Part shown: positions 1 to 64,000 of the stretch, in pieces
How the letters are laid out: every line of letters starts with the position of its first letter
How positions within the stretch are numbered: position 1 is the stretch's first letter
From: Psychrobacter aquimaris
Lineage (GTDB): Bacteria > Pseudomonadota > Gammaproteobacteria > Pseudomonadales > Moraxellaceae
Length of the DNA stretch: 64,000 bases
NCBI RefSeq assembly: GCF_016107525.1
Contig: NZ_JABASR010000001.1
Span: 372,001 to 436,000 of the forward strand
Direction of reading: 5' to 3'
Translations under genes and position numbers: made by a program
The notes under the pieces: model-generated
What the model was told of the DNA's origin: nothing
The model's database searches: none
What the model saw: the letters and a program-made list of their open reading frames with translations, nothing else

Positions 1-548
1 TCAATCGCAGGCGGCAGGCGAATATTGGCATGGTTAAATATCGCTAAGCCATTTAGGGCAATCTCAAATATCAGCACGGCGATGGCAGGGATACCCAACA
101 AGCTGATGGCAACGAGCTTCACTAGAATGCTTAAAATGATTTCGATGGGATGAAACCTAAGCCCTGTGCTGGCATCGACATGTGCATCAGCATGATGGAC
201 TTTATGCAAACACCATAGCATAGGCACGCGGTGAAATAATCGATGTTGCCAGTAAATGATGATGTCGAGCAATATTAAGCTTAGTATGATGACTAGGATG
301 CTTGGCAAATTGATGATATTAAATAGACCAATCCCATGCTGCTGATTATACAGCGCCACAGCCGTTAGACCGACAGGCACCGCTAGACGAGCAATAACGG
401 ATGAGATAAAAACCAAGCCAAAGTTAGCGAACCAGCGTTTACTACTTTTGATCGGTGTTTTACGTGCAGGCATGCGCCATTCAATCAGCATCATAATCAC
501 TAAAATGCTCAAAAAGAACCCAAGCCGCCACCATACTTCGTTAGTCAT
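1..548 (-). CDS. Sterol desaturase / fatty acid hydroxylase family protein (3' end cut by window)
   Basis: Only the N-terminal 182 codons are in the window; the gene continues beyond base 1. The start is the ATG at 548. Hydrophobic segments lie near residues 8-21, 40-57 and 72-88, followed by the family's di-iron histidine clusters: HRLFH, HKVHH and, further on, FNHAN. Proteins of this family are membrane di-iron enzymes that hydroxylate or desaturate lipids; the substrate here cannot be told. It lies 24 bp downstream of the CDP-alcohol phosphatidyltransferase on the same strand, so a shared transcript and a membrane-lipid role are plausible inferences. Confidence 0.8.
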   Translation of the reverse strand, partial: MTNEVWWRLGFFLSILVIMMLIEWRMPARKTPIKSSKRWFANFGLVFISSVIARLAVPVGLTAVALYNQQHGIGLFNIINLPSILVIILSLILLDIIIYWQHRLFHRVPMLWCLHKVHHADAHVDASTGLRFHPIEIILSILVKLVAISLLGIPAIAVLIFEIALNGLAIFNHANIRLPPAI

Positions 549-572
549 TAGCTGCCTCTTTACTTATCCTAT

Positions 573-1214
573 TTATCTACTGTTTTTATCGATATTTCCT
601 TCTAGCTGCCTAAGGGTGTGGTAGCCGCCATGGATACGGGTAAAAATCGTAATCGCGCAGGCAGTGGCAAAAATACTGGCGAGTAATACAAAGTGCTGTG
701 GCCAAATGCAAAAGGCGACAAACAGCGCGATGGTTTCGGTACCTTCCGTCAAACCATTTAAATAGTAAAAGCTCTTATATTTAAACTGTGGTTTATCCAG
801 TGTAAACTTTTCTGCCGCGATGGCAAACGCTAAGAAGCTAGAGCCTGTGCCGATAAAGGTAGCGAGTAATAAAGCGCCGGCAATGGCATTTTGTTCAGGG
901 TTTGCCAAGATAAAACCCAGCGGAACTGCTGCATAAAAGAGAAAGTCGAGCGTAATATCTAAGTAGCCGCCTGCACTTGAGCTTTGATTGGCATGGCGAG
1001 CTAGCGCACCATCGAGACCATCAAAGATACGATTCAATGCAATGGCTGCCAGTGCACCATACCATAGCTCAAACGCGAGTAATGGCAAGGCTAACATGCC
1101 GATTGAAAAGCCTGCCACCGTGAGTTGATCAGCCGTAATACCGCTTTTGTGCAAGACAACGACGACAGGGCTTAGTATCGGCTTAATCATGGGCGTAAGA
1201 AATTTGTCTAGCAT
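573..1214 (-). CDS. CDP-alcohol phosphatidyltransferase family membrane protein (YnjF-like)
   Basis: 213 residues with several membrane segments. The family signature DGx2ARx8Gx3Dx3D is present around residues 65-88 (DGLDGALAR, then GGYLDITLD), which binds the CDP-alcohol and metal ions. The enzyme would transfer a phosphatidyl-type group between a CDP-linked lipid and an alcohol in the inner membrane; the acceptor is unknown. It directly follows YnjB/C/D-like transporter genes. The same neighbourhood occurs in Escherichia coli (ynjBCD ... ynjF, from general knowledge), which supports YnjF-like over phosphatidylglycerophosphate or phosphatidylserine synthases. Start ATG 1214, preceded by a weak AGG ribosome site. 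Confidence 0.82.
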   Translation of the reverse strand: MLDKFLTPMIKPILSPVVVVLHKSGITADQLTVAGFSIGMLALPLLAFELWYGALAAIALNRIFDGLDGALARHANQSSSAGGYLDITLDFLFYAAVPLGFILANPEQNAIAGALLLATFIGTGSSFLAFAIAAEKFTLDKPQFKYKSFYYLNGLTEGTETIALFVAFCIWPQHFVLLASIFATACAITIFTRIHGGYHTLRQLEGNIDKNSR

Positions 1215-1278
1215 GCGCTTGCCTTTTGTATTTCACTTTGACGTTTAAGACTCTATGTATAGAACTACAATTCTGAAA

Positions 1279-1935
1279 CTACAGGTCTAAATGAATGATT
1301 TTACCGTTTGCGGCCTCGGCATCGCTATGATCGTGCGTGACCATGATAGCAGGGAGCTTATGAGTGCGAATTTGCTCAAATACCAGTTGCCGCGTATCTA
1401 CCCGAAGCTGGGTATCGAGTTTGCTAAAAGGCTCATCGAGTAGTATCGCTTTTGGTGCGCTGAGCAAGGTTCGCAGTAGCGCCACGCGTGCTTGTTGTCC
1501 GCCTGATAAATTGTCAGGATGGCGATTTCCCATACCTGCTAAGCCAACTTGTTCAAGTGCCTGCTCTATTTTTTCACGGCGCTGTTTGTTATTGAGCTTC
1601 TTATAGCCTTTCTTATTGTCTTGAGGCATCGCAAAAGCGATATTACCCGCGACTGATAAATGCGAAAACAGGAGGGCATCTTGGTACAGCACCCCAATCT
1701 GCCGCAGGTGCGTCGGCAGATGACTCAGGTTTTTATCATTTAACCAGATGTCACCAGTAGCGGTAAAAGTATTTGGTAAGGTACCTGTGAGCCAATTCAA
1801 TAAGCTTGATTTACCACTGCCAGACGGCCCCATGACGGTTAGTATTTCACCACCAGTAATCTGCTCATCTAGGCTCAGTAATAGCTCGCCTTGTCGATAT
1901 AACTGCAAGTTTTTTATCTGTAAAGAGGATTGCAT
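1279..1935 (-). CDS. ynjD: ABC transporter ATP-binding protein, YnjD-like
   Basis: A single ABC nucleotide-binding domain. Walker A is GPSGSGKSS near residues 37-45, the signature is LSGGQQARV near 143-151, Walker B is AILLDEP near 164-170, and the switch histidine lies in VTHD near 200. It energises import with the YnjC-like permease encoded 99 bp upstream. The ATG at 1935 is preferred over the in-frame TTG at 1938 because AAGG sits six bases before it. Similar ATPases (ThiQ, PotA types) exist; the assignment rests on the order B-C-D followed by a YnjF-like gene. The transported solute is unknown. Confidence 0.82.
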   Translation of the reverse strand: MQSSLQIKNLQLYRQGELLLSLDEQITGGEILTVMGPSGSGKSSLLNWLTGTLPNTFTATGDIWLNDKNLSHLPTHLRQIGVLYQDALLFSHLSVAGNIAFAMPQDNKKGYKKLNNKQRREKIEQALEQVGLAGMGNRHPDNLSGGQQARVALLRTLLSAPKAILLDEPFSKLDTQLRVDTRQLVFEQIRTHKLPAIMVTHDHSDAEAANGKIIHLDL

Positions 1936-2034
1936 CAAGGACCTTTTATTTACATTTTTATTGTTAGTTGTTTTTCAAAATCAGTGCTATTTAGAATCAG
2001 TGCTCTTCAAAATGAATGTATTTCAAAAAACGTT

Positions 2035-3822
2035 TTAACGGTTGCTGTTTTTACCACTTTTAAAGAAATACTTTGGTAATATCCACGCCAATATAAACCC
2101 AACTAATGGTAGCGCCATTTGGATGATGGCATACACCGCACTGGTGCGCCTACTGGCACCATTGGCGAGGGTCACCGCTTCTGTGGTAATGGTAGCGATA
2201 CGTCCACCGCCTGCTAATAATGTCGGCAAATATTGACCGAAGCTAATCGCCAAACCAAGAGCAATGGCTATCAAAATCGGCGCAAACAGTTGTGGTAATT
2301 TGACCTGCAAAAATACTTTGGCTGGCGTCGCACCAAGGCTTGCCGCTACATGAGCAAAACGAGGGTCTAGACGTCGATAACTGCTAGCAAGCGATAAAAA
2401 CACATAGGGCAGCACAAAGAGCAGATGGGTAAATGCCACATTAAAAAACGCTGTTTGATTATTCACCAGTTGCTGTAGCCATACTAAGCCAAATAAAAAA
2501 GCAATGCTCGGCACTAACAGCGGCAAATAGATAATAAAACTGGTAAATGTTGAGAGTGGTTTTTTACTTAATTGCTCCGCTTCTAAACACAATAAAGTCA
2601 GCACAATGGCAAATACGGTACTCACGATACCGATTGTAATGGTATTAAATAACGGCGTACCCATTTGCGTAAAGGCACTTTGAAAATGTAATAACACCAA
2701 TTGCTCTGGCAATACGGCGGGAAAGCGCCAAAAACCAGCCACTGACCACATTACCAGACCAATGAGCGCCAGCAAGATAAAGCCAATCACCACAGTGGTC
2801 AACGCTGCGGTGATTTTTTGCCATAATGCATCGGCATAGTTGCGCTTGCCATTGACCAACGTGCCATTAAAGCAAGCTTTTATCGCTCTCTCAGCACCAA
2901 GCCACAAGGCGATTAAACCACCCGTCAAAGCCAGCTGTAATAACGCGCCTGCCGAGGCTTTTATGCGTAAGTTTAAATCAACATCGTTGAACCATTGCAT
3001 GATAGTGACCGCCAGCGTTGGCGGCGTGTTCGGACCCAATATCAATGGCATCTCGACACTGGCACTGGCATAGGCAAGCACGGCTAAGATAGGCAAACGT
3101 AAAAAAGGATAGAGGACAGGAAGTACCGCTTTAAAAAAGGCAGTAATGGGGTAATAGCCGAGATTTAGCGCGACTTTATACTGCTGACGTAGCTTTTTAC
3201 CAAGCTCTGGTTGTGCCAAAGCGCCTAGCGCCATGAGTAATAAAAACGGTAGCTCTTTTAAGGTTAAACCCAAGATAATACTGATGCCGTAGGGATCATG
3301 TGGAAAAATACCGTCTGGAGCCAATTCCCAACCACTTAGCCATGGTGAGATGAGGCGTGAAAACATACCAGAAGGCGCAATTAAAAAACCAACCGCAATG
3401 GCTGCCGCTGCATGAGGAATGACCAAGATTGGGCTCAGCAAATGCTCAATACGAGTCAGCCAAACGCTATTAAAAAATGCCGCCAAGATCATTAAGGTAA
3501 TGACAAAAGCGAATAGCGTGCTGATTAATCCAGTAGCGATGCTTAACGCTACCATTTTGCTAAGACCAGGCGTCTGCCAAAGATCGTTAAAGCCTTGTAG
3601 ACTAACCGTCGTTTGCTCAAGTGCAGGCACCCAGCTAAAGGCAGGTAACAGCACGCAAACCAAACCACCAAGTACCGGTAATATCAGTAGCAGCAGTAAA
3701 AATGTCGGACTCAAGGAGACGATACGCGTAAATAGATCTGTTTTATAAGGCGCAGTTATGCCAGTGATTGTTGCAAAATGGACATTTTCCTTTGCCGTTT
3801 TATGATTAGTATCTCTACTCAT
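2035..3822 (-). CDS. ynjC: ABC transporter permease, fused two-half type (YnjC-like)
   Basis: 595 residues with about twelve hydrophobic segments, in two repeated halves of roughly 290 residues. This is the size of fused binding-protein-dependent permeases such as ThiP, FbpB and YnjC. EAA-type cytoplasmic loops occur in each half (for example KVALNLGYYP near 210 and HVAASLGATP near 495). The start ATG overlaps the stop of the binding-protein gene by four bases (ATGA), so the two are translationally coupled. It should form the inner-membrane channel for the neighbouring ATPase and periplasmic protein. Confidence 0.85.
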   Translation of the reverse strand: MSRDTNHKTAKENVHFATITGITAPYKTDLFTRIVSLSPTFLLLLLILPVLGGLVCVLLPAFSWVPALEQTTVSLQGFNDLWQTPGLSKMVALSIATGLISTLFAFVITLMILAAFFNSVWLTRIEHLLSPILVIPHAAAAIAVGFLIAPSGMFSRLISPWLSGWELAPDGIFPHDPYGISIILGLTLKELPFLLLMALGALAQPELGKKLRQQYKVALNLGYYPITAFFKAVLPVLYPFLRLPILAVLAYASASVEMPLILGPNTPPTLAVTIMQWFNDVDLNLRIKASAGALLQLALTGGLIALWLGAERAIKACFNGTLVNGKRNYADALWQKITAALTTVVIGFILLALIGLVMWSVAGFWRFPAVLPEQLVLLHFQSAFTQMGTPLFNTITIGIVSTVFAIVLTLLCLEAEQLSKKPLSTFTSFIIYLPLLVPSIAFLFGLVWLQQLVNNQTAFFNVAFTHLLFVLPYVFLSLASSYRRLDPRFAHVAASLGATPAKVFLQVKLPQLFAPILIAIALGLAISFGQYLPTLLAGGGRIATITTEAVTLANGASRRTSAVYAIIQMALPLVGFILAWILPKYFFKSGKNSNR

Positions 3823-5126
3823 GGGCTGACCCCATAGCGTGTCTGCCAGCCTTGCATAATGGCATCAACCCAGCTTGGATGTGGTTCACTCACGGTACGT
3901 TTGATGCTATCAAAGGGCAGGGCGCTAGGATGTGGTTTATTGTCTTTAAATAGCGCTTGTTGCTCAGGGTTGAGCGTAGAGGGAACAAGTACGGTTTTAT
4001 CACCCCATATAGTAGGGGTTTGCTTTTTTGCCTGTGCTTCTGGGCTCAGCAAAAAGTTGGCGACCAGCTGCGCGGCTTGCGGATGGCTGGCGTTATAAGG
4101 AATGGCCACAAAATGCGTGTTACTTAAGCTGCCATCACTCATTGCATAGCTACGAATGCTCTGGGGTAAATCATAACGCTGCACTGCCGCTGGCACTTCA
4201 GGCGCGGAAAATGTAAAAGCTAAGCTCAGCTCGGTATCATCAACCAAGCGCCGCATTTGCGCGCCCGTTTGTACAAACTGCTTACCCTTACGCCATAGAG
4301 TGGGATGCAAATCATCTAAAAATTTCCATAAAGGAGCTAATACAATATCTGTATTTTGCTCAGTGGCTGGCAGGTTGAGCTGTGCTTTGGTGTTTTCGCC
4401 TGTTTTCGCATCCTGATTTTCGTGCAGCATGACTAACGCGTATTTTAAAAAGCTCATGCCTAAAAAGTCAGGCGGCTTTGGGTAGCTAAAGCGTCCAGGA
4501 TTTCGCGCTGTCCAATTGACCAGTTCATTCAAGGTAGTTGGTGGATTATTAGTCGATAAGCTGTCGTAATAAAAAGTCAGCGAGGCTTGTCCCCATGGCG
4601 CTTCCATGCCATTGGTCGGCACACCAAAATCAAAGTTAACGGCAGGATTATTCTCTGGATCGGTCAAGGCAAAGTTAGGGAGCTTATTTGCCCATTGTTT
4701 CAGTAATAATGAATTCTCACTCATGGTGGCAAAGTTGGCACCATTTATCCAGATGAGATCCACGCTGCCTTCATCGTTGTTATTGGCAGACTTTTCCGCG
4801 AGTACGCGACTGACGGCTTCACTGGTGTCGCTCAATTTGACATGAACTAAGTTAATATTATATTTATCATCGACTTGCTTGGCGGCCCATTGTAGATAGG
4901 CATTTATCTGCGGGTCACCGCCCCATGCATAAAAGTAGACATCTTGGTTTTTACCTTGCGCCTCTATTTGCTGCCAAGATGATAAATTTTGATTAAGGTT
5001 ACCAGTAGTGGGTGAGGCAGTGCTTGCTGATATACCAACACAAATGCTAAGCACCATAGCATAGGCGCTATAGCGGCTTAGGTTTTTTAACGTGGTCAAA
5101 GCGGGCAGAGATTTAATAACGTACAT
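3819..5126 (-). CDS. ynjB: ABC transporter periplasmic binding protein, YnjB-like
   Basis: 435 residues with a signal peptide: a basic start, a hydrophobic stretch at about 21-36 and Ala/Ser/Thr residues near the likely cleavage site. The body looks like an extracellular solute-binding protein of the iron/thiamine/putrescine fold, with VYFYAWGGDPQIN near the start of the mature chain and VDLIWINGANFA about 70 residues on. First gene of the ynjBCD-like run; it lies 51 bp after the oxidoreductase fusion gene, so all may share a promoter upstream of 7346. Substrate unknown. Confidence 0.8.
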   Translation of the reverse strand: MYVIKSLPALTTLKNLSRYSAYAMVLSICVGISASTASPTTGNLNQNLSSWQQIEAQGKNQDVYFYAWGGDPQINAYLQWAAKQVDDKYNINLVHVKLSDTSEAVSRVLAEKSANNNDEGSVDLIWINGANFATMSENSLLLKQWANKLPNFALTDPENNPAVNFDFGVPTNGMEAPWGQASLTFYYDSLSTNNPPTTLNELVNWTARNPGRFSYPKPPDFLGMSFLKYALVMLHENQDAKTGENTKAQLNLPATEQNTDIVLAPLWKFLDDLHPTLWRKGKQFVQTGAQMRRLVDDTELSLAFTFSAPEVPAAVQRYDLPQSIRSYAMSDGSLSNTHFVAIPYNASHPQAAQLVANFLLSPEAQAKKQTPTIWGDKTVLVPSTLNPEQQALFKDNKPHPSALPFDSIKRTVSEPHPSWVDAIMQGWQTRYGVSP

Positions 5127-5177
5127 TTAAGTTTCCGTTATGATGATATGTTTTCAGCGTAGTTGATAAAAATTCAC

Positions 5178-7346
5178 CTAACCTCGACGCCATGTATGGT
5201 ATTTCTCAAGCCAGTTTAATAGCGTTTCAGGCGCATGATTGCGTTTCCATTCACCAGCAGCGTACTTATTAGCCTCTGCCCACGTTGGATACATATGGAT
5301 AGTGCCGAGTATTTTATTCAGCCCTAAACCGTGCTTCATCGCCAGTATGAATTCTGGCATTAAGTCCCCAGCATGTTCAGCGACGATGGTCACGCCAAGT
5401 ATTTTATCTTTGCCTTTAGGGGTAATGACTTTGATAAAACCATGATTGGCACTTTCCGTCACCGCGCGATCCAAATCTTTAAAGTCGTAGCGGGTAATCT
5501 CAAAGTCGATACCTTTTTCAATAGCTTCCTGCTCATTTAAGCCAACGCGTGCGACTTCTGGGTCTATAAAAGTCGTCCACGGAATGACGCGGTAATCGAC
5601 TTTAAACTTCTTTAAATGTCCAAACAAACCGTTTACGGCGGCGTACCATGCCTGATGGGAGGCCACATGGGTAAATTGATAAGGGCCAACGACATCACCA
5701 GCAGCGTATATATTGGGGTAGAGGGTTTCTAGATAATCATCGGTAGTAATGGTACGTTTCGTTTCGATGCCCAAATCTTCAAGACCATAACCTTCTAAGC
5801 GGGCACTACGTCCAACGGCACAAAGCAACTCATCATATTCAATCGCGATTTCTTGCTTATCTATATTATCGCCTTGCGGCTCAACGATAATGAACTTTTT
5901 ACCATTGCGAGTTTCACAGCGCATCGCTTGATGCGAGGTTAAGATATTCACACCACTCTCCACGAGCACTTTCTGCGCAAACTCTGAGACTTCCACGTCT
6001 TCTTTTTTCATGAGACGCGCGCCTCTTTCGATTTGGGTCACATTGGAGCCTAAGCGTGCAAAGGCTTGCGCTAGCTCAGAGCCGATTGGTCCGCCGCCAA
6101 GGACGACCAGTTGTTTCGGTGCTGCTTCTAATTCGGTAAATTTCTTCCATATAGTATCGCTGGTCACATAACCCGTTTCTTCCAAACCCGGCAAATCTGG
6201 GATAAATGGGCGCGCGCCAGTAGCGATAACAATGGAACGTGCGGTGAGTGTTTGCGTGCCGCCATCGTTTAGCGCAATCTCTACTGTCCACGGGTCGATG
6301 AATTTGGCATAGCCTTTTAGCACTTCGACACCCAAGTCCGTATAACGCTCGACGCTGTCATTTGGGGCGATGTCAGCGATGATTTTATGGATGCGGGTCA
6401 TGACGTTTTTAAATGAAAACTCTGGTGGGGTATTTTCCAAGCCGTAACGCTCAGCATGGCGCATTTGTTCTGCCACTTTTGCGCTTTTAATGAGGGCTTT
6501 ACTGGGTACACAGCCATAGTTTAAGCAGTCACCGCCCATCTCACCTGCTTCGATTAAGGTTACTTTTGCTCGGACGGTCGCCGCGATGTAGCTGGTGACT
6601 AGTCCGCCAGCACCAGCGCCAATCACAATCATATTACGATCGAATTTTTTAGGCTTGGTATAGTGTTTATAGACGCGGCGTTTTTTTAGCATATTTAATA
6701 TGCCTTTTGCGATTAATGGGAAGAAACCTAACAACGCAAATGAGACAATCAAATTAAACGATAAAATCCCAGACAAACTGTCAATTTGCGCCAGTTGCGT
6801 ACCGGCATTAACGAATACAAAAGTACCCGCTAGCATACCGATTTGGCTTACCCAGTAGAATGTCCTTGCTTTAATCGCGGTGACACCCATCAATAGGTTG
6901 ATTAAAAAGAAGGGAAATATCGGCACTAAGCGTAGGGTGAATAAGTAAAATCCGCCTTCTTTTTCAACGCCAGCATCTATAGCCGCAAGACGCTCAGGAA
7001 AGCGCTGCTTAATCGTATCACGTAGTAAATAACGTGAGGTTAAAAAGGCGAGTGTCGCACCAATACTGGAGGCAAAGGAGGCAACCAGTAAGCCTTGCCA
7101 TAAACCAAATAATGCGCCAGCTGCCAATGTTAAAATAGCGGCGCCCGGTAAGGATAGGGAGGTGACGACGACATAGAGTAAAAAGAATCCACCGATAATT
7201 AATAATGGTGATTGCATTTTATAGTCATTAAATTGCGCCATTGAGCCTTTTAAGCCGTCAAGCGTTAGTAATTGATTGAGGTCAAAGTAGAAAAAGCTTG
7301 CTGCCAATATTAATATTAACAGTATCAACAATATTCTTTTAATCAT
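5178..7346 (-). CDS. Membrane VTT (TVP38/DedA-like) domain fused to a flavin disulfide oxidoreductase
   Basis: 722 residues. Residues 1 to about 225 hold several membrane segments of the VTT/TVP38 type (GAAILTLAAGALFG and FPFFLINLLMGVT are typical). From about 235 it is a class I pyridine-nucleotide disulfide oxidoreductase: FAD site VIGAGAGGLVTSY, redox-active pair in CLNYGCVPS, NAD(P) site VVLGGGPIGSE, a second FAD site YAAGDVVGPYQFTH, and a dimerisation domain with HMYPTWAE. The last motif resembles mercuric reductase/lipoamide dehydrogenase relatives, but no mercury-binding C-terminal cysteine pair is seen. The electron acceptor is unknown. The fusion tethers the enzyme to the inner membrane. 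Confidence 0.85.
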   Translation of the reverse strand: MIKRILLILLILILAASFFYFDLNQLLTLDGLKGSMAQFNDYKMQSPLLIIGGFFLLYVVVTSLSLPGAAILTLAAGALFGLWQGLLVASFASSIGATLAFLTSRYLLRDTIKQRFPERLAAIDAGVEKEGGFYLFTLRLVPIFPFFLINLLMGVTAIKARTFYWVSQIGMLAGTFVFVNAGTQLAQIDSLSGILSFNLIVSFALLGFFPLIAKGILNMLKKRRVYKHYTKPKKFDRNMIVIGAGAGGLVTSYIAATVRAKVTLIEAGEMGGDCLNYGCVPSKALIKSAKVAEQMRHAERYGLENTPPEFSFKNVMTRIHKIIADIAPNDSVERYTDLGVEVLKGYAKFIDPWTVEIALNDGGTQTLTARSIVIATGARPFIPDLPGLEETGYVTSDTIWKKFTELEAAPKQLVVLGGGPIGSELAQAFARLGSNVTQIERGARLMKKEDVEVSEFAQKVLVESGVNILTSHQAMRCETRNGKKFIIVEPQGDNIDKQEIAIEYDELLCAVGRSARLEGYGLEDLGIETKRTITTDDYLETLYPNIYAAGDVVGPYQFTHVASHQAWYAAVNGLFGHLKKFKVDYRVIPWTTFIDPEVARVGLNEQEAIEKGIDFEITRYDFKDLDRAVTESANHGFIKVITPKGKDKILGVTIVAEHAGDLMPEFILAMKHGLGLNKILGTIHMYPTWAEANKYAAGEWKRNHAPETLLNWLEKYHTWRRG

Positions 7347-7823
7347 AAAATATCCGGCTAAGTAGTAGAGCGAAGGCTAAAGTCATCGTCATTCTTTTAT
7401 GATTAAGAACCTTGACCGTGTTAGTGATAATGAAAAGTTAGTGGTAATAATAATTACGTTAAGTTTTTTACATGGTTTGTTCATTTATTTATAATAAAAC
7501 AGCTAACTAAATCAGGGGTCTTCATAATATAGGGCTTAAGTTTCGTAGGCTAGTATTTATATTTATGCATGTTCAATCTAACGATAAATATGACTGATGT
7601 TTATGCTAAAGAAACTTTTTTTCCCAAAGTTAAGGGATACAACGTTCTCATTAAGAAAAGCATCAAGCATGCTACGGTTATAGAGCATTGTTACGTTTTT
7701 CAACCAAAGCAGCGAGACTCGCTTAAAGATGCTCGTTTGTTACACAATAAAAAGCCCTTCATAGACTGATATAGTCCATGAAAGGCTTTTCGCTTACATC
7801 ATAAGCATCAAGACATTGAACAG
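7347..7823. other. Intergenic region, 477 bp
   Basis: Promoter region for the leftward oxidoreductase/ynj run at its left end and a transcription terminator (7750-7790) at its right end. A 66-codon open frame on the plus strand (7569-7769) runs into the terminator stem and has no recognisable features, so it was not called. Nothing else is seen. Confidence 0.6.
7750..7790 (-). terminator. Intrinsic terminator after the DUF2058 gene
   Basis: Long hairpin: arms AAAAGCC-TTCAT-GACT and AGTC-ATGAA-GGCTTTT around a short loop. On the minus strand it is followed by a T tract. It lies 34 bp past the stop of the leftward DUF2058 gene and could work in both directions. Confidence 0.8.
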
Positions 7824-8357
7824 TTACCACATCAAGTCATCGGGAATCACATAGGCGGCATAAGGATCATCTTCTGCCAGTACTTCTTCTGATGTATCGT
7901 TAGACACGACCATGAAGCCATCCATTTTCGCATCGATGCGATCTGCCAACGGACGAGGAAGGAGGGCATAGCCTTCTTCTAAGCGTGCAATCACCACATG
8001 ACCGGCGACGATTTGGTCATATAGTTTTTGAGTGACAGAGATTTTTTTAACCTTAGCATTATCGACAAATTGATAATTAACCTCGCCATTGGTATCAGCA
8101 ATCTGATGCTGCTTAATCATTTGTACGATATTGGCCTTGAGCATCTTCTCTTCTAAAACACGTTGTTTTTCTTGATTGAGCTTTTGATCTTTCTCTAGTT
8201 TTTTCGCTTGGGCTTCTGCCAACGCTTTTTTTGCTTCCATGCTTTCTGAGTCACCAGTACGCTTGGCATGCTGAGTCTGCTTGCTGATTTTCTTGGCTTT
8301 TTTGCTATCCACCAATCCTGCTTTTAATAACTGAGCCTGTAGGGCGTTTTTTGCCAT
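7824..8357 (-). CDS. DUF2058 family protein (YaiL-like)
   Basis: 177 residues. The N-terminus (MAKNALQAQLLKAGLVDSKK) and the highly charged Lys/Glu/Gln-rich stretch to about residue 90, followed by a compact C-terminal domain, match the DUF2058/YaiL pattern known in gammaproteobacteria. Its role is not established; the long charged helical segment suggests nucleic-acid or protein contact, which is inference. Monocistronic, with its own terminator at 7750-7790. Confidence 0.8.
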   Translation of the reverse strand: MAKNALQAQLLKAGLVDSKKAKKISKQTQHAKRTGDSESMEAKKALAEAQAKKLEKDQKLNQEKQRVLEEKMLKANIVQMIKQHQIADTNGEVNYQFVDNAKVKKISVTQKLYDQIVAGHVVIARLEEGYALLPRPLADRIDAKMDGFMVVSNDTSEEVLAEDDPYAAYVIPDDLMW

Positions 8358-8745
8358 AATTCCATCACCTAGATAAGGACACTTAAATCATAAATGCTAA
8401 AAAGCCATTGTAGCAAAATTTGCTACGGCATGTTGTTAGACGATGACAAGACTTTTTTAGTGTATCAAGGCAGTCTATCAAAACAATGTTTGAATGTAGT
8501 GCTTTAAGACGATGCTTCTAAAGGCTTTTTAAAACCTTGAGAAATGAGGATGATAATAAACTTACTATTATGCTAGAAGCAGACACACATCGCTGGCTGA
8601 AGCCGTTTAAATTGGTTATTATCAAGGCAGTGGATACGCTTTTTTTTGCCACTATGTTTTTTGGTAACCATGTTTTTCGGTGACCATGCTTAGAGTGGGC
8701 ATAGAAAGCTGTATAGGATTAAATTGTTAAATTTAAGGATGAAAT
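8358..8745. other. Intergenic region, 388 bp, between divergent genes
   Basis: Divergent promoter region for the DUF2058 gene and the universal stress gene. It contains a perfect 17-bp palindrome at 8410-8426 near the DUF2058 side, and short GTTTTT(T/C)GGT(A/G)ACCAT repeats near 8655-8690. No gene is seen. Confidence 0.5.
8410..8426. promoter_or_regulatory. 17-bp perfect palindrome, possible operator
   Basis: GTAGCAAA-A-TTTGCTAC, arms of eight bases around one central base, 53 bp before the DUF2058 start. The shape suits a dimeric regulator; no T tract follows, so it is not a typical terminator. The regulator is unknown. Confidence 0.35.
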
Positions 8746-9609
8746 ATGACAACATCACAGCACATTTTAGCCTGTATAGACGGCTCGGCAGTGACTGAAT
8801 CGGTTTGTGACTATGCAGCATGGTATGCCAGTAAGTTAAATTTACCCGTAGCGTTGTTGCATGTGAGTGAGGTTCCAGCCTCGACCAGACGCGATTTGTC
8901 AGGTGCAATAGGAGTCAATAGCCGCCAGTTTTTATTGGAAGAGTTGACGCAGTTAGACGAGCAAAGAGCGAAGGTGGTGAACAATTATAGCAATGCTTTG
9001 GTACAAGACGCAAAAAGCCATATCCAAGGTAACTTTACTCAGGTCGATATTCGTATCTACCAACGTCGCGGCAAGCTGTTACCTGCCATTGAACATTTTA
9101 AAGCAGAAAATCGTGCCATCGTCATGGGACGCCGAGGTGAAGATCACAAAAGCAGCCGTATTAATATCGGTAGCCAAATCGAAACCGTTGCCCGCGCATC
9201 TGACGTTCCTATATTGATTTGCTCAGAGACGTTCAAAGAACCCAGCTCATATATGATAGCTTTTGATGGTAGCAAAACCGCTATTAAAGCAGCATGGATG
9301 GTTGCAAGAAGTCCTGTATTAAAAGGATTGCAAGGTCATATTGTCATGATAGGCAATCATAACGACGCGTCAAAACAAAGCTTAAGCGCCGCAGCTGCAC
9401 AATTGGAGGACGCAGGTTTTAGCGTAGCGGCACATCATTTATCTGCCTCCGATGCCGTTGACGGCTTGTTAAGATTTCAGGTAGAAAACAACATTGATAT
9501 GATGGTAGTGGGTGCTTACGGGCACTCGAAATTGCAACAATTATTTCTTGGTAGTACCACGACAGAAATTATCGCTAGTACGCTATCTCCTGTGATTTTA
9601 GTACGTTGA
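8746..9609 (+). CDS. Universal stress protein with two Usp domains
   Basis: 287 residues made of two tandem UspA-like domains (about 1-140 and 160-287). The C-terminal one ends with the nucleotide-binding pattern G-x2-G-x9-G-S (GAYGHSKLQQLFLGST) followed by SPVILVR; the first has a related GRRGEDHKSSRINIGS segment. Tandem Usp proteins act in the cytoplasm as stress-responsive nucleotide-binding factors; the specific partner is unknown. A weak AAGGATGAA ribosome site precedes the ATG. It has no close co-directional partner. Confidence 0.88.
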   Translation: MTTSQHILACIDGSAVTESVCDYAAWYASKLNLPVALLHVSEVPASTRRDLSGAIGVNSRQFLLEELTQLDEQRAKVVNNYSNALVQDAKSHIQGNFTQVDIRIYQRRGKLLPAIEHFKAENRAIVMGRRGEDHKSSRINIGSQIETVARASDVPILICSETFKEPSSYMIAFDGSKTAIKAAWMVARSPVLKGLQGHIVMIGNHNDASKQSLSAAAAQLEDAGFSVAAHHLSASDAVDGLLRFQVENNIDMMVVGAYGHSKLQQLFLGSTTTEIIASTLSPVILVR

Positions 9610-9734
9610 AAACCTAGTAAGGTTTATAATAGCGAGGTGCAATCATTGCGCCTTCAGCTGTCGATAACGTTCAATGATCATCACTGACGTTTGCTAAAGG
9701 GTCATCTCATCATACTGTTTCTGGACATGGTTTT

Positions 9735-10409
9735 ATGCTTATTAACGCAGACTTTACTCACCGCGCTGCCCTTACATCTGAACAATACCAGTGGATTAAG
9801 TCACCACAAAATGGGGTAGAGCGCGTGATGCTTGACCGTGTGGGTGCAGAAAAAGCACGTGCCACTAGCCTTGTACGCTATGCGCCCAATTCTTATTTTC
9901 CGCATCACCTACATCCAGGTGGTGAAGAGATTTTAGTATTGTCGGGTACTTTTTCTGCAGATGACAAACATTATCCAGCAGGTTGGTATTTGCGTAATCC
10001 ACCGACCTCAGGACACAAGCCTTATAGTGATGAAGGAGCAGTAATTTTCGTCAAGCTACGTCAAATGCCATTTGATGAATCTCGTTATGTGGCTATCGAT
10101 ACTAAAGATAAGGCTCATTGGCAAAAGCAGGGCAGCCGTGATGTTTGTCCTCTATTCTCAGGTGATAATGAACAGGTGAGTTTGCAACGTATCAAGGCAG
10201 GCGAGTTACTGTTTAATGAGGCAGTCTATGGCGGTGCAGAAATACTGGTCTTAGTAGGCGAGTTGATAGATATAGATGAGGGTAACGTTTATCAGCGCGG
10301 TGGCTGGATACGTCTGCCAGCAGGTGAGCATGCGCAAATACAGGCAGGGTCAGAAGGGGCAACGGTGTATCTCAAAACAGGACATCTAATGCAAGTGATA
10401 GGGTTGTAA
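9735..10409 (+). CDS. Two-domain cupin protein, ChrR-like
   Basis: 224 residues with two cupin-type beta-barrel repeats. The first carries a metal-site motif, FPHHLHPGGEEILVLSG near residues 55-71, as in the ChrR cupin domain. The second copy (about 130-224) keeps the overall pattern (GAEILVLVGE, then GGWIRLPAG) but lacks the histidine cluster, so it probably binds no metal. There is no ChrR zinc anti-sigma N-terminus and no sigma-factor gene next to it, so it is a stand-alone cupin of unknown substrate rather than an anti-sigma factor. Confidence 0.75.
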   Translation: MLINADFTHRAALTSEQYQWIKSPQNGVERVMLDRVGAEKARATSLVRYAPNSYFPHHLHPGGEEILVLSGTFSADDKHYPAGWYLRNPPTSGHKPYSDEGAVIFVKLRQMPFDESRYVAIDTKDKAHWQKQGSRDVCPLFSGDNEQVSLQRIKAGELLFNEAVYGGAEILVLVGELIDIDEGNVYQRGGWIRLPAGEHAQIQAGSEGATVYLKTGHLMQVIGL

Positions 10410-10588
10410 GGAACTTAGCAATAACTGATTATAAGCAGTCAGCTGCTCAGATTTTACAATTTCACTATGCTGTTATTTAGCCAATAAAGGTAGATAAGCA
10501 TTGGAGTAATGATTAATAATGCAAAATTTATCAATCATTACTCAGATAGCGTTTAAAACAGTTCAAAAACATAAACCGTCATTGCTGA

Positions 10589-11338
10589 TCATTCTATACT
10601 TTGTGCATCCTCTTGTTTTACAATTTTATGCTGATCTTCTGTGCTATCGAATTTCCAATAACTGGATATGTATAAATGCGTTTTTGGTACTGCGCGCTCA
10701 ACTTTGAAGTACTGACGTAATGCTCGCATACTATGGAACTCGCAAGCCGCCCAGACCGCAGGTTGTCCTGCTAGCCAATTAAGCGCTTTAACACATTCTA
10801 GTAACGGGCTGCTTTCTGCATTTGGATGTGCATTTATCACCCAATGAATGTCAACGTTGTCTGGCTTTTTGAGAGGTTGCTTATCTGCTTCAGTGGTCAC
10901 CTCAATGACCGCATAGCCGCGGGCATCATCAGGCAGTTGGGCAAGATTGACGGTAATCGCTGGCAGCGCGGTCATATCACCGACCAATAAAAACCAGTCC
11001 GCCTCATTGTTGATGAGCTTCTTTGGTCCAGGGCCGCCTACTAATACTTGATCACCCACTTGGGCATTACGTGCCCATGTTGAGGCAGGACCTTCTGTCT
11101 CGTGCAAAGCAAAATCAACATCTATCTCATCATCACGCTGAATGCTGACGGTATAGGTGCGTACTAGAGGTCTAGCATCTTCGCCTTGGCCTTGAGGGAA
11201 CATCAGTTTGATATAGGCGCTTTCTTGATCTGCTGGAAAATCAATCAGTTCAGCCCCGCCAAGCGTGACGCGGCACATGTTGGGGGTGAGGTATTTTCTG
11301 TCAATAACATCAAGTAATCTAGGGGTAGGTTTTGCCAT
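10589..11338 (-). CDS. Siderophore-interacting protein (FAD-dependent ferric-siderophore reductase, ViuB/SIP type)
   Basis: 249 residues from the preferred start at 11338, which has AAGGA upstream; an in-frame ATG at 11365 has none. N-terminal FAD-binding barrel with R-x-Y-T-(V/S) (VRTYTVS) and GPGPKK; C-terminal NAD(P)H/SIP domain with WFLLVGDMTALPAI and the family-typical WAACEF. These enzymes reduce ferric siderophores in the cytoplasm to release iron. Transcribed away from the PepSY gene, with Fur-box-like sites in the shared promoter gap, so iron repression is likely. Confidence 0.88.
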   Translation of the reverse strand: MAKPTPRLLDVIDRKYLTPNMCRVTLGGAELIDFPADQESAYIKLMFPQGQGEDARPLVRTYTVSIQRDDEIDVDFALHETEGPASTWARNAQVGDQVLVGGPGPKKLINNEADWFLLVGDMTALPAITVNLAQLPDDARGYAVIEVTTEADKQPLKKPDNVDIHWVINAHPNAESSPLLECVKALNWLAGQPAVWAACEFHSMRALRQYFKVERAVPKTHLYISSYWKFDSTEDQHKIVKQEDAQSIE

Positions 11339-11516
11339 GTTAATACGTTCCTTCTTTTGTAGCATTTAACGATAGTGCTCAAAGTATTGTCTATTATCAT
11401 CTAACGGTTTGTTAACAAGGCGAGCAAACTGATTTGATGCTCTCATCTCGTTCAGAATCACATTTTCTTATAAATGATGACTAAATGCCGAAAGTAAAAT
11501 AGAAGTAATAATATCA

Positions 11517-11536
11517 TTAATGATTATTATTATCAT
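11517..11536. promoter_or_regulatory. Fur box-like site 1
   Basis: AATGATTATTATTATCATT resembles the Fur consensus GATAATGATAATCATTATC with inward-facing AATGAT/ATCATT ends. It sits in the divergent promoter gap of two iron-related genes. Confidence 0.6.
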
Positions 11537-11670
11537 TTAAATTTTACAAATAAAGCACTTTTAGAGAGACTGCTGCTTAGGGAGTGCTGCATTGAACGGT
11601 TGGAGATAGCAGACGGTTGGGATAATTAATATTTATAAAAACAATATCTTAAGACTAATGAAGCTATATT

Positions 11671-11690
11671 AAATGATAGTTATTGTCATA
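11671..11690. promoter_or_regulatory. Fur box-like site 2
   Basis: AATGATAGTTATTGTCATA has the same inverted ATGATA/TGTCAT ends as the other sites, about 140 bp upstream of the PepSY start. Weaker than site 1. Confidence 0.5.
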
Positions 11691-11830
11691 ACCGATGGTG
11701 TTTAAATGACTTTTCTCGTATGATGCACGCGTATATCTGAGCGTAAGTAAACAAGTGAGTATTGTTAAGTACCGCTATTGATAGATCCATGTTGTTTATC
11801 GAGCAATCAGAGTTGTTAAAGGTCATATTT

Positions 11831-13336
11831 ATGAACGAACCCATACGTCAATCTACTAACAACCAACGCTATTTTACGGTATGGCGCTGGCATTTTTATG
11901 CAGGGATGTTTGTCGCGCCTTTTTTAGTTATCCTAGCGTGTACCGCACTCGGTATGCTGTTTATGTCCAACACCGCAGGCCGTGATAATGACCGTTTAAC
12001 TGTCGCTATTCCAGAATCGACGGTTCAGGCTCCTATCGCGACGCAAGCAAAGAATGCGCTAAGTACGCTACCTGACAGTACACTGATAAAATATATTGCA
12101 CCACGCGATACGGATACGGTTGCCTTATTCCAGATCAAGTCAGCAGATCATGACAATATGGTGGCAGTGAACCCTTACACAGCCGATATCGTTGATAGTA
12201 GTCCTGCGAATAGCAATTTGTACTATACCTTTGACAGTATCCATAGTGATTTGCTATTAGGTAAATTTGGTGATTATCTTCTAGAAACCGCTGCCTCATT
12301 AACCATTTTGCTGATCTTGTCTGGCTGGTATCTATGGTGGCAAAAATGCAGATCAATCAAAGCCATGCTTATCCCTAACGATATGGTGAGCAATAAGAAA
12401 AAACGCTCATTTATCCGTACCATTCATGCGACCTTGGGCAGTTGGATATCTGTGTTGCTGCTGTTTTTTTGTATATCAGGAATGGCATGGGCAGGTGTAT
12501 GGGGCGAGAGAGTCGTGCAAGCATGGAGTCAGTTTCCTGCAGGGAAGTGGGGCGTGGCACCAGTTCCCATGTCTATTGACCACAGTCAGCACCATGCTGG
12601 TATGGATATGGATAACGTCGACGCCGCGCCGCACGTTCATGGGTCGACGCCCGCTGTCGTACCTACGCATGGCAGTGTCCTAAATTCAGGCAAAGCCAAA
12701 GAAGTGCCTTGGGTGCTCGAATTGACACCGATGCCTGTATCTGGAACGACTATGGGGAAAAATGGTATTGCGCCTAATATACCCATTATGATCGATACGG
12801 TAGATCGATTTGCTCGTGAAATTGGTTTTAACGGGCGTTATCAATTAAATCTACCTCAAGGAAGTACTGGCGTCTGGACGATTAGCCAAGACTCCATGAG
12901 TTATGATATGAATAGCCCAACAGCTGATCGCACGGTACATATCGACCGCTATTCGGGCAATATCTTGGCGGATATACGTTTTGATGATTACAATGCTTTT
13001 GGTAAATTTATGGCGGCAGGTCTCGCGCTGCACATGGGCACGCTCGGCTGGTGGAGCTTACTGGCCAATGTACTGTTTTGTCTATCGGTGATTGCCATGT
13101 GTGTGAGTGGCTATGTCATGTGGTGGCAGCGTCGTCCGCGTCATGCCAGTGAGGAAAATTATGGACTCAATCCGCCAGCTCGTGGGCAGCGTTTTACAGT
13201 TTGGTGGCCGCTCGCTATTCCTTTGTTGGCAGTGGCTATCATATTCCCAACCGCCATCATTGCGATTGTGGTTATTGCGCTATTGGACTTTTTAGTGATT
13301 TCACGGGTTGGTTTTTTACAGAAATTATTAAAATAA
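11831..13336 (+). CDS. PepSY-associated transmembrane protein (iron-regulated membrane protein family)
   Basis: 501 residues from ATG 11831 (MNEPIRQ); a frame opening at 11762 lacks a good ribosome site. The N-terminus VWRWHFYAGMFVAPFL is the hallmark first membrane helix of the PepSY-TM family. Further helices lie near 150, 190, 410 and 460, with a large periplasmic part between that holds a His/Met-rich stretch (DHSQHHAGMDMD, near 240-252). Members are typically next to siderophore receptors and may reduce or handle siderophore iron; the mechanism is unproven. Fur-like sites upstream fit this. The His/Met patch could bind metal (inference). Confidence 0.85.
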   Translation: MNEPIRQSTNNQRYFTVWRWHFYAGMFVAPFLVILACTALGMLFMSNTAGRDNDRLTVAIPESTVQAPIATQAKNALSTLPDSTLIKYIAPRDTDTVALFQIKSADHDNMVAVNPYTADIVDSSPANSNLYYTFDSIHSDLLLGKFGDYLLETAASLTILLILSGWYLWWQKCRSIKAMLIPNDMVSNKKKRSFIRTIHATLGSWISVLLLFFCISGMAWAGVWGERVVQAWSQFPAGKWGVAPVPMSIDHSQHHAGMDMDNVDAAPHVHGSTPAVVPTHGSVLNSGKAKEVPWVLELTPMPVSGTTMGKNGIAPNIPIMIDTVDRFAREIGFNGRYQLNLPQGSTGVWTISQDSMSYDMNSPTADRTVHIDRYSGNILADIRFDDYNAFGKFMAAGLALHMGTLGWWSLLANVLFCLSVIAMCVSGYVMWWQRRPRHASEENYGLNPPARGQRFTVWWPLAIPLLAVAIIFPTAIIAIVVIALLDFLVISRVGFLQKLLK

Positions 13337-13372
13337 AAGAGTACATTGAATAAGTATTTTGTTTTTGAGTAT

Positions 13373-13408
13373 AAAAAGGGGTGTCTGTCTAACAGATGCC
13401 CCTTTTTT
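13373..13408. terminator. Bidirectional terminator between convergent genes
   Basis: AAAAAGGGG-TGTCTGT-CTA-ACAGATG-CCCCTTTTTT: a nearly perfect stem with T tracts on both strands, between the PepSY gene (stop 13336) and the convergent exporter gene (stop 13442). Confidence 0.9.
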
Positions 13409-13441
13409 GTTATCATTGTTGCTTTGTTTTTGGAACTGGTA

Positions 13442-15190
13442 CTACTTCAACATTGAGATTGCATCGGCACTGGCACGCTGTCGTTCTTCAGCATTAAGCT
13501 CAATGAGGCGACCTTCTTTCATTAGTAATAACCGATCAGCATGTTCAAAGTAACCATCATCATGACTGATAATAAAGAGCGTTTTACCCAATGCTTTTAG
13601 TTCAGGTATCAATGTCTGATAGAACACTCGGCGAAAAGCAGGGTCTTGATCGGCAGCCCATTCATCGAGTAGCAAGATATCTTTTTGTTCAGCGACCGCG
13701 ATAAGCATAGCCAAGCGTTTGCGTTGCCCTTGCGATAGCTTATCGGTAGACAGCTGGTTGTCAGCCACACTTATTTTATCTTGCAAGTTCAATTTATGCA
13801 GCCACGCATTTACCAGTGATTCGTCCGGCTGCTGTCCTTGTTTGCCAATCAATTGCTTAAAAATATGCTGATCGCTAAAAATAGCAGAATACAGTTGTCT
13901 ATAATCAGCATTATTCTGTGAATCAACGGGTTGTTTGTTGATATTTACTGTACCCGTGGTAGGCGTGAAAATGCCTGTGATAATCTTGGCCAGCGTAGAC
14001 TTGCCGCTACCATTGGCCCCGATCAAAAACACCACATCGCCTCGTTGTAGCGTTAAATTGACGTTTTTTAAAATATCACTAGAGCGGCCGCTGTCTTTGG
14101 CTGTTAATGTCTGAGCATCGACATCATCGACATCATTGGCATTGTTGTCACCACTGTTATTGGAAACATTATAGCGATAGTTAACATCAGTCAGCGAGAT
14201 GGTTTGCCAGTGTTGGCTGGTGTTGCCAGTTCTAAATGCTGGTTGATAATCAGCCAATTCTAACGATTGTATTTTGTCTAGGGCGACTTGAGCCGTTTGC
14301 AATGTTGGATAGGCACCGACGGCATGGAGCAGCGGTGACTGCATAAATAGAATCGTTAAAGAAAAAGTGGTGGCGATGCCCATAGATATGCCGAGATAAT
14401 TTGACACGGCGAATACCACACCAATCGCGGCGAACATCATAATGTTAGACCAGTTCACGGCTGATAAATGATAAGTATCCGATTTAATCACGCGCTCTTT
14501 GTACGATTTTGCATGATCTAAAAAATCATGCGTGTATATCTGTTCGGCGCGGTGATGGTTCAACGCCAGCTCTTTGCGACCATCTATGATTGATTGATAA
14601 TCTTGATACAGTGCATCGTCAATTTCTCTGATGGCTCTTAGGTGATGATACACATGCTTGACTAAAATGGTGCTGATCCAAATCGTCATTGCAATCCAAA
14701 ACATGACAATCAGTAATAATGGCAGCGATAGCCAGCCCAAATACATAGCGACACCAACAGACAAAATAACGCCTTGCACCAGTTCTGGCATACGCACAAA
14801 GGCGACGGTAATGGACTGGATGTCTGAGGATAGACTGGCGAGTAACCGCGCACTACCCAAATGATCTATTTGAGGGACGGCCGTGTCAATGATTTGTTTG
14901 ACCAGCTTGTTTCTGAGCTCGTAGACAAACTGATGCCCCAAGCGTGTGAGTGCATATTGCGACACAAAGGTGGTCACCAACAATAGCAGCACGAGCATAG
15001 CAAACTGCCCTAAGCTCAACCACGATAAGGTATTGAATACAGGTTGGCTGATAAAGGTATGATTGATATAAGCGATGATGCCCACACTGACCGCGGCATT
15101 CACCAAATTAAGTAAAATGACTTTAAGAAAAGGCAGACGATAGTGTGCCCAAATCATATGATATAAAGAAACGGTGGCGTGAGAGGACAT
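13442..15190 (-). CDS. Cyclic peptide/siderophore-type ABC exporter (YojI/PvdE family)
   Basis: 582 residues. N-terminal six-helix exporter domain (about 1-310), then an ATPase domain with Walker A GANGSGKST, signature LSQGQRKRL and Walker B ILLLDEW. The run DEWAADQDPAFR is characteristic of the cyclic peptide export ABC family (SyrD, PvdE, YojI). It would function as a homodimer in the inner membrane. Its place among receptor and reductase genes suggests a role in siderophore traffic; no siderophore synthesis gene is present in the window. An Asn/Asp-rich linker near residues 345-365 is unusual. Confidence 0.87.
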   Translation of the reverse strand: MSSHATVSLYHMIWAHYRLPFLKVILLNLVNAAVSVGIIAYINHTFISQPVFNTLSWLSLGQFAMLVLLLLVTTFVSQYALTRLGHQFVYELRNKLVKQIIDTAVPQIDHLGSARLLASLSSDIQSITVAFVRMPELVQGVILSVGVAMYLGWLSLPLLLIVMFWIAMTIWISTILVKHVYHHLRAIREIDDALYQDYQSIIDGRKELALNHHRAEQIYTHDFLDHAKSYKERVIKSDTYHLSAVNWSNIMMFAAIGVVFAVSNYLGISMGIATTFSLTILFMQSPLLHAVGAYPTLQTAQVALDKIQSLELADYQPAFRTGNTSQHWQTISLTDVNYRYNVSNNSGDNNANDVDDVDAQTLTAKDSGRSSDILKNVNLTLQRGDVVFLIGANGSGKSTLAKIITGIFTPTTGTVNINKQPVDSQNNADYRQLYSAIFSDQHIFKQLIGKQGQQPDESLVNAWLHKLNLQDKISVADNQLSTDKLSQGQRKRLAMLIAVAEQKDILLLDEWAADQDPAFRRVFYQTLIPELKALGKTLFIISHDDGYFEHADRLLLMKEGRLIELNAEERQRASADAISMLK

Positions 15191-15234
15191 AATGGCTCAA
15201 TAATAGAATGGTTTTTTGCGTATTTTTGATGGCA

Positions 15235-15268
15235 TAAAAGGGAGTAGGTTATGCCTAATCCCTTTTAT
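15235..15268. terminator. Terminator downstream of the TonB-dependent receptor
   Basis: ATAAAAGGGA-TAGG-TTATG-CCTA-TCCCTTTTAT hairpin with A/T tracts on both sides, between the receptor stop (15302) and the exporter start (15190). Confidence 0.8.
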
Positions 15269-15301
15269 CAAGTCTTATAAACGTAGTTTAATCCGCAGGT
15301 C

Positions 15302-17590
15302 TTAAAAGTCGAAAGTCGCTGATACTTTTAGGGCAGTAGGGTCGCCGGCATTCAAATAACCGTAGGTTGGAAGACCACCCACTGACTGCCAGTAATCTTC
15401 ACCAGTCACGTTTGTTACCATGCCTTTCAATGTGACATTTTGTCCTGCCAGCATCGTTTTATAGCGAGCGCCAAGGTCTAGCGTGGTATAACCATCAACC
15501 TTTAAGGTGTTAGCGGCATCGGCATAACGCGCACCTGTATGAATAATATCGCCCGTCAATGTTAATCCTTCGACTGCTGCCAGATCATATTCTAAATTCA
15601 CATTACTTTGCAGTTTGGGTACACCAATGACTCGATTGCCGTCTAACGTCACATCGCCGGTGTTGTCCTGTTTTGCATTTAAATAACTGACACCAGCGAT
15701 CAGGCGCATGTTTTCACTTGGGCTACCGAATACGGACAGCTCAGCGCCTTGATGACGGTTTTCACCAGCTGCTACAAAGGTATCGGTATTATCAACATAG
15801 GCACGTGGCTCATCTGTACGGAATATTGCTAAGCTACTGCCAATCGTACCATTATCATACTTTACGCCGACTTCCGTTTGTTTGCTGACGTAGGGAGCCA
15901 AATCTTGACCACCATTGGTGACAATTGTTTCACCCTGTACCAAAGGCGCGGTGTCTCCTTTAGCTAGGCTTTCGATATAATTACCATAAACAGACCAATC
16001 TAGACTCGGTTGGTAAACAATCCCAATGCTTGGTGTCCATTTGCTTTCGTCATAACTACCATTTTCAGCCTGAGTGTTATAGTCATAGCTGGTCGTTTGT
16101 ATGTTTTGATGACGCACCCCTACGGTGGTTTTTAGTTTGTCATCGAACAAAGAAAAAGTATCCGCTAGCGCAACGCTTTGTAGCTGCGTCTCACCTGTTA
16201 GTTTTGGATTATCTAAATTGCCGCCAAAGACTGCCGCATCTGACCAGCTGTTATCACGATACTTAGTAGGGTTATACAAATTGGTAGCAAACTGATTATT
16301 AAAATCAAAACCATAAGCGCCTTTTTCTTCTTGATCGTAAAGGCTCGTGGCTATTACCCAGTCATGATCAATCTTACCCGTTTGCCATTGGCCACGCAGA
16401 CCAAGTTCGGCACTTTGTACCAGATCTTTTCTAGTATTGTCAAAGCGATAAGTCGTGCCTGTACCATCAACGTTGTTAACGGTCAAATTGGCCAACGAGT
16501 TTTCTTCGTCACCACTTCTGACGCCATAAGCACCATAAGCCGTGATACTGTCATTTAAGTCATATTCGCCTCTAATGGTACCGAATACGTCCTCTTCGTT
16601 TGAGTACGTCCAAGGCTGTGCCCAATTCTTTGAGCCGTCTGGTGCTTTTGGTACTCTAGAAACACCAGCAAGTGTGACACTAGGACGAGTTTCTTTGAGT
16701 TTGTTGTCTTGCCAGCCCAAATCAGCTGATAGTCGATACTGATCGCCTCTATAATCTAATCCCAACGCTACCAGACCCAATGTTGAAGATTCGTCATCGA
16801 TTGCACTGTCGCCATCTTGATAAGCAGCGTTAAAACGAACGCCAAAGGCATCATCTGTACCGAAGCGATCACTAACATCTACTGCCACTTTGCCTTGATC
16901 GTCTTGACCATAACCCAAGGTCAGCTCACGTAGCGGTTCGTTGCCAGCACGTTTTGGTAATAGATTAATCGTACCGCCAGCGTTACCGCCACTGGGCGCA
17001 GCACCATTTAGCATGGTCGAAGCACCGCGCTGAACTTCAACGCGCTCGAACAGTTCAGTCGCGATATACTGCCTTGGTAATATACCGTACAGACCATTGT
17101 ACATCGTGTCATCGGAGGTCGTGACAAAGCCGCGCATAAAGTACGCTTCTTGAAAGTTACCATAACCTCTCGCGACACGGACAGTCGGGTCTTTTTTGAG
17201 CAGGTCGCCCACACTTTGTGCCTGCTGATTGGCGATGTATTCATTGGTATATGATGTGGTCGAGAACGGCGTATCCATAATGTCTTGATTGCCCAAGATT
17301 CCCACGCGGCTACCAGTTGCAACTTGACCACCTTCATAAGCGGTTGGCAGCCCGTCTGCTGAAGCATCGGCGCTACTGGTCACGACAATTTCATCGAGGA
17401 CCACACTTGGGGCACCGGATTGAGCATCGATACTTGAATCTGTTTGTGCCCATACGGCTTGGCTTGCACCCAGTAATATTACCGATGTGGACAAACAAGA
17501 TGAGCACAGTGATTTTAGTAAAAACGGATGACGAGATATACTTAAAGGATTAGGGCGAAATAACGCAGAGTATAAGCGAGACAGTTGCAT
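15302..17590 (-). CDS. TonB-dependent siderophore receptor
   Basis: 762 residues from ATG 17590 (MQLSRLYS), which has GGAA upstream. The frame opens further (to 17671), but that would put the Fur box inside the coding sequence. A signal peptide ends near AVWAQ. The plug domain follows (VQRGASTMLNGAAPSGGNAG is typical of siderophore receptors), then a long barrel finishing with LKVSATFDF, whose terminal Phe is the outer-membrane assembly signal. Overall pattern is FhuE/FpvA-like, for hydroxamate or mixed siderophores. A strong Fur box precedes it. The ligand cannot be read from the sequence. Confidence 0.92.
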   Translation of the reverse strand: MQLSRLYSALFRPNPLSISRHPFLLKSLCSSCLSTSVILLGASQAVWAQTDSSIDAQSGAPSVVLDEIVVTSSADASADGLPTAYEGGQVATGSRVGILGNQDIMDTPFSTTSYTNEYIANQQAQSVGDLLKKDPTVRVARGYGNFQEAYFMRGFVTTSDDTMYNGLYGILPRQYIATELFERVEVQRGASTMLNGAAPSGGNAGGTINLLPKRAGNEPLRELTLGYGQDDQGKVAVDVSDRFGTDDAFGVRFNAAYQDGDSAIDDESSTLGLVALGLDYRGDQYRLSADLGWQDNKLKETRPSVTLAGVSRVPKAPDGSKNWAQPWTYSNEEDVFGTIRGEYDLNDSITAYGAYGVRSGDEENSLANLTVNNVDGTGTTYRFDNTRKDLVQSAELGLRGQWQTGKIDHDWVIATSLYDQEEKGAYGFDFNNQFATNLYNPTKYRDNSWSDAAVFGGNLDNPKLTGETQLQSVALADTFSLFDDKLKTTVGVRHQNIQTTSYDYNTQAENGSYDESKWTPSIGIVYQPSLDWSVYGNYIESLAKGDTAPLVQGETIVTNGGQDLAPYVSKQTEVGVKYDNGTIGSSLAIFRTDEPRAYVDNTDTFVAAGENRHQGAELSVFGSPSENMRLIAGVSYLNAKQDNTGDVTLDGNRVIGVPKLQSNVNLEYDLAAVEGLTLTGDIIHTGARYADAANTLKVDGYTTLDLGARYKTMLAGQNVTLKGMVTNVTGEDYWQSVGGLPTYGYLNAGDPTALKVSATFDF

Positions 17591-17891
17591 GAATATTTCC
17601 AGCACATAGATTAAATGCTCATTATAATGATAATCATTTTCATTACAATATATTACTGGATTAAATCTCAATATATTTTATCGTATTAAGTGTACGTTTT
17701 TGATAGACAGCACCATAAGTCGTCTAAAGTTGGTCAGTCAGCTGTGGCAGCACCAACGATTATGAATAGCTCAATCTATGAGCCATCACAAGTGTTTGGT
17801 AGATGGCTAAATACTTTCTATTGATGATTAAATGCCTACTGTTTTAAAAAAAGGCTATTTATAAAAAGGTGCTGTCTATAAAAAATAATGA
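17591..17891. other. Intergenic region, 301 bp, receptor promoter
   Basis: Holds the Fur box of the TonB receptor (17623-17642). The remainder is AT-rich, with nothing else recognised, up to the stop of the second siderophore-interacting gene at 17892. Confidence 0.6.
17623..17642. promoter_or_regulatory. Fur box upstream of the TonB receptor
   Basis: TATAATGATAATCATTTTCA matches the classical GATAATGATAATCATTATC at nearly every position, 33 bp before the receptor start. Strongest Fur site in the window. Confidence 0.8.
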
Positions 17892-19019
17892 TTATTGCGC
17901 ACGCCAATAGACTTTAATGACCATATCCTGACGTGATAACCCAAGGTTTGCCTTTAGTTGCTGTCGTAATGATTTGATATCCGCTGCTTCCAGAGCACCC
18001 CATACTTTGCCAATCTTGAGAGGCAGTCTCGCGAGTTGTGTGTTTAATAATGCCATTATTTGCTCAGTAACATCAGTCGTTGGGGTGTTAATCAGATGGC
18101 ACAAACTATCTTGCAAAAAATGCGCATCGTGGCGCAGTTGATTACTGAGTGTTAGCGTATGTAAATAACGGATATCATCTGGATCATTAGTGATGGCAAT
18201 GACAAGAGGCGGTAAAGGATTCTGCCAGCTTTCCAATAGATTGGCTACCGTAGGCAAAGAGGTTTCATCACAGATGAGTAAGCACTGACCAGTGCTGAGA
18301 TGTTCTATTTTCTCTGGATATTCACGTACCGTTTTGATTTGACTGCCACAGTCAAGTGCACGCGCCCAAATGCCTCCCGCCGTGTCGCCATGAATGTAAA
18401 CGTCTATCCATGCTTGGACGGACGAGCTGCTCGAATCTCGCCATGCTTTTCGCAAGGTATAGTAGCGCTGTAAAGGTTTGTCGCTATCTTTTGAATGATT
18501 TTTTGTAGCAGATAGACCATCCGAATCCAGCTCAAACAAATACGCGTAGCCAGGATGAGTGAGTGGCGTACTATCGGGTGCGGTTACCACCAGTCGATAC
18601 ATATTGGGGCTGGCGTAATAGCCATCAATGACCGTAAAACGCTGTTCTTTAAGCTTGATAGTGCGCTTGCCAAGCTTATTGGCAGATGTTTGCAATAGCG
18701 TTATATATTGCTCTTGTAGCGTCATAGATTCACTAATAGGAGCCGTAAAATCGATAAAATATTGACTTCTAAGCATGGTGCTGTTTGTTAAGGTGTCGTT
18801 GTCATGGTTGGTGGCTGTGACATCCATCAATATTCCATCAGTATACAGCTCTTTTATCGAGGCGATCTCGTGCTCACTCACTGTCGTGGTAGTGAAGGCA
18901 TTGATAAACATAGCGAGTTCATCTTGATGCTCTTCATTGACATGACTCATAAACTGGTCTTTGTCAGCCATGTCTAGCGGTGTTTTATCGAAATCGTACT
19001 GAGCAGGTGATTGAGCCAT
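17892..19019 (-). CDS. Siderophore-interacting protein with N-terminal DUF2470-like domain
   Basis: 375 residues. Residues 18-110 resemble the DUF2470 domain found in haem/iron-handling proteins (FMSHVNEEHQDELAMFINAF, with the family's HxNxxH-type opening). From about 125 a siderophore-interacting FAD/NAD(P)H reductase domain follows: RYYTLRKA, then WARALDCG, and CLLICDETSLPT as the nucleotide part. It differs from the simpler reductase at 10589-11338, so the cluster has two non-identical reductases. It sits just upstream of the receptor on the same strand and has its own Fur-like site at 19147. Confidence 0.82.
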   Translation of the reverse strand: MAQSPAQYDFDKTPLDMADKDQFMSHVNEEHQDELAMFINAFTTTTVSEHEIASIKELYTDGILMDVTATNHDNDTLTNSTMLRSQYFIDFTAPISESMTLQEQYITLLQTSANKLGKRTIKLKEQRFTVIDGYYASPNMYRLVVTAPDSTPLTHPGYAYLFELDSDGLSATKNHSKDSDKPLQRYYTLRKAWRDSSSSSVQAWIDVYIHGDTAGGIWARALDCGSQIKTVREYPEKIEHLSTGQCLLICDETSLPTVANLLESWQNPLPPLVIAITNDPDDIRYLHTLTLSNQLRHDAHFLQDSLCHLINTPTTDVTEQIMALLNTQLARLPLKIGKVWGALEAADIKSLRQQLKANLGLSRQDMVIKVYWRAQ

Positions 19020-19146
19020 AAAATGTCATCCAAGCCAAAATTCAAATAATCGTTAAGCAGAAATTTTTAATCAATGAATGATTGGCTACTGATTAAGGGC
19101 GAGATAGAAATGTAATAATTGCTATGCATAAAAAAATTCAAATTCA

Positions 19147-19166
19147 AATGCTAATGATTATTAATG
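19147..19166. promoter_or_regulatory. Fur box-like site upstream of the DUF2470/SIP gene
   Basis: AATGCTAATGATTATTAATG, about 130 bp before the start at 19019, follows the repeated GATAAT-like hexamer pattern with some mismatches. Confidence 0.5.
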
Positions 19167-19288
19167 TCACCTAGGTTTTTATTACGATAATATACCATAG
19201 GTTAATTTATTTACAATCATAAACGGGCTGGTGTCTTACGATGATTGATATTTTTCTTGTAAAGATCAGCAATCGTGACTCTTAAACG

Positions 19289-19378
19289 ATGCATATGGAT
19301 GTACCGGTTGGCATCGTTTTAGCGTTGCTTAGCGGTCCATTCTTTATTTGGCTGTTCGTGCGTAGTAGCCGCCGTTAA
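19289..19378 (+). pseudogene. C-terminal remnant of a FecCD-type siderophore permease
   Basis: 29 codons (MHMDVPVGIVLALLSGPFF, then IWLFVR) reproduce the end of FecCD/FepD-type permeases, where a (L/V)PVG(I/V)(V/L)-type turn and GxPxF(I/V)WL precede the stop. An in-frame stop lies immediately upstream at 19283, so everything N-terminal is missing. It sits 15 bp before the truncated ATPase, the usual permease-ATPase order, so the two are leftovers of one importer operon. Confidence 0.75.
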
Positions 19379-19393
19379 TCGGAGAGGGTATTT

Positions 19394-19756
19394 ATGTTTC
19401 ATTCATTTTTTACGGCTACATCAAAGACATCGCTAGCGAATCGAGACAGTCGTATAAGTAGTGATGCAGGTGAGTTACTGTCGATGCAAGATATTCATAT
19501 CTCGCACGGTCATAAAGCATTGTTAAGAATAGACAAGCTAACCGTGCCAAGCCAAAAGCTGGTCGCCTTTATCGGACCAAATGGCGCGGGTAAAAGCACG
19601 TTGCTGCATACAGTTTTGGGTCAACACACAGAAACTGCGCTTAAAACGGATGGTCACATTACGATTTACGGTCAGCCTATCAACGAGGTCATGAATGATG
19701 GTCATATCGCTTGGGTTGGACAACATGAGCGTTTTACTCTGTTTATATCGCACTGA
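19394..19756 (+). pseudogene. Truncated siderophore ABC transporter ATPase (FecE/FepC-like)
   Basis: 120 residues. The start, with MQDIHISHGHKALL, and Walker A (GPNGAGKST) are intact, and the protein reaches the Q-loop area (IAWVGQHERFTL). It then stops after FISH, without the signature, Walker B or switch histidine. A normal member is about 250-270 residues, so it cannot hydrolyse ATP as an ABC protein. A terminator follows 13 bp later. Together with the permease remnant this marks a deletion in a former ferric-siderophore importer. Confidence 0.8.
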
Positions 19757-20106
19757 TTTATTCGGTAATAAAAAACCCTTCATGCTATATAAATAATAGC
19801 ATGAAGGGTTTTTTCACATCTTAATTATTGTAATGAAGCAAATGCTCCTAATATAACCATACAAATAGGATGATTTTCAGTTAAAAAATAATTTTAAATC
19901 TAAAAAATTATGAGTTGATACCCTCTATTTTAGTCAGAAAGTCACTTTATTATCTGGTTAATTAATGTAAATCATTTGCTCATTTTCCCAAAAAAATCCA
20001 CCAACCACTATTATTTTAGTAAAATATTTGAAGTAAACTCGCATAACGATCGGATTTAGTAGAAACTGTAAACCACTAGGTATTTGTTCTGAACTGGAGA
20101 AACTCA
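19757..20106. other. Intergenic region, 350 bp
   Basis: Starts with the terminator at 19770-19814; the rest is AT-rich promoter-like DNA before the exporter operon. No gene or further motif is recognised. Confidence 0.6.
19770..19814. terminator. Strong intrinsic terminator
   Basis: AAAAAACCCTTCATGCTAT / ATAGCATGAAGGGTTTTTT, a perfect 19-bp stem around a seven-base loop, T tracts on both strands. It follows the truncated ATPase. Confidence 0.9.
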
Positions 20107-21348
20107 TTGCGCGCTATTCCTTATAAACTTATCGTTAGCGCACTACTGCTCATCATTGTTGCGGGATTTTTTGCCTTTCGCTGGTGGCAAGGACCACTAT
20201 TACCAAGCTATAGAATATCTTCGATGCCTTTGGTGCAGACGGTAGTAGCGACTGGACGGGTCGTCGCCGTATCAAATACTGACATTGGTAGTGAGATATC
20301 AGGTATCGTATTAGAGCGGCTGGTGCAAGAAGGCGAACAAGTCGCTGCAGGAGATTTATTGTTGGTATTGAGCTCCGATGACGTTGCAGCCCAAGTGCGT
20401 CAAGCAGAAGCCGAGTTGGCTGAATTGATTAGTAGCACTCGTCCACAAGCAGTGGTGGATTTGACCAATGCCGAAGTAGCGTTGGCGCAAGCTGACCGTA
20501 ATGTCGAGCGTAGGCGTGAATTGGCGGCCATCTCGGCCATTTCTGATGAAGAACTGGAGCAGGCGATTCAAGCCCAAGCCCAAGCCCGCAATAACCTTGA
20601 AAATGCACGCCTGAGAGCAAATGCACTCTCATCTGGTGGTGTTGAAGAAGATTTATTACGTGCTCGTATTGCAGCATTGCAGGCTCAGCTCAACAAAGCG
20701 CAAGTACGTAGCAAAGTATCAGGTACTATCCTGACACGTAATGTTGAGATAGGTGATTTGGTGCAGCCAGGTCAGAGCTTGTTTACTATTGCCCTCGATG
20801 GTAAGACTGAAATAAGAGTACCGCTTGATGAACGTAATTTATCTCGACTGGCTTTGCAGCAACCAGCTGTCGCTATTGCCGATGCCTATCCGGATAAACC
20901 GTTCCCAGTACGTATTAGTTTTATTGCACCAAGCATAGATCCGCAACGCGGTACGGTAGAGGTGAGATTATCCGTCGATCCTGTACCTGATTTTTTGCGT
21001 CAAGATATGACAGTATCAGTGAATATCGAAACGGATCAACGCGCAAAAGCCTTAGTCATTCCTAATGATGCACTGGCCAATGTTAAAGAAGACAACGCCG
21101 AAGTCTTACTATTGCGTGATGATAAAGTCCAGCGCCAGCGAGTAAGATTGGGGTTGCGCGGGTTGGCAGCATCAGAGGTACTTTCGGGACTGAGTGAAGG
21201 TGATGAGATATTGGTTGATGCGACAGCCTCGTTGGCTGATGGCGAAAGAGTTAGAACTACGCTGCAAGCCGCACCTTTTGCCGATACTGAGGCTAACAAG
21301 ATGACGACGGCACCTGATAAGAGCCAAGCAGCGGAGACAGTCAATTGA
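20107..21348 (+). CDS. HlyD/MacA-type periplasmic adaptor subunit of an ABC exporter
   Basis: 413 residues starting at TTG 20107, supported by GGAG seven bases upstream. One N-terminal membrane helix (about 8-25), a lipoyl-like half (ATGRVVAVSNTDIGSEISG), a long coiled-coil hairpin (about 85-190), the second lipoyl half (VRSKVSGTILTRNVEIGDLV) and a beta-barrel/membrane-proximal part. It bridges the inner-membrane exporter to an outer-membrane channel. Its stop overlaps the start of the permease by four bases. No outer-membrane factor gene is adjacent, so a TolC-like protein encoded elsewhere would be needed. Confidence 0.87.
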   Translation: MRAIPYKLIVSALLLIIVAGFFAFRWWQGPLLPSYRISSMPLVQTVVATGRVVAVSNTDIGSEISGIVLERLVQEGEQVAAGDLLLVLSSDDVAAQVRQAEAELAELISSTRPQAVVDLTNAEVALAQADRNVERRRELAAISAISDEELEQAIQAQAQARNNLENARLRANALSSGGVEEDLLRARIAALQAQLNKAQVRSKVSGTILTRNVEIGDLVQPGQSLFTIALDGKTEIRVPLDERNLSRLALQQPAVAIADAYPDKPFPVRISFIAPSIDPQRGTVEVRLSVDPVPDFLRQDMTVSVNIETDQRAKALVIPNDALANVKEDNAEVLLLRDDKVQRQRVRLGLRGLAASEVLSGLSEGDEILVDATASLADGERVRTTLQAAPFADTEANKMTTAPDKSQAAETVN

Positions 21349-22613
21349 CGGCTTTTTTCGGTAAACTTTGGATTAACGCTACTATTGCCATCAGTTTTTT
21401 ACGCGAGGGACGCATACAGTCGCTGATGATTACTCTGGGAGTGGCGATAGGTGTTGCCGTTATTATATTCATAACGGCATTGATTCAAGGGTTACAGACT
21501 AATCTTATCGATAGTACCCTCGGCAGTCAGGCACATATTCGCTTATTACCGCCAGACGAAGTCAACCTAATAGCACCGCCTGCTGCTGATACCCTGCAAC
21601 TGATACAAGAAGACAAGCGTCCGCAACGCTTGCGTTCAATCAATAATTGGCAGCAAATCACTGACACTTTAGATCAATTACCCTTATTGACCGCAGTATC
21701 ACCAAACGTATCTGGTCCAGGTTTTGTCAGGCGTGGTGAGGCACTAGAGTCGGTGATATTAGTGGGTACTGATTTGGTGCGCTATCAGAACATTATCCCA
21801 CTTGATGAATACTTAATCAGTGGTGAGCTGCGAGTGGGCGCAGATAATGTGTTGATTGGTAGTGAGCTGGCTAAAGATTTGGGAGTAGAAGTCGGCAGTA
21901 AGTTACGTTTGGACACGGGTCAAGACAGTAGTGATAATAGCAGCAACAATCTGAGTAGCAACCTTAGTAGTAACAGCGCTGTCGTCAATGTCGCTGGTAT
22001 ATTTGAGCTCGGCGTACGAGAGCTTGATGCGCGCTACGTTTATCTAGACTTAAAACAAGCGCAGTCATTACTCAACCTACCGGGCGGTATCACAGTCATT
22101 GATTTGACGGTTGAAGATATCTTTGAGGCGGAAGAAATCGCTGCCCAAGTCGGGCGCTTAACCTCGTTGCAAGCAGAAAGCTGGATTGAAACCAACGCCC
22201 AACTGCTAAATGGTCTCACTGCTCAAAGTTTATCTAGCAATATGATTGTGGTTTTTGTGGCAATTTCGGTGGCTTTTGGCATTGCCAGTGTCTTATCAGT
22301 TAGCGTGGTACAGCGTACGCGAGAGATCGGTATTCTACGAGCAATGGGCGCAACCCGTCAGCAAATTCTACGAATATTCTTGATTCAAGGAGCCATATTT
22401 GGCTTGCTAGGCTCCATGGTTGGTAGTGGTGTCAGTTATGTATTGGTCTGGTCTTTTAATACTTTTGGACCCAATATATTTACGATTCCAATATCGATAA
22501 ACTTAATCTTAGTGACTATGTCGCTAGCAACGCTAACAGGTGTTATAGCAGCAGCTATCCCAGCGCGGCGAGCAGCAGCACTCGATCCAGTGGTGGCTAT
22601 TCGTTATGTCTAA
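21345..22613 (+). CDS. ABC exporter permease, MacB/FtsX type
   Basis: 422 residues from a TTG start that overlaps the adaptor stop. An N-terminal membrane helix, a large periplasmic domain (about 45-285) and three C-terminal helices follow the MacB/LolC topology. RTREIGILRAMGATRQQILRIF is the classical FtsX-family cytoplasmic segment, and the end [20 protein letters not shown] is the usual MacB tail. A Ser/Asn-rich low-complexity stretch at about 190-205 lies in the periplasmic domain. Unlike MacB, the ATPase is a separate gene (next). Confidence 0.88.
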   Translation: MTAFFGKLWINATIAISFLREGRIQSLMITLGVAIGVAVIIFITALIQGLQTNLIDSTLGSQAHIRLLPPDEVNLIAPPAADTLQLIQEDKRPQRLRSINNWQQITDTLDQLPLLTAVSPNVSGPGFVRRGEALESVILVGTDLVRYQNIIPLDEYLISGELRVGADNVLIGSELAKDLGVEVGSKLRLDTGQDSSDNSSNNLSSNLSSNSAVVNVAGIFELGVRELDARYVYLDLKQAQSLLNLPGGITVIDLTVEDIFEAEEIAAQVGRLTSLQAESWIETNAQLLNGLTAQSLSSNMIVVFVAISVAFGIASVLSVSVVQRTREIGILRAMGATRQQILRIFLIQGAIFGLLGSMVGSGVSYVLVWSFNTFGPNIFTIPISINLILVTMSLATLTGVIAAAIPARRAAALDPVVAIRYV

Positions 22614-23385
22614 TCATGATTCCAGTGCCACTTTTAATAATCATTCTGCTAGTCCTTTTGATAAGACGTCAACCCTTATGCCTAGTGAATCTCACGAAGT
22701 CTTGCGTTTAGAGGCACTAAAAAAGTCTTATAACATCGGTCAACCTAATGAGATTGAAGTGCTTCACGGTATTGACTTAACTATTAGTACTAATGACTTT
22801 GCAGCACTGATTGGTCCTTCAGGTTCGGGTAAAAGCACTCTACTAAATATACTAGGTTTACTGGATCAGCCAACCAGCGGTGAGTTATATCTTTTGGGTC
22901 AAGCAACCAGTGCTATGAGTGATGCCGGTCGCACCGCGTTACGTGGCAGTAGTATTGGCTTTGTCTTTCAGTTCCATCATCTGATTCAAGCTTTTAGCGC
23001 ATTAGACAATATCTTAATGCCTCTAACGTTGACACAGGGTCGTCCGAATAAGGTTGCTATTCAAAAAGCGCGAGAGCTATTGGCAGCTGTTGGTCTAGAG
23101 CGATTCGCTGGTAGTAAGCCTAACGAGCTATCAGGCGGTCAGCAACAGCGTGTGGCGATTGCACGAGCCTTGATAACTGAGCCGGCATTGTTATTGGCTG
23201 ATGAACCTACGGGTAATCTTGATACCGTTACAGCTGCCGAGGTGTTTGAGCTGTTCCGCAAGGTCAATCAGGAACGTGATTGCGCAGTATTGCTGGTCAC
23301 TCATGATCCACGTTTATCAGCATCCTGCGATCGAACGATTAATTTGGTTGATGGTCGTATTGAGAGTGATACGTTGAATAATTAA
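22606..23385 (+). CDS. ABC exporter ATPase, LolD/MacB type
   Basis: 259 residues; the ATG overlaps the permease end by eight bases. Walker [10 protein letters not shown] (about 74-82), signature [15 protein letters not shown], Walker [13 protein letters not shown] and switch region VTHD. These are hallmarks of the MacB/LolD/FtsE group. It completes an adaptor-permease-ATPase operon that probably exports a small peptide, lipid-like molecule or drug. An extended, poorly conserved N-terminus of about 30 residues precedes the domain. Confidence 0.9.
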
Positions 23386-23856
23386 AAATATTGTATGGAT
23401 AATAAAAAACCCTTTTTATAAAAATTTAGGGTAAAAGCTAAATACATCTATCAACAAGTAGATATACCTATCAATAAATTTAGAGTATCAAAATAAATAG
23501 CAATAATCGATAAAGCTTTGGTTCTAAGTAGCAATCGAGCAAGTAGGCTTTATTCTGTATTCAATATGTACTAGCATCCTATCTGTTCATGCATACACTA
23601 CACCATTTCCTAGGCTCTGTTGGGATAGATACAGAGTTTTCATGTGCTTGACTAAGATCAACTTGGCATTTGATTCCTTTTAGGCATCTCCATAGAAAAT
23701 GATATTATTTATAGGTAAATGTATCAGTGTCATCAAGTTTAGAACCATGCTTACTCAAAATGATTTGTTATCTATTGTTAAATATGGGCTGATGCTATGT
23801 ATAATGCAGCACTAGCATAGTTTCCACTCATACGTCCTTAATAAGAAGATTCCATT
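23386..23856. other. Intergenic region, 471 bp
   Basis: Begins with a weak hairpin (ACCCT...AGGGT, about 23408-23432) that may end the exporter operon. The remainder is AT-rich DNA before the malic enzyme gene, with no recognisable gene or RNA. Confidence 0.5.
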
Positions 23857-25539
23857 ATGTCAAACAAACGTCCTTTATATATTCCCATTGCTGGACCAGC
23901 TCTACTAGAGACCTCTTTACTAAATAAAGGCAGTGCTTTTTCATCAGAAGAACGTGATAGCTTTAATTTAACCGGGCTATTACCTCATAATATTGAGACG
24001 ATTGAGGAGCAATCATTACGTGCTTATCATCAACTGCGCTCATTCACTAATGATATGGATAAGCATATTTACTTGCGTAATATACAAGATACCAATGAAA
24101 CCTTATTTCACCATCTAATTGAGCAGCATATTGAGGAAGTCATGCCGCTTATTTATACCCCAACAGTTGGTCAAGCGTGTGAAAAATTCTCGCAAATTTA
24201 TCGCCGTAAACGGGGTTTGTTTATCTCATATCCTGAGCGCCATCAAATCGATGATATGCTGCAGAATGCCACCAAACAAAACGTCAAAGTAATCGTTGTC
24301 ACTGACGGCGAACGTATATTGGGCCTAGGAGACCAAGGTATTGGTGGTATGGGTATTCCCATTGGTAAATTAGCTTTATACACGGCTTGTGGTGGTATCA
24401 GCCCAGCTTATTGTCTACCTATTTTGCTGGATGTCGGCACCAATAACCAACAGCTACTTGACGATCCTATGTACATGGGTTGGAGAAATCCACGCATCTC
24501 TGGTGATGAATATAATGAGTTTGTCGATTTATTTATTCAAGCCGTTAAGCGTCGTTGGCCAGAGGTGTTATTACAATTTGAAGATTTTGCACAGGAAAAC
24601 GCCACCCCTTTATTGAACAGATATCGTGACCAGTTATGCTGCTTCAATGATGATATTCAAGGGACTGCTGCGGTTTCGGTCGGTGCTTTGATTGCAGCGT
24701 GCCTAAATAAAGGTCAGAAACTAAGTCAGCAAAAAATAGCATTTTTAGGGGCAGGATCGGCAGGATGTGGTATTGCTGAGCATATCATTCGTCAAATGCA
24801 GCGTGAAGGGTTGACTGAAGAGCAGGCTCGCAGTCAAGTATTTATGGTTGACCGTTATGGCCTGCTTACTGATAGCATGACAGAGCTACAAAAATTCCAA
24901 GAACCGTTAGTGCAAAAGCAATCTGCTATTGAGCACTGGGACAAAAGTCAAAAGCTGGGTTTAGCGCAAGTGGTCAAACAAGCAGAAATCACCGTATTAT
25001 TCGGCGTCAGTGGACAAAAAGGTCTGTTCACCCAAGAGGTGATCGAATTATTATGTGTTAATACTGAAAACCCAATTGTACTACCGCTTTCAAATCCAAC
25101 TTCTCGTGTGGAAGCAACGCCGCAAGAAGTGACTAATTGGAGTAAGGGTAAGGCAATTATTGCAACGGGTAGTCCTTTTCCCCATACCACTTTTAACGGT
25201 CAGTCTTTTGAAGTTTCTCAGTGTAATAACAGCTACATATTTCCCGGTATCGGTCTGGGTGTTTTAGCAGCACGGGCGACGGGTATCAGCGATAATATGC
25301 TAATGGCGGCAAGCCAAGCCCTTGCAGATATATCAATGGAATACGAAAAAGCACCAGGTGCCATACTACCGCCTATTAAAGTTATCAGAGAGATTAGTGA
25401 AAAAATAGCTTATGCAGTGGCATTGCAAGCAGTTCAAGATAAGCTGGCACTACCTATCACGGTAGAGAATTTACAACGCCGATTAAAAGCGAATTTTTGG
25501 TTACCTGAATATCGTAATTATCGCCGTACTTCTTTCTAG
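23857..25539 (+). CDS. maeA: NAD-dependent malate dehydrogenase (oxaloacetate-decarboxylating), malic enzyme
   Basis: 560 residues, close to the 565 of the E. coli enzyme. It converts malate to pyruvate and CO2 in the cytoplasm. Visible family motifs: [13 protein letters not shown] (catalytic Tyr), [14 protein letters not shown], the metal site FEDFAQENA with [10 protein letters not shown], and the NAD fold [14 protein letters not shown]. The start ATG has an AAGAAG-type ribosome site. Stand-alone gene with a terminator at 25603-25651, the last host protein gene before the prophage. Confidence 0.95.
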
Positions 25540-25602
25540 TTTTATAGATTAGATATAGTACATTCTAATATTAAGCATATAATCTAAGTAAAATACTAAA
25601 TG

Positions 25603-25651
25603 AAAAAAGGTTGTTAATGCTATATTATATATAGTGTTGGCAACCTTTTTT
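25603..25651 (+). terminator. Intrinsic terminator of the malic enzyme gene
   Basis: AAAAAAGGTTG ... CAACCTTTTTT with an AT-rich inner stem and a T tract, 64 bp after the stop codon. Confidence 0.85.
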
Positions 25652-25741
25652 ACTTCTATTAAATCCATTAGTTTACCAAGTTTGCTTTTACCGTTTCTTC
25701 AGCATAGCTCAATGATTGTTTTCCATTAAATTTTAGACAAT

Positions 25742-25777
25742 AAAAAATCCTTACAAGCATTGGCTTGTAAGGATTTA
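25742..25777 (-). terminator. Terminator of the interrupted tRNA gene
   Basis: AAATCCTTACAAGC / GCTTGTAAGGATTT stem around a short loop. On the minus strand it is followed by TTTTTT. It lies just past the CCA end of the tRNA fragment, where a host tRNA terminator belongs. Confidence 0.85.
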
Positions 25778-25781
25778 AATT

Positions 25782-25828
25782 TGGTGGGCCCAGTAGGACT
25801 TGAACCTACGACCAAAGGATTATGAGTC
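25782..25828 (-). tRNA. 3' half of tRNA-Ile(CAU)-like gene; left attachment site (attL)
   Basis: Read on the minus strand: anticodon loop CTCATAA, 3' anticodon stem, variable TGGTC, T arm GTAGG-TTCAAGT-CCTAC, acceptor strand TGGGCCC and encoded ACCA. The order and the TTCAAGT loop follow bacterial tRNA-Ile2 (CAU read as lysidine-AU) rather than elongator Met. Identity stops inside the anticodon stem: the 5' stem strand does not pair beyond GA, and the D arm and 5' acceptor are absent. This is the duplicated 3' end expected at one side of an integrated phage. The complete gene should be rebuilt at the other end, outside the window. Confidence 0.8.
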
Positions 25829-26020
25829 TTATATTCGGTAGAAATACATGACAATATTAAAAGGTATTAAAGCGTATCAAACAATACAAAGCTATATTTA
25901 TCAGGGGCTTGAGAGAAGTTATACAATATTAGAATGTAATAAGAATTATGTAACGATAATTAAAAAGTATATCAATAGTATACTTGCTGGCATGTACGAG
26001 GTTTTGACAGTATACCAGCC

Positions 26021-26047
26021 CCTGCCTTGAGCGCGATCCAAGGCAGG
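26021..26047. repeat. Hairpin near the prophage left end
   Basis: CCTGCCTTG / CAAGGCAGG stem with a nine-base loop, 46 bp beyond the last gene of the leftward early operon. No T tract, so either an imperfect terminator or a protein-binding site close to attL. Confidence 0.5.
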
Positions 26048-26092
26048 AAAACGGTAACGGCACTCTAAGAAAGATTCTCAAACCAATACCTA

Positions 26093-26368
26093 TCAAGCGT
26101 ATTGTGCCGTGCAGTGGTAGGCTGGCTCGTCGGTAAGGTAGTCATCAAGATCGCGCTTATAATACACTACGCAACGTGGGCGTGGTTTAAAAAATGCTAT
26201 GCCATTGGTATCTTCACAGCGCATCTTTTGCAAGGTTGCTGTTGATACACCAAGATAGCTCGCTGCATACTCAGGGGTCAGCGGTGTGTTCGGTGGATTG
26301 TTAATAACAAACTGCTTCATCTTCATTTTTTCGTCTTCAGTGACGTCCTTCCATAGCTTTTTAGCCAT
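26093..26368 (-). CDS. Small helix-turn-helix protein, excisionase-like
   Basis: 91 residues. The middle (LTPEYAASYLGVSTATLQKM) is a winged-helix/MerR-type DNA-binding helix pair, and the segment after it (FKPRPRCVVYYKRDLDDYL) matches the wing and the YxxxDLDxxL ending of HTH_17/excisionase-type proteins. Last gene of the leftward operon and next to attL, as expected of a directionality factor. It overlaps the upstream gene by eight bases. It could instead be a transcription regulator of AlpA type. Confidence 0.65.
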   Translation of the reverse strand: MAKKLWKDVTEDEKMKMKQFVINNPPNTPLTPEYAASYLGVSTATLQKMRCEDTNGIAFFKPRPRCVVYYKRDLDDYLTDEPAYHCTAQYA

Positions 26369-26642
26369 TGTTACTCTCCTTTAATCCAAGTCGCTCGTAC
26401 ATGTTTTCACGCAAGTCTACTTCCAATTGAAGCTTGTGCCATGACAAGCGACTACGTTCATTTAAGTCAATATCAACTTTCGCCATTATCTGCGCCCAAC
26501 CACTGAAATATTTATCTTCACAATAAATCATATCAGCCACGGCAGCGGTAAATAACCAAGGCTCCTCACCCTGAGAGACAGCAATCTCTTTGCCTTTAAA
26601 AGCCTCGGACAGCTCTTTTTTAATATCTTCTTTAGTTCGCAT
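26361..26642 (-). CDS. Unrecognised small phage protein
   Basis: 93 residues from ATG 26642, supported by GAGG; an ATG four codons earlier (26654) lacks a site. Acidic and soluble, with a Trp-containing centre (EEPWLFTAAVADMIYCEDKY) and a C-terminal helix rich in Arg/Leu/Glu. Overlaps both neighbours, so it is translated as part of the leftward operon. No function is recognised. Confidence 0.7.
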   Translation of the reverse strand: MRTKEDIKKELSEAFKGKEIAVSQGEEPWLFTAAVADMIYCEDKYFSGWAQIMAKVDIDLNERSRLSWHKLQLEVDLRENMYERLGLKESNNG

Positions 26643-27552
26643 TGGACACCTCATCTAAACATTCACGCGCATTACCAATAGCAGCTCGCAACTTGATATT
26701 TTCGCTAGCCAAGTTCTGAACCTTTTGCCGTAGGGTAATTAGTTCCTGCTGGTAATTTCTACCCGCAGCCTCATGCTTGTAACTGACTGCGCTTGGCTCA
26801 ACCACTTTAAACTCAATAACCCAAACCCAAGGGTTATACTCCCAAACAACATCGTCGTCTTGATGTTTATCATCCCAGTGACGAGAGAATACAATTTGGG
26901 CAACTGATAGGGGTTGGTCACGTAGACGCGCACCAATATCAAAATGATGAACACCTTCTGCTACTGCATCAGCATGTGATGTATTTTGCACACGCTCAAT
27001 GCGAATATTAGTTGCTTCTAAAAGCAAACGACTTGCCCAACGTGGCATTGCGCTAGCGTTACGCCAATACGGTAGGTCTTGAGGGTTGCTAAAATCGAAT
27101 CGATCAGCGCCAGGTACGCAAGGTACACCACGATCTATCAATTCCTGTGCTACCTCAAGCGGATAATCGTCATTGGGATTTGTCTCCATCTCCTCTTCGG
27201 TTAAATAGTTGTAAGAAGCAGAGTAGCCGTCTTTATACTCAATCTTTACCTCGCCATCTTCAAAAGCCCAGCTAATAGGTCTGTGTTTTTCTTGCACCCA
27301 AATCCTATCGCCAACCTTGAATGGTGCAACCTTACTACCTACAGCCCTCCGCTGCATCGCATCAAAGAAAGGTTTGTCTGATTTAGAGTGGACGGATACA
27401 CGTACATCGTTATCTTCCCACTCCCAGTAACCTTGTGAGTTAATGTAAGGCTGTGAAGACAAAGGCACCCTATACTGCGTCTTATCACCTGCCAGCACTG
27501 CGTTGACTTCTTGCGCCGTTAAAGCTATTGGACGTTCTTTTGTATTAATCAT
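26632..27552 (-). CDS. ASCH/PUA-like phage protein with C-terminal coiled coil
   Basis: 306 residues. It opens with ERPIALTAQEVNAVLAGDKTQ, the usual start of the ASCH-like phage proteins often labelled 'morphogenetic' in coliphages, followed by PFKVGDRIWVQEKHR, their most conserved motif (G-D-x-(I/L)-W-V-(R/Q)-E). The fold is predicted to bind RNA or modified nucleotides. Residues 265-300 form a heptad-rich coiled coil. The 'morphogenetic' label has little support; an RNA-related or nucleic-acid role is the better guess. Confidence 0.65.
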   Translation of the reverse strand: MINTKERPIALTAQEVNAVLAGDKTQYRVPLSSQPYINSQGYWEWEDNDVRVSVHSKSDKPFFDAMQRRAVGSKVAPFKVGDRIWVQEKHRPISWAFEDGEVKIEYKDGYSASYNYLTEEEMETNPNDDYPLEVAQELIDRGVPCVPGADRFDFSNPQDLPYWRNASAMPRWASRLLLEATNIRIERVQNTSHADAVAEGVHHFDIGARLRDQPLSVAQIVFSRHWDDKHQDDDVVWEYNPWVWVIEFKVVEPSAVSYKHEAAGRNYQQELITLRQKVQNLASENIKLRAAIGNARECLDEVSNAN

Positions 27553-27554
27553 GA

Positions 27555-28337
27555 TTATCGCTCCATACCTGACACATTAGGGTTGATACTAGTGATTAGC
27601 GCTTGACGACAAGCCTCAACTAAATAAGGCTTATCTTTTATTGTTCTGACTACCCACTGCAAGAAGCCGCGATCTTTAGGGTCTTTTGCCATGTCAGCAA
27701 TTAGCTTGCCTCTATGATCATTACCTATTGGCATAATCTTAGGAATACGCGCTTGCTCACTAGCATTATGCAAATCTTGCATATTAGTTATGCTCCCGAC
27801 CTTGCATAGATAATCTAACAACCACAAAGTAAAGGTGACATCCCATCCAGCATTGTGAGCATGGCGGCAATATCGCTTAGCTGCTTTTTGGTCTATGTAA
27901 TAAAGGCAAGCACCTAAAGAGTGACTGTCTAGGCAAGGTATCAACTCACGTGCCAGCGCTTGAGTACAGATAGCCTTATACTGACTAACATCGACACCAG
28001 CGTTAGCAGCGACTTGGATGTCGAAATCTACGTTATGTCCAATGATGTAAGCCTCACCTTCAGGTAGGTGCTGCAGCACCACTTCTTTGTGACTTGGATA
28101 ACCGTCAACATCTTCAGGAGTGATGTGACTGACCGCCATAGCACCGTAGCTAATAACGCGATCAGGTCTACAATCAATAGTAGGGCTGCTGATATTTGTC
28201 TCGCCGTAGTGGTAATAATCATCCGTTGATATAACGCCATCGATAAACTTGACGTGGTAATACCCAAGCTGTGTCGCTTCCGCTTCTTTGCTCACGTCGG
28301 TTGCTTCAAAATCTATAATCATTGCTGGCGTGTTCAT
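27555..28337 (-). CDS. DEDDh 3'-5' exonuclease (DnaQ-like / exodeoxyribonuclease X-like)
   Basis: 260 residues. Three exonuclease motifs are visible: ExoI IIDFEATD (Asp-x-Glu, residues 7-14), ExoII GHNVDFDIQ (near 97-105) and ExoIII HNAGWDVTFT (near 157-166). This is the DEDDh type that removes nucleotides from 3' ends of DNA using two metals. A C-terminal extension beyond 200 ends in KDPKDRGFLQWV. Its place in the early operon with a RecA-like ATPase suggests a part in phage recombination or end processing. It starts four bases inside the upstream gene. Confidence 0.82.
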   Translation of the reverse strand: MNTPAMIIDFEATDVSKEAEATQLGYYHVKFIDGVISTDDYYHYGETNISSPTIDCRPDRVISYGAMAVSHITPEDVDGYPSHKEVVLQHLPEGEAYIIGHNVDFDIQVAANAGVDVSQYKAICTQALARELIPCLDSHSLGACLYYIDQKAAKRYCRHAHNAGWDVTFTLWLLDYLCKVGSITNMQDLHNASEQARIPKIMPIGNDHRGKLIADMAKDPKDRGFLQWVVRTIKDKPYLVEACRQALITSINPNVSGMER

Positions 28338-28762
28338 TTTTTATCATCCTTATTATTCTTCAGTACAAGATTAGCGATAACCCCAAGCTCTACCATTGTC
28401 AGCAACCGTAATGGGTTAGGGCTAATCTGGTTAATAGCGCTCTTTATTTCATACGTGAGTTTTAGTTTATCTTCTTCATACTCGTAACAATCAATACTGG
28501 CGTATAAGGTTAAGTGGGAATTAAAGGTGTCTGCCTCACGCTTTGAGTCAATATAAAATCTTCTACGGGCAAACTCCTTCAGCAAAAAGTACCTATTACC
28601 AACCCTTTCAACAGTCACAATTCTAGTGATAGGCGGCGCGTTTCTTTGGCGCTCTGTTAGGAACATTCGCTGGCCAACAATAGGTTTTTTCTTTAGGAAT
28701 GACTGCTGGCGCTCTTCCATTAGATCGTTGGCAAAGTCTGACATTCCTTTGAGGTCGCTCAT
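28334..28762 (-). CDS. Unrecognised phage early protein
   Basis: 142 residues from ATG 28762, whose ATGA overlaps the stop of the upstream gene; another ATG lies five codons earlier. Basic N-terminal third (GQRMFLTERQRNAPPITR), then a beta-rich middle with repeated aromatic residues (RYFLLKEFARRRFY) that could form a small barrel, and a hydrophobic helix near the end. Translationally coupled to both neighbours. No function recognised. Confidence 0.65.
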   Translation of the reverse strand: MSDLKGMSDFANDLMEERQQSFLKKKPIVGQRMFLTERQRNAPPITRIVTVERVGNRYFLLKEFARRRFYIDSKREADTFNSHLTLYASIDCYEYEEDKLKLTYEIKSAINQISPNPLRLLTMVELGVIANLVLKNNKDDKK

Positions 28763-29280
28763 ACCATCTCTTCCCATAAGTAGTCATAATCAAATGGCTT
28801 AACCAACCCCATGATTGGCACTTTCTTTTTCTGCTTCGCCTTGAGTGCTTCCACATCAATCTCCTTTGGAAACTTAGTCATATCCTTTTGCGCTCGAATA
28901 ATGACGTAGGACTCTTTTAGATTCATAAGGCCACTACCATTGCGTGCTGCGTCACATGCCATGTTTGCGGCATCCGGTATCGTTTCACGACCACCATAGC
29001 TTTGATATTCGATAGTCGCACAATATCGTTTACCGTCATTCATAAAGACATGCGCTGTCACAACGAATATGCGCGGCTCATTCATGATCTTTTTGCGCAT
29101 CTTGCGGCTCACCCAATCACCTTCGTACTCAGTGTGAATCCTAACTTCATCACTGGTGAATGAGTTGTTGAGGGGAACGCGCATAAAGCCTTCGTACATT
29201 TCAGGCTTGCCAGCGCTGGCTTGATTAACTTTCTTTTGCGCCACCTTCTTGCGCTTGTCGCGGTTTTTAGTCTTTGCCAT
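28759..29280 (-). CDS. Unrecognised basic phage early protein
   Basis: 173 residues. The Lys/Arg-rich first 20 residues (KNRDKRKKVAQKK) suggest contact with nucleic acid. The central part is beta-rich with EYEGDWVSRKMRKK and YQSYGGRETIPDAANMACDAA. No family is recognised. A small gap of nine bases separates it from the upstream gene. Confidence 0.65.
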   Translation of the reverse strand: MAKTKNRDKRKKVAQKKVNQASAGKPEMYEGFMRVPLNNSFTSDEVRIHTEYEGDWVSRKMRKKIMNEPRIFVVTAHVFMNDGKRYCATIEYQSYGGRETIPDAANMACDAARNGSGLMNLKESYVIIRAQKDMTKFPKEIDVEALKAKQKKKVPIMGLVKPFDYDYLWEEMV

Positions 29281-29289
29281 AATTAGCTC

Positions 29290-29703
29290 CTATGCGAACA
29301 TATCCATTTGATTATCTGACACATCGTTTTGACTAACTTTTTTCAATGTTTTGAAGATAGCCTGTAAGTCGCTCTGTTCAAGCCATGCGCAATTGGTTAG
29401 AAGGTTTACTTTAACCTTCGACAAGGCGTTATCGACTATATGTATGTTTTTAAGATAATCATTTTTTGATATCAAGTAGTGCTCTTGCTCTTCGCTATAC
29501 CAACTACTACTAAAATAGCGCCATAAAGAAACCCTGACAGTGGCGTCGTCATAGACATGAAAGTACAGATCGTACTTATAATTAGTGGTTGGGATATGAA
29601 GCAACTTGCTGCCTCTTTTAAAAGGTGGTTTATTGAAGAGTATTAAGTGATTAAAATTCGAGCATTGCGCCAATTGGTCATCGCTGATATCTCTCATAAT
29701 CAT
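29290..29703 (-). CDS. Unrecognised phage early protein
   Basis: 137 residues, rich in aromatic residues (KYDLYFHVYDD, LWRYFSSSWYSEE), ending in a DNQMDMFA tail that resembles the QxxLF/DMFA-type clamp-binding peptides of DNA metabolism proteins. A beta-clamp contact is therefore conceivable, as inference only. It is the first gene after a 163-bp gap that has no gene, and its start carries one copy of the repeated CTACTACGGA element. Confidence 0.6.
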   Translation of the reverse strand: MIMRDISDDQLAQCSNFNHLILFNKPPFKRGSKLLHIPTTNYKYDLYFHVYDDATVRVSLWRYFSSSWYSEEQEHYLISKNDYLKNIHIVDNALSKVKVNLLTNCAWLEQSDLQAIFKTLKKVSQNDVSDNQMDMFA

Positions 29704-29706
29704 TCT

Positions 29707-29716
29707 TCCGTAGTAG
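29707..29716 (-). repeat. CTACTACGGA element, copy 1
   Basis: Ten-base repeat containing the GGA ribosome site, directly before the ATG at 29703. Same element at 32903, 34102 and 43483. Confidence 0.55.
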
Positions 29717-29866
29717 ATAAAATAGGGGTTTAGGTCGATAGTCGTTCTTGCAGACTATCCCTGCGTCGTCGCCTTGGAGCGCCTGATCTCAGACACGCTT
29801 TTTTTGAGCCATCACCTCACCAACTAGCTGATACAAGTTACCTAAACGATTGATGGTTGATTGGCG

Positions 29867-30700
29867 TTAAGCTGTGAAGGTACCAACGTAGATAGGCAGA
29901 TCACTAGGCAATAACGCCTTCACCATTTCAACAAAGCGATCAGCCGCGTCATTAAGCTGCTTGGTCTGGCCAATAATGCGGAGACTAAAACCCAAATTGT
30001 CACTGTCAGCAATGACTGCAACACGCGCTGTCACCTTAACTTTTGGTAGATCTTCGTATAACGATGTTTCCATGTGAATGAAACGTGGCAATCGAATAGA
30101 TGAATCTGCTTCAATTCTTTCCATTGCAGACTTGGTGGAGCTTAGATCACCGACGTTGCTAGTCATCTCACCTGCGGACTTAACTGTCACACTACGAAAA
30201 GCTTTTAGTGCGTGACTAAAACTCATGTCACTAAGCTCGTCACTGTCTTCATCGCTATCACTAAAAGTCAGACAATGTGCGTAGTCTTGAATAAAATCTA
30301 CAATGTTGCGCTGGCTGGTACGACCAAGATTGCTTAGCGCTTTAAATTCATCAGTGATTGGTAGCTTTAGCAAGGCAGTGTCGTCAGCGTGACCAGCGAC
30401 TTCTTCGTCGCCTAAGTTAAAGATAGCCTGACAAATTAAGAAGTCTTGATTGGTATTATCGATAAAGCATTTATCTGCGGTATTGCGATCAGCGACGTAC
30501 TCTGCAAAAGCAGCGCTTGATTTGGTATTGAAGCGGCCACGGAAGCGGTTGCGGTTCTCTTGATGCTTCTCAGTGTCTTCTAATCGATAACCTTCTGGCA
30601 CAGTCACCAAAGATGAGGCCTTGTTATTTTTTAGCTGCATGTCATTTTGACGAGCCAATTCAGCGACGGTTTGAGCAACGTTTTTATCTGTACTAGGCAT
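29867..30700 (-). CDS. DUF2303 family phage protein (YfdQ-like)
   Basis: 277 residues. VPEGYRLEDTEKHQENRNRFRG, then SSAAFAEYV, is the N-terminal hallmark of the DUF2303/YfdQ family carried by many temperate phages. The C-terminal half is beta-rich and ends in LPIYVGTFTA. The family's role is not established; it is regularly found in early operons beside recombination genes, as here with the Sak4-like ATPase. An Asp/Glu-rich stretch (SDSDEDSDELSD, near 150) is notable. Confidence 0.8.
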   Translation of the reverse strand: MPSTDKNVAQTVAELARQNDMQLKNNKASSLVTVPEGYRLEDTEKHQENRNRFRGRFNTKSSAAFAEYVADRNTADKCFIDNTNQDFLICQAIFNLGDEEVAGHADDTALLKLPITDEFKALSNLGRTSQRNIVDFIQDYAHCLTFSDSDEDSDELSDMSFSHALKAFRSVTVKSAGEMTSNVGDLSSTKSAMERIEADSSIRLPRFIHMETSLYEDLPKVKVTARVAVIADSDNLGFSLRIIGQTKQLNDAADRFVEMVKALLPSDLPIYVGTFTA

Positions 30701-30750
30701 GGGTAATACTCCGTTTGATTGGTTGGGTTGTTTGATTTTTCTAATAAATG

Positions 30751-30775
30751 AACTGTCCGGAATATCCGGACAGTT
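30751..30775. repeat. Perfect 11-bp inverted repeat between two early genes
   Basis: AACTGTCCGGA / TCCGGACAGTT with a three-base loop. No T tract on either strand, so it is not a usual terminator; it could be an RNA-processing or stability hairpin, or a protein site, in the 92-bp gap before the DUF2303 gene. Confidence 0.7.
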
Positions 30776-30792
30776 GCTAGGGATGGATTGAG

Positions 30793-31128
30793 TTAGCTAT
30801 CGGCGTTCTGCTTGAAGATATCGCCTTGATGTTCAGGGAAGGTTGATAACTGACCACCGCGACCGACATACATCAATGTGTCACCTGGTGTACTTTCAGA
30901 GCGGAAGCCCTTGCGTGCTTTTGGCGCTTTATAACTCAGTTGGTAATCAAGCTCGACCTGACTGATGTTTTTAGAAGGTGCCATCTTGATCTTAAGAGTG
31001 ATCTCACCTTTGTCTTCATGGGCGATTACGCTTTCAGCGACATCAGATAATGCGTGGCCAATTTGCTTGGCAAGTACGCCAGCATTTACTTCACCAATGA
31101 AGTTTTCTACGTTCGTTTGAATAGTCAT
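30793..31128 (-). CDS. Unrecognised phage early protein
   Basis: 111 residues. NVENFIGEVNAGVLAKQIGHAL, then a beta-strand pair with GEITLKIKMAPS and QVELDYQLSYKAPK, ending in a Gly/Arg-containing tail (MYVGRGGQLS). Acidic/basic balance suggests a soluble protein. It sits between the RecA-like ATPase and the DUF2303 gene, a spot that often carries recombination accessory proteins; function not recognised. Confidence 0.65.
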   Translation of the reverse strand: MTIQTNVENFIGEVNAGVLAKQIGHALSDVAESVIAHEDKGEITLKIKMAPSKNISQVELDYQLSYKAPKARKGFRSESTPGDTLMYVGRGGQLSTFPEHQGDIFKQNADS

Positions 31129-31244
31129 TTTGATATTTCCTTGTGGGTTGGGTTTTTATTACGGTTGACATGCTTATTGAACGATCAGATTAAAACCGAC
31201 CGTCGTGAAAAGAAGAAAATGGTTATATATTTCTTTGGTTTAAT

Positions 31245-32150
31245 TTAAGCCGCCTGTTGATTGTTATTAACTGTCTGGCTTGGTTGAGCTTGCATTGCCT
31301 GCCAGTCAATAACCTTCGTCAATCTATCGGCTACTGACTCATAATTCTTAGACAAGACTCTCGACAAATCGGGCTGTTCTCTTTGAATTTTTGCGCGAGC
31401 TCTTTCGTCAGTTATCGTGGCAAACATATTGTTAAGCGTATTCAACTGTTCAGGAGTGACAAAGACCTCTTCAACACCATCCATGAGCCATGTCATTAAC
31501 GCCTCACCGATACCTTCGTCTAACACCAAGTGATCGCGTCCTTTGAAAACATGAGTGCGATCCTTACTGACTGCCGCGCCATTGGTTTCATGGTCAATAT
31601 CAATCACCGTGGTAAATTCATACTCAATGCCGTCACGCATTTCCGTCTTCATGCCAAGCTTGACTACTTTTTTACGGCCATTAACTTCAACCTGAGCCGT
31701 TTCTGTCTTGGCTCGCATGGTGGTAATAATATGAACATCACTTTGAATGAGGCACTGAATGAGTGCGTCATATCGTGGTGTTACCTTGCTCCAAGCAGCC
31801 CAGCTATTACCCTTAAAGGTTTTTTCTGCAACCTTATCAATCTCTGCTTTGCAGAAAGTCCAAACATGACTGAGGCTGTCTACAATGACGATATCAAAAC
31901 CTTCTTGAGTGGCATCCTTAATCGCCTTTATATAAGCTTCAGGACTGTGATCGCTTAGACTAATAGACGAGAAGTCAAACTCGCTTGCATAAAGGCTGGA
32001 TGAGTCATTCTCAGTATCAATCACTGCGATGTTGCCGCCCATGCCTGTTGCTATCCGTAGAGCGCTGTAAGTTTTACCGCAACCTGATACACCAGCAAGT
32101 GCAAGCCGTAGCTTCGCTTTCTTACGTTCTGCTTTAGTGAAACGTGACAT
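31245..32150 (-). CDS. RecA-like ATPase, Sak4-type single-strand annealing/recombination protein candidate
   Basis: 301 residues. Walker A GVSGCGKTYSA (about 20-30), Walker B FDIVIVDSLSHVW (about 90-102) and an IITTMRAKTE strand follow the AAA_24/Sak4 pattern, a Rad51/RecA core without extra domains. Sak4-type proteins help anneal or pair single-stranded DNA in phage recombination. The last 80 residues form a helical tail ending in Gln/Asn-rich QTVNNNQQAA. Overlaps the upstream 61-residue gene by one base. It could be a more general phage nucleotide-binding protein. Confidence 0.72.
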   Translation of the reverse strand: MSRFTKAERKKAKLRLALAGVSGCGKTYSALRIATGMGGNIAVIDTENDSSSLYASEFDFSSISLSDHSPEAYIKAIKDATQEGFDIVIVDSLSHVWTFCKAEIDKVAEKTFKGNSWAAWSKVTPRYDALIQCLIQSDVHIITTMRAKTETAQVEVNGRKKVVKLGMKTEMRDGIEYEFTTVIDIDHETNGAAVSKDRTHVFKGRDHLVLDEGIGEALMTWLMDGVEEVFVTPEQLNTLNNMFATITDERARAKIQREQPDLSRVLSKNYESVADRLTKVIDWQAMQAQPSQTVNNNQQAA

Positions 32151-32335
32151 CAGATACTCTCCTCACTTTGACCAAACACGCTATCAAACTGCGCTAGCAT
32201 CTGGTCGATAACTGGTTGAGCTATTGCAAGCTCGCTCATACTAAGCTGAAGATCGCTGCTGATATTCTCAGCGTGCCAGCATTCTTCTTCTTGGTCGCGC
32301 CATTCCCAGCCTGCTTGTTGTTGGTAGTCACTCAT
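32150..32335 (-). CDS. Unrecognised small acidic phage protein
   Basis: 61 residues, acidic, with a Trp-rich start (YQQQAGWEWRDQEEECWH) and a helical second half. Start and stop overlap the neighbouring genes, which supports it as a real gene of the operon. No function recognised. Confidence 0.6.
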   Translation of the reverse strand: MSDYQQQAGWEWRDQEEECWHAENISSDLQLSMSELAIAQPVIDQMLAQFDSVFGQSEESI

Positions 32336-32598
32336 GACTTCCTCCCATATGCCTTGGCGATAACTGAGTTAGCATGAGCAGCGTTCTTAGCCTTCTCCGA
32401 TGCCTCATATTCCACGTCATCTAAATCAGCATCAAAATCACTGTCTTCGTAGTAACCTGCCAGCATCAACTTGTGACGCTCGACTTGTGAATCTTGATTG
32501 ACAAACTCGCTATCTACAGCGTTTGGAGCGACTGCGAAAGCAATGACCGACCATGTTCCAATGGCTGCCAGCAATAGGCTGGCTAGTAACTTATTCAC
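32332..32598 (-). CDS. Small membrane-anchored or exported phage protein
   Basis: 88 residues. An N-terminal hydrophobic helix (LLASLLLAAIGTWSVIAFAV, residues 4-23) acts as a signal or anchor, followed by an acidic segment (YYEDSDFDADLDDVEYE) and a basic, Ala-rich C-terminus. Overlaps both neighbours by four bases. The position of the bulk, outside the inner membrane, is inferred. Function unknown. Confidence 0.6.
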   Translation of the reverse strand: MNKLLASLLLAAIGTWSVIAFAVAPNAVDSEFVNQDSQVERHKLMLAGYYEDSDFDADLDDVEYEASEKAKNAAHANSVIAKAYGRKS

Positions 32599-32891
32599 AT
32601 CGCTCTCCTTAGATCGTCCATGGTTAGCGGCTTGCCAGTTTCATCAATCAGCACAGCGTAGAGGTGAGGTACACCCAAGTCAGATACGAATTGAGTGCCA
32701 TGAAAGCAGCAAATGAATGTGACGAATAATTTATCCATTGCGTCTTCATCGCTGATATCTGATACAGCACAAAGCATTAAGTTGTCTTGATGAGCACGTC
32801 CGGCTAAACCGTGCTTGGTTAATTCCGAGCCTGAAAGCTCGATTGGGCTGGCTTGTGCGCCAGTATTGATTCGTTCTAATAAACGTGTCAT
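32595..32891 (-). CDS. Small protein of the GSELT/CAV family (copy 1 of 3 in this prophage)
   Basis: 98 residues. Its middle (SGSELTKHGLAG..., LMLCAVSDISDEDAMDKL) and the later AVLIDETGKPLT align with the two plus-strand proteins at 34729-34980 and 35228-35473: shared GS(E/S)LT(R/K), a CAV strand, then S(D/E)(E/Q)(D/E)AM. This copy has an extra N-terminal 18 residues and is in the lytic-side operon, whereas the others lie in the immunity region. No known family is recognised. Confidence 0.65.
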   Translation of the reverse strand: MTRLLERINTGAQASPIELSGSELTKHGLAGRAHQDNLMLCAVSDISDEDAMDKLFVTFICCFHGTQFVSDLGVPHLYAVLIDETGKPLTMDDLRRAM

Positions 32892-32902
32892 AATTTACTC
32901 GC

Positions 32903-32912
32903 TCCGTAGTAG
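32903..32912 (-). repeat. CTACTACGGA element, copy 2
   Basis: Upstream of the ATG at 32891, spaced 11 bases from it; the GGAG part is the likely ribosome site. Confidence 0.55.
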
Positions 32913-32920
32913 AGTATTAC

Positions 32921-32951
32921 GCCCCATTCAGTCCAACCTGATTGGGGCTTT
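32921..32951. terminator. Hairpin between early genes, possible rightward-facing terminator
   Basis: GCCCCA-TT-CAG / CTG-ATT-GGGGC stem; TTTT follows on the plus strand only. In the leftward operon it would act as an RNA hairpin in the gap before the 32595-32891 gene. Confidence 0.45.
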
Positions 32952-32952
32952 T

Positions 32953-33126
32953 CTATGCCTGATTGTTGACGTTAAGTTCTTTGAGTAGCGCGTCTGCGTG
33001 CTTTACTGCCGACCCTGCTATCTGAACGCTATTCACTTTCTTGCCAGCGTTTGCCTGAATAAGACCTTGCATGGCTGCCGCTGCTATCTGGTCGCGTCGG
33101 CTTAACTGTTCTGTTTTGGTTCCCAA
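32953..33126 (-). CDS. Small phage protein with TTG start
   Basis: 57 residues. It starts at TTG 33126, seven bases after a clear GGAG. The sequence (SRRDQIAAAAMQGLIQANAG, then AVKHADALLKEL) follows the pattern of short phage early proteins with an (R/E)DxIAxAAMQGL(L/I)xN motif, seen in many temperate phages and of unknown role. Predicted helical. Confidence 0.6.
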   Translation of the reverse strand: MGTKTEQLSRRDQIAAAAMQGLIQANAGKKVNSVQIAGSAVKHADALLKELNVNNQA

Positions 33127-33199
33127 GATTGACTCCTTTTTTGATTGAGAGAGTTGTTACGAGATAGACGACTGCGAGCAATCGGCTATGTTGTAATAA

Positions 33200-33394
33200 C
33201 TAATCTTCTTCAAGAATGTTCCGACCTACAAATACCTGTACCTGCATGCCGTTTTTTAGAGTAAAGCCATGCTTCATCTCAACGCTTTCACAGAACTCAG
33301 GCAGTCTCTTTTCTTGTTCAATCACTTCATCTGCCCAACTCTCTAAAACTTTATGAAACGGGCTTTCCGTGGTTACTTTTTCTTTTTCACTCAT
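33200..33394 (-). CDS. Unrecognised small phage protein
   Basis: 64 residues, acidic helical N-terminal half (FHKVLESWADEVIEQEKRLP) and a beta-hairpin C-terminus (GFTLKNGMQVQVFVGRN). It starts within the last four bases of the upstream gene. No function recognised. Confidence 0.6.
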   Translation of the reverse strand: MSEKEKVTTESPFHKVLESWADEVIEQEKRLPEFCESVEMKHGFTLKNGMQVQVFVGRNILEED

Positions 33395-33630
33395 AAATCA
33401 CCTTTAAATTTTGAGTCTATCTCAAACGCTCGTAGCGCAACATATAAACGCTTGGGTATGTCTGTTGTCTTCTGCTGACCGTTTGACTCGGTGATGAACT
33501 GGTAATGGTCAGTACGCTTGGTTGAGCTATTTCCAGTCTCAAAATTCACCTTCTTTTGCACTGATTGGTAATGCTTAATTTTTACGATCATTCCATCGGA
33601 CAGCTTTTTTATGATGGTTTCTACGCTCAT
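33391..33630 (-). CDS. Unrecognised small basic phage protein
   Basis: 79 residues, Lys-rich, with a beta-type pattern (GMIVKIKHYQSVQKKVNFE and DHYQFITESNG). It overlaps the following gene by four bases and lies 10 bp after the 55-residue gene. No function recognised. Confidence 0.6.
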   Translation of the reverse strand: MSVETIIKKLSDGMIVKIKHYQSVQKKVNFETGNSSTKRTDHYQFITESNGQQKTTDIPKRLYVALRAFEIDSKFKGDL

Positions 33631-33640
33631 GCTTTTATCC

Positions 33641-33808
33641 TTATACCGTTACGCCAAGTGCGGCCTTTAAACGACTAAGTGCTAATTTCTCATTTTCCAT
33701 AGAGTGTCCTTTCGCAGTACCAATTTCGATAGTTACTTGGAGTGCACCAGTTGCGAGTATGAGATCCGATTGCTCAATTCCTACAGATTTGCTATTTGCT
33801 TCGCTCAT
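33641..33808 (-). CDS. Unrecognised 55-residue phage protein
   Basis: Starts at ATG 33808 with a perfect AGGAGG four bases upstream, and overlaps the end of the 95-residue gene by four bases. Residues 11-35 (IEQSDLILATGALQVTIEIG) look amphipathic; the last third is helical (NEKLALSRLKAALG). Too short for confident family assignment. Confidence 0.6.
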   Translation of the reverse strand: MSEANSKSVGIEQSDLILATGALQVTIEIGTAKGHSMENEKLALSRLKAALGVTV

Positions 33809-34092
33809 ACATCCTCCTGATCTTCTACCTCTGAAATATGGACCAGCTTGCCAGCGCCACCAATCTTGCCGTAAAGCACGTTGTTGTCGACAGGTAGTCC
33901 AGCACTGCGCATGGCGTAATCTAGGCAGGCAGGATTGCCATCACTGAACATCCAGCTTTTGCCAGCAACCAAATGCCAGTAGTCTTCAACGTGATATTCA
34001 CTACCGCCAACATGGACAGCATTGGCTTTAATCTTTACCGTCTTACCAGCTAGTGGTGAGCTTTCGGTGGATTTATCGTGATTAATATTCAT
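33805..34092 (-). CDS. Unrecognised phage early protein
   Basis: 95 residues. A beta-rich domain (GKTVKIKANAVHVGGSEYHVEDYWHLVAGKS is the core, residues 16-46) is followed by a short helix. The strand-rich start could form a KOW/SH3-like barrel, as inference. Its start carries a CTACTACGGA element. Second gene of the leftward operon. Confidence 0.62.
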   Translation of the reverse strand: MNINHDKSTESSPLAGKTVKIKANAVHVGGSEYHVEDYWHLVAGKSWMFSDGNPACLDYAMRSAGLPVDNNVLYGKIGGAGKLVHISEVEDQEDV

Positions 34093-34101
34093 ACTTATTC
34101 T

Positions 34102-34111
34102 TCCGTAGTAG
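34102..34111 (-). repeat. CTACTACGGA element, copy 3
   Basis: Nine bases before the ATG at 34092, with AGAA following the GGA. Confidence 0.55.
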
Positions 34112-34124
34112 TGGTCGTAGACCG

Positions 34125-34277
34125 TTATTTATCATTACGACTTGCTATCTCGTCGCTAATCTTTTCCATCAAAACGATATCGTGATAAGCATTGATATAA
34201 TTCGCTTGCTTTAACTCGACTCGCTCTCTCAAGCGCTTGAGCCGTAGTTGTAATTCGTCATCCGAATACTCTTTCAT
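34125..34277 (-). CDS. First gene of the leftward early operon, 50-residue helical protein
   Basis: ATG 34277 with AAGGAA upstream. Almost entirely helical and charged: DDELQLRLKRLRERVELKQ is a clear heptad-type segment, followed by a second helix (YHDIVLMEKISDEI). It is the first gene downstream of the left operator cluster, a slot often used by early regulatory or host-interaction proteins. Function unknown. Confidence 0.6.
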   Translation of the reverse strand: MKEYSDDELQLRLKRLRERVELKQANYINAYHDIVLMEKISDEIASRNDK

Positions 34278-34468
34278 ACGATTCCTTTTAGTTAACACGT
34301 CATAGCCAGCTGTGTTAAATAGTTGGCTATTTTTTATTAACTGCGCGTGTTTCCACGGCTGCCCATTGCGTCCTAAGCAATGCTTGTTTGGCTTTTTTAT
34401 CTGACAAGTTGTTAAATAGTTTTAGCGATTGCTCGCAGGGCGTTTGCCGTTTGGATGTGATGATATTA

Positions 34469-34536
34469 TCACGCCATGTGAAAATAAGTCAATATTAAAT
34501 ATCACATTACGTGATTTTATAAGTTTCATTATGTGA
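34469..34536. promoter_or_regulatory. Left operator cluster (OL-like) with 13-bp TCAC-n5-GTGA sites
   Basis: TCACGCCATGTGA (34469-34481), TCACATTACGTGA (34502-34514) and a weaker TTTCATTATGTGA (34524-34536). Two match the TCAC-n5-GTGA pattern of the sites beside the repressor gene at 40125-40216. They sit just upstream of the leftward early operon, so one repressor should silence both operons, as in lambda. Confidence 0.75.
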
Positions 34537-34552
34537 AAAAAATTGTAAAAAA

Positions 34553-34570
34553 ACCACCCGTTAAGGTGGT
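34553..34570 (-). terminator. Leftward terminator A of the immunity region
   Basis: ACCACC-CGTTAA-GGTGGT; the minus strand continues with TTTTTTT. It lies directly upstream of the left operators. Confidence 0.75.
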
Positions 34571-34610
34571 TTGGTGATAAAGTATTGTGAAATTAATTGT
34601 TAAAGGTCAC

Positions 34611-34632
34611 AAAAAACCCGCTCAATGGCGGG
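34611..34632 (-). terminator. Leftward terminator B of the immunity region
   Basis: CCCGC-TCAATG-GCGGG; on the minus strand a run of six T follows. Together with terminator A it would stop leftward read-through from the immunity genes into the early operon. Confidence 0.75.
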
Positions 34633-34728
34633 TTGGGTTTACCATTTATAAAAAATTATGAATATTGAAATTGAAATATATGAATATAAGTGTAGAGTAT
34701 GAGTGCAATTAAATATAAGGGGGTCGAG

Positions 34729-34980
34729 ATGAGCACTAAACTAGTAGGCAGTAGTTTAACTCGGGCAATGCTCGAACGTGGTGACAAACAAGTATGGTGT
34801 GCTGTAAGCAATGAGAGCGAGCAGGATGCTATGAATACTATTAAAAACGTTGATGGCAAATTCATAGTGCACATTATTGCTTCTGAAGATGGTTGTTTCA
34901 TTTGCAAAGAAGAAGGTTCTTGGAAGCATGCTGTGCCAATTAAAAAAATCCCACTCACTCAAAATGAAGTGGGCTTATAA
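34729..34980 (+). CDS. Small protein of the GSELT/CAV family (copy 2 of 3)
   Basis: 83 residues from ATG 34729, which has AAGGGGG five bases upstream; an in-frame ATG at 34699 does not. Pattern: VGSSLTRAMLERG, VWCAVSNESEQDAM, then AVPIKKIPLT. It aligns along its length with the protein at 35228-35473 and with the core of 32595-32891. Transcribed rightward within the immunity region, against the repressor-side genes, and surrounded by AT-rich DNA. No known domain recognised; small soluble protein. Confidence 0.68.
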   Translation: MSTKLVGSSLTRAMLERGDKQVWCAVSNESEQDAMNTIKNVDGKFIVHIIASEDGCFICKEEGSWKHAVPIKKIPLTQNEVGL

Positions 34981-35227
34981 ATAAGCTCTGTTGAAATTTA
35001 TCGATATTAAATACCTAAAGATTAATGCTTTATAAAAAATGCAAATAATCAATAATTAAATATTCATAATAAAGAATATATGTATTAGAATATACTTTTA
35101 TTACTTGGCACATTTACTGCAATGTTATGGTTGCAAGTACGGAATATTCAGAGATAAGTAAGGAATGCTCTCTACAGGCTCGTTGGTTGAGCTTTATAAT
35201 GTACGTAATGGCGAAGAGGTATTTAAT

Positions 35228-35473
35228 ATGGATATAATGCTCAAAGGTAGTGAATTGACTCGTGCAATGTTAAAAGCCGGTCATCAAGAAATATGGTGTG
35301 CAGTAGACGATAGCTCTGATCAAGAAGCTATGTCCAATCTAACCAATAATGATTTTACAGCTCGTATTGAGTCTATGAAAGATGATTTTTTTTATTGTAC
35401 AGGTGGTATGGCTTGGTTATGTGCAGTACCTATTAAGATACGAGCATTAACCTATGCTGAGGCAGGATTTTAG
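35228..35473 (+). CDS. Small protein of the GSELT/CAV family (copy 3 of 3)
   Basis: 81 residues from ATG 35228 (GAGG eight bases upstream). The frame extends to 35165, but the homology to the sister protein begins only after 35228. Shared pattern: KGSELTRAMLKAG, IWCAVDDSSDQEAM, then CAVPIKIRALTYAEAGF. The 247-bp AT-rich gap before it is long enough to hold a separate promoter. Likely arose by duplication with copy 2. Function unknown. Confidence 0.68.
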   Translation: MDIMLKGSELTRAMLKAGHQEIWCAVDDSSDQEAMSNLTNNDFTARIESMKDDFFYCTGGMAWLCAVPIKIRALTYAEAGF

Positions 35474-35560
35474 ATAATAAACATAAGTAAGATATCTGTT
35501 GCTGACGATAGATGGCAGTGCTATATTTCAAGATCACGTCATCTAACCCTAAGGTTGCTT

Positions 35561-35737
35561 ATGAAAACTTGGTCAGCACTTCTAATCTCTATGTTCATGA
35601 TGGCGCCAGTAGTACAGGCGAATGCTCAGAACTATCCATGTTCAAAAAGCATGGGTGGTGTATCGCATTGCAAGAATGGTAAGTTCGTTTGTAATAACGG
35701 AAAGATTAGTCAATCTAAGAAGGTTTGTACCAGTTAG
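35561..35737 (+). CDS. Small exported cysteine-rich protein
   Basis: 58 residues from ATG 35561 (AAGG upstream). A signal peptide (KTWSALLISMFMMAPVVQANA) precedes a mature chain of about 34 residues with four cysteines (YPCSKSMGGVSHC, KFVCNNG, KKVC), enough for two disulfide bonds in the periplasm. Similar short GGVSHC...FVCN(D/N)G proteins occur in related bacteria (general impression). As cargo between the operators it might act on the cell envelope, for example in superinfection exclusion; this is inference. Confidence 0.65.
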   Translation: MKTWSALLISMFMMAPVVQANAQNYPCSKSMGGVSHCKNGKFVCNNGKISQSKKVCTS

Positions 35738-35761
35738 GCTTTGGTTGATAGGTAAGTAATA

Positions 35762-35787
35762 AAAAACCCACCGTGAGGTGGGTTTTT
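35762..35787. terminator. Bidirectional terminator between convergent cargo genes
   Basis: AAAAAACCCACC-GTGA-GGTGGGTTTTT, T tracts on both strands, between the small exported protein (stop 35737) and the leftward methyltransferase (stop 35805). Confidence 0.88.
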
Positions 35788-35804
35788 GGTTCCTACTATT
35801 AAGA

Positions 35805-36659
35805 TTAGGCCATCTTCAGTCTTTCATGTTCAATGCTATCAAAGTGCGATGAGGTAATAAACAGCTCATTACCAACTCTTTTCTTTGCGGCACTGTAGTT
35901 GATATCAAACTGGTACTGTGCAAATTCTTTGTATAAATCACTAATTTCAGGGGTGTTGTCATAAGTAAGTAACCATGGCAAATCCGTTTTGGCCAACTTT
36001 TCAGAAATGGCCGCATGGTCTTTATGATTATAAAAATTAGTGTATAAAGACTGGCCTTTATTATAGTACGGAGGGTCTACCATGAGCAGGGGCTTTGGAA
36101 GTGTAAGACTCTCTAGCTTTTCAATGAACTCGATCGCATCCATATTATAAATATGAATTTTATCTTTAATCGCAGCAATCTGATGAACTTTTTTTATCAA
36201 AGCTACCTTGTTGAAGCGGCAATCCATTCTATATGCACCATTTTGCTTCTTTCCGCCTATTACTCCAGCTTTAATGATACCAGATCGATTGGTACGGTTA
36301 AGGAAGAGTGTAGAAAACGCAAGCTCTAAAGGATCCACAGTATCTTTAATATCCTGTATTGCTTTTTGCTTATACCATTCGTCCATATCAATTTTGGTTA
36401 AACTAATAAGATTGGCTAGCTCTTCTGGTTGATGGACTATAGCGCTCCATAATGAGGAAATCGATTGATCTATATCATTAAGGTGCAGCTCTTCAACCAC
36501 ATTGTTGGTTAATAGTCTTAGGGCAAGACCACAGCCCCCAGCATAAGGCTCAGCGTATTGGCACAGTTGCATATCATGGCTCACAACAACGTCACGAGTC
36601 ATATCGTATATGCTGGCTTTACCACCAGGATAGCGCAGAGGAGAAAGTGAGCGTTTCAT
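35805..36659 (-). CDS. D12-class adenine-N6 DNA methyltransferase (Dam-like)
   Basis: 284 residues. It opens with SPLRYPGGKASIYD, as D12/Dam enzymes do; the S-adenosylmethionine motif is AEPYAGGCGLALRLL (near 36-50), followed by LFLNRTNRSG. The catalytic DPPYY motif lies in LLMVDPPYYNKG (near 190-201). It methylates adenine N6 in a short unknown DNA site. It lies 78 bp after the ATPase/Toprim gene on the same strand, so the two are probably co-expressed in the lysogen. It may protect DNA from that partner or from host restriction. Confidence 0.88.
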   Translation of the reverse strand: MKRSLSPLRYPGGKASIYDMTRDVVVSHDMQLCQYAEPYAGGCGLALRLLTNNVVEELHLNDIDQSISSLWSAIVHQPEELANLISLTKIDMDEWYKQKAIQDIKDTVDPLELAFSTLFLNRTNRSGIIKAGVIGGKKQNGAYRMDCRFNKVALIKKVHQIAAIKDKIHIYNMDAIEFIEKLESLTLPKPLLMVDPPYYNKGQSLYTNFYNHKDHAAISEKLAKTDLPWLLTYDNTPEISDLYKEFAQYQFDINYSAAKKRVGNELFITSSHFDSIEHERLKMA

Positions 36660-36737
36660 TGATTCTTTACCTTAACCATATTTCGTATCATAACAAACTT
36701 ATTTTAACCTAATCTCTATCTTACTTACAGATATGTT

Positions 36738-38450
36738 TTAAGTGAAATACGTATAAACATCCGATTTCTGAACTCTTTTATCTTTTATTAATATATCTTT
36801 AATTTTACTTATAAATAATTCTTCAAAATCAGATTTCATATGAGGGTTTTTTTTCAAAAAATACTCTATAGGGTTGTTTTTAATAGTTTTAAATAGCTTT
36901 TGAAAATCACTGTCGTTATAGAAGTTTTTGAAAACACTACGAATAGCATTAGTTTCAGTATTGCTTAACTCTTTTTCAATTATTTCATCGAAATTAAAAT
37001 CAAAACCCTCAGGATAATTATTTAAACTTAATCTTTTTATTATTTCCTGTGTGCATCTATTAGCAATGAAATTTGTCTTATTGTAACCAATGTTATTTTT
37101 CCAAAAATCATCTTCTTTTGGAAGGTTGTATAGGAAACTAAAGATCAGCCTGTCAGGCGGTTGAGTACTAGGAAGCAAAATAATGCTTTTATTTTCTGTG
37201 CTATTTACAACTACATCAGCATCTAGCACTATAATACTGTTTTCAGAAAATTCTGGTATCTTATGTTTAACAAGCTTCAAGTAGTCCTTACAACCCATAC
37301 TAACATCTTTCAAAGGATTTATAATTTTTCTAATTTTTCTATTGGTAACTAGGCGATTGAAAAAGTCTACTGCTTCCTTATCTTCGAAATAGATATTAAT
37401 TATAGGCAAGGCTATTTCATCAGATACTCTTTTGGTTTTTATATGTAAGTCGGCGTAAATATCACTCCAACTATAATCATTACGCACTTGCAATTTTCCA
37501 TGACTATCAGTTAAAAATATGCTTTTAAAGTTATTCTCTTTTGTTCCTTTTTCATTTTCGCTCTTCTCGAATATTTTTTCTATTATAGTAGGAGAGTGTG
37601 ATGAAATAATAATTTGTATATTGTATTTATTACTATATTTTATTAGAACATCTATAATTCTATCCTGTGCAAAAGGAAATAGACCTGCATCTAATTCATC
37701 AATAATTAAAATACCGCCGTGATAATCGCTATATTCCTCTTTAAGTCTTTTGAAAGAAAATAATGCTTGAACTATTTGCCCTACATTATCCTCTCCAGAG
37801 GAAACGGATTCATGGTCATAATCTTGTCCATGAACTACAGACGAGTCTATAGTTCCTTTAGTTGACGTAATATGAGTACCTTTGTCTTTGCCTATAATTT
37901 CATTACAGCAGCTGACAAAGTCGGCTTGATTTTTTTTAAGATATTCTAAGTCATATACTTTATCATCATTTCGATCAGCTACGGGAATAAGTCTTTTTAA
38001 GCTAAGGTAGATTAATGGATGTGTAACATTTCTAGATGTATTGCTACTTGTCGCAGTTGGTAGGTTATTGCGTACGACGGCTCTATGAGTTCTACCACTA
38101 GTAGCTGGCATAGTTAACTTCAAGTTTTCAATATTTTGTCTGAAGTAAGCATCATAAACGTCATATATGACACTCATTTCTCCTGGCTTATCATATACCT
38201 CTGAGAGACGGAAATGCTCACTAAATTTAGATTTGAACTGTTTACCACTTAAGGTTTCATGATCTATCTTTTGATCACTTGCATGGTCTTTATCAAAACT
38301 AAATATTTGAGCTACTAGCCCTAAAATTGTTGATTTAGCCGTACCGTTTTTCCCACTAATTACAGTAAGCCTTTCCCCAAAATCAATCTCTACATTTGAC
38401 ATGTTTCTAAATTTTTCTACGACCATCTTTTTTAGGATAGTAGATCTCAT
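36738..38450 (-). CDS. ABC-type ATPase with Toprim-like C-terminal domain (OLD-like), defence candidate
   Basis: 570 residues from ATG 38450, which has AGAGG eight bases upstream; the frame starts 11 codons earlier without a site. An SMC/ABC-like ATPase: Walker A SGKNGTAKST (near 32-41), signature-like VSSGEDNVGQ, Walker B GGILIIDELDAGLFP, and a switch His in IISSHSPTIIE. The C-terminal half has NIYFEDKEAVDFF and SIIVLDADVV, the Glu and Asp-x-Asp pattern of Toprim nucleases. This layout matches OLD-family ATP-dependent nucleases, many of which act against phages. The coding sequence is visibly more AT-rich than its neighbours, suggesting separate acquisition. Confidence 0.75.
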   Translation of the reverse strand: MRSTILKKMVVEKFRNMSNVEIDFGERLTVISGKNGTAKSTILGLVAQIFSFDKDHASDQKIDHETLSGKQFKSKFSEHFRLSEVYDKPGEMSVIYDVYDAYFRQNIENLKLTMPATSGRTHRAVVRNNLPTATSSNTSRNVTHPLIYLSLKRLIPVADRNDDKVYDLEYLKKNQADFVSCCNEIIGKDKGTHITSTKGTIDSSVVHGQDYDHESVSSGEDNVGQIVQALFSFKRLKEEYSDYHGGILIIDELDAGLFPFAQDRIIDVLIKYSNKYNIQIIISSHSPTIIEKIFEKSENEKGTKENNFKSIFLTDSHGKLQVRNDYSWSDIYADLHIKTKRVSDEIALPIINIYFEDKEAVDFFNRLVTNRKIRKIINPLKDVSMGCKDYLKLVKHKIPEFSENSIIVLDADVVVNSTENKSIILLPSTQPPDRLIFSFLYNLPKEDDFWKNNIGYNKTNFIANRCTQEIIKRLSLNNYPEGFDFNFDEIIEKELSNTETNAIRSVFKNFYNDSDFQKLFKTIKNNPIEYFLKKNPHMKSDFEELFISKIKDILIKDKRVQKSDVYTYFT

Positions 38451-38593
38451 GCTTTTTGCCTCTAAATTAGAGTTACTGATCATTATTTATAAGTTTTTTA
38501 CTAAAAATATTCAGATTGAATTTAAATAAAATCTTCTTATATAAAGAATTATTGATATAGCTCTACTACAAATTTTATTTATCTGACATTAAC

Positions 38594-38992
38594 CTATTCC
38601 CTCTGCTCACCACACGCCTTCAACCCCACCTCTCTAGCCTCACTCAAGTCAGCACCTTTCTTAATGCTATACGGCACGTTTGGAACTAAACCTGCTTGCT
38701 TTAGAGACTCTGCAGCCGCCTTATTAAGCGGAGTGCCAATCGAAGACTCATCAATATAGCCTGCAGGTTCAAAATATACCTCAGTGCCAAACTCTGGATA
38801 ATAAACACAGGATATTTCACCTGATGTCGTAAATGGGTAGGGGCCATCATGATCAGCGGACCAGAATATTTCATGCACTACAACATAGCCAGAAACAAAT
38901 TTACTAGCGTAACTGTCATTGTGAGAAGGGGTGCATGCAGCTAAGGATAAGACAGCAATGCCAATTAACCACCTGGGCAAATTGATTCGCAT
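38594..38992 (-). CDS. Small lipoprotein
   Basis: 132 residues with a lipoprotein signal peptide: LIGIAVLSLAACTPS, lipobox L-A-A-C with Cys near residue 20. The mature part has SWSADHDGPYPF-like aromatic stretches and two further cysteines. Its start lies inside the end of the Excalibur-domain gene (28-bp overlap), so the two are translated together. As cell-surface cargo in an immunity region, a superinfection-exclusion role is possible but unproven. Confidence 0.7.
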   Translation of the reverse strand: MRINLPRWLIGIAVLSLAACTPSHNDSYASKFVSGYVVVHEIFWSADHDGPYPFTTSGEISCVYYPEFGTEVYFEPAGYIDESSIGTPLNKAAAESLKQAGLVPNVPYSIKKGADLSEAREVGLKACGEQRE

Positions 38993-39258
38993 GGTACTCC
39001 GTCCTTGTCTCTATCTAGTTGCTTATTACCGCACTTCAGTGCTTGCTTAGCCTGCTCACAGTTGGCCATCTGGCCACAAGTACTAGGTAAGCCTTTGCAC
39101 TGCGAACCGCCAGCACCTTTGGTAAATAGCGGATGATCGACTTCGACAGATTCTTTCAAAATAGTATTGCTTTGAAAGGGATTGTCTATCGTAGCGACTC
39201 CAGCGTTGGATGACAGGGCAAAGAGAGAAAGCGCTATAGTTAGCAATAATTCTTTCAT
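38965..39258 (-). CDS. Exported Excalibur-domain (calcium-binding) protein
   Basis: 97 residues. Signal peptide LLLTIALSLFALSSNAGVA, then a Cys-containing spacer, then the Excalibur motif at the C-terminus: CGNKQLDRDKDGVPCESIC, where DxDxDGxxCE binds calcium and two cysteines close the loop. It acts outside the inner membrane. It overlaps the lipoprotein gene; together they form a two-gene envelope cassette beside the repressor. Confidence 0.75.
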   Translation of the reverse strand: MKELLLTIALSLFALSSNAGVATIDNPFQSNTILKESVEVDHPLFTKGAGGSQCKGLPSTCGQMANCEQAKQALKCGNKQLDRDKDGVPCESICPGG

Positions 39259-39380
39259 TGATCACATCCTTGTGTTATTCAAAATTTAAAGCTTCACGAT
39301 AGACACACCATCCTAAAGGAAGTGTATTAACTACCGTAGCGTGCCGTATTAAGTGGCATATCCAAATGTAAGCCCAGCTA

Positions 39381-40088
39381 TTAGTATTCGACATATTTAC
39401 CCACCACCTTACCTACTAAGTTGCAGTCACCCATTGGCGTCATTCTTTGTTCGTGCCAATTGGGATTGAGCGGACGTAGATACATATCTTCCGATGTTTC
39501 ACCTAGAACTAACTGCTTAAACGTTGCTTCCGTGTCGTTGTTGCATTGAACTATCACAAGATCATTGTTTTTTAGCGCAAACAATCCGGTCTGAGGTTCA
39601 ACGTAAATAATGTCGTCTGGATCAAACTTAGGCAGCATGCTTTCGCCTCGTACAATCAAGGCAAAACCATTTTTTGATAGATTATTTGGTCTTGATATCC
39701 TGCCTATAGCATCATCAAAAGTAACAGCATCCACATTAGACCAACTACCAGCAGCCACCCAACTTAAAATAGGCACTTCATCGGAGGTTTCAGCCATAGG
39801 TATATTCACAGTACCTACTGGAGCTGGCATGTCATGAGCATCACCATTTTGAATGGCATGAATCTTACTGCGCAGGCTAGCTATTGACGGCTTAATGTCT
39901 TGAACACCATCTAATATGTAATTAGCATCCCCACCGTACTTAGCCGCGGCTGCTAAAGCACCTTCCTTTGATACACCTCTTTTAACCCAGTTTGCTACTG
40001 TAGAGGCACCAACATTTAAGTCGCGTGAAATATCAGAATTTCTATCTGTTTTTGCGACTTCTTGAAGTCTTTTCATACTTTCGTGCAT
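39381..40088 (-). CDS. Prophage repressor, LexA/CI-like with S24 self-cleavage domain
   Basis: 235 residues. N-terminal helix-turn-helix (about 15-45; ISRDLNVGASTVANWVKRG). C-terminal S24 peptidase domain: cleavage site Ala-Gly in SWVAAGSW (near 110), nucleophile Ser in RGESMLPKF (near 150) and general-base Lys in ATFKQL (near 190). The protein should keep the prophage silent and be inactivated by RecA during DNA damage. It is divergent from a Cro-like gene, with 13-bp operators in between and again at 34.5 kb. Confidence 0.92.
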   Translation of the reverse strand: MHESMKRLQEVAKTDRNSDISRDLNVGASTVANWVKRGVSKEGALAAAAKYGGDANYILDGVQDIKPSIASLRSKIHAIQNGDAHDMPAPVGTVNIPMAETSDEVPILSWVAAGSWSNVDAVTFDDAIGRISRPNNLSKNGFALIVRGESMLPKFDPDDIIYVEPQTGLFALKNNDLVIVQCNNDTEATFKQLVLGETSEDMYLRPLNPNWHEQRMTPMGDCNLVGKVVGKYVEY

Positions 40089-40124
40089 AAGTCACCTCGT
40101 TATCAATCTTATTATAAGTATTTT

Positions 40125-40216
40125 ACACAACGTGTGAGTAACTTTGTTTCACACGGACGAACTTGTTTATTGCCTTTTATTTCACACTATGTGATAATAT
40201 ATTTCATATCATGTGA
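40125..40216. promoter_or_regulatory. Right operator cluster (OR-like) between repressor and Cro
   Basis: 13-bp sites with TCAC-n5-GTGA spacing: ACACAACGTGTGA (40125-40137), a half-site starting TCACACGGA (40149), TCACACTATGTGA (40182-40194) and TCATATCATGTGA (40204-40216). A rightward -10-like TAATAT overlaps the third site; TATAAT on the minus strand near 40110-40115 could serve the repressor gene. Overlap of sites and promoters fits a lysis-lysogeny switch. Confidence 0.8.
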
Positions 40217-40231
40217 CTATAGGAGTTAGAC

Positions 40232-40456
40232 ATGAAGGATACAAAGTCAAAAGCAGAGTTCGATAAAAAAGTTATAGAGAAGTTAGGTGGTGTAAAGGCT
40301 ATATCTGACGCACTTGGCTATAAGAACAATACCGTTCACAACTGGGTTAAACGCGGCATCTCAAGAGACGCAAAAATTGAACATCCGGAGATATTTATGC
40401 ATAAAAATATTAACGACGTTCAGCCAGTTGAAGCTTACTTATCAGAAGAAGCCTAA
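40232..40456 (+). CDS. Cro-like repressor
   Basis: 74 residues, small and basic, with a helix-turn-helix (GGVKAISDALGYKNNTVHNW). The recognition-helix end NTVHNWVKRGIS almost repeats STVANWVKRGVS of the repressor, so both should bind the same operators. First gene of the rightward early operon, 15 bp after the last operator; AGGAG lies before the ATG. Confidence 0.85.
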   Translation: MKDTKSKAEFDKKVIEKLGGVKAISDALGYKNNTVHNWVKRGISRDAKIEHPEIFMHKNINDVQPVEAYLSEEA

Positions 40457-40521
40457 CCCTGTCACAAATATTAAATTTAAAACCGTTCAATAAAAACGTG
40501 CAAATGAATAGGAAAAATACG

Positions 40522-41007
40522 ATGAGCGTAATAGATGTAGCACACAAGACGGTACACAGCGATGCGCACGGCGGGTCAGCCGCCCTAGCAACACGTTTAG
40601 GCATGTCAGTTGCTGTGCTGAATAATAAAGTCAACCCAAGCGCGCCAGCTCACCATCTACGCTTAGATGAAGCTATGGCAATCATGGAGTTCACGGGCGA
40701 CCACAGCATCATCCAAGCGATGGCGCAGCGGTTGGGCGGAGTGTATTGCGAAGTGGGCGTGGCAGCAAAGAAGGACGACTTAATAATGACAGCCTTGTCC
40801 GCATCAGCATGCCAGGGCAATGTCATGAATGAGCTACACCAAGCACTTGAAGACGGCAAGATCAGTTGCGATCAGCGAGTATCACTTAACGCCGTAATAC
40901 AGACAGCATTGTCGGAGTTACGTGCACTTAGTCAGCACGTTGACGAAAAGCACGCCAGTGACAACCCGCATATCGTCGCTCGCTGGCAGGAAGAGGGTAG
41001 AAAATAA
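40522..41007 (+). CDS. Phage CII/CP76-family regulatory protein
   Basis: 161 residues from ATG 40522 (AGGA upstream; the frame opens at GTG 40498). The N-terminal half follows the CP76/phage CII family: GGSAALATRLGMSVAVLNNKVNP, followed by LRLDEAMAIMEFTGDHSI. In other phages such proteins help choose lysogeny or regulate early genes. The C-terminal part is helical and ends in a basic tail. Second gene after Cro, the usual CII position. Confidence 0.78.
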   Translation: MSVIDVAHKTVHSDAHGGSAALATRLGMSVAVLNNKVNPSAPAHHLRLDEAMAIMEFTGDHSIIQAMAQRLGGVYCEVGVAAKKDDLIMTALSASACQGNVMNELHQALEDGKISCDQRVSLNAVIQTALSELRALSQHVDEKHASDNPHIVARWQEEGRK

Positions 41008-41032
41008 ATCGTAACAGACAGTGGGGATTGTA

Positions 41033-41629
41033 ATGCTAGAAGAACAATATTTTTCAGACCGTAGTTCCTATCCGAAAGTCAGCGACACAGCAACACCAAT
41101 CTATGCGGTTGAATGGTTTGCTAAAAACGTCGGCATTACCAACTTAGATGACCCAAGTGTGAAAGTAAAAACCATCCTTGATGATGTGAACGAGTCTGAG
41201 CTGGCACGACATGAAGCTAGAAGAGCTCGTGAAGCAAAGGCGCAAGATGAATTTCTTGATGCGATGTTTAACCTCGATAGCGGCACTGCGGTATTGCGTC
41301 AAAAGAGCGAGCGTACCAAGCCAGCGAAAAAGGTAGTGCCAGCTAAGCAGCTAAAGGTAGCTAAGAATATAGCTAAACCAGCTAAAGAGAAGGTCAATGT
41401 GGCTAAAAAGCCAGTTAAGACAATCAATTTTTCAGAAAAAATGACAACCAAGGTTGGACAAGAAGTGCTTGATCAGATCAAAGAGAAGGGCTTCTACCAA
41501 GTGTCAGATTTTCAGATGTCACGAGTGTATTTAGGAAACATCATATCTGACATACGCGAGCTAGGTTACAAGCTTGTGGGCGTCAAGAGTGGCAGGTTGA
41601 TAGTTCGATACGAATTAGACGCGCAATAA
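41033..41629 (+). CDS. Unrecognised phage protein with Lys/Ala-rich linker and winged-helix-like end
   Basis: 198 residues from ATG 41033 (GGGG upstream). The first 90 residues are acidic and helical; 92-135 is a Lys/Ala/Pro-rich, histone-tail-like linker (AKPAKKVVPAKQ...); the last 55 (GFYQVSDFQMS, then IISDIRELGYKL and SGRLIVRYEL) resemble a winged-helix module of phage DNA-binding proteins. DNA binding is likely; the exact role is unknown. Confidence 0.6.
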   Translation: MLEEQYFSDRSSYPKVSDTATPIYAVEWFAKNVGITNLDDPSVKVKTILDDVNESELARHEARRAREAKAQDEFLDAMFNLDSGTAVLRQKSERTKPAKKVVPAKQLKVAKNIAKPAKEKVNVAKKPVKTINFSEKMTTKVGQEVLDQIKEKGFYQVSDFQMSRVYLGNIISDIRELGYKLVGVKSGRLIVRYELDAQ

Positions 41630-41693
41630 AAAACCCAAATCAGCGGTAACTGAGATGGGCACAAAACTTAACTCGTTATTGGAGTATATCAGA

Positions 41694-42434
41694 ATGAATA
41701 TTTTAGCGCAAAACATTAAAACAATGAGCAGTCGTGAAATTGCCGAGTTGTGCGGTAAAGAGCACCGCAACGTTTGTCGTGATATCGACACTCTTAATGA
41801 AAACTATGCACAAATGGGCTTGCTCAAAGTTGAGCAGGGGTACTACACCCTTCAAAACACTGGTAATCAGCAGCATCGTCAATTTTTACTCAGTAAAGAA
41901 CAGACGATTGACCTGATAACTGGTTATCGCGCTGATATTCGCATTCGTATTAATAGACGCTGGCAGGAATTAGAAGCCAGTGCTAGCCAGCCAGTCGTCG
42001 CACTGCCTCATGACTACATATCTGCCCTAGAAGAGCTATTGGTTACCAAAAATGGTGAGCAAGCTGCTTTGGAGCAAGTTAAGGATCTGCAACCGAAAGC
42101 GGCAGCATTAGACACGCTCAGTCATGCTAGGGGCTCTCTTGGCATACGTGAGACAGCAAAAGCCGTTGGCATACCTGAACGTGAGTTTGTAAAGCGCTGT
42201 CTGGATAAAAGCAAGCCCATGTCGTCACGATTCCTGTACCGCGATGATAACGGTAGGTTAAACGCACATGCTCACCGTATCAAACAAGGCTTCATGACTC
42301 AGAAATTAGGCAGTTATGCAGACAAGGATGGTCATGATTTTGCGACTGTCCAAGTTAAGTTTACCGCGGCTGGCGTTGCACATATTGCCAAGTTGATGCA
42401 AAACAAGTCATCTGGTCAGTTGAGGGTAGTGTAA
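41694..42434 (+). CDS. Phage antirepressor: Rha N-terminal domain plus Ant C-terminal domain
   Basis: 246 residues from ATG 41694 (GGAG upstream). Residues 5-85 are a Rha-type domain (MSSREIAELCGKEHRNVCRD, then RQFLLSKEQTIDLITGY). After a linker, residues 130-246 form an Ant/KilA-C DNA-binding domain (AARGSLGIRETAK-like, IPEREFVKRCLD, FVTQ-like HRIKQGFMTQKL). Antirepressors of this form counter a prophage repressor or modulate host functions. Stop and next start overlap (TAATG). Confidence 0.85.
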   Translation: MNILAQNIKTMSSREIAELCGKEHRNVCRDIDTLNENYAQMGLLKVEQGYYTLQNTGNQQHRQFLLSKEQTIDLITGYRADIRIRINRRWQELEASASQPVVALPHDYISALEELLVTKNGEQAALEQVKDLQPKAAALDTLSHARGSLGIRETAKAVGIPEREFVKRCLDKSKPMSSRFLYRDDNGRLNAHAHRIKQGFMTQKLGSYADKDGHDFATVQVKFTAAGVAHIAKLMQNKSSGQLRVV

Positions 42435-43417
42435 TGAGCTTTAAATTAGTAGCACAGGTTTTTGATATTCGCGTCGGTAATCCGCTACGCAAGATGGTGC
42501 TAATCAAGCTTGCTGACCAAGCAAACGATAATGGCTATTGCTGGCCCAGCTACGAATCGTTGGCTTTCGCATGTGAGATTAGCCGTAGCTCTGTCATCAA
42601 TCACATTAAGTGGTTAGCTGAGAATGATTTCCTATGGATCGAGAAACGTTATGACAAGGAAGCACAGAAAAGTCTTAGCAATATCTACCACCTTACCTTG
42701 TCAAAAGGCAAGCAAGTAAAGGATGTTGGTGGTGTAGCAGCTACACCAGTGCAGGAAATGAACCACAAGGGGGTAGTGCAGGAGATACACCACCCTAGTG
42801 TAGGAGATACACCAGAAGTAGTGCAGGAGATACACCACCCTAGTGTAGGAGATACACCCAAACCTATCACTGAACCTATCATTAAACCTATCAATGAATC
42901 TATAAAGGGCAAAAAGAAAAAATTAACTGATTATCCTGACGATTTTAAACCTACTGACAAGCAAGTAGAAAAGATGAATGAGTACGGCATCAATATCGAT
43001 CTTACTTTGGAAACCTTTAAATCTACTCACCAGTCAAACGGCAAGCAGTTTAAAGATTGGAACGCAGCGCTAACAACTTGGATAAACAAAAAGATTGAAT
43101 GGGATAAGCTTGTTCCAGTACCAGCACAAGAGAAATACGAGCCAGCATTTAACGGTTGGAACGATAAGAACCCTGATTACAAGCCGACTAGCCAGCAAGC
43201 TGACGTTTATCACCCTAGTCAAGCAGAGTTTCAGCCAGTAGAGCCAGTTACCTACGTGCCAGCTATGAATGACCCTAACTGGCGCTGGACGGAACCGCTA
43301 CCGGGCATGAGTATCATTGAGACTGATCGATATATCAAAGAGCATAAGCGCAAAGGCGAGAACCCGAACAAGGCTTATCAGAGATTACTCGCTGAGATAC
43401 AAGGAGAGATGGCATGA
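42434..43417 (+). CDS. Phage replication initiator, O-like winged-helix protein
   Basis: 327 residues. The N-terminal winged helix (residues 5-95; VLIKLADQANDNGYCWPSYE, RSSVINHIKWL) is the DNA-binding domain of O/DnaD-type initiators. The repeated peptide VQEIHHPSVGDTP occurs twice at 113-141, encoded by iterons. The C-terminal half (DYPDDFKPTDKQVEK..., FKDWNAALTTWI) is the DnaT/DnaB-contact-like region common in phage O proteins. No helicase-loader gene follows, so host DnaB may be recruited directly. Confidence 0.82.
   Translation: MSFKLVAQVFDIRVGNPLRKMVLIKLADQANDNGYCWPSYESLAFACEISRSSVINHIKWLAENDFLWIEKRYDKEAQKSLSNIYHLTLSKGKQVKDVGGVAATPVQEMNHKGVVQEIHHPSVGDTPEVVQEIHHPSVGDTPKPITEPIIKPINESIKGKKKKLTDYPDDFKPTDKQVEKMNEYGINIDLTLETFKSTHQSNGKQFKDWNAALTTWINKKIEWDKLVPVPAQEKYEPAFNGWNDKNPDYKPTSQQADVYHPSQAEFQPVEPVTYVPAMNDPNWRWTEPLPGMSIIETDRYIKEHKRKGENPNKAYQRLLAEIQGEMA
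42747..42858. promoter_or_regulatory. Probable phage replication origin: four iterons in the initiator gene
   Basis: TAGTG(C/T)AGGAGATACACC at 42774, 42796, 42819 and 42841 (spacing 22-23 bp) and a degenerate copy at 42747 (CAGTGCAGGAAATGAACC). An AT-rich stretch with three ACCTATCA repeats follows (about 42860-42935). The same plan, iterons then AT-rich DNA inside O, defines the lambda origin. Confidence 0.75.
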
Positions 43418-43482
43418 GTTTTATCAGCACATGGCCAAGTTATCGGATGCTTACTGGTCGAGTAAGAACACTTTAATTAAAA

Positions 43483-43492
43483 CTACTACGGA
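43483..43492 (+). repeat. CTACTACGGA element, copy 4
   Basis: On the plus strand, eight bases before the ATG at 43501; shows the element is used in both early operons. Confidence 0.55.
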
Positions 43493-43500
43493 GAAAGATC

Positions 43501-44022
43501 ATGGGATTAGATATTACAGCGTACAAAGGTACAAAGTTGATTGAAAACCCAAAGATGGGCGACACCAATCATCCAGAAGTGTGGGCCAATCAGGTTTATA
43601 TCGGTATTTGCAATTCAGAGTGGGAGCAGGGCGACGACTTAGAAGTAGGGCAGGTCTATGGGTTTAGCTATGCGCGCAGCTTTTACAGCAGCTCTTACTC
43701 TACTTACGGCAATTTACGTAACGAGCTGGCACGTATCGCAGGGTATAAGCCATTAATTGCTGGCAGTAAGTATCGCGGTATCTATGCAGCGCGGGTCTGT
43801 GACGACTGGGAAAAAGGTCAGCGCGGTATTTTGTCAGAGCTTATTTATTTTGCAGACAACGAAGGCGAGATTGGCACCAAGACTTGCCGCAAGATATTGA
43901 ATGACTTGCATACAGTATCTAAACACGCTGGCGAGTTGAACGAGTGGAATCAAGGCTTGCTTACCAACTTAATCCAAACCTTTGAATTTGCCGCAGTCGA
44001 TGGCTTTGTTCAGTTCGCATAG
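43501..44022 (+). CDS. Unrecognised phage early protein
   Basis: 173 residues. MGLDITAYKGTKL, with QVYGFSYARSFYSSSYSTYG and GSKYRGIYAARVCDDW further on, recalls a group of short conserved phage proteins that begin MGLDI(T/Y)AY and have no known activity. Soluble, rich in Tyr/Ser, no membrane part. An 83-bp gap with a 20-codon open frame precedes it. Confidence 0.68.
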   Translation: MGLDITAYKGTKLIENPKMGDTNHPEVWANQVYIGICNSEWEQGDDLEVGQVYGFSYARSFYSSSYSTYGNLRNELARIAGYKPLIAGSKYRGIYAARVCDDWEKGQRGILSELIYFADNEGEIGTKTCRKILNDLHTVSKHAGELNEWNQGLLTNLIQTFEFAAVDGFVQFA

Positions 44023-44034
44023 GAGATGGCTGTA

Positions 44035-44427
44035 ATGGCATCAATACAACTAGATGGTTTAACAATAGACCTGACCGACTCGCTAGATTTTTACAATATG
44101 TGCAACGACTCAGCGAGCGTGGAGCTACTGGGTGATAACACTCAGTTGCTAAACATCAGTGTAGGGCATGACGGTTTAAAGATACGCGCAAACTTCATCA
44201 CGCTACACGATGTCATGAACGCTATTGCAGAGGCTAACAGTTTTAAAGTGGTCCCTGTTATTCCTGAAGAGCACGCCAAGGACGCGATCAATCACAGCGA
44301 ATACTTTGATGCTGACGGCAAGTACCACGTCAATAAACCCAAAGCTAAGCCCAAAGCGAAGCCAGTAAGTCGAGACGCTTATATCAATAAGTATGGCATG
44401 TTGGATTTTAAGGAGGCGAGCAAGTGA
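44035..44427 (+). CDS. Unrecognised phage early protein
   Basis: 130 residues from ATG 44035 (AGGAG nine bases upstream; the ATG at 44026 is too close to it). Acidic N-terminal two thirds and a Lys/Pro-rich repeat, NKPKAKPKAKPVSRDA, near residue 105. Overlaps the following gene by four bases. No family recognised. Confidence 0.6.
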   Translation: MASIQLDGLTIDLTDSLDFYNMCNDSASVELLGDNTQLLNISVGHDGLKIRANFITLHDVMNAIAEANSFKVVPVIPEEHAKDAINHSEYFDADGKYHVNKPKAKPKAKPVSRDAYINKYGMLDFKEASK

Positions 44428-44789
44428 GCATTAGTATCTTAACAGACCTAAGACTACGCAGCGGTGAAGATAAATTGACCCAGAAAGCGTTTGAAGGTGC
44501 CTTACCAGAAGTCAAAAGCGCAGTTATGGATTCACAAGGCAGAGTTTGGTTGTTTGAGTGCACCAAAAGTCACTTAACGCCTAATCATCGCTCATGGGTA
44601 TCTGATATTGAGACAGGGTTTTACTACTACTGTGGTGGTTTTGATGCTACGGACTGGCAGAACAGTGCGATTGATAGAGGTGTTATTGAGGTTAAGCCTG
44701 GCTATACATGCGGTGACTGCGGTTATCACCATGAGCCACACCAGTTGCGAACGACGTTTTGCGAAGGTTGCGACACGTTACTCAGTTAA
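44424..44789 (+). CDS. Phage protein with C-terminal zinc ribbon
   Basis: 121 residues. The C-terminus has two Cys pairs, YTCGDCGYHH and TFCEGCDTLL, typical of a zinc ribbon. The front part is a mixed alpha/beta domain with aromatic residues (HRSWVSDIETGFYYYCGGFD). Starts four bases inside the previous gene. Probably a nucleic-acid- or protein-binding adaptor; not identified. Confidence 0.62.
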   Translation: MSISILTDLRLRSGEDKLTQKAFEGALPEVKSAVMDSQGRVWLFECTKSHLTPNHRSWVSDIETGFYYYCGGFDATDWQNSAIDRGVIEVKPGYTCGDCGYHHEPHQLRTTFCEGCDTLLS

Positions 44790-44801
44790 GGTGATTGAAT
44801 C

Positions 44802-45107
44802 ATGAAGAAGGACCCATCCGACTATACGCCAGGTGAGCGCAAATTCGCTGACTTGGTAAAAGCAGTCAAGGCTGGCAAGCCGAACGCTGCTATCTATCGT
44901 AAAAATTCAGCAGTGACAGAAGTAGGTGATTTCGTCATTGGGTTGACATACAACATCGATTTACAGCGTTACTCATGTAGCGCTATCGAGATAGACGGCA
45001 TCAGGCATAACGATCCGTGTCGGTGGGATAAGGAAGGTGGCGCATTGGATGACGCTGTGAGCGACTTAGTGTTGAAGTCAGTCAATGATGGCGTGAGAAC
45101 CATTTGA
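44802..45107 (+). CDS. Unrecognised phage early protein
   Basis: 101 residues; N-terminus PSDYTPGERKFADLVKAVKAGK, then a beta-rich middle (VIGLTYNIDLQRYSCSAIEIDG). Small soluble protein, no recognisable motif. A ribosome site of type AAGGTGATT precedes the ATG. Confidence 0.58.
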   Translation: MKKDPSDYTPGERKFADLVKAVKAGKPNAAIYRKNSAVTEVGDFVIGLTYNIDLQRYSCSAIEIDGIRHNDPCRWDKEGGALDDAVSDLVLKSVNDGVRTI

Positions 45108-45125
45108 AGGCAGGAGGGTAGTAAA

Positions 45126-45596
45126 TTGGCACGCAAAACAGCTATTAGATGGGCGAACATTGTTGAAAGTAAAGCTGGTCAGGCAAATGCGGCAAAGATA
45201 GCGCGATTGTGGCCTGCAAAAGGCGCTAAAAAGTCTAAGTTTAATAATATCGAAGTGGTCATCGATGGCATTCATTTCCATAGCACTGGCGAGGGTGATC
45301 GATACTTGCATCTAAAGCGATTTGAGAGGCAAGGGCGGATTAAAGATTTGCGCTTGCAAGTGCCGTTTGAGTTGACCCCAACAATGCGCGATGACGCTGG
45401 AAAGATAACGCACAGGGCTATGAATTATATCGCTGACTTCGTTTATTTCAATATTGAGAAAGATTGCGAGGTGGTAGAGGATTTTAAGGGCAGGCGCACT
45501 AGAACTTATATCGATAAATCAAAACAAATGGCCCACAAGTACGGAATTATCATTTACGAAACCACAGCTAAGAACAATAAGGAGTTTATTTTATGA
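45126..45596 (+). CDS. DUF1064 family nuclease-like protein
   Basis: 156 residues starting at TTG 45126, eight bases after AGGAGG. The pattern (IEVVIDGIHFHSTGEGDRYLHL, LQVPFELTP, YIADFVYF, VVEDFKGRRTR) matches DUF1064, a phage family with a PD-(D/E)XK-like core: Asp in YIADF, Glu-Asp-x-Lys in VVEDFKG. It may be a Holliday-junction resolvase or endonuclease; activity is not proven. Overlaps the next gene by four bases. Confidence 0.75.
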   Translation: MARKTAIRWANIVESKAGQANAAKIARLWPAKGAKKSKFNNIEVVIDGIHFHSTGEGDRYLHLKRFERQGRIKDLRLQVPFELTPTMRDDAGKITHRAMNYIADFVYFNIEKDCEVVEDFKGRRTRTYIDKSKQMAHKYGIIIYETTAKNNKEFIL

Positions 45597-47188
45597 GTGA
45601 TGTTAAGAGAGGTTTTAGCTTTAACGTAAACAATTCGCCAATAACTACGGTTGTGGCAGATGGCAAGTTGTGGTTAGCGTTCTACCAGCTTGGTGAAGCG
45701 TTAGGGGTGGGTAATTTGCGTAAATCATTAACCAACCATGTGACTGACAGTGATCTGACGTACTTCTTGATGGAGAATGAACATAGCGGCTTAAACCGCC
45801 ATAGATTCATATCTGAAAAAGGGGTTTTCAGCATACTGCAAGGGCGGCGTGATGGTAAGACAGACAGCTTGAGATTAGCTATTAGGGATAACATCGTGCC
45901 AGCGCTTAAAGCTGATCGATTAAATATCGATCCTATTGATGTCGATAAAGATGCTGATTTAAACATCTATTATTTTAATCTTAATAAAAAAAGATTAACG
46001 GCTGTCTTTATAGATAACGATATTTATTTTAGGAAAGGCGATGTGGCAGAGCTTATTAAGATACACCAACCCGCTTTTGATAAATATGTTAGAGAGCATG
46101 CCACTAAGAAAAGTGTTTTTTTATTAAATATACCTAACAAGGTCAACGTAACTACTAGAGCGTCTTTTGTAAGTATTGGTGAGGTTAACCGCATTTTGAT
46201 AGATAGGGGTGGCCAGCTTTGTGATGATTTGCGAGAGTTTATCGCTATGACCGTTGTGCCTAAAATGACGCCCGCTATACCTGAGTCGCTGGCTAAAGAT
46301 AGTGAAATAAAGACTTCTATACCAAAAAAAGACTGCACAGCAACATCTTGCCCGCTATGTGAGCGCCCGTGTCAGGCTGGCTCGACCGATAGTGGTTTTA
46401 TTACAAACAATGGCGTTTGCTTAAGGTGTTGTTTTGGTAAAAGTACAGAGCAGGTTAAGGCGTTGGTGGGTGCTAAAACAGAAGGTAGTAAGCCAGCACC
46501 AGCAGTCGACGACACATTCAACGATGACACGCCAGCACAGACATTTGGTGATATTAGTGAAAATGATATGAATGCCGTACCGTTTGCTAGCTTCGACTTG
46601 GCGGCAGGTGAGGACAAATCGGTTACTTGCGACTTCTTTTCTATCCCAGATGACGTACCAATGCGCTTAATCGGTATCGCAGGACAAGCCCAAAGCGGAA
46701 AAAATACACTTGCCAGCCACTTGCTTAGCAATCTAAGTGATGACTGGACGCAATCAGCGTTTGCTGATCCGATCAAGAATATGCTAACGGCTATCGGTTT
46801 GGATTGCAGTGATGAGGCCAAGGCTGTAATTGACGAGGCTTTTGATGTTACGCCACGTTATATGATGCAGACACTAGGCACAGACTGGGGTCGTCACATG
46901 ATTGGCGGTGAAATTTGGGTAAAAGCATTTGCACGTCTGAACGCTGGCATGTGCGTGGTTGTGCCTGACGTTCGTTTCGAGAATGAAGCCGACTTAGTGC
47001 GTGAGCATGGTGTACTGATCCATCTTACCGGGCGTGGCGGTATCGAGGGTGGTCATATTTCAGAAAACCCTATTGAGTTTAAAGCGGGTGACATTGTGCT
47101 GGATAACTCGCGGGAATTGGCTTGGTTGCACGCTCAAGTCGATGGTAATGCTGTGTTGGGTGACTTTATTGCGGAGGTGAGCGAGTAA
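45593..47188 (+). CDS. Fusion: two Bro-N-like domains, cysteine cluster, and dNMP kinase
   Basis: 531 residues. Residues 5-110 are a Bro-N/antirepressor N-domain (LAFYQLGEALGVGNLRKSL, then FISEKGVFSILQG). Residues 118-225 are a second, more divergent copy (VAELIKIHQPAFDKYV, ASFVSIGEVNRILI). Around 250-285 there is a Cys cluster (CPLCERPC ... CLRCC), probably zinc-binding. Residues 355-531 are a T4 gp1-type deoxynucleoside monophosphate kinase: GIAGQAQSGKNT, SAFADPIKNML, TPRYMMQTLGTDWGR, VVPDVRFENEADLV. It should phosphorylate dNMPs; the role of the Bro-N parts is unclear. No stop or frameshift interrupts it. Confidence 0.82.
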   Translation: MSDVKRGFSFNVNNSPITTVVADGKLWLAFYQLGEALGVGNLRKSLTNHVTDSDLTYFLMENEHSGLNRHRFISEKGVFSILQGRRDGKTDSLRLAIRDNIVPALKADRLNIDPIDVDKDADLNIYYFNLNKKRLTAVFIDNDIYFRKGDVAELIKIHQPAFDKYVREHATKKSVFLLNIPNKVNVTTRASFVSIGEVNRILIDRGGQLCDDLREFIAMTVVPKMTPAIPESLAKDSEIKTSIPKKDCTATSCPLCERPCQAGSTDSGFITNNGVCLRCCFGKSTEQVKALVGAKTEGSKPAPAVDDTFNDDTPAQTFGDISENDMNAVPFASFDLAAGEDKSVTCDFFSIPDDVPMRLIGIAGQAQSGKNTLASHLLSNLSDDWTQSAFADPIKNMLTAIGLDCSDEAKAVIDEAFDVTPRYMMQTLGTDWGRHMIGGEIWVKAFARLNAGMCVVVPDVRFENEADLVREHGVLIHLTGRGGIEGGHISENPIEFKAGDIVLDNSRELAWLHAQVDGNAVLGDFIAEVSE

Positions 47189-47382
47189 TGAACAATATAC
47201 CGCTAAGAGAAATGCTTGATTTACCGGATGCTAAGCTCGCTAGTGTACTGCGCGATGCTATCAACTATCACTTGAGTCAAGCTAACAGTAGTAGCGATTG
47301 CGATCAAACTATGAGCACTTTAGATAAGATAAAAGACTCAGTTGTAGTCATTGGTATTATCAACAAGGAGGTGATCGGGTGA
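47188..47382 (+). CDS. Unrecognised small phage protein
   Basis: 64 residues, start overlapping the kinase stop (TAATG). Acidic, helical (MLDLPDAKLASVLRDAINYH) with a hydrophobic end. Followed by a gene that overlaps it by four bases. Function unknown. Confidence 0.55.
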   Translation: MNNIPLREMLDLPDAKLASVLRDAINYHLSQANSSSDCDQTMSTLDKIKDSVVVIGIINKEVIG

Positions 47383-47549
47383 GCATGGTTAAAGTTGAGG
47401 AAGCCAAGCGTTGCGATTCATGCACTAGAGAGTTGACGGAAGAGCAGGTAGATACAAATTACAAGCTTAATCTTCCAATGTTATTTTGCCCAAGATGTTA
47501 TCAGATGAAAGACTTGATAATTAATGGTCCTAAAAAGAATAAAGCCTAG
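47379..47549 (+). CDS. Small zinc-ribbon phage protein, GTG start
   Basis: 56 residues. GTG start overlaps the previous stop (GTGA), with AAGGAGG 10 bases upstream. Two Cys pairs, RCDSCTREL and LFCPRCYQM, form a treble-clef/zinc-ribbon pattern. Last gene before a hairpin, so it probably closes the rightward early operon. Confidence 0.62.
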   Translation: MSMVKVEEAKRCDSCTRELTEEQVDTNYKLNLPMLFCPRCYQMKDLIINGPKKNKA

Positions 47550-47551
47550 AC

Positions 47552-47588
47552 AATAAAAAACACCCAAGCTGGCAGGCAAGGGTGTTTG
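47552..47588. terminator. Terminator-like hairpin at the end of the rightward early operon
   Basis: AAAACACCC / GGGTGTTT with a 14-base loop; the T tract is better on the minus strand, so efficiency in the rightward direction is uncertain. Confidence 0.6.
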
Positions 47589-47684
47589 GATATTACATAA
47601 GTTTTTGATCTGAACAACGATAGCGAGTTGATTATATCTGCATTGCAAGGTGGCTGCAATGCTCAATATCTCAGGGATGCACTT

Positions 47685-48410
47685 ATGGCAAAGCGATTAG
47701 GGTTTACTAAGCGTGACTTAAAAAGCATTAATATTACTATTGGACTAAACTTGGCAGCGGCTAGGCGTAACGCTGGCATGAGTCAAACAGAGGTGATGCA
47801 AGCAGTGTGGGGCGTGTCAAACAATCGTAATCGCATTAGCGAGATTGAGAACGGCAAGCACAACCTATCACTGGCTGACCTTCTTATCTTTCAAGATTTA
47901 TACGGGCAATCGCTCGACTATATTTGCGGCCTATCGTGCGAGCCTGAAATGGATATGCTGGCAGGTACGGTTAATCATGTGGTTAATCAGTCGCAAGCAC
48001 TCGTTCAGATGCTAACGACTGAGCTGGCAAGCGTTATGGTTACTCACGTCAAATCTATTTCTAAAAACGATCATGAGGCACTGCTAGCCAGCGCAAAACG
48101 GCTTTGCCAAACTGCTAAGACCGATAGCGTTAATACGGTAGTGGGTAGCCCCACTTATCAAGCGATAGGTGATGTTATGCGGGTCATTAGAGACATTGAG
48201 GTTAAGCAGGCAAGACAAGCGCAAGCGGTTGATATGCAAATGGCGCAGATATTAGATCGTGTCGATAAAGAGGATAGGCATAGACTGCTTGCTGATCGTG
48301 ATAAGCATTACCAGTACAGCATACCGCTTGCCAAACCTAAGACCTTGGATGATGATAGTTTTATAACGGATCCTAATGATGTGTTTGTGGGGGTGACTTG
48401 TGGCGAGTAA
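47685..48410 (+). CDS. XRE-family helix-turn-helix protein
   Basis: 241 residues from ATG 47685 (AGGGA upstream); the frame opens at TTG 47628 without a good site. Residues 18-80 are an XRE helix-turn-helix (IGLNLAAARRNAGMSQTEV, NRISEIENGKHNLSLADLLIF, followed by YGQSLDYICGLS). The remainder is a long helical domain that may dimerise. It stands between the early operon and packaging genes, where late regulators or terminase-linked DNA-binding proteins often lie. Confidence 0.75.
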   Translation: MAKRLGFTKRDLKSINITIGLNLAAARRNAGMSQTEVMQAVWGVSNNRNRISEIENGKHNLSLADLLIFQDLYGQSLDYICGLSCEPEMDMLAGTVNHVVNQSQALVQMLTTELASVMVTHVKSISKNDHEALLASAKRLCQTAKTDSVNTVVGSPTYQAIGDVMRVIRDIEVKQARQAQAVDMQMAQILDRVDKEDRHRLLADRDKHYQYSIPLAKPKTLDDDSFITDPNDVFVGVTCGE

Positions 48411-49236
48411 AAATTCAGTACCTCGTGATATGTGGGAGGTTGCAAGACTACTTTGGGAGAATACCAATAAGATAACTGATGCTGATATTATCACTCAATT
48501 AGAAGTTGAGTTTGGCAATGAGGTGCCTAAATCTACTGGCACCATTAGTAAGCGCAGAAAAAAGGAAGAATGGCAGAAAAATACCTTGCCCGCAGCTGCA
48601 AAAAGGAAGAAAACACAGGAAGAAAGCGGGAAAAATAGGAAGAATTCCAAGCCAAAAACTTCCAATAATCTTCCAAAAACTAATAAAGCACAAACAGTGG
48701 AAGAATCGCCCCATTTGGAAGAAAAAAAAGCCCTTGTTGATGGAATAATGGACAATGTCGTCATGAGCGCAAAACAACGCGCCGCTATCATTGTCAAACA
48801 TCGTAAAAGGTGGAAAAAACAAGGTGATATTCAAGATAATGTAGTCTCGCTTTCGCTAAGTTTGCTTGACGATCTGGATGATAAAGATGCTGATCCTGAG
48901 ACTATACAAAAAAAGATAGCAGTGATAAATATTTTGGCTAATGCGCTTGATGTGACTACTCGCGCCTCAAAGACTATAAGCGAAGTTGAATTACCCCTAT
49001 GCGGCATTACCCCAGAAGACTTTAGTCAGTCCGACCAAGATAGGCGCTTAGGAGCGCTTGAGGCATTGGGTGATATTGACGGGCAAGAACGAGAAGCAAG
49101 GGATAGATTGAAGGCTGAGCTTGATGATAGGCTTGAGTGGATTAAGGAGACAGCCAGTAGCGGCGACTTTGGGCGCACGCCTGAGCCAGACGATGACGGC
49201 ATTGAAGAGATAGACTATACGCAAGTTGATGACTAA
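48400..49236 (+). CDS. Candidate small terminase subunit
   Basis: 278 residues, GTG start overlapping the previous stop. N-terminal helix-turn-helix-like part (DMWEVARLLWENTNKITDADI, then PKSTGTISKRRKKEEW) as in small terminases and DUF1804 proteins that bind DNA for packaging. A basic linker (60-100) and a long helical C-terminus rich in acidic residues, ending in DDGIEEIDYTQVDD, suit an oligomer that contacts the large subunit. The large subunit is 6.5 kb further on, which is unusual, so the call is tentative. Confidence 0.5.
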   Translation: MASKNSVPRDMWEVARLLWENTNKITDADIITQLEVEFGNEVPKSTGTISKRRKKEEWQKNTLPAAAKRKKTQEESGKNRKNSKPKTSNNLPKTNKAQTVEESPHLEEKKALVDGIMDNVVMSAKQRAAIIVKHRKRWKKQGDIQDNVVSLSLSLLDDLDDKDADPETIQKKIAVINILANALDVTTRASKTISEVELPLCGITPEDFSQSDQDRRLGALEALGDIDGQEREARDRLKAELDDRLEWIKETASSGDFGRTPEPDDDGIEEIDYTQVDD

Positions 49237-49308
49237 GGAACAGCAAGGCGCTTAAATGCTGGCAAGTGCGATAATTGAGTGACTTAAACGCATATAAGGC
49301 ACTCAATT

Positions 49309-51642
49309 ATGACTACCCTAAATTACGATGCTAACGGCTTTATCGTTGGCATTAATCGCATGAAGGACGGGATTGATAACGTCCATGATGATACGCAAGA
49401 GATCATTCAGATACTCAAGAGCCAAAACCAAATTGGCAACACACGAATGCGAGAGCTTACCCGCGCAGTCAAATCCGCAAACTATCGTAGCGAATCACAA
49501 GCCAGCGCAAGCATAAGTCGCACGCGCTCAAGCTCGCTCGATAGACGCCCGCGTATATCCTCTTCAGCTAGTACCGATGGCACCAATAACCGTAATAGCA
49601 ATAGATCATCTAGCGGTTCAGCTAGTCGCTCAACGATTAGCCGTGCCAGCTCAAGCGCAGCTGATCGTGGTAGCAATTCATCCGGCTCAAGTAATCGCAG
49701 TACAAGCTCAAGCAACAACTCACCCGATAATGCTCGACGTGAGCGTGATGCCAATGGGCGCTTTATATCGGATGGTAGTAATAGCAAAAGAGGTTTTGGC
49801 TTGCCTGGTGGTGGTATGGGCGGCCTTAGTAATGATGTTAGCGGCATGGACCCGATGCTTGATAGTATTAGAGAGGCTAAAGAGCTGCTATCTCCTATCG
49901 GACGCGCTGGCAAGCTTGCCGGACGCGGTGCTAAGTTCAGTTGGTCAAAGTTTAAGTCAATGAAGCGACGCGAGCCATTGTCTAATGATGAGACGCGGCA
50001 CAATCGTGAGAATGAAAAGCTACTCGATAAGATATGGAAGGCGATTAAAAAGCAAGGCGGCGGTGCTGGTGGTGGCTTGCTTGATGGGTTGCTCGGTGCT
50101 GGTGGTGGTCGTAACAGACGTAACAGACGCAGGGGTCGAGGCGGTCTATTTAGAAGGGGATTGGGATTTTTAGGTAAAAAGTTACCCTATATTGGCGCAG
50201 CAGTGGGGGCGGGTGCGCTTGCCATGGATTGGGGTGGTCTCAATCATAAAGAGAAATCCGCTGGTGTTGGTGGCTTAGCAGGTACGACCGCAGGTATGGC
50301 GGCAGGTGGTGCGGCTGGCGCGACCATTGGTTCTATTGTGCCAGTTGTTGGTACTGTTGTCGGCGGTCTTATTGGCGCAGGTATTGGCGGCTGGATTGGT
50401 AGTGGCGCAGGTGAGGCTTTAGGAGCGGCAGCATCCCCTTATATTGAGGATTGGACGAAAGCTATTACCGCTTATAACTTACCTAAGAAAATGAGTGATA
50501 CGTGGAATAACGGGATTAAGCCGTTCTTTAGTCGCATGGAAAACGCCGCTAACAACTTTTACGAAAGCTCATTATCCGCAGTCTCCGCAGCTATTGATAA
50601 TGTCGGGAATTTCTTAACAGGCGGCGCCGATGGTGTTACGTCTGCAAATGCTGGTGCGAACGGTGCCAGTGCTGCTGTATTGTCAGAAAAGCAGAATAAA
50701 AACCAAATGATGGTTTATGAGTCATTCAGAAACGCTGGCTTGTCAGATGCTCAGGCACGCGCAATGACGGCCGAGGTTGGACGTGAGAACAGCTATCAAG
50801 ATAAATACTTGTTTGGCGGCCATAGCGACCCTGCTAACAACGAATACAATCTAGGCATGTTTTCATGGCAGAAAGAGCGCGGCAAGAAGCTATACAAGCA
50901 CTTAGAATCAAAAGGTATGATTAAGAACGGCAAAATAATGCAGTCGCAAGAGGCGCTGGACGAGCAGGCGAAATTTGCAGTAAATGAAATTAATACTAAT
51001 CCTTCCTACAAGCGAACCAAAGATCAGTTTTTAAAAAACCCTAATGTAGATTACAACGAAGCCAACGAAGTTTTAGGTAAAAATTACATACGCTGGCGCT
51101 ATACTGATCCTAAGTATGCAAAACATCATCAGTATCGAGATCAATACAAGGCGCTTATTGATAAACAGCTTAAGCCTATTGAAGACACTACTGTAGTGGA
51201 TGAAGTTACAGACAAGGTGGCAAAAACAGCTAAAAAGGTTGTTACTCAAAAACAGCCAGCCAGCAAAGAGGCTAATAAATCGCTGGCAGGTAAGGCTAAA
51301 AACAATAGCAGTGCGCTGGGTGTAAGTATGGGCAGTATGGTTCCTGAAAAGACCAAAAAGGCGAATATTGCTAATAGCAGCTTTAGCGAAAATAAGCCTA
51401 TGATTTTCAACTCAAGCACGCCCGCTGGCAGCAATACAGGCTATGCACCTGCTAACATGCCAGCCTCGCCTATCCTTAAAATACCCGCCGCGCCTAAGAT
51501 CAAAGAGCGTCTTGACAGCGGCGGTAGCAATAAACCTGTTATATTGCAATCAAGCAATGATACAATTAATCAAAATTTGTCGGATAGGGGGTTAGCGCAT
51601 GCAGTTACAGGCGGGTTTGGTCAAGATCGTTATTGGGGTTAG
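49309..51642 (+). CDS. Large virion protein with glycine zipper and tail-lysozyme domain
   Basis: 777 residues. Residues 60-150 are a Ser/Arg/Asn low-complexity region; 235-290 is Gly/Arg-rich (GGGAGGGLLDGLLGAGGGR); 294-377 is a hydrophobic glycine-zipper segment (GGLIGAGIGGWIGSGAGEA) able to insert into membranes. Residues 462-625 are a phage tail-lysozyme-like domain: NAGLSDAQARAMTAEVGREN with the likely catalytic Glu, then DPANNEYNLGMFSWQ. The combination suggests an ejection or tape-measure-like protein that opens the peptidoglycan during DNA entry. It overlaps the following secreted-protein gene by 44 bp. Confidence 0.72.
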   Translation: MTTLNYDANGFIVGINRMKDGIDNVHDDTQEIIQILKSQNQIGNTRMRELTRAVKSANYRSESQASASISRTRSSSLDRRPRISSSASTDGTNNRNSNRSSSGSASRSTISRASSSAADRGSNSSGSSNRSTSSSNNSPDNARRERDANGRFISDGSNSKRGFGLPGGGMGGLSNDVSGMDPMLDSIREAKELLSPIGRAGKLAGRGAKFSWSKFKSMKRREPLSNDETRHNRENEKLLDKIWKAIKKQGGGAGGGLLDGLLGAGGGRNRRNRRRGRGGLFRRGLGFLGKKLPYIGAAVGAGALAMDWGGLNHKEKSAGVGGLAGTTAGMAAGGAAGATIGSIVPVVGTVVGGLIGAGIGGWIGSGAGEALGAAASPYIEDWTKAITAYNLPKKMSDTWNNGIKPFFSRMENAANNFYESSLSAVSAAIDNVGNFLTGGADGVTSANAGANGASAAVLSEKQNKNQMMVYESFRNAGLSDAQARAMTAEVGRENSYQDKYLFGGHSDPANNEYNLGMFSWQKERGKKLYKHLESKGMIKNGKIMQSQEALDEQAKFAVNEINTNPSYKRTKDQFLKNPNVDYNEANEVLGKNYIRWRYTDPKYAKHHQYRDQYKALIDKQLKPIEDTTVVDEVTDKVAKTAKKVVTQKQPASKEANKSLAGKAKNNSSALGVSMGSMVPEKTKKANIANSSFSENKPMIFNSSTPAGSNTGYAPANMPASPILKIPAAPKIKERLDSGGSNKPVILQSSNDTINQNLSDRGLAHAVTGGFGQDRYWG

Positions 51643-51949
51643 TTTGTCATTGAGCTTATTCACGCCAGCGCTGGCAAGTGATGACTACAACTGTATGCAG
51701 TTAATGTATGAGCATGGGTTGGCTACTTCAGCGCAGCTATATTGTGGATATGAAGATTACAGTGAGGCTGTAATTAGTAAAGCCAGTCAATGTATGGCAC
51801 TCGCAGAAGATCATGGGGAGTCAGATCGATTGAAAGAAACTTTAAAAGAAGGGTTGGCTGATTTTCAGGCAGAGTATGAAAATGCCAGTAATAAAAAAGA
51901 GATATGTAGTGTGTTTGCCGATCAGTTTCCACTATTTGTAAGACCGTAA
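51599..51949 (+). CDS. Small exported protein
   Basis: 116 residues. Signal peptide VIGVSLSLSLFTPALAS, then a mature chain with four Cys (DYNCMQLMYEHG, LYCGYED, QCMALAED, EICSVFAD), mostly helical. It begins inside the end of the lysozyme-domain gene. No lysis-protein family is recognised; a role in the periplasm, including as an accessory lysis or exclusion factor, is only inference. Confidence 0.6.
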   Translation: MQLQAGLVKIVIGVSLSLSLFTPALASDDYNCMQLMYEHGLATSAQLYCGYEDYSEAVISKASQCMALAEDHGESDRLKETLKEGLADFQAEYENASNKKEICSVFADQFPLFVRP

Positions 51950-51969
51950 AAATATAAGTTTATGAAGAA

Positions 51970-52002
51970 GGGCTTGCGTTTAAGGCGCAGCCCTATTTTT
52001 TT
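51970..52002 (+). terminator. Intrinsic terminator before the Mrr gene
   Basis: GGGCT-GCG ... CGC-AGCCC stem followed by a seven-T run on the plus strand. Ends the unit of the lysozyme-domain and exported-protein genes and isolates the Mrr gene on its left. Confidence 0.8.
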
Positions 52003-52023
52003 AACTAAAATTAAGAGAGTCCA

Positions 52024-53166
52024 ATGAAAGGTTCTTCAGATATGCCACCTTTTGGTGACATCCTCAACGCGGGTATTCAGGCAGTTAAGCAATTATGCAA
52101 TCGAACCAACGGTATTACTCCTAAAGCTTTTGATAAGAAGGTAGAAGAAATTACGGGAATTACAGGCGAGCATTTAAAAATATCTTTTGTGAATCCTGAG
52201 TTTCCTATACATGCAGACGATGAAGATGAGGACATGGTTGATTCTTGTTATGCGTATTTAACCGAGATAATGCTATCTTGCCTAGTGGCAATAGGCGCGA
52301 TAAAAAGTGAGGTTTTCAATATTGAAGCGAATCTAGGGCAGTCTTCTATTCACCTTATCCCCTTCAATAGCAGGATTACGCCTGAAAATTTAATACAGAT
52401 AGATCCCTTTGGTAAGATTTATTTTTGGCTGGCAGGCGATAATTTTGCAAATTACCGACACTCTGATGTTTCTTCTAATACATACCAGTCGAACCTAGGT
52501 AGATTCGATTCTAAGAGCTTCCGAGTCTTGCGCGAGGTTAATAAAGCTGCTTATGGGGAAAAAGGCGACCCTTTAATTAATCATTTAATTAGCGAAACGA
52601 TGCGCCGTACTTCTGTATTTATGAACAACTATGCCAATGTAATTGCAGCGAACGACCATGTAAAAGTGACGCCAAAAATGATACTGGATGAGGTTTTTCA
52701 TTTAACCCCATTACAGTTTGAGCATCTTTGTTTGAGTGTGGTTGAGGCCTCGTTAAAGCGAGAGGATCCAAATGCCATTTTCAGCGCAAAGCATACAGGA
52801 CAGAGTAATGACGGTGGTATAGACGGTATTATCACGCAAGACTGTGGCGCTGATGATATTCATACTTATTATATCCAAGCTAAGCAGTACAGCGAAGGTA
52901 ATAATATATCAAACAGAGAACTGCGCAATTTCGTTGGTGGTTTTACACCTGATACTAAGTATCATCATGGTATATTTATTACTACAAGTGATTTTACCAA
53001 GCCAGCACTGGATTATGCTCAAAACCTAAATAGCCATAGTTTAATTTTAATTGATCAGATGGCTTTATTGGATTTGATGCTAGAGCATGAAATAGGTTTA
53101 GAGAAAGTACAGACAGAAACGTTAGTTATGAATAAGTCGTTCTTTAAAAAATTACGAAAGCATTAA
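52024..53166 (+). CDS. Mrr-type restriction endonuclease (cargo gene)
   Basis: 380 residues. The C-terminal 160 residues are an Mrr_cat domain: LTPLQFEHLCLSVVEA, SNDGGIDGIITQ, HTYYIQAKQYS, giving the PD-(D/E)XK set Asp...Gln-x-Lys, followed by GIFITTSDFTKPALDYA. The N-terminal 220 residues are not the usual short Mrr winged helix and may be a specificity or sensor domain. Mrr enzymes cut foreign or modified DNA. It lies alone between two terminators and is no virion protein, so it is a moron that may guard the lysogen against other phages. Confidence 0.85.
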   Translation: MKGSSDMPPFGDILNAGIQAVKQLCNRTNGITPKAFDKKVEEITGITGEHLKISFVNPEFPIHADDEDEDMVDSCYAYLTEIMLSCLVAIGAIKSEVFNIEANLGQSSIHLIPFNSRITPENLIQIDPFGKIYFWLAGDNFANYRHSDVSSNTYQSNLGRFDSKSFRVLREVNKAAYGEKGDPLINHLISETMRRTSVFMNNYANVIAANDHVKVTPKMILDEVFHLTPLQFEHLCLSVVEASLKREDPNAIFSAKHTGQSNDGGIDGIITQDCGADDIHTYYIQAKQYSEGNNISNRELRNFVGGFTPDTKYHHGIFITTSDFTKPALDYAQNLNSHSLILIDQMALLDLMLEHEIGLEKVQTETLVMNKSFFKKLRKH

Positions 53167-53236
53167 TATGTAATAGCGCTTTCCTATATCTCTAACTAAC
53201 GGTTGTTAGTTATGCGCTGGCAAGAATACAGCGCTA

Positions 53237-53246
53237 GGAACACCCC
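53237..53246 (+). repeat. GGAACACC element, copy 1
   Basis: GGAACACCCC in the gap before the candidate protease gene. Same core at 57276 and 61486, each time just upstream of a virion gene. Confidence 0.4.
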
Positions 53247-53263
53247 AGCCAGCACCCCAGCAA

Positions 53264-53312
53264 AGCCCCTTAAACTAAGTATATTAACTATGCTTACTTA
53301 AGGGGCTTTTTT
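53264..53312 (+). terminator. Hairpin with T tract after the Mrr gene, overlapping the next ribosome site
   Basis: AGCCCCTTAA ... TTAAGGGGCTTTTTT, with an AGTA/TACT inner pair. It ends two bases before the next start codon, and its right arm AAGGGG is that gene's only ribosome site. It therefore may stop Mrr transcripts and hide the ribosome site on any that read through. Confidence 0.75.
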
Positions 53313-53313
53313 C

Positions 53314-54243
53314 ATGGCTAAGAAAACAAAACTGATTACTTATAACTTGAGTGATCGTGGTCGCTCAAAAGATATCGGTACAGACAGATCAGACGTAAGC
53401 GTTCAGTCGATGGTTGATAACATCAACTCAAGCCGCACACAAGAGCTGGTCAATAGCGGTGATATGTACGGCTACTACGGCCATGAGTTGCGTGGACGTT
53501 TTGGCATGAATCCGCCAGACGTTTGGGTAAACCCTAATACTAATGAAACGATCCGCATTGAACCGGCCATTCGTACTATCAAGTTATCGGCTGACAATAG
53601 CGGCAACGTATCAACACAGCATGAATTTTTAGACACCGATAGTGGTAAATACTCAGAGCGCCTATATGCAAACAAAGTAGGCGGCTTTAGTAGCGCGGTC
53701 ATGCGTAAGCGAGGCGCAGGCGGGTTATATGATGTCACAGGGTTTTACGGTTACGACTTTGTAAGACAGCCAAACTACAACACCAATCGCGGTGACGGAC
53801 TGTTTGACGCACTATTCATCGAGCAAGAGGACGGTGAATTTGCGTTTGATAGTGTGACCGGCATTACCCCGCAACAAAGCATGATTAAGTCAGCACTAGA
53901 GACAGCCATCATGCACCAATATGACAGTATCTTAACGGCTATCCAGTCAGACGCCATGATTAATCATTACCAAAACGAGGTGGTCGCCGCTCAAGAAGAG
54001 GCGATTAATCGCGAGGTGCGCCTAAACAAACTACGTGTTAAACGTGCCAGCCGCAAAGAAGCAATATTTGACACCCTTATTTGCCCATCGGTGCCGTTTA
54101 GCGAGATTACCGCCCAATGGGATAGCTTTAACAACCAAGGTACCTCTGATCGTGATTTACGCACCACTGAGAGCGCGAAAAAAACGCACTTGGATAGCGA
54201 GCGTAAAAAAGAGCGTGTCTTTTTATTTGGTCACAATCGCTAA
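53314..54243 (+). CDS. Candidate prohead maturation protease (S78/S80-like)
   Basis: 309 residues. Between residues 45 and 160 it follows the order of phage head proteases: a His near the front (YYGHELRGRFG), AIRTIKLSADNSGNVS, the FLDTDSGK turn, a Ser pair (GGFSSAVMRK) and GFYGYDFVRQPNY, matching His and Ser of the assemblin-like fold. The last 110 residues are a charged helical tail, as in scaffold-linked proteases. It precedes packaging and capsid genes. Similarity is judged by eye, so the call is tentative. Confidence 0.5.
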   Translation: MAKKTKLITYNLSDRGRSKDIGTDRSDVSVQSMVDNINSSRTQELVNSGDMYGYYGHELRGRFGMNPPDVWVNPNTNETIRIEPAIRTIKLSADNSGNVSTQHEFLDTDSGKYSERLYANKVGGFSSAVMRKRGAGGLYDVTGFYGYDFVRQPNYNTNRGDGLFDALFIEQEDGEFAFDSVTGITPQQSMIKSALETAIMHQYDSILTAIQSDAMINHYQNEVVAAQEEAINREVRLNKLRVKRASRKEAIFDTLICPSVPFSEITAQWDSFNNQGTSDRDLRTTESAKKTHLDSERKKERVFLFGHNR

Positions 54244-54252
54244 GGGGCTGGC

Positions 54253-55146
54253 ATGAGCAATAACAGACTGCTATCACCCCTTGAGTCTATGCAAATGGCG
54301 TGGGGCTTAGTATTGCGTGATTTTAGACAATGGTGCTCACCGTCCGGACAACAATCTATCCGTGACTGGAAAACGCGGCGAATAGAGGGCGCTATCATCG
54401 TCTCAAAGACTGAGATGGTTGATGACGCTGAAGCGATGCTCAAGGCGGTACAGCAAAATGAGAATGCTAAGGCGATGGGGGATACCACTAATAGCGGCAC
54501 GTCTGTCTACTTGCCTATCATGGTCACAGCGATTAGCGCTATCGAGTCACCACCTGAGCGTGACATTGTGCAGCCTAATGCCAACTGGATCAATGTCATC
54601 GTGCCAGCAGACCCATTGCAGCGAGTGGTGCAACTTCGTACCGCTGCTATCGCTTATCGCTGTCAGGTCGCCTTTTTTGCACCCAATCCTCACGCTGCGT
54701 CATCCATTGCTAAGCAGTTTGTGAACTACTGGACGCACGAAGGTAAGCGTAGTTTTGATTTGGTTTATGAGCTTGGCTTTGCTGGCACGTTTGTCATCAA
54801 GGATAACTGGAATTTTAAAGTGGTCGAAAACACGCTTTATCCTGACAAGATCGATGTGGGTATTAAAAACATTCATGGTGCGACTGTGGATTGCGTAGTG
54901 GTAGGGCTTGAGCCAAACGTGGTCGGTTTAGGCCATCCTGACGATGATATTACTGATACGGGCGAACCAGACGGTAGTATTCCGCCAGGCTTACCACCAG
55001 TTGACGGTGGGCGTGATCCTGCTGATGAGTTAAATGGTGTTGTTATCGAGGCTGACGTGATTGATCGTGAGCATGACCGCCATACTCGAGTAAATGCCGA
55101 TCCTAATACGGGTGTTATTACTCAGACTGATATTAAGGATTTGTGA
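54253..55146 (+). CDS. Unrecognised virion or assembly protein
   Basis: 297 residues. N-terminal helix with aromatic residues (MQMAWGLVLRDFRQWC), a central mixed domain, and a Pro/Gly/Asp-rich tail (GEPDGSIPPGLPPVDGG) ending in helical charged sequence. No enzyme motif. Position between the candidate protease and the large terminase suggests a head or connector role; not identified. Confidence 0.6.
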   Translation: MSNNRLLSPLESMQMAWGLVLRDFRQWCSPSGQQSIRDWKTRRIEGAIIVSKTEMVDDAEAMLKAVQQNENAKAMGDTTNSGTSVYLPIMVTAISAIESPPERDIVQPNANWINVIVPADPLQRVVQLRTAAIAYRCQVAFFAPNPHAASSIAKQFVNYWTHEGKRSFDLVYELGFAGTFVIKDNWNFKVVENTLYPDKIDVGIKNIHGATVDCVVVGLEPNVVGLGHPDDDITDTGEPDGSIPPGLPPVDGGRDPADELNGVVIEADVIDREHDRHTRVNADPNTGVITQTDIKDL

Positions 55147-55700
55147 TGACCAGCAAGCCAGCCAAACCCATCAATCCCAACCTAGTCACTATTGATGCGC
55201 GAGCCGCAAGCTATGACGGTGAGCCAGTACGCATACTTGCTGTCACCTCTGCTGATAGCGGCAAGATATTAGTCGCTAAGCAAGATACATGGCGTGATCA
55301 ACCAAAGGCTAAAGAGAACACGATTGTCGTCACTGATACGCCTAACTTGTTTGGTCATTGGGGGATGGCGTTCAATGAGAAGGAGCAAATGAGTACGGTC
55401 ATGAGTGCTTACAAGGCAGCTAATGCAGCAGGTCTTCTAAGTATTGATGATTCGCTGGCACGTTTTGATCCAAAAAATGTGATTCAGACTCGCAAGTTTG
55501 ATGAGCGTGGCCGCGCGCTCGACTTTGACAGTATGGGTATGAATAACGGTCATATCGCGGTATTACTTGCTATTTGGGCCGCAGGGCAAGCACACGGCGG
55601 CTATGTGATAACGCGCCAACCTAGCGACGATGATAATGATGATCAAGATGATCAAGATGATGACGATAGCGAGTTTGAAATGATGCCGTTTAGCATCTAA
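55146..55700 (+). CDS. Unrecognised virion or packaging-region protein
   Basis: 184 residues from ATG 55146 (AAGGA upstream); a GTG at 55143 overlaps the previous stop. Middle part helical with Ala-rich sequence (AYKAANAAGLLSIDDS), last 25 residues extremely acidic (DDDNDDQDDQDDDDSE). Such acidic tails occur in small packaging or scaffold partners. Directly upstream of the large terminase, a usual slot for a second terminase subunit, but no DNA-binding motif is visible. Confidence 0.6.
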   Translation: MTSKPAKPINPNLVTIDARAASYDGEPVRILAVTSADSGKILVAKQDTWRDQPKAKENTIVVTDTPNLFGHWGMAFNEKEQMSTVMSAYKAANAAGLLSIDDSLARFDPKNVIQTRKFDERGRALDFDSMGMNNGHIAVLLAIWAAGQAHGGYVITRQPSDDDNDDQDDQDDDDSEFEMMPFSI

Positions 55701-55708
55701 GGTCTAAC

Positions 55709-57259
55709 GTGATAGAAAATCTTTACGAGTTGCCTGAGTGGGCCGAGGTTTGCAAGCGCTATCGCTACAACATAACACGCTTTGCCGTTGAAGCATTGGG
55801 CATGACTTATGCCAACAATCAAGGCGTAACCCCGCAACAACAGACGCTATTTCAATCAATAGTCGTACCCGGTAGCCGCACCACGGTAGCGTCTGGTCAT
55901 GGTACGGGAAAATCAAGGTCGGCTGGCATTGTGGCCTTATGGCATCTACTCTTCTACCCTGAGTCGGTCATGCTGTTTACTGCCCCGCAAATCGGACAGC
56001 TGAGAACGGTCGTTTGGAAAGAGATTAATATCTGTTTGCAGCGGCTCAAGAACAACCCATCTTTGGGCTGGCTTGCTGATTTCGTGGTGGTATTGGCTGA
56101 AAAAATCTACATTAAAAACTTTAAAGATACTTGGTTTGTGTTCGCCAAAACTGCGCCTAAACACTCACCAACCAATATCGCTGGTCAACATGGCGATTAC
56201 TACATGGTATGGGGTGATGAAGCTGCTGGTATTGATGACGAGGTAATGGAAGTCGTCATCGGTGCATTGACGCACGAGAATAACCGCGCTGTACTCACAA
56301 GCCAGCCTGCCACCAGTACCGGCTTTTTCTACGATACGCACCATACGTTAAGCCGCACCAGTGGCGGCATATGGACCAATCTTGTATTCAATGGCGAAGA
56401 GTCGCCGCTAGTTAGCAAAACAAAACTTGTCGAAGCATTGTACCAGTACGGTAGCCGCGACCATCCTGGTTATCTGATCCGCATACGTGGACTATTCCCT
56501 GAATTAAAGGGCAAATATCTACTGACTCGCACTGAGATCAGTAACATGCTTGCACGTAAGCCGGTGGTGACTGAGGATGGCGAGTACGGTTATATCGTCA
56601 CAGTCGATGTCGGCGGTGACGTTGGCCGAGATCATAGCGTTATCACAGTGATGAAAGTCGTTGATAAGGATTATAACGGCCGCATTGAGCGCCATGTGCA
56701 TGTGGTTGATATACCGCTGTTTAGCAATAGGGCAAACATCAATGAGCTAAAAGCGCAAATATACAGCGTTATGGCTGAGTATGCAGGCGCAACATTGGTT
56801 ATTGATCCAATGGGCGCTGGCATGGGGCTATGCCAGTTACTCAAGTCCGAGGGCTTGTACTTTGAAACGGTCAACTGGGGAGTACCTTGCTTTAACAATA
56901 ATTTAAAGGCGCTTTACTTCAACAAACGTGCTCACGCCTATGTATCGATGGCAAAATCCGTTGAGCGCGGTATCTTTAGTGTGAGTGACAAGGTTCGTAG
57001 TCAGCATCAAATGGTTAAGGATATGGAAACGCAAATGAGCCGCTTGCCGTACTTCTTTGATGAGCGTTCACGCTGGGGACTTATGAGTAAAAAAGATATG
57101 GCAAAAGAGGGTATAACCTCGCCCGATTTAGCCGATACCTTCGCTTTTGGCTTTATGGAGCGGATAAGCTACTCACCAGTTAATAAGGCGGAATTTGTCG
57201 GTAGTGTCAAAGATAAAGAGCAGTGGGAAGACTTAAACGAGCTTGCGGCTATGCTTTAG
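55709..57259 (+). CDS. terL: Large terminase subunit
   Basis: 516 residues, GTG start with AAGG six bases before it. ATPase: Walker A SGHGTGKSRS (near 62-71), Walker B YMVWGDEA (near 165-172), coupling motif VLTSQPA. RNase H-like nuclease: VTVDVGGDVGRDHS, LVIDPMGAG, and SPDLADTFAFG carry the three metal-binding Asp residues. It pumps and cuts phage DNA at the capsid portal. Family size and motifs are complete. Confidence 0.93.
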   Translation: MIENLYELPEWAEVCKRYRYNITRFAVEALGMTYANNQGVTPQQQTLFQSIVVPGSRTTVASGHGTGKSRSAGIVALWHLLFYPESVMLFTAPQIGQLRTVVWKEINICLQRLKNNPSLGWLADFVVVLAEKIYIKNFKDTWFVFAKTAPKHSPTNIAGQHGDYYMVWGDEAAGIDDEVMEVVIGALTHENNRAVLTSQPATSTGFFYDTHHTLSRTSGGIWTNLVFNGEESPLVSKTKLVEALYQYGSRDHPGYLIRIRGLFPELKGKYLLTRTEISNMLARKPVVTEDGEYGYIVTVDVGGDVGRDHSVITVMKVVDKDYNGRIERHVHVVDIPLFSNRANINELKAQIYSVMAEYAGATLVIDPMGAGMGLCQLLKSEGLYFETVNWGVPCFNNNLKALYFNKRAHAYVSMAKSVERGIFSVSDKVRSQHQMVKDMETQMSRLPYFFDERSRWGLMSKKDMAKEGITSPDLADTFAFGFMERISYSPVNKAEFVGSVKDKEQWEDLNELAAML

Positions 57260-57275
57260 CTAGGGTTAGCTACTT

Positions 57276-57286
57276 GGAACACCGCC
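57276..57286 (+). repeat. GGAACACC element, copy 2
   Basis: GGAACACCGCC in the gap before the tail fibre gene, followed 46 bp later by ATTACTATA. Confidence 0.4.
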
Positions 57287-57349
57287 CACCATACTTGCCA
57301 GCACACGCTACACTAATAATTATTACTATACTGATTATTGGATCAAACA

Positions 57350-58543
57350 ATGCCCCAACCTATTATTTTCACCATTACTGAGGCAGGCAAGCAAGCCGCC
57401 CTCAACGCTAATGCAGACTCCGCACAGCTTAAGATCAACTTAACACAAGTTGCAGTCGGTACGGCGCAGCACTTGGCAACAGGTAATGAAACCGCATTAA
57501 CGAGTGAGGTTAAGCGCGGCAGCATCGTGTCGGGTGATATTGAGGTGGTTAGTAATACCTTGCGCTTCACCACCTCAATGAGTGGCGACACCAAGACAGA
57601 TGTTTATGAAGTTGGCTTGTTCACTGATGACGGCGTTTTATTTGCGTTGGCAGGATCAAACACTACTCCCTTATTTAGCTTGCACCCTGATATTACTTTT
57701 GTGATTGGTTTTGGGTTGTCCTTGCAAGATGTGGCAGCCGATAGCGTCACCGTCAGCACTGACCCAAACGGCGCGTTATCAGTGGTCATTATGGAGCAGC
57801 ATTTAGCGGCACCAAACCCTCATCCACAATACGCCAAAGCCAGTGATATTCAAGATCATATCGATGATCCGGATGCCCACGAGCAGTATTTAAAAACATC
57901 GGACTTTGTAGATGATCATTTAAACCATGTAGACCCGCATGATCAATATGTGCTTGATGTAGAGCATGATCAGGATATGGATGATATCGCACAAGAGCAA
58001 GCGCTCATAAATCAATGGCAAAACGATCATTTGTCTATCTTAAATCCAGACGATAGCGTTCCAAACCCTCATCCGCAATACGTTCTTAAATCAATGTTTA
58101 ATCAAGCAATTGCCGCTTTAAATCAGAGAATCAATGAATTAGCGGAAACCGCTGGCGTGGGTGCGGTTCTAGGCCGTATTGATGTTACGTTCACAGGTGA
58201 GACGAACGGTTACAGTCAGGTTAACAGCACCATAGCGCGGGTTAACTTTACGCTTAGCACGTCTGGTAGTTTTAATCTGGTTCGTTCAGGTGCGTTTGCT
58301 AATACGTTTATTAGCGACTTTGAGTGCCAGCCAGCCAGCACTAGCCGCCGTTTAGAGTTGAATTATCCTGCAGGTTACGATCCGCTAGAGCATGAGGTCA
58401 GAAGTAATAATACGTCTATTGCCGAGAAAGTGGACGGCACGGGTATAACTTTTTATGTTCCATATACAAGTGACACTGATGTTGACGGTGCGAAAAAATA
58501 CACTGTTAACGCTACTTATTACTTTGAGATCGTTAAGATATAA
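57350..58543 (+). CDS. Tail-collar fibre protein
   Basis: 397 residues from ATG 57350 (GGA upstream; the frame opens at TTG 57338). Residues 1-140 match the phage tail-collar fibre N-domain: FTITEAGKQAALNAN, LTQVAVGT, VYEVGLFTDDGVLFALA. Then four short HxQY-type repeats (NPHPQYA, DAHEQYL, DPHDQYV, NPHPQYV), typical of fibre shafts. The C-terminal 130 residues are the beta-rich tip. It attaches to the baseplate and recognises the host surface. No chaperone gene of the usual kind is recognised next to it. Confidence 0.85.
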   Translation: MPQPIIFTITEAGKQAALNANADSAQLKINLTQVAVGTAQHLATGNETALTSEVKRGSIVSGDIEVVSNTLRFTTSMSGDTKTDVYEVGLFTDDGVLFALAGSNTTPLFSLHPDITFVIGFGLSLQDVAADSVTVSTDPNGALSVVIMEQHLAAPNPHPQYAKASDIQDHIDDPDAHEQYLKTSDFVDDHLNHVDPHDQYVLDVEHDQDMDDIAQEQALINQWQNDHLSILNPDDSVPNPHPQYVLKSMFNQAIAALNQRINELAETAGVGAVLGRIDVTFTGETNGYSQVNSTIARVNFTLSTSGSFNLVRSGAFANTFISDFECQPASTSRRLELNYPAGYDPLEHEVRSNNTSIAEKVDGTGITFYVPYTSDTDVDGAKKYTVNATYYFEIVKI

Positions 58544-58551
58544 GGGGCGTT

Positions 58552-58842
58552 ATGAAAAATATCTATCTAAACGCTGTCCGCACTCACGTTGACTTACTGG
58601 TACGCCGTGCGCGTACCGATAAGTTGATTGTGTGGGATATAGGCACCGATGAAATCCATGATCCAACGCTCATAGCTTACCGTGCTTATGGCAATCGTGA
58701 TGATGCTGATGTTGTAATGCTATGCGCTGGCACGAATAGAATAGGTGAGGCGCTACCGAATAAACGCATCTACTTACCACTACCTGCCAGCCTAGCGCAA
58801 ATCAAGCGCACTTATGCCAGTAGTGAGGTGATGAATGGCTGA
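58552..58842 (+). CDS. Unrecognised small virion-region protein
   Basis: 96 residues: DLLVRRARTDKLIVWDIGTDE, then NRIGEALPNKRIYLPLPAS. Mixed alpha/beta, basic. Nine bases after the fibre gene, with overlap into the following gene, so it may be a fibre assembly partner or a tail component. No family recognised. Confidence 0.58.
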   Translation: MKNIYLNAVRTHVDLLVRRARTDKLIVWDIGTDEIHDPTLIAYRAYGNRDDADVVMLCAGTNRIGEALPNKRIYLPLPASLAQIKRTYASSEVMNG

Positions 58843-60025
58843 TCCTGTTGATTATCTAAGTGAAGAGCGCGAGGACTCTACAAGCTGGCAGGACCGCAAA
58901 ACCAATGACATGACACTCGATGAGCTTCGTGCCTGGCGTTTACGTACCGGTAAAAGCGTCGGTGAGCAGCGCAAACATGCCAGCACGCACAACAAGTACC
59001 TAAAAGAGACATTAAAAGATATTGAGGCAGGCGAGCGACTGAATAACCGTCAACTTGCCTCGCTTATCAAGTCAGCCAAAAGCCGCGCCGGTATCAGTGT
59101 CAGCGAATTACTTGAGTTCACACTAGGCGACACCAAGCGCAATAATGAGCTTAAAAAAACCATGAATGCGGCGGTGCTCGACGCTTATCTCGCCAATGTC
59201 AAAAAAGCATCAAACAAGTTCTTAGGTGGCATAACCCCAACTGATGTCATCAATCAGTCAAGGCGGGAGGATATCAACCGCGCCAATACTCAGATATTTC
59301 TAGCCAGCGTCTTTAAGCGCCAGGGCAATATCATAAAGTTTGTCACTAATGCGGGTATCGGTAGTCCAGACACGCATCACTATGTTTCAGTGCAATTACT
59401 AGACTATCCAGAGCTGCTGCTAGGTCGCACACGCGCCCCTAGCGTTGTCGATGTCAAAAAAGCGGTCATTGACGGTAAGATTAACTTTGATTGCGATTGT
59501 GGCCGTCATCGTTACTGGTACCGATACCTAGCCACTGTGGGTAAGTATAACTTTGGGGTAGATGAAAACCGTTATCCCTCGACCCGTAACCCTAAGCTGA
59601 CTGGCGTGGCTTGCAAGCATACTTTGCGCGTGATGAAGCATCTTATGAGTCCTCACATGATCGCCAAGGTCAAAGGCTATGCCACAGACGATATCGCCAA
59701 GGCCAGCAATAAGATAAAGCCGCACCGTAAAACGTCTAAGCAATTAGAGCGCGAAGCGGCTAAGCAGACCGAGGCGCTAAACAATTGGAATGGTCGTCTT
59801 CACTGGTCGAAAAAGATTAAGCAAGCGGCGGTCAAGGCTGAGAAGCAGATCAAGGCTGAGCAAAAACGCGCGCAAGCCAAATCCCCTAATCAGCCGACAC
59901 AAGCGGAACGTGCCAGCTACCAATACGCTCGCACGCAAGTCGGTAAAAAAGGCGTGCCGGATAACTTTAAACAGATATATCAAACTGAGATCAACACCTA
60001 TCAAGGTAAGTGGGGCACTAAATGA
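58835..60025 (+). CDS. Phage protein with SWIM-like zinc motif
   Basis: 396 residues, Lys/Arg-rich. Residues 219-261 contain CDCGRHRYW ... GVACKHTLRVMKHL, the CxC-xn-CxH order of the SWIM zinc finger, a DNA- or protein-binding module. Before it lie helices (ISVSELLEFTLGDTKRN) and a segment FVTNAGIGSPDTHHYVSVQLLDYPELL; after it a long basic coiled coil with AEKQIKAEQKRAQAK. Overlaps both neighbours. It could be a head or connector protein; the motif itself is clear, the role is not. Confidence 0.6.
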   Translation: MADPVDYLSEEREDSTSWQDRKTNDMTLDELRAWRLRTGKSVGEQRKHASTHNKYLKETLKDIEAGERLNNRQLASLIKSAKSRAGISVSELLEFTLGDTKRNNELKKTMNAAVLDAYLANVKKASNKFLGGITPTDVINQSRREDINRANTQIFLASVFKRQGNIIKFVTNAGIGSPDTHHYVSVQLLDYPELLLGRTRAPSVVDVKKAVIDGKINFDCDCGRHRYWYRYLATVGKYNFGVDENRYPSTRNPKLTGVACKHTLRVMKHLMSPHMIAKVKGYATDDIAKASNKIKPHRKTSKQLEREAAKQTEALNNWNGRLHWSKKIKQAAVKAEKQIKAEQKRAQAKSPNQPTQAERASYQYARTQVGKKGVPDNFKQIYQTEINTYQGKWGTK

Positions 60026-60588
60026 GTTTAAGAATAGAGAATACGCTAGTTGCTAATGGTCAGGCGCTCACCAATCGTATCATTACTTTGCGTAGTCAAT
60101 CGGTGATCCCTGTCTTCGCTTTTAGGCGTGTGGTGCTACCGGTTAATGCAGGTGATGACAGCCGTGATTTCGTCACCTGGTCAGGACTGGGTACGGTGAG
60201 TGATAATGATGAGCACGCTATCGACTATGAGCCGCTAGGTCATGCAATGGTATTAATACTTGATAGTTTGGGCGGCGCGTTTCATGACGGCGGTATGTTT
60301 GTTACCTCTGAAGAGATGTCGTCAATGGCACTCGTTGAGCCATATGATATTTTACTAGAAGGTGATGACCGTATTAAACTAAAGCCGGACTGGACGCCTG
60401 AGAAGGGCGATTTATTCTGCTTTATGCTTAACAACCACAAGGAATATCATGAGGTTACTGGTATAATGGGACAGTCGATGCTGGCAAGTCATGGTAAAAA
60501 GTATGCCCTGTCTCAGCGCTTTGATCTTAACTATCTTGATGCGTTTAATGAGGAAAGTGTTGTTGATGTGGGAGTTCCTTATAAGTAA
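60022..60588 (+). CDS. Unrecognised virion-region protein
   Basis: 188 residues, beta-rich: NRIITLRSQSVIPVFAFRR, VTWSGLGTVSDNDEHAIDYEPLGHAMVLI. Starts four bases inside the previous gene. The size and fold type suit a neck or connector protein, which is inference. No motif recognised. Confidence 0.6.
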   Translation: MSLRIENTLVANGQALTNRIITLRSQSVIPVFAFRRVVLPVNAGDDSRDFVTWSGLGTVSDNDEHAIDYEPLGHAMVLILDSLGGAFHDGGMFVTSEEMSSMALVEPYDILLEGDDRIKLKPDWTPEKGDLFCFMLNNHKEYHEVTGIMGQSMLASHGKKYALSQRFDLNYLDAFNEESVVDVGVPYK

Positions 60589-60641
60589 CAATATTGTTTA
60601 TAATAATTTTGTTAAAAAATTAAGGTTAAGGATAATTGACC

Positions 60642-61070
60642 ATGATTAACTACATTGAAGTTGGTAAGCTGGTTCCCGCTAATAAAAAAATCACAAAGCA
60701 TAAGTGTTGGGGTGTGTTTGATACGTTGTGGGATGAAGTACAGCGCAATTATGCCGATAGAGAGGACTTGGCAGGTTTTAGCAAAAACGACTGGCGCAGC
60801 GCTTATGATCGCGCCTTACATTTTGACGGCTTGGACAGTTTCGTTATAAGCACGCCAAGCCTTGTGGTGCTGGACGTGATCGTCAATAATTTTTTACTGG
60901 GCTATTGTCATCATGAATGGGTTAAGCATTGTAACCGCGCAGGGTATTTAATGGCCGCGCCAGCCATGTTTAAACCTAACAATATTCCGACACGCGTAAA
61001 CTTTAAAGACGGTAAAGGCTGGCAAGCGCTTAGAGGTGTGGTTAGATTTACGCCACCAACTATGAATTAA
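60642..61070 (+). CDS. Unrecognised virion-region protein
   Basis: 142 residues from ATG 60642 (AAGGA upstream). Mixed alpha/beta with Trp-rich N-terminal half (HKCWGVFDTLWDEVQRN, DWRSAYDRAL). Followed after 11 bp by the next gene. Function unknown. Confidence 0.6.
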   Translation: MINYIEVGKLVPANKKITKHKCWGVFDTLWDEVQRNYADREDLAGFSKNDWRSAYDRALHFDGLDSFVISTPSLVVLDVIVNNFLLGYCHHEWVKHCNRAGYLMAAPAMFKPNNIPTRVNFKDGKGWQALRGVVRFTPPTMN

Positions 61071-61081
61071 TGGAGTGATGT

Positions 61082-61390
61082 ATGACTAATCGCCAGCAAA
61101 AAGAGTTGGATTTTAAGCAGTTGCATATCGATTTTATGGATGCCTTAGATAAGGCTGATCGTTGGAAGTACATGAAACAAGTCGACCCTAGTGTACAGCC
61201 TAATGTATGGCAAGAGTGTTTAGGTGTGGCGCTCGACAAACTAAATGGCATAAAAGCTCCGACGCATCGCGGTTTCTCGGCTATTCATTTTCGTAACGAG
61301 ATAGATTTGTGCAGAATGTTTTTACTAGGTCGAGAGTCTTATTTGAATAAGCAAGGTGAAACTATGCTAAATAAGCCTGAGTTTAGATAA
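61082..61390 (+). CDS. Unrecognised small virion-region protein
   Basis: 102 residues, helical (QQKELDFKQLHIDFMDALDKADR) with a central VQPNVWQECLGVALDKLNG. Last gene before two terminator hairpins, so it closes the fibre-to-connector unit. Function unknown. Confidence 0.58.
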   Translation: MTNRQQKELDFKQLHIDFMDALDKADRWKYMKQVDPSVQPNVWQECLGVALDKLNGIKAPTHRGFSAIHFRNEIDLCRMFLLGRESYLNKQGETMLNKPEFR

Positions 61391-61402
61391 CTAGCATCTC
61401 AT

Positions 61403-61432
61403 AAAAGTCTTATTCTGAATGACAAGACTTTT
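61403..61432 (+). terminator. Terminator hairpin 1 before the capsid gene
   Basis: AAAAGTCTT / AAGACTTTT with a 12-base loop, 12 bp past the previous stop. Confidence 0.65.
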
Positions 61433-61454
61433 AGTCTCTCAGAAACAACCATCA

Positions 61455-61478
61455 AGCCAGCCTAGCCGCTGGCTTTTT
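61455..61478 (+). terminator. Terminator hairpin 2 before the capsid gene
   Basis: AGCCAGC / GCTGGCT with a five-base loop and TTTTT directly after; together with hairpin 1 it separates the capsid gene from upstream units. Confidence 0.75.
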
Positions 61479-61485
61479 GCTGTAT

Positions 61486-61495
61486 GGAACACCCC
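61486..61495 (+). repeat. GGAACACC element, copy 3
   Basis: GGAACACCCC, followed 32 bp later by ATTACTATA, about 90 bp before the capsid start. May be part of a phage promoter. Confidence 0.4.
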
Positions 61496-61580
61496 TAAAT
61501 GAGCCGTTTGGCTAGGCATTACTATAAACATATCAGTTATCTGTAATCACCTGACCAATCAACCGTATAGGATTATCCCC

Positions 61581-63395
61581 ATGCAAGAGAAACAAGCACG
61601 AGAGTTAAACGATGCCGCCCATAAAGAAGTGCAAGCCACACGCGGTATCATGCATATCTTTACCAACAAAGCGAATGCGGGTCAAGAAGTCGCCGCGTTT
61701 GACTCTATGTTAGCTCAGAATGAACACTCTGATCGCAGCGTAGGCTTTAGCAAATTGCCTTCTTCTATGCAGCGTATGCTCAGCCACCCTGTTATCAAAG
61801 AACATCCTGAAGCGGTGTTTGATGGTATCTCTGAGGGTATTATTGAATATAAGCGCCGTAACGGTGGCGAAGAGCCGTCCGCTTATGTTGTTGCAGCCGC
61901 ACTAGCAGCCGCTGCCATGCCGTTTGGCGGCGCTCAGCAATACGATTCAACAGTAGAGCCTACGTTTGACAGCTTATCCCTTGGTCATCATGAGCCGCTA
62001 TCAGTCGTGCCAGCGGCTACTCAGGTGGTTATCACTTATGGTATCGCTAACAGCTTGCCGCTTGTGTCTATGCTGCCAAACCCTATGGGTTCAAATGAGC
62101 TACCTATCGTATTCGGTACGGCGGTCGCTGGCATGGACATGGGCGTCATGCGCGAAGGTGACGCAATGGACGGCGATAAAGCCGGTATGCCATACACTGA
62201 AAACCGTCATATCCTAACGATGGATAAAGGCGCAACTGGTGCGTTTAGTTTAACCTCGCATGTGGCCTACACTGCCAACGTTAAAGCAGATAGTACGACT
62301 CAGTTTATTGTTGATACGTCATCTAAAAAAGCCCCATTTCTAGGCGGGCGTGTTTCTATCTTCGTTAAAGGCATTAAGATTGCTAGCGATGAAAGCCGTA
62401 ACCATCCAACCAATAAAGGCGTCAGTACCCTACAGCCTATCGATAAGATTGATGTTGGTACCGATACTTATATCATAACAAGCGCTACCGCTGATCTTGA
62501 TACTCATGAGATCAACGTACAGTTTGATATTGTCGCAGGTAGCGAGCCTGACGCCGGTGACGTGACCGTTGAGATTTTCTTCGACTATGAGCGTAAAGCG
62601 AATGGCATACAGATTTTAACTGAACCATCAATCGATATGGAATTTGGTCATCGTTCAATCTACGCTTTCCCTAACCGTTCGCGTTCAGTTGCCACTATTG
62701 ACGCAATCACGCAGCTGATGAATGAGCTTGGATTATCTTGGTTCGGTGCTGTGCAGACTATCGCCATGCAAAAGCAATATTTTGAGCAGACAGGCCGCTT
62801 GCTTCGTACTGCTATCAATATGTGCTTAGCCAATCAAGATCCTGAAACTGGTCGTGTGGTGACGTTTAACTTCACTAAAGGCGGTGTATCACCGACTAAT
62901 ATCGCTGATGCGTTTGCTAACATCAATATCACGCTTGGTATGGCACGTACTCGCTTATCAACAGCAATTAACCTGGCAGTTGGTGGTTATGATCTGTATG
63001 TCTCAGATCGCGGGCAAGCTTTCTTTTCAGGTTTAAGCGGTGAAAACTACGAGCCGACCGGTGAGAGCGCAGGCGATCAAACCAGTATCTATCGCATAGG
63101 TAAACTCAAGACTAGCGGTGCTAACGTCTACTACGTGCCTAAGTCTATGGGCGTGTTTAATGAGACAGGCGCATCTACCACCGCGCACGCTTTGCTAGTG
63201 CCACGCGCAATCAGCCCAGCACAAGCACCATTTGTCGGTATGGTAGCCGTACCACCTATGGTCATGACCTCTAACGGCAATGCCTATGAGAAAGATGTGG
63301 CTATCTATAGCCGTACTGCTGCTGAGACGAACCCAATCCCTCGTTTCGCAAACCAATTCATGCTTATCGAGATGATTAACTTGCCAGCGCTTTAA
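61581..63395 (+). CDS. Candidate major capsid protein
   Basis: 604 residues. An Ala-rich helical start (about 1-130, with AYVVAAALAAAAMPFGG) could be a scaffold-like part removed by the candidate protease. A shell-like core follows (VPAATQVVITYGIANSLPLV, ELPIVFGTAVAGMDMG). Residues 215-335 form a beta-rich block (GGRVSIFVKGIKIA, EINVQFDIVAGS) resembling a surface decoration domain, and the last 250 are mixed alpha/beta. It has its own ribosome site (AGGAT) and is flanked by terminators on both sides, as highly expressed capsid genes often are. A tail sheath is the main alternative. Confidence 0.55.
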   Translation: MQEKQARELNDAAHKEVQATRGIMHIFTNKANAGQEVAAFDSMLAQNEHSDRSVGFSKLPSSMQRMLSHPVIKEHPEAVFDGISEGIIEYKRRNGGEEPSAYVVAAALAAAAMPFGGAQQYDSTVEPTFDSLSLGHHEPLSVVPAATQVVITYGIANSLPLVSMLPNPMGSNELPIVFGTAVAGMDMGVMREGDAMDGDKAGMPYTENRHILTMDKGATGAFSLTSHVAYTANVKADSTTQFIVDTSSKKAPFLGGRVSIFVKGIKIASDESRNHPTNKGVSTLQPIDKIDVGTDTYIITSATADLDTHEINVQFDIVAGSEPDAGDVTVEIFFDYERKANGIQILTEPSIDMEFGHRSIYAFPNRSRSVATIDAITQLMNELGLSWFGAVQTIAMQKQYFEQTGRLLRTAINMCLANQDPETGRVVTFNFTKGGVSPTNIADAFANINITLGMARTRLSTAINLAVGGYDLYVSDRGQAFFSGLSGENYEPTGESAGDQTSIYRIGKLKTSGANVYYVPKSMGVFNETGASTTAHALLVPRAISPAQAPFVGMVAVPPMVMTSNGNAYEKDVAIYSRTAAETNPIPRFANQFMLIEMINLPAL

Positions 63396-63430
63396 GTCGC
63401 TAGTAAGCAGTAAAACGGTATAGCCACTAA

Positions 63431-63466
63431 AGCCTTGCTGTCAATAAGTGGCAGTAAGGCTTTTTT
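63431..63466 (+). terminator. Terminator after the candidate capsid gene
   Basis: AGCCTT-CTG ... CAG-AAGGCT stem followed by TTTTTT, 35 bp past the stop. Confidence 0.8.
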
Positions 63467-63502
63467 CAATCTTATATTTGACCAAAACTAAGGATTATCC
63501 AA

Positions 63503-64000
63503 ATGACAGACGTGAAGCAATTACCTGAAAACCTTGAGCAGCTTGAGCAGCTAACAGAGTTCAAGCGTGTATATAAGAAAAACACCGTTGAACAACTGGA
63601 AGACCTATTGACCGAGGCCGAGGTGGATTACCTAAGTGCTGATAATAAGTCAGAGCTAGTATGGCGCTTGCTAGACCACCGAGACTTTGATTTTGAAGCA
63701 GCGATTGCTCTTGAGTCAACACCAACCGAAGAGTCAGCAGACGAACAGCCAGTGCCAGATGATGAGCCAGTTGAGCCGACCGTTGAACCAGCACCAGCCG
63801 ATGAACAGGTTGATGAGTCAGTAGTAGCAGACGATAAGGTGGACACCAATGAAGATGTACAAACGATTCAAGATGATACTAGCGATGGGGATAGCGCTCA
63901 GGTCGATGGTGAAGCAAACGCCAATACCGGCACCGATAGTGCAAGCACGGACGACAGCGAAAAGCCTAATGAGGTGGTTGACACTACCGACAATGATGCG
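63503..64000 (+). CDS. Acidic phage protein with HeH/SAP-like N-terminus (3' end outside window)
   Basis: 166 codons without a stop, from ATG 63503 with AAGGA upstream, to the window edge. Residues 20-50 (TVEQLEDLLTEAEVDYLSAD, then KSELVWRLLDHRD) follow the helix-extended-loop-helix pattern seen in phage head-completion proteins. From about 60 on it is an extremely acidic Asp/Glu/Thr/Pro region, DNA-like in charge. Just downstream of the capsid gene, it could be a head-tail connector or a capsid-associated protein. Confidence 0.65.
   Translation, partial: MTDVKQLPENLEQLEQLTEFKRVYKKNTVEQLEDLLTEAEVDYLSADNKSELVWRLLDHRDFDFEAAIALESTPTEESADEQPVPDDEPVEPTVEPAPADEQVDESVVADDKVDTNEDVQTIQDDTSDGDSAQVDGEANANTGTDSASTDDSEKPNEVVDTTDNDA

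What the first reader, a model, noticed from the sequence alone, without database searches (positions are those of the whole stretch)
35805..38450. Adenine methyltransferase paired with an OLD-like ATPase/Toprim protein between the two operator clusters
Seen: a D12 methyltransferase (DPPYY) 78 bp downstream of an ABC ATPase with a Glu...Asp-x-Asp Toprim-like C-terminus, same strand, in the region active in lysogens. Known: OLD-family nucleases and restriction-modification pairs defend against phages, and lambda keeps rexAB in the matching place. Inference: the pair may be a two-gene defence system in which methylation marks self DNA and the ATPase/nuclease attacks unmarked or invading DNA. I do not recognise this exact pairing as a named system. 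The ATPase gene is markedly AT-rich, as imported defence genes often are.
Basis: partly seen in the sequence, partly recalled or inferred. Interest (0 to 1): 0.75.

Follow-up and report, generated by a model that had tools for sequence, protein, structure and literature searches.

The report
Prophage methylase with swappable nuclease partners
A prophage-like region of a bacterial genome carries a gene for a predicted DNA-adenine methylase directly behind a gene for a predicted OLD-type ATPase-nuclease; in two related regions the methylase gene is almost the same while its neighbour is a different gene, so the pair is likely a defence unit in which methylation would mark the cell's own DNA and the partner would attack unmarked phages.

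Summary
Window 35805-38450 (minus strand) holds an ABC ATPase with a Toprim-like C-terminus and, 78 bp downstream, a D12-type adenine methyltransferase, in an apparent transcription unit behind a CI-like repressor. The methyltransferase is PD-Lambda-5_B, a subunit of an experimentally validated E. coli prophage defence, but its partner here is an OLD-like ATPase-Toprim, not PD-Lambda-5_A. The pairing is real: the same methyltransferase lies within 2.3 kb in 46 of 52 genome loci and 65 of 79 viral loci fetched by the ATPase (near-copies included), in five phyla; 85 of 5426 complete E. coli genomes hold both genes. The new point is modularity. Two related loci keep the methyltransferase (92-94% identical) and much of the repressor but replace exactly the segment between: one has PD-Lambda-5_A, the other an ATPase 27.5% identical. 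On a tree of 127 methyltransferases the partner changes 10 times by parsimony, at least 5 on supported branches. I read this as methylation-marked self-protection with plug-in effectors. Against: two ATPase lineages lack the methyltransferase, the Toprim fold is weakly supported, and no activity, target site or phage defence was tested. No paper found in the held library describes the pairing.

The parts
35805..36659 (-). Predicted D12-class adenine DNA methyltransferase, 284 aa (PD-Lambda-5_B family)
   Evidence: PADLOC PDLC04018 384.5 bits over 1-279/291; Dam-family TIGR00571 58 bits, below its cut-off; no Pfam match at E<=1; DPPY at 36066-36077 invariant in 18 of 18 aligned
36738..38450 (-). 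Predicted OLD-like ABC ATPase with Toprim-like C-terminus, 570 aa (ORF opens at 38483)
   Evidence: AAA_15 59.7 bits; PHROG 3940, unknown function, 498 bits over nearly the full length; Foldseek best match of the full model T. scotoductus OLD 6p74, E 8e-12
38331..38354 (-). Walker A of the ATPase (ORF residues 44-51, GKNGTAKS)
   Evidence: G44, N46, K50 and S51 in 139 of 139; G47 in 134 of 139
37380..37385 (-). Toprim-like Glu367-Asp368
   Evidence: 139 of 139; follows the first core strand of the C-terminal domain model
37215..37223 (-). Toprim-like Asp421-x-Asp423
   Evidence: 139 of 139; follows the third core strand in the model, mean pLDDT 93.7
35762..35787 (-). Hairpin of 11 pairs plus T-run behind the MTase
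   Evidence: hairpin-like sequence also follows the MTase in L243 and L159 (by eye)
36660..38600 (.). Exchanged segment: replaced by other genes in L159 and L243 while both sides stay homologous
   Evidence: homology stops at 38600-38603 and resumes at the MTase start codon 36659
38594..38992 (-). Small lipoprotein-like gene (by eye), upstream edge of the exchange
   Evidence: 66% identical in L159, 74% in L243
38965..39258 (-). Small Excalibur-domain gene
   Evidence: PF05901 32.1 bits; 88% identical in L159, no match in L243
39381..40088 (-). CI-like repressor with S24 peptidase domain, head of the apparent unit
   Evidence: PF00717 62.8 bits; phrog_4 transcriptional repressor
40180..40200 (+). 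Operator-like site, repressor side
   Evidence: the pattern was copied from this site
34463..34487 (+). Overlapping operator-like sites beyond the MTase end

Best explanation
The pair is likely a prophage-borne, restriction-modification-like defence unit in which the methyltransferase is predicted to mark the lysogen's own DNA and the OLD-type ATPase-Toprim protein is predicted to cleave incoming phage DNA that lacks the mark. Shown: the two genes sit together behind the CI-like repressor, they occur together across phyla, and the slot in front of the methyltransferase holds different genes in related loci, with sharp edges. Inferred: expression in the lysogen, methylation of a specific adenine site, ATP-driven sensing of unmarked DNA, and cleavage by the Toprim-like domain. 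The methyltransferase would be the constant password; the slot holds this ATPase, a distant ATPase, or PD-Lambda-5_A.
For: MTase = PD-Lambda-5_B, 384 bits; PD-lambda-5 affected plating or plaque size of all but one of a panel of ten phages (PMC9519451 section 7) and was tested in a strain lacking the region with mrr (passage), which fits active adenine methylation (inference). Loci fetched by the ATPase: MTase within 2.3 kb in 46 of 52 genome loci and 65 of 79 viral loci (the two sets overlap and hold near-copies). Loci fetched by the MTase, which do not favour the ATPase: of 38 narrow-family loci, 13 have the ATPase, 22 PD-Lambda-5_A, 1 both, 2 neither; those two sit at a contig start, one beside a PD-Lambda-5_A fragment (PD-Lambda-5_A called by a four-seed profile at E<=1e-8, weakest about 50 bits). 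Of the 42 more distant D12 methyltransferases in that scan, some with short flanks, 0 have either partner. Module swaps: L159 keeps MTase (92%), much of CI (73% over 173 residues) and two small genes but has PD-Lambda-5_A; L243 keeps MTase (94%), much of CI (78% over 169) and one small gene but has an ATPase 27.5% identical. Catalytic residues 139 of 139. PD-Lambda-5_A and the ATPase are unrelated by profile comparison (hhalign probability 0.1%).
Confidence: 0.6

Rival explanations
1. Restriction-linked abortive infection: the ATPase-Toprim would watch the methyltransferase or its mark, and on interference by a phage (DNA mimics, loss of SAM, unmethylated replicating DNA) it would cleave tRNA or other host nucleic acid and stop the cell, in the manner of PARIS or an RM+Abi system.
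Against: Foldseek's best full-length match is the OLD nuclease 6p74, and ABC and Toprim-like parts are fused as in OLD and GajA rather than split as in AriA/AriB. The target was not tested.
Confidence: 0.25
2. The two genes are independent morons: an orphan phage methyltransferase (protection from host restriction, or regulation) that happens to lie beside a stand-alone class 1-like OLD protein.
For: Two ATPase lineages lack the MTase, and the MTase family also stands beside other genes (L005, L011, L019).
Against: The adjacency is too regular: in 102 of 131 ATPase-fetched loci the MTase is directly downstream on the same strand within 600 nt, and the two proteins' distances correlate. 0 of 42 more distant D12 methyltransferases in the scan have either partner.
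Confidence: 0.12
3. The effector attacks methylated DNA: the methyltransferase would mark invading DNA and the partner would cut what is marked.
For: A Mrr_cat domain, from a family recalled to cut methyl-adenine DNA, is encoded in the same window at 52702-53079, so methyl-directed cutting is not foreign to this element.
Against: The cell's own chromosome would be marked too if the MTase is expressed with the repressor. No evidence points to selective marking.
Confidence: 0.03

Closest known systems
PD-lambda-5 (PD-Lambda-5_A + PD-Lambda-5_B), prophage defence of E. coli (PMC9519451)
   Same: Same methyltransferase family, usually in the same downstream position; L159 shows a PD-Lambda-5_A gene in exactly the slot of this ATPase.
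   Different: The effector here is an OLD-like ABC ATPase-Toprim, unrelated in sequence to PD-Lambda-5_A.
OLD-family nucleases: P2 Old (class 1), GajA of Gabija (class 2), retron OLD (class 3)
   Same: N-terminal ABC ATPase and C-terminal Toprim-like domain with conserved Glu and DxD; first three Foldseek matches of the full model are OLD 6p74, GajA 8sm3 and a retron Eco8 chain 9lpa. Like P2 Old, carried by a phage element.
   Different: The constant neighbour is an adenine methyltransferase, not a UvrD-like helicase or a reverse transcriptase; the review seen in passages (PMC10568477) lays out classes 1-3 with no such partner.
HEC-04 / IbfA single-protein ABC ATPase-TOPRIM
   Same: First PADLOC match of the ATPase (HEC-04, 63 bits, best stretch in the ATPase part); HEC-04 defends against T4 and T5 (as told in PMC12111858, passage).
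   Different: Described in those passages as a single protein; no methyltransferase partner is told there.
PARIS (AriA ABC ATPase + AriB Toprim)
   Same: AAA_15-type ATPase (AriA model 59.7 bits) with a Toprim-like effector part; AriB is among the nearest folds of the C-terminal domain.
   Different: Single fused protein of 570 aa; the fused AriAB model fits poorly (40 bits); a methyltransferase is the usual neighbour.

Membership tests
PD-lambda-5 | B subunit: D12 methyltransferase of PDLC04018/04019 | tested here: met
   384.5 and 194.2 bits
PD-lambda-5 | A subunit (PADLOC models PDLC03993-04017) upstream of B | tested here: not met
   No PD-Lambda-5_A among the ATPase's PADLOC matches shown (best 25 of 97; all 16 at E<=1e-12); hhalign probability 0.1% against four A proteins. 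The same models match the partner in L159, L183, L032, L058, L006 and L007
PD-lambda-5 | Blocks phages when cloned | not testable with these tools
   published for PD-lambda-5, unknown for this pair
OLD family | N-terminal ABC ATPase with Walker A, signature, Walker B and His | tested here: met
   key residues in 139 of 139 relatives
OLD family | C-terminal Toprim domain with Glu and DxD | tested here: inconclusive
OLD family | Nuclease activity with divalent metal | not testable with these tools
   needs purified protein
OLD class 1 / 2 / 3 | Stands alone / UvrD-like helicase partner / retron partner | tested here: not met
   Pfam on ten ORFs around shows no UvrD-type helicase or reverse transcriptase; the usual neighbour in relatives is the methyltransferase. 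Two side lineages do stand without it
Type II restriction-modification | Nuclease and methyltransferase recognise the same site | not testable with these tools
   No target site is known for either
PARIS | AriA plus AriB, split or fused (AriAB) | tested here: not met
   None of the other three proteins scanned beside it matches AriB, and the fused AriAB model gives 40 bits with best stretch residues 17-64
HEC-04 | Full-length match to the HEC-04 model | tested here: inconclusive
   63.3 bits, best stretch 157-304 to 130-280 of 494

The most novel reading that the evidence does not exclude
The methyltransferase is the common password of a plug-in immunity platform: one DNA mark protects the lysogen against a whole set of unrelated effectors (two distant OLD-type ATPases, PD-Lambda-5_A and perhaps further genes), which prophages exchange in one fixed slot or stack side by side, changing weapon without changing password.
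Probability: 0.45. Interest if true: 0.78.

Novelty: new variant of a known kind. Interest (0 to 1): 0.62.

Why it matters
PD-lambda-5 was found as a single system. If its methyltransferase is a shared self-mark for exchangeable effectors, then a phage protein family listed as unknown (PHROG 3940, 498 bits here) becomes a defence family with a testable logic, detection that asks for PD-Lambda-5_A would miss it, and the OLD nucleases gain a class whose self/non-self rule would be DNA methylation, an open question for this family. Natural swaps (window, L159, L243) make the question directly testable, and E. coli homologues exist in 85 of 5426 complete genomes.

Tried and rejected
Chance neighbours: rejected. 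ATPase as a diverged PD-Lambda-5_A: rejected. PDLC04017 alone was searched in 57 genomes of the genus and order and rang nowhere, controls included, so that empty answer was not used. Methyltransferase elsewhere in the MTase-less records: none by the window's own protein (0 of 14 records, 9 of them the MTase-less ones; no positive control in that call) or by PF02086 (0 of 9, with matches in both other records given and in 4 of 14 control genomes; but PF02086 does not match the window's own MTase at E<=1, so it can miss members); PF01555 rings in 3 of 9, another methyltransferase type found in only some. Broken-gene ratchet test: too few cases. VIA-align on the full model lists mainly ATPase domains. 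Folds not listed were not used as evidence. Papers: word searches for the pairing (listings; two searches returned no paper) found none that describes it; passages seen; section 7 of PMC9519451 read whole. Krishnan et al. 2020 (PMC7544218), a survey of ABC ATPase conflict systems that may mention such operons, is not held, so 'not in print' holds for the held library alone. In P. aeruginosa PAO1161 an OLD-like gene (PA1939) and a methyltransferase (PA2735) were tested by others and reported independent (PMC6945700, passages); by their locus numbers they are not neighbours.

Rows dropped and limits: one search used ATPase ORFs over 1480 nt with wide match only (139 loci, L009 and L016 left out as copies of the window, L027 and L243 both counted though the same gene), and 92 of the 96 clustered ones, those with a methyltransferase of 250 bits or more in the locus, for the distance test. 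One search left out L009, L016, methyltransferases under 250 bits or short, and near-copies at 95% (166 to 127). One search was a first count at 90% (113 clusters: 73 ATPase, 29 PD-Lambda-5_A, 6 both, 5 neither). Both mix loci fetched by either protein, and ATPase-partnered rows are over-sampled. A partner counts within 3 kb. The tree is a quick one (SH-aLRT only; long branches warned of). MAG contigs may be misbinned, which bears on the phylum list; the one Bacillota genome locus (L071) has both genes interrupted, but Streptococcus phages carry both.

Full report
What is there. On the minus strand of the window, behind a CI-like S24 repressor (39381-40088) and two small genes, lie a 570-aa ATPase (36738-38450; the ORF opens at 38483) and, after 78 bp, a 284-aa methyltransferase (35805-36659). 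Relatives of the ATPase start at the later ATG and AGAGG precedes it. An 11-pair hairpin with a T-run follows the methyltransferase at once (35787-35762), and the pattern scan finds no minus-strand terminator between the repressor and the methyltransferase (the scan's total of 4 is no more than the 3.4 of shuffles, so this is suggestive only). Operator-like sites flank the unit at 40180-40200 and 34463-34487 (a looser pattern is not clearly above chance). Phage-like genes lie nearby (for example a terminase-like ORF at 55709-57259, read by eye), but PF00589 found no integrase inside the window, the nearest on that contig being about 31 kb outside it, and PF03237 found no terminase in the genome. 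I call it a prophage from its immunity region and phage-like genes, not from its ends. The host genus is not named by the tools; a few named hits suggest Psychrobacter (57% and 52% identical proteins), which is inference. In 105 genomes of that genus the ATPase is found in 2 and the methyltransferase in 4, so the pair is rare there.

The pair occurs together. Loci were fetched by the ATPase alone. In 52 bacterial genome loci the methyltransferase is downstream on the same strand within 600 nt in 42, upstream on the same strand in 1, and 2.0-2.3 kb away in 3; in 5 none was found (four stop at a contig end, and L077 is an ATPase fragment), and L079 shows only fragments. In 79 viral loci it is downstream on the same strand within 600 nt in 60, downstream on the opposite strand nearby in 2, upstream in 1, further off in 2 and absent in 14, of which 5 stop at a contig end. 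These sets overlap and hold near-copies; of 96 ATPases distinct at 95%, pooled from all scans, 92 have the methyltransferase in the fetched stretch. The 46 genome loci with a methyltransferase fall, by NCBI names, in Pseudomonadota (38), Actinomycetota (3), Bacteroidota (3), Bacillota (1) and Thermodesulfobacteriota (1). Annotated phages agree: Citrobacter phiNP, Vibrio ValB1MD-2 (convergent) and Streptococcus Javan645 and phiGBSVK-D_GBSInt4, the last two between a CI-type regulator and the integrase. Of 5426 complete E. coli genomes, 85 hold a stretch that covers at least 80% of both phiNP genes at 80-90% identity; in JJ1886 the genes follow the integrase. Of 94 distinct loci looked at, 80 have a same-strand ORF within 700 nt upstream of the ATPase; it matches a phage repressor family in 22 of 80 and Pfam's phage integrase in 7 of 80, so the immunity region is a frequent but not the sole site. 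The two proteins' distances correlate (r 0.655; 2000 permutations at most 0.233; 92 pairs).

The partner is exchangeable. Loci fetched by the methyltransferase (80) split cleanly: 42 distant D12 enzymes with neither partner, and 38 of the narrow family with the ATPase (13), PD-Lambda-5_A (22), both (1) or neither (2); the two with neither begin at contig starts and one has a PD-Lambda-5_A fragment there (365 bits). On a quick tree of 127 methyltransferases, ATPase versus PD-Lambda-5_A needs 10 changes, and for the ATPase label at least 5 are forced by well-supported branches (shuffled mean 35.5, so the label is also strongly clustered). Seven of the 127 loci are labelled as having both; in L002 and L137 the PD-Lambda-5_A match is weak (56-57 bits). 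Three related loci are the clearest case: window, L243 (G470, same genus) and L159 (IMG/VR) share much of the repressor, the lipoprotein-like gene and the methyltransferase (92-94% identical), while homology breaks at the end of the lipoprotein-like gene and resumes at the very start codon of the methyltransferase. In between stand this ATPase, an ATPase 27.5% identical to it, and PD-Lambda-5_A (360 bits). Two further pairs of loci show the same discord between near methyltransferases and far ATPases: L184/L119 (84% and 26%) and L164/L151 (81% and 24%). Other neighbours exist: HerA-like genes in L005, and a mutually related convergent gene pair in L011 and L019 without PADLOC match.

Against. 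Eight near-identical viral loci (97.9% or more) and one relative (55%) carry the ATPase without a detectable D12 methyltransferase in the record; in those looked at the ATPase stands right behind an S24-type repressor. Their ATPases have 60-78 extra N-terminal residues. So the ATPase can do without this methyltransferase, by a means unknown. Cases of one gene interrupted are few: 4 with ATPase interrupted and methyltransferase intact, 1 the other way (a short match, L064), 2 with both interrupted, of 131.

How it likely works. PD-lambda-5 protects E. coli against all but one of ten phages tested, by plating or plaque size; it was handled in a strain lacking the mrr region, and its authors write that it appears to be a compacted prophage RM+Abi system. 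With the same methyltransferase and an OLD-like nuclease in the effector slot, the simplest reading is self-marking by methylation and ATP-dependent attack on unmarked DNA. Whether the attack is on phage DNA (as for OLD and GajA) or on tRNA (as for AriB) is open. Every step from marking to cleavage is inferred.

Known or new. By feature it is not PD-lambda-5 (A subunit not met), not Gabija, not a retron and not PARIS; it looks like a restriction-modification or PD-lambda-5-type system with an OLD-type effector. I found no paper on the pairing in the held library, but one relevant survey is not held. I rate it a new variant of a known kind; the exchangeable-effector logic is the part a specialist would not expect.

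Noticed in passing
window 52702-53079 (+), within ORF 52024-53166: A Mrr_cat domain (81.6 bits) is encoded about 15 kb from the adenine methyltransferase, among phage-like genes; Mrr-type enzymes are recalled to cut methylated DNA, so the two would need compatible sites.
   Followed up: partly
L140-L146, L152 and L148: ATPase relatives without a methyltransferase carry a 60-78 residue N-terminal extension not seen in the three paired ones compared; it may replace the methyltransferase's restraint.
   Followed up: partly
L011:3-1512 and L019:2316-3805: The same methyltransferase family stands beside a convergent pair of genes that are related between the two loci (30% and 38% identity) and match no PADLOC model: a possible further effector type.
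   Followed up: partly
L005:5881-9443: Vibrio phage 10N.286.54.E5_PE002 has the methyltransferase convergent with a three-gene set, two of them with weak HerA matches.
   Followed up: no
L183:1738-5888: ATPase, PD-Lambda-5_A and methyltransferase in one row on one strand: both effectors with one methyltransferase.
   Followed up: partly
window 39381-40088 against L159 and L243: The repressors share much of their length but the window's N-terminal part looks different from that of L159 and L243, suggesting an immunity change beside a conserved methyltransferase.
   Followed up: no
L241:632-1020: A simple repeat coding a run of short identical units lies just upstream of a methyltransferase relative in G456.
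   Followed up: no
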